15,892 nt of DNA from Fibrobacterota bacterium. Its GTDB lineage: Bacteria; Fibrobacterota; Chitinivibrionia; Chitinivibrionales; FEN-1185. The translations under genes and the position numbers were made by a program. Under the pieces are notes generated by a model. That model had not been told where the DNA came from. It did not search any database and saw nothing but the letters and a program-made list of their open reading frames with translations. Positions 1 through 15,892 of this stretch are shown piece after piece. Position 1 is the stretch's first letter. Every line of letters begins with the position of its first letter. The stretch is taken from positions 114,228-130,119 of the forward strand of contig PLWQ01000010.1 of the NCBI GenBank assembly GCA_003165595.1. Direction: 5' to 3'.

Positions 1-341
1 TTAGCAAACGACTATAAACTTCTTCTTCCTTAGGGATGGAAGATGCCCCGCAGCTTGCTGCGGGGCATCTTCAATATACCCGTTGCAAAACAGGGAAATG
101 CGCTTTGCAGGGAGGTGAACCGGGCGACAAAAGTAGGGAGACTAAGGGGCCTTGCACTACACGATGTTCTCTTGCAGGCGCAAGGAGGCACAGAGTATCT
201 TCGGAAGAACAGAGGCCCGGGCTTCGGGTTCGTGGCCCCATGCCACCGGGTTGCCAGAGGCTTAACCGTGTCTCCCGGGACGACAAAGCGGGAGCGCCCT
301 CAATGGTGCGAATCACAACCGGTCACAAGGAGAGTCGCGCG
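1..341. other. Non-coding stretch upstream of the GT2 gene
   Basis: I see no convincing gene here. An open frame runs through it into the glycosyltransferase, but its translation (many Arg, Gly and Pro, no domain) looks like read-through of GC-rich non-coding DNA, and the real start with a Shine-Dalgarno is at 342. The only clear structure is the hairpin at 39-72. I found no recognisable riboswitch or small RNA. Several purine-rich GGAGG-like stretches (near 110, 182 and 327) occur, and only the last is placed to serve a start codon. Confidence 0.6.
39..72. terminator. Perfect 16-bp hairpin, possible terminator of an upstream gene
   Basis: GAAGATGCCCCGCAGC (39-54) is exactly complementary to 57-72, leaving almost no loop (effectively a CTTG tetraloop at 54-57). 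Neither side carries a clear T-run, so this is not a canonical intrinsic terminator. It could end a transcript entering from the left, protect an mRNA 3' end, or be a dispersed palindrome. Confidence 0.4.
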
Positions 342-1301
342 ATGGAAACCGCCCCGGAAATTTCGGTGGTCGTGCCTCTTTACAATGAGGAGAAGACCGC
401 GGAAGAACTCGTCGCTTCTGTGAAGTCCACACTGGAAGAAATCGGCGGCACATGGGAACTGGTGCTGGTGAGCGACGGGTCGACCGACCGGACCGATGCG
501 CTCCTGCAGGAGGCCTCGCGGCTTGACACGCGCGTTAAGCTCGTGGTCCTTTCTCGGAATTTCGGCCAGCAGGCCGCGTTGTGCGCAGGCATGGATTATG
601 CGCGCGGAAGATCCGTGATCACCATGGACGCCGATTTGCAGCACCCGCCCGAGGTGCTCAAGGAGATGGTTCGGTTGTGGCGCGGCGGTTACGAAGTAGT
701 GTTTACTGTCCGTAAAGGCGCGGCAGGGGCGGGGTGGCTCAAACGTCTCACGTCGAACCTTTTCTACAGGGTTCTGCGGCGCCTTTCGCGAATCGACGTG
801 CGCGCGGGCGCTGCGGATTTCCGGCTGCTCGACCGCGCCGTGGTGGAATGCCTGGGAGGGTTTCACGAACGTCACCTGTTTTACCGCGGCCTGGTAAACT
901 GGGTGGGGTTTCGCCAGATTCCGCTGGAATATGCGGCCACACCGCGGTTTGCGGGAAAGTCCAAGTACACCTATAAGAAGATGCTGTCCCTGGCCGAAGA
1001 CGCGCTGCTTTCTTTTAGCGAACTTCCCTTGAAGCTGGCCATTGTCGCCGGGTCGCTCGCCATGCTCCTGGTGCTGGCCTACGCCGTGCACATCACCGTG
1101 CTTTTTGCTCTCGGCGAACACGTGGAGCCCGGTTGGACCTCGCTCATGTGCGTTCTCCTTATTTTCGGCAGCACGATCCTCCTGTCTCTCGGTGTGATCG
1201 GGCTCTATATCGGCCGCATTTACGAAGAAGTAAAGCGGCGGCCGCGGTACATTGTCCGGCGCGACTTCGGATTTGAACGGCCGCCCGAGGTGCGCGACTA
1301 A
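342..1301 (+). CDS. GtrB/DPM1-like polyprenyl-phosphate glycosyltransferase (GT2)
   Basis: A 319-residue membrane-anchored family 2 glycosyltransferase. Such enzymes transfer a sugar from a nucleotide sugar to undecaprenyl phosphate on the cytoplasmic face, making the lipid-linked donor for GT-C-type membrane transferases. Visible motifs: VVVPLYNEE at residues 9-17, DGSTDRT at 45-51 (nucleotide binding), DADLQ at 96-100 (metal/donor binding), and the R-x2-GKSKY segment before two C-terminal membrane helices (about residues 225-300) and a basic tail. Length and order match GtrB, YfdH and ArnC-like enzymes. The ATG at 342 is chosen because AAGGAG lies at 327-332, nine bases upstream, and homology begins at once. 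An ATG at 303 is possible but lacks a ribosome site. The sugar cannot be read from sequence. The gene converges on the DUF2079 gene with a one-base gap. Confidence 0.9.
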   Translation: METAPEISVVVPLYNEEKTAEELVASVKSTLEEIGGTWELVLVSDGSTDRTDALLQEASRLDTRVKLVVLSRNFGQQAALCAGMDYARGRSVITMDADLQHPPEVLKEMVRLWRGGYEVVFTVRKGAAGAGWLKRLTSNLFYRVLRRLSRIDVRAGAADFRLLDRAVVECLGGFHERHLFYRGLVNWVGFRQIPLEYAATPRFAGKSKYTYKKMLSLAEDALLSFSELPLKLAIVAGSLAMLLVLAYAVHITVLFALGEHVEPGWTSLMCVLLIFGSTILLSLGVIGLYIGRIYEEVKRRPRYIVRRDFGFERPPEVRD

Positions 1302-1302
1302 G

Positions 1303-3156
1303 TCAGCGATCCTTTGATCCGCCGCCGGCCTCTTTGTCCTTCGCACCCGTCCTTTGGAGGAGAAAGACCCCGTCCTGCGCTTCCAGCAGGTTATACGAGC
1401 CGTTTTTCTGGAGCGCTTCGAATCCCGCCCGTTGCTCTTCGGGAGTATACCAATCCCACCATTGTTGTCTCAGTGTGTCGACAAGCACATAGTCCGGTTG
1501 GATGGACGGGGAAAAACGGGGGAAAAGGAAATACCATTTTCTGGTGAGAAGATGCGAGCTGAATCGGCTGGAGCTCATCACCGGCGCGTCCGGCGGGATC
1601 TTCCTTATCAACTGATCGCATATCCGGTCGTGCGCGGTAGCAACGAACCGCTGGCGCTCTATCCAGAAACACCGTGCCGGAAATGCATGCCCCTGCAGCA
1701 GGAAGGTGAGGAGCGCGGCAACGGTCGCCGCGATCAAAACGAACCTGCGACGCGACTGGTTGGTGAGCGAGCCGACAAACGAAATAAACGCGTACACCAC
1801 AAACGGCACAAACAGCGCTTCGCGGTGGAGGAGAAGTTCGATGCCGCTTGCCGAAAGCCCGTCTTTCAGTTCGATCAAAATTCCTGCGGCAAGAATGTAC
1901 GGCCTCAGCACCGGTACCAGGGCAAAGGGAAGGAGCATCGACGTAAAGCCGATCACGTTGTTAGGACGGAAAAGAACCGAGGCGATGACTCCCGGGTGAA
2001 GAAAGGGAAACAGGACCAATGCCGCCAGCCCGCCGCCGTGCGGGAGAAACCCGTAATTGTCGCCGATGACCACCGGCTGGAATCCGCGGTTGAAAAAGGG
2101 CACCCCGACCTTGACGACAAAGAAAAACCAGGCAAGGCCGGCCACGGTTGTCGCCATGCCCGCTTTCCGGTTCTTCCCGAAAAGGTAGATGCCGTAGCCC
2201 GCATACGCAAGACCCGCGTATTCTTTACACATAAGAGCAAGCCCGGCCGTGACCGCAAACATGCCCCATCGCTTGCTGTCTGCGCTATAGAAACTCAGCA
2301 GCATAAACACCATGGCAAACACGTCCGAATGTACGGCCTCGAGATTCACGCAATGTACGGGGAGATACAGCAGAAACACGATGCCGATCACCGCGGCTGA
2401 AGCGGCGCCCGTGCGTTGCTTTGCAAGGAGGAATGCCGCGCCCGCAGCGGCGCCCACAAACAGGGTCTCCAGCCAGAGCAGCCAGCGCGGATCGTTCCAC
2501 AGGAAGCTCAAAGGTGAAAGCACCAGGTAGATAAGGGGCCAATGCCATTGCAGGAAACTCGTCTCATGCGACATCATATCGATGATCCGGAAGGGCCATG
2601 CCCGCAGGCTTTGCCAGAAAGGCGGAAATTCGAACGAGAAATCGACCCATTCGATCGTGTAGGCATTGTAGAGTGCGGTGAGCTGGAACCCGAGCAGGAC
2701 CACATAGACGGCCACAGACACCGCAAACAGCGCCGTGAGCGCGGCGCGGAGGCTCCGGGCTTTTTTGACAAGCGGTTCGATCCGCGCGGCGCACCCGTAG
2801 GCGCAGAGGCAAACGCAGCCCGCGTAGCACAGCAGGTCAATCCAGGCGTTGATTGCCGAGCCTTTGGGACAGCGCATCGCAACGGGCATCAGATACAGCG
2901 CGATTGCCGGAAAATTGCTTAATGCGAGACGCTTGCGCTGAGCGGAATCGCACCGCCTGAGAATGTTCAGATCGCAAACAATAACGGCGCAGCTCGCTGC
3001 GACTGCGGCCGCAACAAGCAGCCAGCCGAGCGTTCCGGTGATGCGATCGGGAACGCCGCATGCCGCGATGACGATTCCGCAGACCAGGAAGCAAAGGGAG
3101 GCATAATTGATCCGCAGGTTTGCGCCCGCAGCCGGATGGGCTTGGGTCTCTGTCAT
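1303..3156 (-). CDS. DUF2079-family polytopic membrane protein, GT-C-like
   Basis: About 617 residues with many hydrophobic helices, resembling DUF2079 membrane proteins (relatives of GT-C/PMT glycosyltransferases). Supporting features: an acidic first-loop motif (EWVDFSFEFPPFWQSLRAWP), the HWPLIYLVLSPLSFLW segment, and a CKEYAGL motif matching the family's conserved K-E after a helix. Function is unproven. The adjoining GtrB-like gene suggests use of a polyprenyl-linked sugar on the outer face of the membrane. I chose the ATG at 3156: AGGAGG lies 12 bases upstream (3169-3174), and a TTTAGA-17-TATGAT promoter at 3230-3202 would start transcription near 3195, which excludes the upstream ATG at 3225. 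The C-terminus is hydrophilic and ends in a Lys/Gly-rich tail. No terminator separates it from the convergent GT2 gene. Confidence 0.75.
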   Translation of the reverse strand: MTETQAHPAAGANLRINYASLCFLVCGIVIAACGVPDRITGTLGWLLVAAAVAASCAVIVCDLNILRRCDSAQRKRLALSNFPAIALYLMPVAMRCPKGSAINAWIDLLCYAGCVCLCAYGCAARIEPLVKKARSLRAALTALFAVSVAVYVVLLGFQLTALYNAYTIEWVDFSFEFPPFWQSLRAWPFRIIDMMSHETSFLQWHWPLIYLVLSPLSFLWNDPRWLLWLETLFVGAAAGAAFLLAKQRTGAASAAVIGIVFLLYLPVHCVNLEAVHSDVFAMVFMLLSFYSADSKRWGMFAVTAGLALMCKEYAGLAYAGYGIYLFGKNRKAGMATTVAGLAWFFFVVKVGVPFFNRGFQPVVIGDNYGFLPHGGGLAALVLFPFLHPGVIASVLFRPNNVIGFTSMLLPFALVPVLRPYILAAGILIELKDGLSASGIELLLHREALFVPFVVYAFISFVGSLTNQSRRRFVLIAATVAALLTFLLQGHAFPARCFWIERQRFVATAHDRICDQLIRKIPPDAPVMSSSRFSSHLLTRKWYFLFPRFSPSIQPDYVLVDTLRQQWWDWYTPEEQRAGFEALQKNGSYNLLEAQDGVFLLQRTGAKDKEAGGGSKDR

Positions 3157-3201
3157 GGGTAAAGCAAGCCTCCTGGGGTTCCTGCGCATCAGTTTAATGG
3201 T

Positions 3202-3230
3202 ATCATAAGTGGTGGATTTCGTCATCTAAA
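3202..3230 (-). promoter_or_regulatory. Sigma-70-type promoter for the DUF2079 gene
   Basis: Reading the minus strand: TTTAGA (3230-3225), 17-base spacer, TATGAT (3207-3202). The -35 matches consensus at 4 of 6 positions and the -10 at 5 of 6. The predicted start near 3195 gives a leader of about 39 bases carrying the AGGAGG site. It is divergent from the promoter at 3262-3290. Confidence 0.5.
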
Positions 3231-3261
3231 TCCGTTGGGCCGTGCGCAGTTAAGGCGGGGT

Positions 3262-3290
3262 TTGACAATCCGCACGGTAGACTCTATTTT
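3262..3290 (+). promoter_or_regulatory. Sigma-70-type promoter for the GT-C-like membrane protein
   Basis: Consensus TTGACA (3262-3267), a 17-base spacer, then TATTTT (3285-3290). The predicted start near 3297 gives a leader of about 35 bases containing the GGAGG site at 3322-3326. Back-to-back with the promoter at 3202-3230. Confidence 0.6.
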
Positions 3291-3331
3291 CTGTTTCGTT
3301 ACCGACACTGTGCGGGACAACGGAGGAACTT

Positions 3332-4720
3332 GTGTTTGTAAAAAGAACGTTTTTCCCGCGGCTGCGTCGCCTGCGATGGCGTATTCTTGCAGTTGCCGGT
3401 GCAATCCTTGTGTGGGCAAGTTTATACGCCGATTGCTGGCACGTTGTGAGTCCGTATTGGTTCGGGAAGCATTTTCTGGATACCGAATATCTGGTTCTCG
3501 GACGTTGCAATCTCGCTCGTCAACATGGCTGTCTGTTTGCCGACGGGGGGTTGGCCGGCAGCATTACGGGCATTTATCCGCGGTACGAGGCTCAATACGA
3601 TTGTTTTTTCAACGCTTCGGTTATAGACAGTGCGGCCTCCCGGTACTCTCCATACATGTCCCAGTCTTGTTTCCAAACTGTTCTTCTATCGCTGGCAGAC
3701 AGGATTCTTCCTCTCGCGCCTTATCAGCGATTCGCGCTGTTCCGTGCTACTACCGCTTTGCTGGCAACCCTGTCGTTCATGCTCCTGGTGTACTGGATCC
3801 ACAGGAAATTCGGCGCCGTGGCCGCGGTGCTGGCGTTTTGTTCGGTTATCAGCTCTCCCTTCATCACCGTCTTTGGACGCAATCTCTGGTTTCAGTCGTG
3901 GACCTATCTGCTTCCCTTCTTTGCCGTTGCCTGGAGAATAAAGCGGATGCGGCCGAACGCGCCCATCTCATTTCGCACGGATTTCCTGGTTGTTGGTGCG
4001 GCGGTACTTGTCAAATGTATGTTGAACGGTTACGAATATGTGACAACGGCGGTCCTCGCGATTCTTTCGCCCTACGTGTACGACTGGTGTCTGCGGCAAC
4101 GCAGTCTCAAACACATTGCCGCGCAGGCCGGGAGCGCCCTGGGCGGCGCGGCCTGCGCGATCGCCATCACCTGCGTTATTCTGGTAGGACAAATCTCCGC
4201 GGTAAAAGGTTCGCCCAAAGCGGGAATAGACTACCTGCTGCAAACAGCCGAAGAACGAATGTACGGGAATCCGGAAAAGCATGTGGAATCGATATCGGCA
4301 AGTTTGCATGCGTCAACGGCAAGCGTGGTTTCTCTGTATCTGAGGGGACGCATGTTCGAGTACGGACTCATCAACTGGGAACGGGGAGAGGTGGTTCCCT
4401 GGCGATGGCTGCGCAGCTCGGTGAGATTTGCGCACCTGATCATTCTCACCTTGCTTGCATCGTGCGTATTGCTCTGGTCGGCGCGGCGCTGCGGATCTGA
4501 GCGGCGCCGCATTATCGCGGCAGTTGCCTCTACCGGCATTTCGATTGCGGCGCCGCTGTCGTGGATCGTGCTTTTCAAGGCGCACGCATTCGTTCACCCG
4601 CATCTCGACACCATCGTCTGGTATGTGCCTTTTGTCCCGATGGCCGCCGGGCTTTGCGGACTTGCAATCTCCCGATGGTGCGCCATTCTATCGGGGAAAT
4701 CAGATTGCGGTCCCGCATAA
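3332..4720 (+). CDS. Polytopic membrane protein, GT-C glycosyltransferase-like, unassigned
   Basis: A 462-residue protein. It has a basic N-terminus, a first membrane helix (about residues 16-32), then a long polar loop of about 85 residues rich in Asp, Tyr and Cys (including DTEYLVLGR and YPRYEAQYD), then a run of hydrophobic helices to the end. One helix followed by an acidic extracytoplasmic loop is the GT-C layout, where the loop acid acts as general base. I cannot assign a named family. The start is GTG at 3332, five bases after GGAGG (3322-3326), behind a good promoter. A second extracytoplasmic region (about residues 285-365) is predicted. It probably works with the GtrB-like and DUF2079 proteins in surface glycan or protein modification. 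That is inferred from context only. Confidence 0.65.
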   Translation: MFVKRTFFPRLRRLRWRILAVAGAILVWASLYADCWHVVSPYWFGKHFLDTEYLVLGRCNLARQHGCLFADGGLAGSITGIYPRYEAQYDCFFNASVIDSAASRYSPYMSQSCFQTVLLSLADRILPLAPYQRFALFRATTALLATLSFMLLVYWIHRKFGAVAAVLAFCSVISSPFITVFGRNLWFQSWTYLLPFFAVAWRIKRMRPNAPISFRTDFLVVGAAVLVKCMLNGYEYVTTAVLAILSPYVYDWCLRQRSLKHIAAQAGSALGGAACAIAITCVILVGQISAVKGSPKAGIDYLLQTAEERMYGNPEKHVESISASLHASTASVVSLYLRGRMFEYGLINWERGEVVPWRWLRSSVRFAHLIILTLLASCVLLWSARRCGSERRRIIAAVASTGISIAAPLSWIVLFKAHAFVHPHLDTIVWYVPFVPMAAGLCGLAISRWCAILSGKSDCGPA

Positions 4721-4764
4721 GTATGCGACGTTTCCCGGATCATTTTCCTTTCGCGGTCTCACGC

Positions 4765-4878
4765 TTACTTCGTTGCAACAAACGGCGAAGACAGAGCAAA
4801 GGCGTCGCCCGTAATTGACATTAGATACAGGCCGCTTGACAATCCGGCTATTGGAATATTCAGCTCGCCGTTATGAAC
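4765..4878 (-). pseudogene. Remnant of a type IX-type C-terminal sorting domain
   Basis: The last 37 codons of a minus-strand frame (stop TAA at 4765-4767) read as the end of a secretion sorting domain: GELNIPIAGLSSGLYLMSIT, then a short G-D turn and the strand ending SSPFVATK. This fits the family pattern of a hydrophobic strand, L-x2-G-x-Y, a strand, and a terminal F-V-x-x-K. The preceding codons (to 4965) show no homology, and no passenger domain or credible start exists upstream, where the flavodoxin gene begins its own 3' end. It is therefore best read as the tail of a lost secreted protein. It lies between the convergent ends of the genes at 4720 and 4962. Confidence 0.5.
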
Positions 4879-4961
4879 CTGATGCCTCTTCTTGTTTTCA
4901 GGTGTCTTCTCGTTACCGGCTCGAAACGGCTTTTCCCGCTCACCGGAGTAAATCCTCGGTT

Positions 4962-5552
4962 TCACCTTCCGGTAACTGCCTGTGCTCCCAGGGCAACGGC
5001 ACGCCCGCGCACGTCGGGCCTCTTCGTGATGTCGCCGGATACTCCGGCATTTGGAACCAGCATCGACTTGTAGATCATTCCGGTGTAGTCGGCAGTCAGA
5101 CGAAAGGGCGCTTCCAGCTCTTTGAGTCCCGCATCCTCATAGGCGCTCGCCAGCAGGACAAGTGTTTTTCCCTTGAGTTTTGTTTCCATGGTGTTCTTGT
5201 CGTTGTCCCACTTGTAGAGTGAAAACATCCGGTCCACCACTGCCTTCAGTTGCGAACTCATTGCGAAAAAGTAGAGAGGCGTGGCCATGACGATGACGTC
5301 CGCTTCGTTCATTCCCAACAACGCTTCGGCAACGTCGTCCTTGAAAACGCAGCCGTACTCCTCTTTCTTCTGACATGCCCGGCACGACTGGCATCCCGCC
5401 ACGCTTGATTTCAGCTCAGAAGCGCGAAGAACAGTAACCTGCGCGCCAAGGCCGGCGGCACCCTCGGAAAACCATTGGATCAGTTTGTCCGTATTGCCGT
5501 TCTTCTTGGGACTTCCCGAAATAGCGATCACTTTCTTGTTGGACGAGCCCAC
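4962..5552 (-). CDS. Flavodoxin-fold NAD(P)H-dependent FMN reductase, Isf-like cysteines
   Basis: A 196-residue flavodoxin_2/FMN-reductase family protein. The phosphate-binding loop SGSPKKNGNTDKL sits at residues 12-24. Four cysteines at 54, 57, 60 and 68 form C-x2-C-x2-C-x7-C, close to the compact cluster motif of iron-sulfur flavoproteins (Isf), followed by the usual K-D-D. The segment ATPLYFFAMSSQLKAVVDR (90-108) is the family's isoalloxazine-side strand and helix. The likely role is two-electron transfer from NAD(P)H through FMN, perhaps with a 4Fe-4S cluster. The substrate is unknown. The GTG at 5552 is chosen because GGAG (5564-5561) precedes it by eight bases. A TTG at 5612 sits at the predicted transcription start and is rejected. 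It is divergent from the AraC-family gene, with a 767-base gap. Confidence 0.85.
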   Translation of the reverse strand: MGSSNKKVIAISGSPKKNGNTDKLIQWFSEGAAGLGAQVTVLRASELKSSVAGCQSCRACQKKEEYGCVFKDDVAEALLGMNEADVIVMATPLYFFAMSSQLKAVVDRMFSLYKWDNDKNTMETKLKGKTLVLLASAYEDAGLKELEAPFRLTADYTGMIYKSMLVPNAGVSGDITKRPDVRGRAVALGAQAVTGR

Positions 5553-5617
5553 GTGTTGTTCTCCCTTCTCCGCTTGCCGGAATTCTTGACAATCGCCCGT
5601 TCGTTGTTCCAATTGAT

Positions 5618-5646
5618 AAAATACGCCTTTAGAATGTCGCTATCAA
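5618..5646 (-). promoter_or_regulatory. Sigma-70-type promoter for the flavodoxin-like gene
   Basis: On the minus strand: TTGATA (5646-5641), exactly 17 bases, TATTTT (5623-5618). The -10 is the same hexamer as at 3285-3290. The predicted start near 5611 leaves a leader of about 59 bases before the GTG at 5552. Confidence 0.6.
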
Positions 5647-5652
5647 ACAAAA

Positions 5653-6262
5653 ACCGAATTTCTCTAAAGGGTACCTTCAAATATTGAACGACCCCGCAGC
5701 AGCACGACTACGACTGCCACGCTTCTCGCAACGCCCCCAGGGCAATTTCTAAAGGTCCGCTAGAGAAGACCTTCTTCCGGCAGAAAGCCCAGAGAGCCAA
5801 GACGTTTTGTAGTAGGTATGGGGAAGAGTGGGTGAGTGGAGATGAAGAATGTACCCGGGACCGGAATCGGTATGCAGCAAAAAAGCCGCGGTATGTGTGG
5901 GATGACTTCTGCCGGGATATCCAGTGGGTCAAACTCCTACAAAGGCGATTCCCGCATTCCCTCCTTCGGTAACGCTTCCGGCAACATTCATTAGGATATT
6001 CCTCGCGCATCGTGTCCGCCGCACGATGCGGGGAATAGGCTCGTATTGGGATTCATGAAATCGTCCCGGTACTCCTGGAAATGGCCTGCATGACTTTCCG
6101 TTTCAACCCTCCGCCGCATGGCTTGGGGGATCTCAATGTCATTAAATGTATAAGATCTCTTTGAAGAAGTTCTTAACGAAAGTGACAAAATAGTGGGAAA
6201 AAACGACTACGTGAAAGCCTGATTCAATTGCCGGCAAAGGAGGAAGATCGGAAACTTGCATT
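5653..6262. other. Long intergenic stretch without a recognised gene
   Basis: About 600 bases between the flavodoxin and AraC-family promoters. Two short minus-strand frames (5708-6010 and 5991-6188) lack a ribosome site and domain content. The first is rich in Arg, Ser and Cys, as expected of non-coding sequence. One peptide in the second (DIEIPQAM) recalls a motif in SPFH/slipin proteins, but it does not continue. The clear signal is the tRNA-Leu 3'-end copy at 5852-5876. Confidence 0.55.
5852..5876 (-). repeat. Partial copy of the tRNA-Leu 3' end, att-like
   Basis: The 16 bases at 5854-5869 (plus strand CCCGGGACCGGAATCG) are identical to 7405-7420, the acceptor 3' strand and T-arm of tRNA-Leu(UAA), in the same orientation. 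Similarity continues on both sides: T at 5852 matches the discriminator position, and GGTATGC (5870-5876, sharing its first G with the match edge) resembles GGTACGC in the tRNA after a short gap. No other tRNA part is present. The copy lies downstream of the tRNA 3' end, where the distal att site of a tRNA-integrated element would be. Confidence 0.5.
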
Positions 6263-6290
6263 TTGGCACCCTTATAACCATATTTAAAAT
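6263..6290 (+). promoter_or_regulatory. Sigma-70-type promoter for the AraC-family gene
   Basis: TTGGCA (6263-6268, 5 of 6), 16-base spacer, TAAAAT (6285-6290, 5 of 6). A start near 6297 leaves a leader of about 23 bases containing the GGGGGA site at 6308-6313. Confidence 0.5.
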
Positions 6291-6319
6291 GAAGGGATGA
6301 GCGACACGGGGGACTTTAA

Positions 6320-7228
6320 ATGAGTATTGCAAGAAAAAATACCGGCACACCAGGGCCTGCTCGCAGGTCCTTGTTGTGTGCCCGGGAAGTGCTTATCGAC
6401 AACGTCCTTCCCCTGAACCGGCACGTCCAGATTTACGAAAAGAAACATTTTGTTAATCGGCCCTACCATTATCACTATCACCTCACAAACCAGTTGTTAT
6501 ATGTGATAGATGGGGAAGGACAGCTGCACCTCAAGAAGAAAGACTTGGACATCAGAAAACACGATTTGATCATAATGATGAAAAACGTGCGCCATCAGCT
6601 TTCATACAAGGCAAAATGCCAGCCGACGGTGAGCGTCATCAATTTTTCGGACGATATTTTCGACGGTTTTTCCTTTGGGAAATCGCTGCTAAGCTTTTTG
6701 AGAACGCTCAAGGAAGAAAAGGCTGTCGTTTCCACCAACAATTACCGGCTGATAGATGTGCCTCTTCTGCTTAAGGAAATGCTTTTTGAAATCAAGGGCG
6801 AGGTCAAGGAATGCCAGCAGTTGACCATTCTAAAGCTGCTCGAAATATTTCTTTTGTTAAAAAGATACCGAAGTGAAAAAACCGTGCCCTTCACGGAACA
6901 ACACCATACGTCCGCAACGGAAAAGAAAGTACTCGACACCATTCGCTATATTGAGATCAATTATTACAAAAAGCTCACGTTGGATACGATGGCCCGCATG
7001 GCATGCATAAGCAATCGCCAATATATCCGCATTTTCAAGAGACTGTCCGGGAAGACTTTCGTGAGGTTCTTGAATGGTATACGGGTCAATTATGCCAAGC
7101 AGCTTCTGCAAAGGAACAATTCGAAAATTACTTCGGTCTGCTTTGAAACAGGGTTTGAAGATGTGTCATATTTCTACAAGATCTTCAAGGAATTCACGGG
7201 AACTACTCCCAAAGTGTTTAGGAGCTGA
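6320..7228 (+). CDS. AraC-family transcriptional regulator
   Basis: 302 residues. The N-terminal half has a cupin-like sensing domain (about residues 35-110, with HYHYHLTNQLLYVIDGEG and a histidine-rich strand), the usual ligand-binding jelly roll of AraC/RhaS-type regulators. Residues about 200-302 form the double helix-turn-helix: the first near LTLDTMARMACISNRQYIRIFKR, the second in ITSVCFETGFEDVSYFYKIFKEFTG, ending P-K-V-F-R as is typical. Start ATG 6320 follows GGGGGA (6308-6313) by six bases. The gene is visibly AT-richer and more Lys/Ile/Asn-rich than its neighbours, suggesting transfer. It sits between tRNA-Leu and the tRNA 3'-end copy. It may control itself or the divergent flavodoxin gene. 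The inducer cannot be told. Confidence 0.9.
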   Translation: MSIARKNTGTPGPARRSLLCAREVLIDNVLPLNRHVQIYEKKHFVNRPYHYHYHLTNQLLYVIDGEGQLHLKKKDLDIRKHDLIIMMKNVRHQLSYKAKCQPTVSVINFSDDIFDGFSFGKSLLSFLRTLKEEKAVVSTNNYRLIDVPLLLKEMLFEIKGEVKECQQLTILKLLEIFLLLKRYRSEKTVPFTEQHHTSATEKKVLDTIRYIEINYYKKLTLDTMARMACISNRQYIRIFKRLSGKTFVRFLNGIRVNYAKQLLQRNNSKITSVCFETGFEDVSYFYKIFKEFTGTTPKVFRS

Positions 7229-7309
7229 TTTGATTTTCTAAAACTTCTGAATTGTCTTGAGGAATCTATCCGGCGATTAACTGAGGGAGTTGGCGAGGCA
7301 AAAGGTGTC

Positions 7310-7329
7310 AAAAATGACGCGTGGTCATT
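7310..7329 (-). terminator. Possible terminator downstream of tRNA-Leu
   Basis: On the minus strand AATGAC (7329-7324), loop CACGC, GTCATT (7318-7313) is followed by further T residues (to 7310) before GACACC. The six-base stem plus T-run lies about 75 bases after the tRNA 3' end. The stem is AT-rich and short, so it is weak. It could also act at the end of the AraC gene on the plus strand, although that side is followed by A residues. Confidence 0.3.
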
Positions 7330-7402
7330 GAAAAAACGCGAGGCTTATGTACTTTGTCAAGTTTTTGTCAAGAAGGCCATGCACGCGAATCCTTGGAAAA
7401 CC

Positions 7403-7492
7403 TGCCCGGGACCGGAATCGAACCGGTACGCCGCACTAAAGCTAAGCGAAGGATTTTAAGTCCTTTGTGTCTACCTATTCCACCACCCGGGC
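7403..7492 (-). tRNA. tRNA-Leu (UAA)
   Basis: A 90-base class II tRNA. The acceptor stem GCCCGGG (7492-7486) pairs with CCCGGGC (7410-7404), with A as the discriminator (7403). The anticodon stem AAGGA/TCCTT encloses loop CTTAAAA, anticodon TAA at 7458-7456. There is a long variable arm, as expected for leucine, and a T-arm ACCGG-TTCGATT-CCGGT. CCA is not encoded. Its 3' end is duplicated at 5852-5876. Confidence 0.95.
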
Positions 7493-7640
7493 CTAGTATT
7501 TTTTTTCAATGATGGAGGCTTGGCAACGGAACTGTTCCGCAAAGAAAATAATTGCCGCGTTTTCTTCCACAGTTGGAATCCTGAAAATCACTCGGCAATC
7601 AAGTAAATCCCGGTCAAAACGGGCTGAGGTGGGGGGCAAG

Positions 7641-7675
7641 AAAAAACCCCCGCAGCCGGGTATGGCTGGCGGGGG
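7641..7675 (-). terminator. Intrinsic terminator of flgM
   Basis: On the minus strand, GGGGGCGxCCAGCC-type stem (7675-7664), six-base loop ATACCC, GGCTGCGGGGG (7657-7647), then TTTTTT (7646-7641). The stem has 11 GC-rich pairs with one bulged base. It starts 24 bases after the flgM stop, a textbook rho-independent terminator. Confidence 0.85.
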
Positions 7676-7699
7676 CATGTGAGCCGAAGAATCAGGTTC

Positions 7700-7990
7700 T
7701 TACAGGATCTTGAGCTTGAGCATTTCATCCAAGGCCGATTGTGCCTTCAAATCGACCGGATAGCTGTCGTTGGCAATCCTTTCACGGATTTTTTCTACAA
7801 TCGGCAGCCTGATGTCCGGCGCACTATACACCGCATCCTTCACTTTCTTGAGATTAAGCGATTCGTCGGAAATCGCTACCACTGCGGAAGATCCTACAAC
7901 CGGCTTGGCTGTCTCGGCCTTCTTGCCGCTTTTGGCAGTCGAGTCGTAGACCATTGCCCCGTAGGCAGCTGATACTGATTTTATGTCCAT
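7700..7990 (-). CDS. flgM: FlgM, anti-sigma-28 factor
   Basis: A 96-residue protein of FlgM length and shape. It has a polar, disordered N-terminal half with an ISDESLNLKKVKDAV segment, then the conserved C-terminal core PDIRLPIVEKIRERIANDSY, P-V-D and a final helix ending MLKLKIL. FlgM binds sigma-28 (FliA) in the cytoplasm and is exported through the completed hook-basal body, releasing sigma-28 for late flagellar genes. AAGAAGG at 8002-7996 precedes the ATG at 7990. The gene is monocistronic: its own sigma-28-type promoter (8145-8118), a structured leader of about 120 bases, and a strong terminator. The promoter suggests the usual autoregulatory loop, and the leader hairpins suggest additional control by CsrA. 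No other flagellar gene is in the window. Confidence 0.85.
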   Translation of the reverse strand: MDIKSVSAAYGAMVYDSTAKSGKKAETAKPVVGSSAVVAISDESLNLKKVKDAVYSAPDIRLPIVEKIRERIANDSYPVDLKAQSALDEMLKLKIL

Positions 7991-8004
7991 AAAAACCTTC
8001 TTTT

Positions 8005-8110
8005 GGTATTGAGATGAGGGGGTATTCTTCCATCCCTGGAAGTCTGTCCATCCCTGGTCCCGCCCCGATCTTAGTTTTACCGTCCCTGGTAAGGGGGTAT
8101 CCCTAATACC
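8005..8110 (-). promoter_or_regulatory. flgM mRNA leader with repeated AGGGA hairpins, CsrA-like sites
   Basis: Minus-strand elements in order: GGTAT-TAGGG-ATACC (8110-8096); TTACC-AGGGAC-GGTAA (8092-8077); CC-AGGGAT-GG (8057-8048, stem weak beyond two pairs); CTTCC-AGGGAT-GGAAG (8042-8027). The hexaloop AGGGAY and closing CC/GG are kept while the outer stem pairs differ, so structure rather than sequence seems conserved. CAGGGATG matches the core CARGGAUG of the CsrA/RsmA SELEX consensus. The leader's 5' end (8110-8101) can also pair with 8020-8017 plus 8010-8005, next to the ribosome site, enclosing the array. Confidence 0.6.
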
Positions 8111-8117
8111 ATTATCT

Positions 8118-8145
8118 TTATCGGTACCCGGGAACGATCGCTTTA
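8118..8145 (-). promoter_or_regulatory. Sigma-28 (FliA)-type promoter of flgM
   Basis: On the minus strand, TAAA (8145-8142), 16 bases, ACCGATAA (8125-8118). The flagellar sigma-28 consensus is TAAA, 15 or so bases, GCCGATAA. Seven of eight -10 bases match and the spacing is within the known range. It lies upstream of a FlgM gene, the classic target. The predicted start is near 8111. Confidence 0.7.
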
Positions 8146-8308
8146 ACAGGAATTTGGAATGAATGCGACAGGGCGTGGAACCATAGCTGTGCCGATGCGG
8201 ATGGCTGCTGGTGCGCCGGGGACCGATTGCAGACGATTATTTACAAAAAGGAGTTGATCGCGGCTCAATCTGGAATCTGAAATTTGCAATTCTTCCCGCC
8301 TTCGCTCC
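8146..8308. other. Gap between HEAT-repeat gene and flgM promoter
   Basis: No gene or terminator recognised. On the minus strand, just after the HEAT gene stop, there is a short run of reiterated CAGATT-like units (around 8260-8287), a simple degenerate repeat of no evident function. Confidence 0.4.
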
Positions 8309-9199
8309 TTACGCCTGCCGTCCAGTAATCGTCCCTTTGTCGAGGTAACGCAAATATCCCTTCGCCCTGGGTGAAGCGAGTGCGGTGAGCGCGGCGCGCG
8401 CATTGGAGTACACCATCTCGTTGTCCGACAGGACAAAGAAACCCGCCTGGTCTTCAACTTTACGGGACGGGAATTTTGTTTTTGACACGACCCACAGGGC
8501 CGAAGCACGCATAAAGTTGTCGTTGCTCGTGAGCATGGCCATAAGATCCGCTTCGATATCCGTAAAGCCCAGGTTATAGAGCGCCTTAAGCACGTTGCCC
8601 CTGATGCGGTTTACCGGGTCTTTGCGGAACCGCAAAAGAACCGCCGTGAGTCTCCTGTTCCCCACGGCTTCGAGCGCCTCCACGGTATTGGCCCGAACTC
8701 GCTTGTCCTTGTCGTTGAGCAACGAGAGCACCAGATCCTGGTCTTCCGGTCCCACCACTCGTCCAAGCAGATTCACCGCGGTGGCGCGGATCTTCTCGTT
8801 GCGGTCCTGGATGAGGTTTGCAAGGATTTCCCGGATTTTGGGGTTTTTCTTGAGAAGCCCCAGAATCTGGATCGCGCGCACGCGGCGGTCGTTGTCCTCG
8901 CAGTAGAGGTCTTTTACGATATCGTCAATCACCGGCGGGTCGAGCGTCTCCATGATGACGCCGAGCTTCTGACGCATCTTGGGTTCGAGCTCATGGAAAT
9001 GAGTGATGAGATTGCCCCGGATAAGGTCGGATGCCGCGGCCACTGCCGCGATCTTGACAACGGGGTTTGCATGCTTGGAGAAGGAGAGTACCCCGGGCAG
9101 ATCCGTGAGCTTGCCTGTCTTGCCGAGTTCACGCAGCCCCTGTGCGACTTCGTCGGGGTTGGTCGAATGCAGGTTGGGTTTCGGGTTGTCGGCGTTCAC
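8309..9199 (-). CDS. HEAT-repeat protein, translationally coupled to uvrB
   Basis: A 296-residue soluble protein made almost wholly of HEAT/armadillo-type helical pairs. Clear units include NDRRVRAIQILGLLKKN, NEKIRATAVNLLGRVV, DKRVRANTVEALEAVG and VNRIRGNVLKALYNLG, each with the conserved R-x-A/G-x2-A/V-L spacing, at roughly 30-residue intervals from about residue 30 to 290. There is no signal peptide, membrane helix or catalytic motif, so it is probably a protein-binding scaffold. GTG at 9199 overlaps the uvrB stop as GTGA, with GGAG six bases upstream inside uvrB, so translation is coupled. This suggests a shared operon with the excision-repair gene, though a direct repair role is only an inference. 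It is not a known standard partner of UvrB. Confidence 0.8.
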   Translation of the reverse strand: MNADNPKPNLHSTNPDEVAQGLRELGKTGKLTDLPGVLSFSKHANPVVKIAAVAAASDLIRGNLITHFHELEPKMRQKLGVIMETLDPPVIDDIVKDLYCEDNDRRVRAIQILGLLKKNPKIREILANLIQDRNEKIRATAVNLLGRVVGPEDQDLVLSLLNDKDKRVRANTVEALEAVGNRRLTAVLLRFRKDPVNRIRGNVLKALYNLGFTDIEADLMAMLTSNDNFMRASALWVVSKTKFPSRKVEDQAGFFVLSDNEMVYSNARAALTALASPRAKGYLRYLDKGTITGRQA

Positions 9200-11193
9200 G
9201 CCATTCTCCGGAGTTCCTCAATGCGGTCGCGGATCTTGGCCGCTTTTTCGAACTCCAGCCTCTTTGCCGCGTCCCGCATCTCGTTTTCGAGCTTGGTGAT
9301 TATCTGCTGAATATTATCGCCATCGGAAGCGAATTTATCAAGACCTTTCGGCGAATACGATATGGTCTTCTCGCGGACCTCAGGCGCCAATTCTTCTTCG
9401 GCGGGCGTAAAAAGCCGCTCCTGGATTTTTCGCCGGATCGTGGTCGGCGTGATGCCGTGTTCCTTGTTGTACGCAATCTGTTTGGTGCGCCTGCGCGAGG
9501 TTTCGTCCATGGTTTTTTTGATGGAGTCCGTCATGACATCCGCGTACAGCACGATCCTACCCTCAACGTTGCGGGCCGCGCGGCCCGCGATTTGAATGAG
9601 CGACCGTGCCGACCGCAAAAACCCCTCTTTGTCGGCGTCGAGAATCGCCACGAGCGCAACTTCCGGAAGGTCAAGCCCCTCCCGGAGCAGGTTGATGCCC
9701 ACCAGCACGTCGAACTCGCCGAGCCGCAGGTCGCGGATGATGTCCGATCGTTCGAGGGTCTCTATTTCGGAATGCAGATAACGGACCCGGAAGTCGAGTG
9801 TGGTCAGGTATTCGGTAAGGTCTTCCGCTGTCTTTTTGGTAAGCGTGGTGACCAGGCTGCGCTGACCTTTCTCCACGATTCTTCTGAGCTGCTCAACCAG
9901 GTCGTCCACCTGGTTGACGGCGGGCTTGATTTCGATGACGGGATCAACCAGGCCCGTTGGCCGTATCACCAGTTCAACCACCATGCCGCCGCTTTTGCGC
10001 AGCTCGTAATCGGCGGGGGTTGCAGAGGCGTAAATCACGTTATCGGTCATGGATTCGAATTCGGTGAAGCGCAGCGGCCGGTTGTCGAGCGCGCAGGGAA
10101 TACGGAACCCGTGTTCCACGAGCGTTTCCTTGCGAGCGCGGTCGCCGTTGAACATGCCGTTGATCTGGGGGATGGAGGCATGCGATTCGTCGATGATGAG
10201 CAGGTACGGCGGCTTATAGAAATCGATGAGCGTGTAGGGTCTGCTGCCTGGTTCGCGGCCGTCAAGGATGCGCGAATAATTTTCTATGCCCGACACGAAC
10301 CCGATTTCGCGCAGCATCTCAATATCGTAGAGCGTACGCTGCTCCAGCCGTTGGGCTTCGAGCAGCTTGCCTGCGGCCCGGAACTTTTCGAGCTGCTCCT
10401 GCAGCTCCGCGTGGATCTGCTGCACGGCCGCCTCGATTCCCATGCGCGAGGCGGTAAAGTGCTTGGCGGGAAAAATGGTGATTGCGTCGATCGATGATAT
10501 CACTTTGCCCGTAAGGGGCTGGATCCGTTTGATTGCTTCGATATGGTCCCCGAACAGCTCGATACGCAGCGCGGTCTCGTCGTAGGCGGGTTGCAGCTCA
10601 ATGCTGTCGCCGCGAACCCGGAACGTGCCCCGGGACAGCAGCATGTCGTTGCGGTCGTACTGCATCCGGTTGAGGCTGCGGAAGAATTCGTCGCGGCCCA
10701 GGTCCTTTCCTGCTGCGATGCGCATGCTGGCGGCCGCGTACGAGTCCGGCGATCCGATGTTGTAAATGCACGAGACGCTCGCCACGATGATGACGTCTTT
10801 TCTGGACAAAAGCGAACTTGTTGCCTTGAGCCGAAGCCGGTCTATTTCGTCGTTGATCTCGGACGTTTTTTCGATGTAGGTGTCCGTGGACGGGATATAG
10901 GCTTCCGGCTGGTAATAGTCGTAGAAGCTGACGAAATACTCCACGGCGTTTTCCGGGAAATACCCCTTGAATTCCTGGAACAACTGGCCGGCAAGGGTCT
11001 TGTTGTGCGAAATAATGAGGGTGGGAAGCTGGACGCGTTCGATCACGTTCGCCATTGCAAATGTCTTGCCGGAGCCGGTGACGCCGAGGAGGGTCTGGTG
11101 CTTTGCCCCGCGGCGAATGCCGTCCACGAGCTGGTCTATTGCCTCGGGCTGGTCGCCCGCGGGTTTGAAATCCGCGACGAGTTTGAAGTTCAT
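9196..11193 (-). CDS. uvrB: UvrB, excinuclease ABC subunit B
   Basis: A 665-residue UvrB of normal length. It is the damage-verifying helicase of nucleotide excision repair: it receives DNA from UvrA, and recruits UvrC for dual incision. Landmarks: Walker A GVTGSGKT at 37-44; the tyrosine-rich beta-hairpin YYQPEAYIPSTDTYIEK (about 93-109) that clamps one strand; DESH Walker B at 335-338; helicase motifs LVGINLLREGLDLPEV and QIAGRAARN in the second RecA domain; and a C-terminal UVR domain (about 628-663, LENEMRDAAKRLEFEKAAKIR) that binds UvrC. Homology starts at the ATG at 11193 (MNFKLVADFKPAGDQPEAI), so I chose this over an upstream in-frame start at 11235. The Shine-Dalgarno there is poor. 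The stop overlaps the HEAT gene start. I see no convincing LexA box upstream. Confidence 0.97.
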   Translation of the reverse strand: MNFKLVADFKPAGDQPEAIDQLVDGIRRGAKHQTLLGVTGSGKTFAMANVIERVQLPTLIISHNKTLAGQLFQEFKGYFPENAVEYFVSFYDYYQPEAYIPSTDTYIEKTSEINDEIDRLRLKATSSLLSRKDVIIVASVSCIYNIGSPDSYAAASMRIAAGKDLGRDEFFRSLNRMQYDRNDMLLSRGTFRVRGDSIELQPAYDETALRIELFGDHIEAIKRIQPLTGKVISSIDAITIFPAKHFTASRMGIEAAVQQIHAELQEQLEKFRAAGKLLEAQRLEQRTLYDIEMLREIGFVSGIENYSRILDGREPGSRPYTLIDFYKPPYLLIIDESHASIPQINGMFNGDRARKETLVEHGFRIPCALDNRPLRFTEFESMTDNVIYASATPADYELRKSGGMVVELVIRPTGLVDPVIEIKPAVNQVDDLVEQLRRIVEKGQRSLVTTLTKKTAEDLTEYLTTLDFRVRYLHSEIETLERSDIIRDLRLGEFDVLVGINLLREGLDLPEVALVAILDADKEGFLRSARSLIQIAGRAARNVEGRIVLYADVMTDSIKKTMDETSRRRTKQIAYNKEHGITPTTIRRKIQERLFTPAEEELAPEVREKTISYSPKGLDKFASDGDNIQQIITKLENEMRDAAKRLEFEKAAKIRDRIEELRRMA

Positions 11194-11276
11194 GGTAGGA
11201 AAGATACATGAAACTTCCGGGCCGGGCTCAAACAACGCGCGCCGTCGATACTGGCTGATGCATTGAATCGGGCGCC

Positions 11277-11294
11277 CCGCTGCCGGAGCAGCGG
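11277..11294 (-). terminator. Hairpin between the SGNH hydrolase gene and uvrB
   Basis: CCGCTGC (11277-11283) pairs with GCAGCGG (11288-11294) over a four-base loop, about 33 bases past the hydrolase stop. No T-run follows on the minus strand, so termination is uncertain. A separate perfect palindrome, GTTACGTAAC (11307-11316), lies between it and the hydrolase stop, and could be an operator. Confidence 0.35.
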
Positions 11295-11326
11295 CGGACG
11301 TAAAATGTTACGTAACGGCGAAGAAT

Positions 11327-12445
11327 CTAGGGAATCAGCACTTTGAATACCGAAGTCTCCGTTATTGCGAAGTACACACCCGGCGAGCAATGCGGCAGCG
11401 TGCGTTCAAAAGAGGTAGTCGCCGGAACAAACAAGGAAGATGCAAGCTCGCCGTTTGGACGGAACAAACGGACAAATCCCTTGACCGAGCGAGAAACAGC
11501 CGGGTCGGCTGACCGGGAAACGTCCGAAACCAAGTCCGGGGGCCCGACATGGACAACCGAAGATACAAGTATGTCGTCGGTCGTCGCGTTCTGGCCGACC
11601 GATACTTTGTAAAGCCCGGTATCCCTTGCCGTGAGCACCTGGCCTGTTCCGCCGGACAGCGCCGCAACGGGTTTGTCCTGCCAGTACCATTGGTAGAAGG
11701 CTCCGTTTTGCGGAGCCTCAAGCCTGTTCTTCTGCTGAACAATCGTGAGGGTATCTTTTGTCAACATCTGAAATACCTTCCGTGCCAGGATGACATAGCC
11801 GGCCGCCGTGGGATGGATGCCGTCGGCAAAAAGGCTCGGCTGGTTGCTCATTGCCGCGAAAAGGTCGATGAGCGGAATTCCCCTGTTGAGAACCACGGTT
11901 TTGATCTTCGGCAGAATCTCGTAGTGAAGCACCATGCTGTCAATGAGATAGGCGGTGCTGTACGCGGGAGTGGGGTAGCACGCCCATACTTTCGGCCGGG
12001 ACGTGAGCGCGGCGAAGGTATCGACCATGGCTTCGTAGTCGCCGACGAATTCGTCCTTATGGGACGGCCAGTTGTCAACGCCCCCGCTCGATTTTGAATC
12101 ATTGGTGCCGAGCTCGATGATCACGACTTGCGGCTCGAATGCCATCGCAGCGGCGAGTTGCGCCAGGCCGAATGTCCAGTACGGCTTATTGCCGTTCTTG
12201 AGCATGGTGGCGCCGGCAACGCCGCAATTAAGTACGTCGTAGCCGGGCCCGAGCATTTGCTGGAGCCGGACCGGGTAGCACGCGGTATCGCGGCCGGCCA
12301 AGCCAGTGCCGTCGGTGATGCTGTTGCCCACACAGGATACATGAACGGTGTCGGCTGCGTGGCCAGAGGAAATTGCGAACATGGCGAGAATGACCGCGAG
12401 ACCGTGGAACCGACTGATGTCAGGCTTGGCGCGAAGGTTTTTCAT
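11327..12445 (-). CDS. Secreted SGNH/GDSL hydrolase with C-terminal sorting-type tail
   Basis: 372 residues. A signal peptide (about 1-30: basic start, hydrophobic LAVILAMFAISS, cleavage near GHA-A) precedes an SGNH esterase domain: block I GNSITDG (40-46, nucleophile Ser42), block II glycine near CGVAGAT (74-80), block III GTND (113-116), block V D208-G-I-H211. The likely role is extracellular deacetylation or deesterification, for example of polysaccharide. The substrate is unknown. Residues about 240-300 form an Ig-like beta module (YQWYWQDKPVAAL, then DTGLYKVSV). Residues about 320-372 (FRPNGELASS, SPGVYFAI, final FKVLIP) resemble a type IX secretion sorting domain. ATG 12445 is chosen because the signal peptide begins there. 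No ribosome site precedes it, so the transcript may be nearly leaderless. Confidence 0.85.
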   Translation of the reverse strand: MKNLRAKPDISRFHGLAVILAMFAISSGHAADTVHVSCVGNSITDGTGLAGRDTACYPVRLQQMLGPGYDVLNCGVAGATMLKNGNKPYWTFGLAQLAAAMAFEPQVVIIELGTNDSKSSGGVDNWPSHKDEFVGDYEAMVDTFAALTSRPKVWACYPTPAYSTAYLIDSMVLHYEILPKIKTVVLNRGIPLIDLFAAMSNQPSLFADGIHPTAAGYVILARKVFQMLTKDTLTIVQQKNRLEAPQNGAFYQWYWQDKPVAALSGGTGQVLTARDTGLYKVSVGQNATTDDILVSSVVHVGPPDLVSDVSRSADPAVSRSVKGFVRLFRPNGELASSLFVPATTSFERTLPHCSPGVYFAITETSVFKVLIP

Positions 12446-12457
12446 GGGGCTTGTGAT

Positions 12458-12466
12458 AATATACCA
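12458..12466 (-). promoter_or_regulatory. Extended -10 element before the SGNH hydrolase gene
   Basis: TGG-TATATT on the minus strand (12466-12458) fits an extended -10 box, with no good -35. A start near 12451 would give a leader of only about six bases, consistent with the missing Shine-Dalgarno at ATG 12445. It is a weak, single-element call. Confidence 0.3.
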
Positions 12467-12610
12467 CTTTTGCCGGGAATCAGGATGAATGATGGCCCGG
12501 TTGAGGCAGGAATGAGGACCGCTGTTTCCACTTGCTTCTCTGCGATTGACCACCTAATTTGTTACATCACGTTTTTGTGTAGAACCCTCAGCGGATGGAG
12601 TTATACGGTC

Positions 12611-13360
12611 GTGCCCGGCATTCTCATCATCGCCGAATTCTCCCTGGCGCTTATCGTCCTTGTCCTGCTCTTTTTTATCAACGCTCCCTACGGCAGGTAT
12701 ATCCGCAAAGGCTGGGGGCCAACAATCCCGGCCCGGTTCGGGTGGATGATCATGGAGTTCCCCGCGTTTGCCGTGATAGCCGGGCTGCTTTTGACAAATG
12801 AGCATGCGGCCGGACCCTACGGCATCCTGTTCCTTCTCATGTGGGAGGCGCATTACGTGTATCGGGTGTGGGTGTATCCCTTCCTTCTGACCTCACCGAG
12901 CAAGCCTTTTCCGCTCCTGCTCGTCTTTTTCGCGATTTGCTTTAATACGATCAACGGGACCATCAACGGCCAAAGCTTGATCGCGTTGGGCCCGCAGTAC
13001 GGCATTCGCAACTGGGCAACTGATCCCCGGCTGTGGATCGGCTGCTGCATGTTCGCGGCCGGGTTCGCCATTCATGGCCATTCGGACCGGATTCTCAGGC
13101 GACTCCGTCGCAAGGGAAACGGCGATTACCTGCTGCCGGGAGGCGGGATGTTCAAGTTTGTTGCCAGCCCCAATTACCTTGGCGAAATAGTCGAATGGGC
13201 CGGCTGGGCCGTGGCCACGTGGTCTTTGGCCGGCGCCGCGTTTGCGGTGTTCACAATTGCGAATCTGCTGCCGCGGGCCGTGAGCAACCTCCGGTGGTAC
13301 CGGGAGAAATTTGCGGACTTTCCCCGCACAAGGAAGGCGTTGCTGCCGTTTGTGTGGTGA
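12611..13360 (+). CDS. Steroid 5-alpha-reductase (SRD5A)-like membrane oxidoreductase
   Basis: 249 residues, near the 254-259 of human SRD5A1/2, with about seven hydrophobic helices. The C-terminal half follows the eukaryotic enzymes closely: HGHSDRILRRLR (155-166), YLLPGGGMFKFVASPNYLGE (173-192), EWAGWAVATWSLAGAAFAVF (195-214), then RWYREKFADFPRTRKALLPF (228-247). E49 (MEFP), Y82 (HY) and the NYLGE motif align with E57, Y91 and the NY-x-GE segment around the NADPH and substrate site of SRD5A2, from memory. The family uses NADPH to reduce an alpha,beta-unsaturated ketone or enoyl bond. The bacterial substrate is unknown, and need not be a steroid. GTG at 12611 follows GGAG (12597-12600) by ten bases. 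An ATG at 12512 would add 33 unrelated residues and overlap the divergent promoter area. Confidence 0.9.
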   Translation: MPGILIIAEFSLALIVLVLLFFINAPYGRYIRKGWGPTIPARFGWMIMEFPAFAVIAGLLLTNEHAAGPYGILFLLMWEAHYVYRVWVYPFLLTSPSKPFPLLLVFFAICFNTINGTINGQSLIALGPQYGIRNWATDPRLWIGCCMFAAGFAIHGHSDRILRRLRRKGNGDYLLPGGGMFKFVASPNYLGEIVEWAGWAVATWSLAGAAFAVFTIANLLPRAVSNLRWYREKFADFPRTRKALLPFVW

Positions 13361-13391
13361 GCGGCAGAGACTACATACGTCAATCAGTTGG

Positions 13392-13427
13392 CCCTTGCTT
13401 CAAGGGAGTCGGGAGCTTCACTCCCGA
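13392..13427. repeat. Two adjacent hairpins after the 5-alpha-reductase gene
   Basis: CCCTTG-CTT-CAAGGG (13392-13406) and TCGGGAG-CTTCA-CTCCCGA (13409-13427) stand two bases apart, 31 bases past the stop. They may end or stabilise the upstream transcript, but there is no T-run. Confidence 0.5.
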
Positions 13428-13434
13428 ACCCAGA

Positions 13435-13466
13435 CTTACTTTCTTTCTGCAGCGAAAGAAAGTAAG
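13435..13466. repeat. 13-bp perfect palindrome, likely dispersed intergenic repeat
   Basis: CTTACTTTCTTTC (13435-13447) is exactly complementary to GAAAGAAAGTAAG (13454-13466) across the loop TGCAGC. The sequence, with its trailing GCAAAGAAC, resembles intergenic repeats in many bacterial genomes that are often mis-annotated as small proteins containing a K-E-S-K-Q-R motif. That resemblance is from memory. Confidence 0.5.
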
Positions 13467-13608
13467 CAAAGAACGCCGCGCCTGCAGCGCCGCCTGACGC
13501 CTCGGCCGTCGGGGCGCCCAATTCTGCATTGCACGTTTGTGAGAGACCTATTTTTCTGAACTACTCAATTCAGCGCATCTCTCAACCAACAGGTTCATCG
13601 GACGCCCT

Positions 13609-15892
13609 ATGATGCCCCAGCTTCCCATTTACGAACACAAGTCGATCATTCTCGCCGCAATGCGAGACCACAAGACCCTCATTATCCGCGCGCCCACCGG
13701 CTCCGGTAAATCAACCCAGGTGCCGCAAATGCTCCTCGAATCGGGCTTGTTTGGCGGCCAGATTCTCGTTCTGCAGCCTCGCCGGCTTGCCGCGCGCATG
13801 CTTGCGGCGCGCGTTGCCGAAGAGCGGGGGAGCGAACTGGGAAAGGAAGTCGGGTTTCAGACGCGCTTCGAGACGCTCGTGTCAAGTGAAACGCGCGTGC
13901 GGTTCATCACCGAAGGAATCCTGCCCAGAATGCTTTTGTCGAACAGAACGCTTGCCGGCGTGTCTGCGGTGATCTTCGACGAGTTCCACGAGCGCAGTCT
14001 CGCCACGGATCTCGGTCTCGCTCTTGTGAAGGACCTGCAACTCCACGCAAGGCCCGATCTCGCCATTGTAGTGATGTCGGCGACCATCGACGCGGGCCCG
14101 CTTGCCGCGTACCTGGAGAAGCCGGCAGTGATTGAGTCCTCGGGCCGTGTTTTCCCCATAGAAATCCGGTACAGTGCATATATGCCGTCTGCAGCAACGC
14201 CCGTTTGGAACATGGCTGCCGACGCAGTAGCGGGACTCGTTCGCAGTGGCGAAAGCGGCGACGTGCTGGTGTTCTTGCCGGGCGCATACGAAATAAGGAA
14301 AACCGTGGAGGCTGTCCAACGGAGCGTGCGCTCCGAAAGCGTGACCGTGCTGCCGCTGTACGGGGACCTCCCCGCCAACCGTCAGCACCAGGTGATGGAA
14401 CAAGTGACGCGAAGGAAGATCATCGTGGCCACGAACATCGCCGAAACCTCGCTCACCATCCCCGGCGTGCGGCACGTCGTGGACAGCGGACTCGCGCGCG
14501 TGAGCCGGTACGATTCGGGCCGCGGATTCAACACGCTGTATACCGAGCCCGTCAGCATGGATTCGGCCGACCAGCGTGCGGGACGTGCCGGCCGCGAGGC
14601 GGCGGGCATCTGCGTGCGGCTCTGGACGGCCGCGTATCAGGCCGGCCGGCCGCGCCGAACGACGCCCGAAGTGCTGCGGGTCGATCTGGCAGAAACTGCT
14701 TTGCACCTGCGAATGACCGGCTACGCGTCGCCCGATGAATTCGGGTGGTTCGAACGGCCGCCGCAGTCCGCGCTGTCGGCGGCGCACGAGCTCCTGCTGC
14801 TTCTGGGCGCCGTTGACTCATCGGGCGAAATCACCGATTCCGGAAAAGAAATGGCCCAGCTGCCAATGCACCCGAGGCTTGCGCGGCTTCTCCTTGAGGC
14901 CGGGAAGCGGGGAGCAGCCCGGCTTGCGACGTTCAGCGCGGCGCTGCTGTCCGAGCGCTCCGCACTGGCAGGCAAGCCGGACTATCCGGAAGAGGCGCAC
15001 CGGCAGGAGATAGCTTCCGATTTTTACGGACAGTATTGCCTGTTCGAGAAGATCCGGCAAAGCGGATTCGACCCTGCGCTGTGCCTTAGGTACGCGGTAA
15101 ACGCGGGCGCGGCGCGCAACGTGCTCAGAACGCAAGCGCTTTTCCTCCAGCATTGCAGGCGGCTGGGCCTGCACACGAGGGACGCCGACGATGCGCCGCT
15201 TGTCCTCGCAGAAACCCTGCTGCTGGCGTATCCCGACCATCTTGCCGTTCGCAAAGACGCAGGTACGCTCGTGTGCAGGCTGAAGAACGACCGGCACGGG
15301 GAACTGGCAAAAGACAGCCTGGCGCGGAGCGCGGACATACTCGTGGCTGCCGAGATCCGTGAGACCAAGGACCAGAAACAGAAACTGAAAACCGTGCTTT
15401 CACTTGCAACGGAAATCAAGCGGGAGTGGCTCCAGCGCCATTTTGGAAACGAGTGGCGTGTCGAATCGGGCGTGGCATGGAACCCTGTTACGCAATCCGT
15501 GGAAAACAGCGAACGGTCGTGGTGTCTGGGCGTGCTCGTTGAGGAAAGGATAGGCCTGGACGTTGATTTGGCAAAGGCCTCGGCTCTTCTCGCGGACACG
15601 ATCATCGAGAAGAACATGTCGGAGCCAGGCTGGGACCAGGCAGCGGACGACTTTGTCAACCGTGTGCGATGGGTGAGCGGGCAGTTCCCAAACGAGCCGC
15701 TGCCTCATTTTACCGGCGACGATCGCGCGCTCGTGATCCACGCGTTGTGTGAAGGCGAGCGAAGGTACGAAAAAGTCAAGGACAAACCTGCGCTGCCCTT
15801 TCTCGAGGAACTTTTGAGTACGCAGCAGCGGCGATTCGTGGATTCCGTTGCTCCCGCCGCAATCGATCTGCCGTCGGGCCGCCGCATGAAAA
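13609..15892 (+). CDS. hrpB: HrpB, ATP-dependent DExH-box helicase (3' end beyond window)
   Basis: 761 complete codons with no stop before the window ends. The family is usually about 810-850 residues, so roughly the last tenth is missing. Motifs: Walker A APTGSGKST (28-36), PRRLAAR (58-64), DEFHERS (124-130, Walker B), SAT (157-159), ATNIAETSLTIPG (274-286), QRAGRAGR (322-329), followed by a winged-helix/HA2 region and the long HrpB-specific C-terminal domain, whose LPSGR motif is the last thing visible. HrpB is a DEAH/RHA-type helicase. Its cellular role in most bacteria is not settled, although RNA helicase activity is expected. Two adjacent in-frame ATGs (13609 and 13612) are possible starts, and neither has a strong ribosome site. 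No promoter is convincing, although a TATTTT sits at 13549-13554. Confidence 0.95.
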   Translation, partial: MMPQLPIYEHKSIILAAMRDHKTLIIRAPTGSGKSTQVPQMLLESGLFGGQILVLQPRRLAARMLAARVAEERGSELGKEVGFQTRFETLVSSETRVRFITEGILPRMLLSNRTLAGVSAVIFDEFHERSLATDLGLALVKDLQLHARPDLAIVVMSATIDAGPLAAYLEKPAVIESSGRVFPIEIRYSAYMPSAATPVWNMAADAVAGLVRSGESGDVLVFLPGAYEIRKTVEAVQRSVRSESVTVLPLYGDLPANRQHQVMEQVTRRKIIVATNIAETSLTIPGVRHVVDSGLARVSRYDSGRGFNTLYTEPVSMDSADQRAGRAGREAAGICVRLWTAAYQAGRPRRTTPEVLRVDLAETALHLRMTGYASPDEFGWFERPPQSALSAAHELLLLLGAVDSSGEITDSGKEMAQLPMHPRLARLLLEAGKRGAARLATFSAALLSERSALAGKPDYPEEAHRQEIASDFYGQYCLFEKIRQSGFDPALCLRYAVNAGAARNVLRTQALFLQHCRRLGLHTRDADDAPLVLAETLLLAYPDHLAVRKDAGTLVCRLKNDRHGELAKDSLARSADILVAAEIRETKDQKQKLKTVLSLATEIKREWLQRHFGNEWRVESGVAWNPVTQSVENSERSWCLGVLVEERIGLDVDLAKASALLADTIIEKNMSEPGWDQAADDFVNRVRWVSGQFPNEPLPHFTGDDRALVIHALCEGERRYEKVKDKPALPFLEELLSTQQRRFVDSVAPAAIDLPSGRRMK

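Follow-up and report, generated by a model that had tools for sequence, protein, structure and literature searches.

Architecture of the flgM-B locus and its leader

The window, which is the whole stretch of 15,892 nucleotides analysed here, carries on its minus strand flgM-B (7990-7700), a second FlgM paralogue of 96 residues that encodes an anti-sigma-28 factor. It matches PF04316 with 35.3 bits (cut-off 25), and its orthologues match the same family in 17/17 cases. Upstream of flgM-B, on the same strand, are a HEAT-repeat gene (8309-9199) and, beyond it, uvrB (9196-11235), whereas a tRNA-Leu(taa) gene (7403-7492, minus strand) lies downstream. The gene is located outside any flagellar cluster, and relatives keep parts of the HEAT/uvrB/tRNA-Leu synteny. 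Profile search revealed two FlgM genes in most of these genomes, and the pair seems to be present in the majority of the order's flagellated members. The canonical paralogue, flgM-A (L118), lies in this genome at G000:C32:206988-207215. The flgM-A leaders examined are short, sigma-28-promoted and devoid of the hairpin array described below, which therefore belongs to one paralogue, flgM-B.

A sigma-28-type promoter was read directly on the minus strand at 8145-8118, with TAAAG (8145-8141) and CCGATAA (8124-8118) separated by 16 nt, and the fliA gene for sigma-28 is present in this genome. As this promoter lies directly upstream of the array, the transcript is expected to start at about the first AGGGA motif, and the array leader spans about 8111 to 7991 of the minus strand. 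The preliminary description had placed four AGGGA motifs in a leader between a sigma-28 promoter and the sigma-28 antagonist. The promoter and the PF04316 gene bear out this arrangement, and the four motifs were located on the minus strand within 8104-8033, at 8104-8100, 8087-8083, 8055-8051 and 8037-8033. Three of them had been said to share CC-AGGGAY-GG, and sites 2 to 4 indeed read CC-AGGGAC-GG, CC-AGGGAU-GG and CC-AGGGAU-GG, respectively. The signal is this cluster, as AGGGA is only mildly enriched across the whole window (33 vs 25 expected).

The four sites differ in their surroundings (all on the minus strand). Site 1 (8110-8096; GGTAT-TAGGG-ATACC, GGTATTAGGGATACC) is the weakest, whereas site 2 (8092-8077) is a hexaloop hairpin, TTACC-AGGGAC-GGTAA. 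Sites 3 and 4 form a core element (8066-8019), in which an outer stem P1 (GGGG 8066-8063 and CCCC 8022-8019) encloses two hairpins: H2, which is site 3 (CC-AGGGAU-GG, 8057-8048), and H3, which is site 4 (CTTCC-AGGGAU-GGAAG, 8042-8027). The GGAs of H2 and H3 are 18 nt apart. The stem of site 3 has just two canonical pairs in this genome, compared to longer stems in its orthologues. The Shine-Dalgarno sequence of flgM-B, AAGAAGG (8002-7996, minus strand), contains no GGA.

In the predicted fold of the full leader, the pair probabilities are 0.88-0.95 for H2 and 0.97-0.99 for H3, with the GGAs unpaired. Site 2 has a pair probability of about 0.4, an even contest, whereas at site 1 the GGA is paired in part and a local hairpin has a probability of about 0. 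The folding energy of the whole leader shows no unusual stability (z = 0.05). We also considered a switch that unmasks the Shine-Dalgarno sequence of flgM-B, which found no support, the predicted accessibility being unchanged whether or not the array was enforced. An open reading frame at 8051-7854 was likewise rejected as a leader peptide: its start ATG lies inside the AGGGAUGG loop, where many relatives read AGGGACGG or another sequence.

Conservation and covariation of the array

FlgM orthologues were fetched from relatives and all readable leaders were taken, giving 21 leaders from six families of the order. In each of the 21, the stretch from promoter to start codon contains two or three CC-ANGGAN-GG hexaloops. 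They add up to 49, compared to a mean of 0.37 and a maximum of 3 over 500 dinucleotide shuffles. The core that these leaders have in common, shared within the Chitinivibrionales/Chitinispirillales of the Fibrobacterota, consists of P1 around H2 and H3, both of which read CC-AGGGAN-GG in the main set. The spacing between the two GGAs is 18-20 nt in 20/21 leaders, and the distance from the end of H3 to the ATG ranges from 29 to 67 nt. P1 varies among leaders as GGGG/CCCC, AAGGGC/GCCCTT, GGGAG/CTCCC and AGGGGGTT/AACCCTCT. TAAAG-N15/16-CCGATA precedes most of the leaders, and many show, as judged by eye, another hairpin further upstream whose loop holds a GGA. In one family (L003-L013 and L015), the ribosome-binding site of flgM-B is in most cases a conserved hairpin, GGC-AGGUAA-GCC, just before the ATG.

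A covariance model (R1) built from 18 leaders and run over 60 genomes gave one strong match per genome, at flgM leaders. It also matched relatives outside its building set, namely L081 in G013 and L084, from another family of the phylum, in which CTCC-AAGGAC-GGAG and a P1 of AAAGGGTT/AACCCTTT are followed by a FlgM-like open reading frame. A refined model (R2) scored the core in the window with 57.2 bits (cmsearch, E 1.1e-17) and matched site 2 as a lone hairpin with 13.8 bits; the core is the single strong match of the covariance-model searches in this genome.

Since the initial MAFFT register of P1 was poor, pairs were counted on model-fitted alignments, which are biased towards structure, with shuffles and slid alignments as controls. 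Among 27 fitted sequences, 94.4% of the pair cells are paired and 8/12 pairs have changes on both sides. Double-change cells number 20, compared to 5.5 in shuffles, none of 500 shuffles reaching 20, and pairing collapses in the slid alignments. In L296, the C-G pairs beside the H3 loop co-vary to U-A. The preliminary description had taken the different outer stems of sites 2 and 4 (TTACC/GGTAA vs CTTCC/GGAAG) as a sign of selection on RNA structure. The difference is real, and the leaders of relatives agree with that reading, in that they keep the loops with compensatory changes in the stems.

A two-hairpin pattern matched 22 times in the 60 genomes, always at flgM-B leader loci, with no match of the reversed-pattern control. 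Strong array copies are essentially one per genome, with a sigma-28-like promoter in front. A pattern scan of 85k species also matched intergenic elements of Halomonadaceae, with many matches in coding sequence or tandem repeats, so the pattern by itself is no proof of CsrA binding. The Halomonadaceae element (L142, L143, L151, L153, L170, L195 and others) is multi-copy and has paired CCAGGGANGG loops within a long GC-rich hairpin (GGGGGTCTTCTTCCAGGGAAGGAAGAAGTAGCGTCCAGGGAGGGATTCACAGCGCCCCC), with no Rfam match above the gathering score. In an Oscillospiraceae metagenome-assembled genome (L189, ~5437-5476, minus strand), two CCAGGGAAGGA hairpins come after a GCCGATATAATA-like -10 element and immediately precede an ATG. 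This may represent an independent case, within Clostridia, of a CsrA leader linked to sigma-28.

Array copies without flgM

Across 167 genomes of the phylum, R2 recovered the same single matches together with three new ones above noise, in G157, G151 and G063. All three have an H2-H3 GGA spacing of 18 nt, as taken from the match positions. Weak matches (E above about 1e-4, for example 4e-4 to 0.01) fall mostly in coding frames and were taken as noise. Together with G013, four relatives thus carry the array without flgM, the weaker of these copies scoring 30-34 bits, clearly lower than the main set.

In G157, a sigma-28-like promoter and the array come after the HEAT gene, with a lipoprotein frame in place of flgM-B, and in G151 the tail of uvrB is followed by the same succession of promoter, array and lipoprotein frame. 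Both arrays could be leaders of these lipoprotein genes. In G063, the array lies after GCCGATAA behind a sigma-28-like promoter and faces an opposite-strand tRNA-Glu gene at a distance of ~150 nt, and a terminator-like hairpin separates the two; with the next downstream gene on the opposite strand, the array leads no gene there. G013 has a promoter-like -10 element, the array and then GGAAGACTTCCTTTTT, with no FlgM behind. In this genome (L081/L310), GGAAGACTTCCTTTTT is a weak terminator that shares the GGAAG arm with H3, so the binding of CsrA and termination might be mutually exclusive. By location, the copy in G063 is free-standing and the copy in the window is the flgM-B leader, whereas those in G013, G151 and G157 are ambiguous. 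The presence of the array without flgM argues for a job that is independent of flgM.

CsrA, FliW and the flagellin leaders

The preliminary description had pointed to csrA and fliW as genes to look for, and both are present, csrA lying within a flagellin-fliW-csrA cluster. CsrA here keeps the VNREEIY segment, the one that holds R44 in E. coli CsrA. The two genes have an identical distribution, occurring in the same 33/41 genomes, and csrA is present in the strong-array genomes covered by that search (G063, G151 and G157 lie outside it). G001, a member of the same genus, has neither csrA nor fliW, and also lacks both flgM genes and flagellin.

As in FliW-CsrA flagellar circuits, csrA, fliW and flagellin are linked here, and flagellin Shine-Dalgarno sequences carry CsrA-type sites. 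The fliW-adjacent flagellin gene (L061, L278, L282, L286, L289) has a sigma-54-like promoter, TGGCAY-N5-TTGC, compared to sigma-28-like promoters in front of the other 4-5 flagellin genes. Its leader contains several GGA hairpins (GGTC-AGGAT-GACC, TGC-ANGGAN-GCA) in addition to GGA in the Shine-Dalgarno sequence. In L273, L281, L283 and L288, the flagellin Shine-Dalgarno sequence lies inside a perfect CsrA-type hexaloop hairpin, CCAAC-AAGGAT-GTTGG, a striking geometry for a repressor site.

CsrA targets present GGA in hairpin loops, the preferred form being an A-R-GGA-U hexaloop closed by C-G. The array presents its GGAs in this canonical way, in C-G-closed hexaloops, three of which are in the window. 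By contrast with the flagellin leaders, 29/30 of which have a GGA within 20 nt of the ATG, only 6/21 array leaders do (Fisher P 2e-7, indicative only, as the sequences are related). A GGA site overlapping the Shine-Dalgarno sequence, the feature of glgC and hag, is likewise absent in the window and found in 6/21 array leaders.

Comparison with known CsrA-binding RNAs

No Rfam family matches the array, and none of the CsrB, CsrC and RsmX/Y/Z models reaches threshold there, a 13-bit RsmY hit (E 6, gathering score 57) being a chance match. Similar to these sRNAs, the array groups several hairpins with A-N-GGA-N hexaloops on a single RNA; judged by position, its copy in G063 is free-standing. The array differs from them in having only 2-4 sites, in being usually part of an mRNA, and in its sigma-28-like promoter, where the CsrB/RsmZ class is marked by transcription under GacA/UvrY. 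Two Rfam families were also compared: RF01729 (Termite-flg), a termite-gut RNA predicted to regulate in cis, and RF01731 (TwoAYGGAY), which has two GGA-type loops (PMC2864571). The former was suggested by habitat and name and was rejected, its best score in the 60 genomes being 24.9 bits against a gathering score of 40, at a place other than flgM. The latter resembles the array in its two GGA-type loops and matched none of the arrays.

A close likeness is to the flaA leader of Campylobacter jejuni, a CsrA target that also titrates CsrA, with hexaloops about 21 nt apart (PMC4894983). Both have two adjacent GGA hexaloops in a flagellar mRNA leader of a FliW-bearing bacterium. However, the flaA leader precedes a flagellin gene and is subject to repression by CsrA, whereas the array leads an anti-sigma factor gene, keeps its hairpins off the ribosome-binding site, has a conserved outer stem and occurs in gene-less copies. 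The leader of Salmonella fimAICDHF, as cited in PMC4894983, titrates CsrA and is itself no CsrA target; like the array, it belongs to an mRNA and has been proposed to trap CsrA in trans. It differs from the present case in that the operon is fimbrial and the leader works beside CsrB/C, with neither sigma-28 control nor FliW. In Bacillus subtilis, hag is under parallel control by CsrA and FlgM (PMC6529632), and flagellin, fliW and csrA stand together as they do here. In that circuit no CsrA-binding flgM leader is described, and here there are several flagellins, one of them behind a sigma-54-like promoter.

A leader of this kind for flgM had been presented as undescribed. This holds in part: the openly available literature searched yielded no conserved multi-hairpin array on a flgM leader, whereas a contact between CsrA and flgM mRNA is known, as C. 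jejuni CsrA co-purifies with flgM mRNA and shifts it in vitro (PMC4894983). According to a review, it was not known whether FliW and sRNAs work together in any system (PMC7652899).

A candidate sigma-28-switched CsrA trap

We lean, with a little more confidence than doubt, towards a sigma-28-switched RNA that would bind CsrA, mainly titrating it, and that has become fused in Chitinivibrionales to the flgM-B mRNA. CsrA binding, titration and the direction of the effect are the steps that we infer. The leader RNA would be made only while sigma-28 is active. One CsrA dimer would probably bridge the two core hexaloops, whose 18-20 nt spacing compares with a reported optimum of 18 nt (PMC4894983), and the flanking hairpins may supply one or two further, weaker sites. 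Most likely, the RNA would serve mainly to lower free CsrA once the late flagellar genes switch on, so that flagellin mRNAs with GGA at their ribosome-binding sites would be translated, in parallel with FliW, to which the trap would add. The same transcript would feed the anti-sigma-28 factor FlgM-B back on sigma-28. How much titration weighs depends on the abundance of the transcript relative to CsrA.

The preliminary description had left two roles side by side, CsrA setting the FlgM level or the leader titrating CsrA. The latter is now favoured over classic repression of flgM, because the array also occurs without flgM and most leaders keep their hairpins off the Shine-Dalgarno sequence. That CsrA on the array represses or stabilises the flgM-B mRNA alone, with negligible titration, is a rather unlikely explanation, though one with several points behind it. 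Every main-order copy of the array except that of G013 has flgM-B behind it, the 29-67 nt from H3 to the ATG are near enough to hamper 30S entry, and 6/21 leaders have GGA near the ATG; the flgM mRNA of C. jejuni is among those that CsrA binds (PMC4894983), and a pair of CsrA sites near the 5' end stabilises E. coli flhDC mRNA (PMC7652899). It fits poorly with the four relatives that keep promoter and array without a downstream flgM, and with the 15/21 leaders whose Shine-Dalgarno sequence has no GGA close to it, in contrast to flagellin leaders from the same genomes. Nevertheless, the array likely affects flgM-B translation or mRNA stability to some degree, and such a cis effect may coexist with the CsrA trap.

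Explanations without CsrA fare worse. P1 and the stems could act alone, by blocking ribosomes or RNases, or serve another RNA-binding protein, as CsrA binding is predicted from sequence. We regard this as improbable, given that conservation centres on C-G-closed A-N-GGA-N loops, the target of CsrA as defined by SELEX (PMC7652899), that the GGAs are about 18 nt apart, and that the searched strong-array genomes have csrA. Chance, or a DNA-level feature such as a repeat or a phase-variable inverted repeat with no RNA function, might be suspected from the near-identical repeats inside one leader and the whole-leader z of about 0. It is nonetheless very hard to credit against the excess of hexaloops over shuffles (49 vs 0.37), the compensatory changes, and the essentially single strong copy per genome behind a sigma-28-like promoter.

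As to how the trap arose, we are evenly divided on a more specific version, in which a sigma-28-controlled CsrA sponge beside FliW began, or can exist, as a free-standing RNA and was joined to a second gene for an anti-sigma-28 factor; a single transcript would thereby report twice. If so, late flagellar activation would be signalled by an RNA, which frees flagellin from CsrA, and by a protein, which damps sigma-28. The array is a conserved candidate CsrA trap in FliW-encoding genomes, tied by its promoter to the checkpoint of sigma-28 release, and it would join the anti-sigma-28 and CsrA arms of flagellar control on a single transcript.
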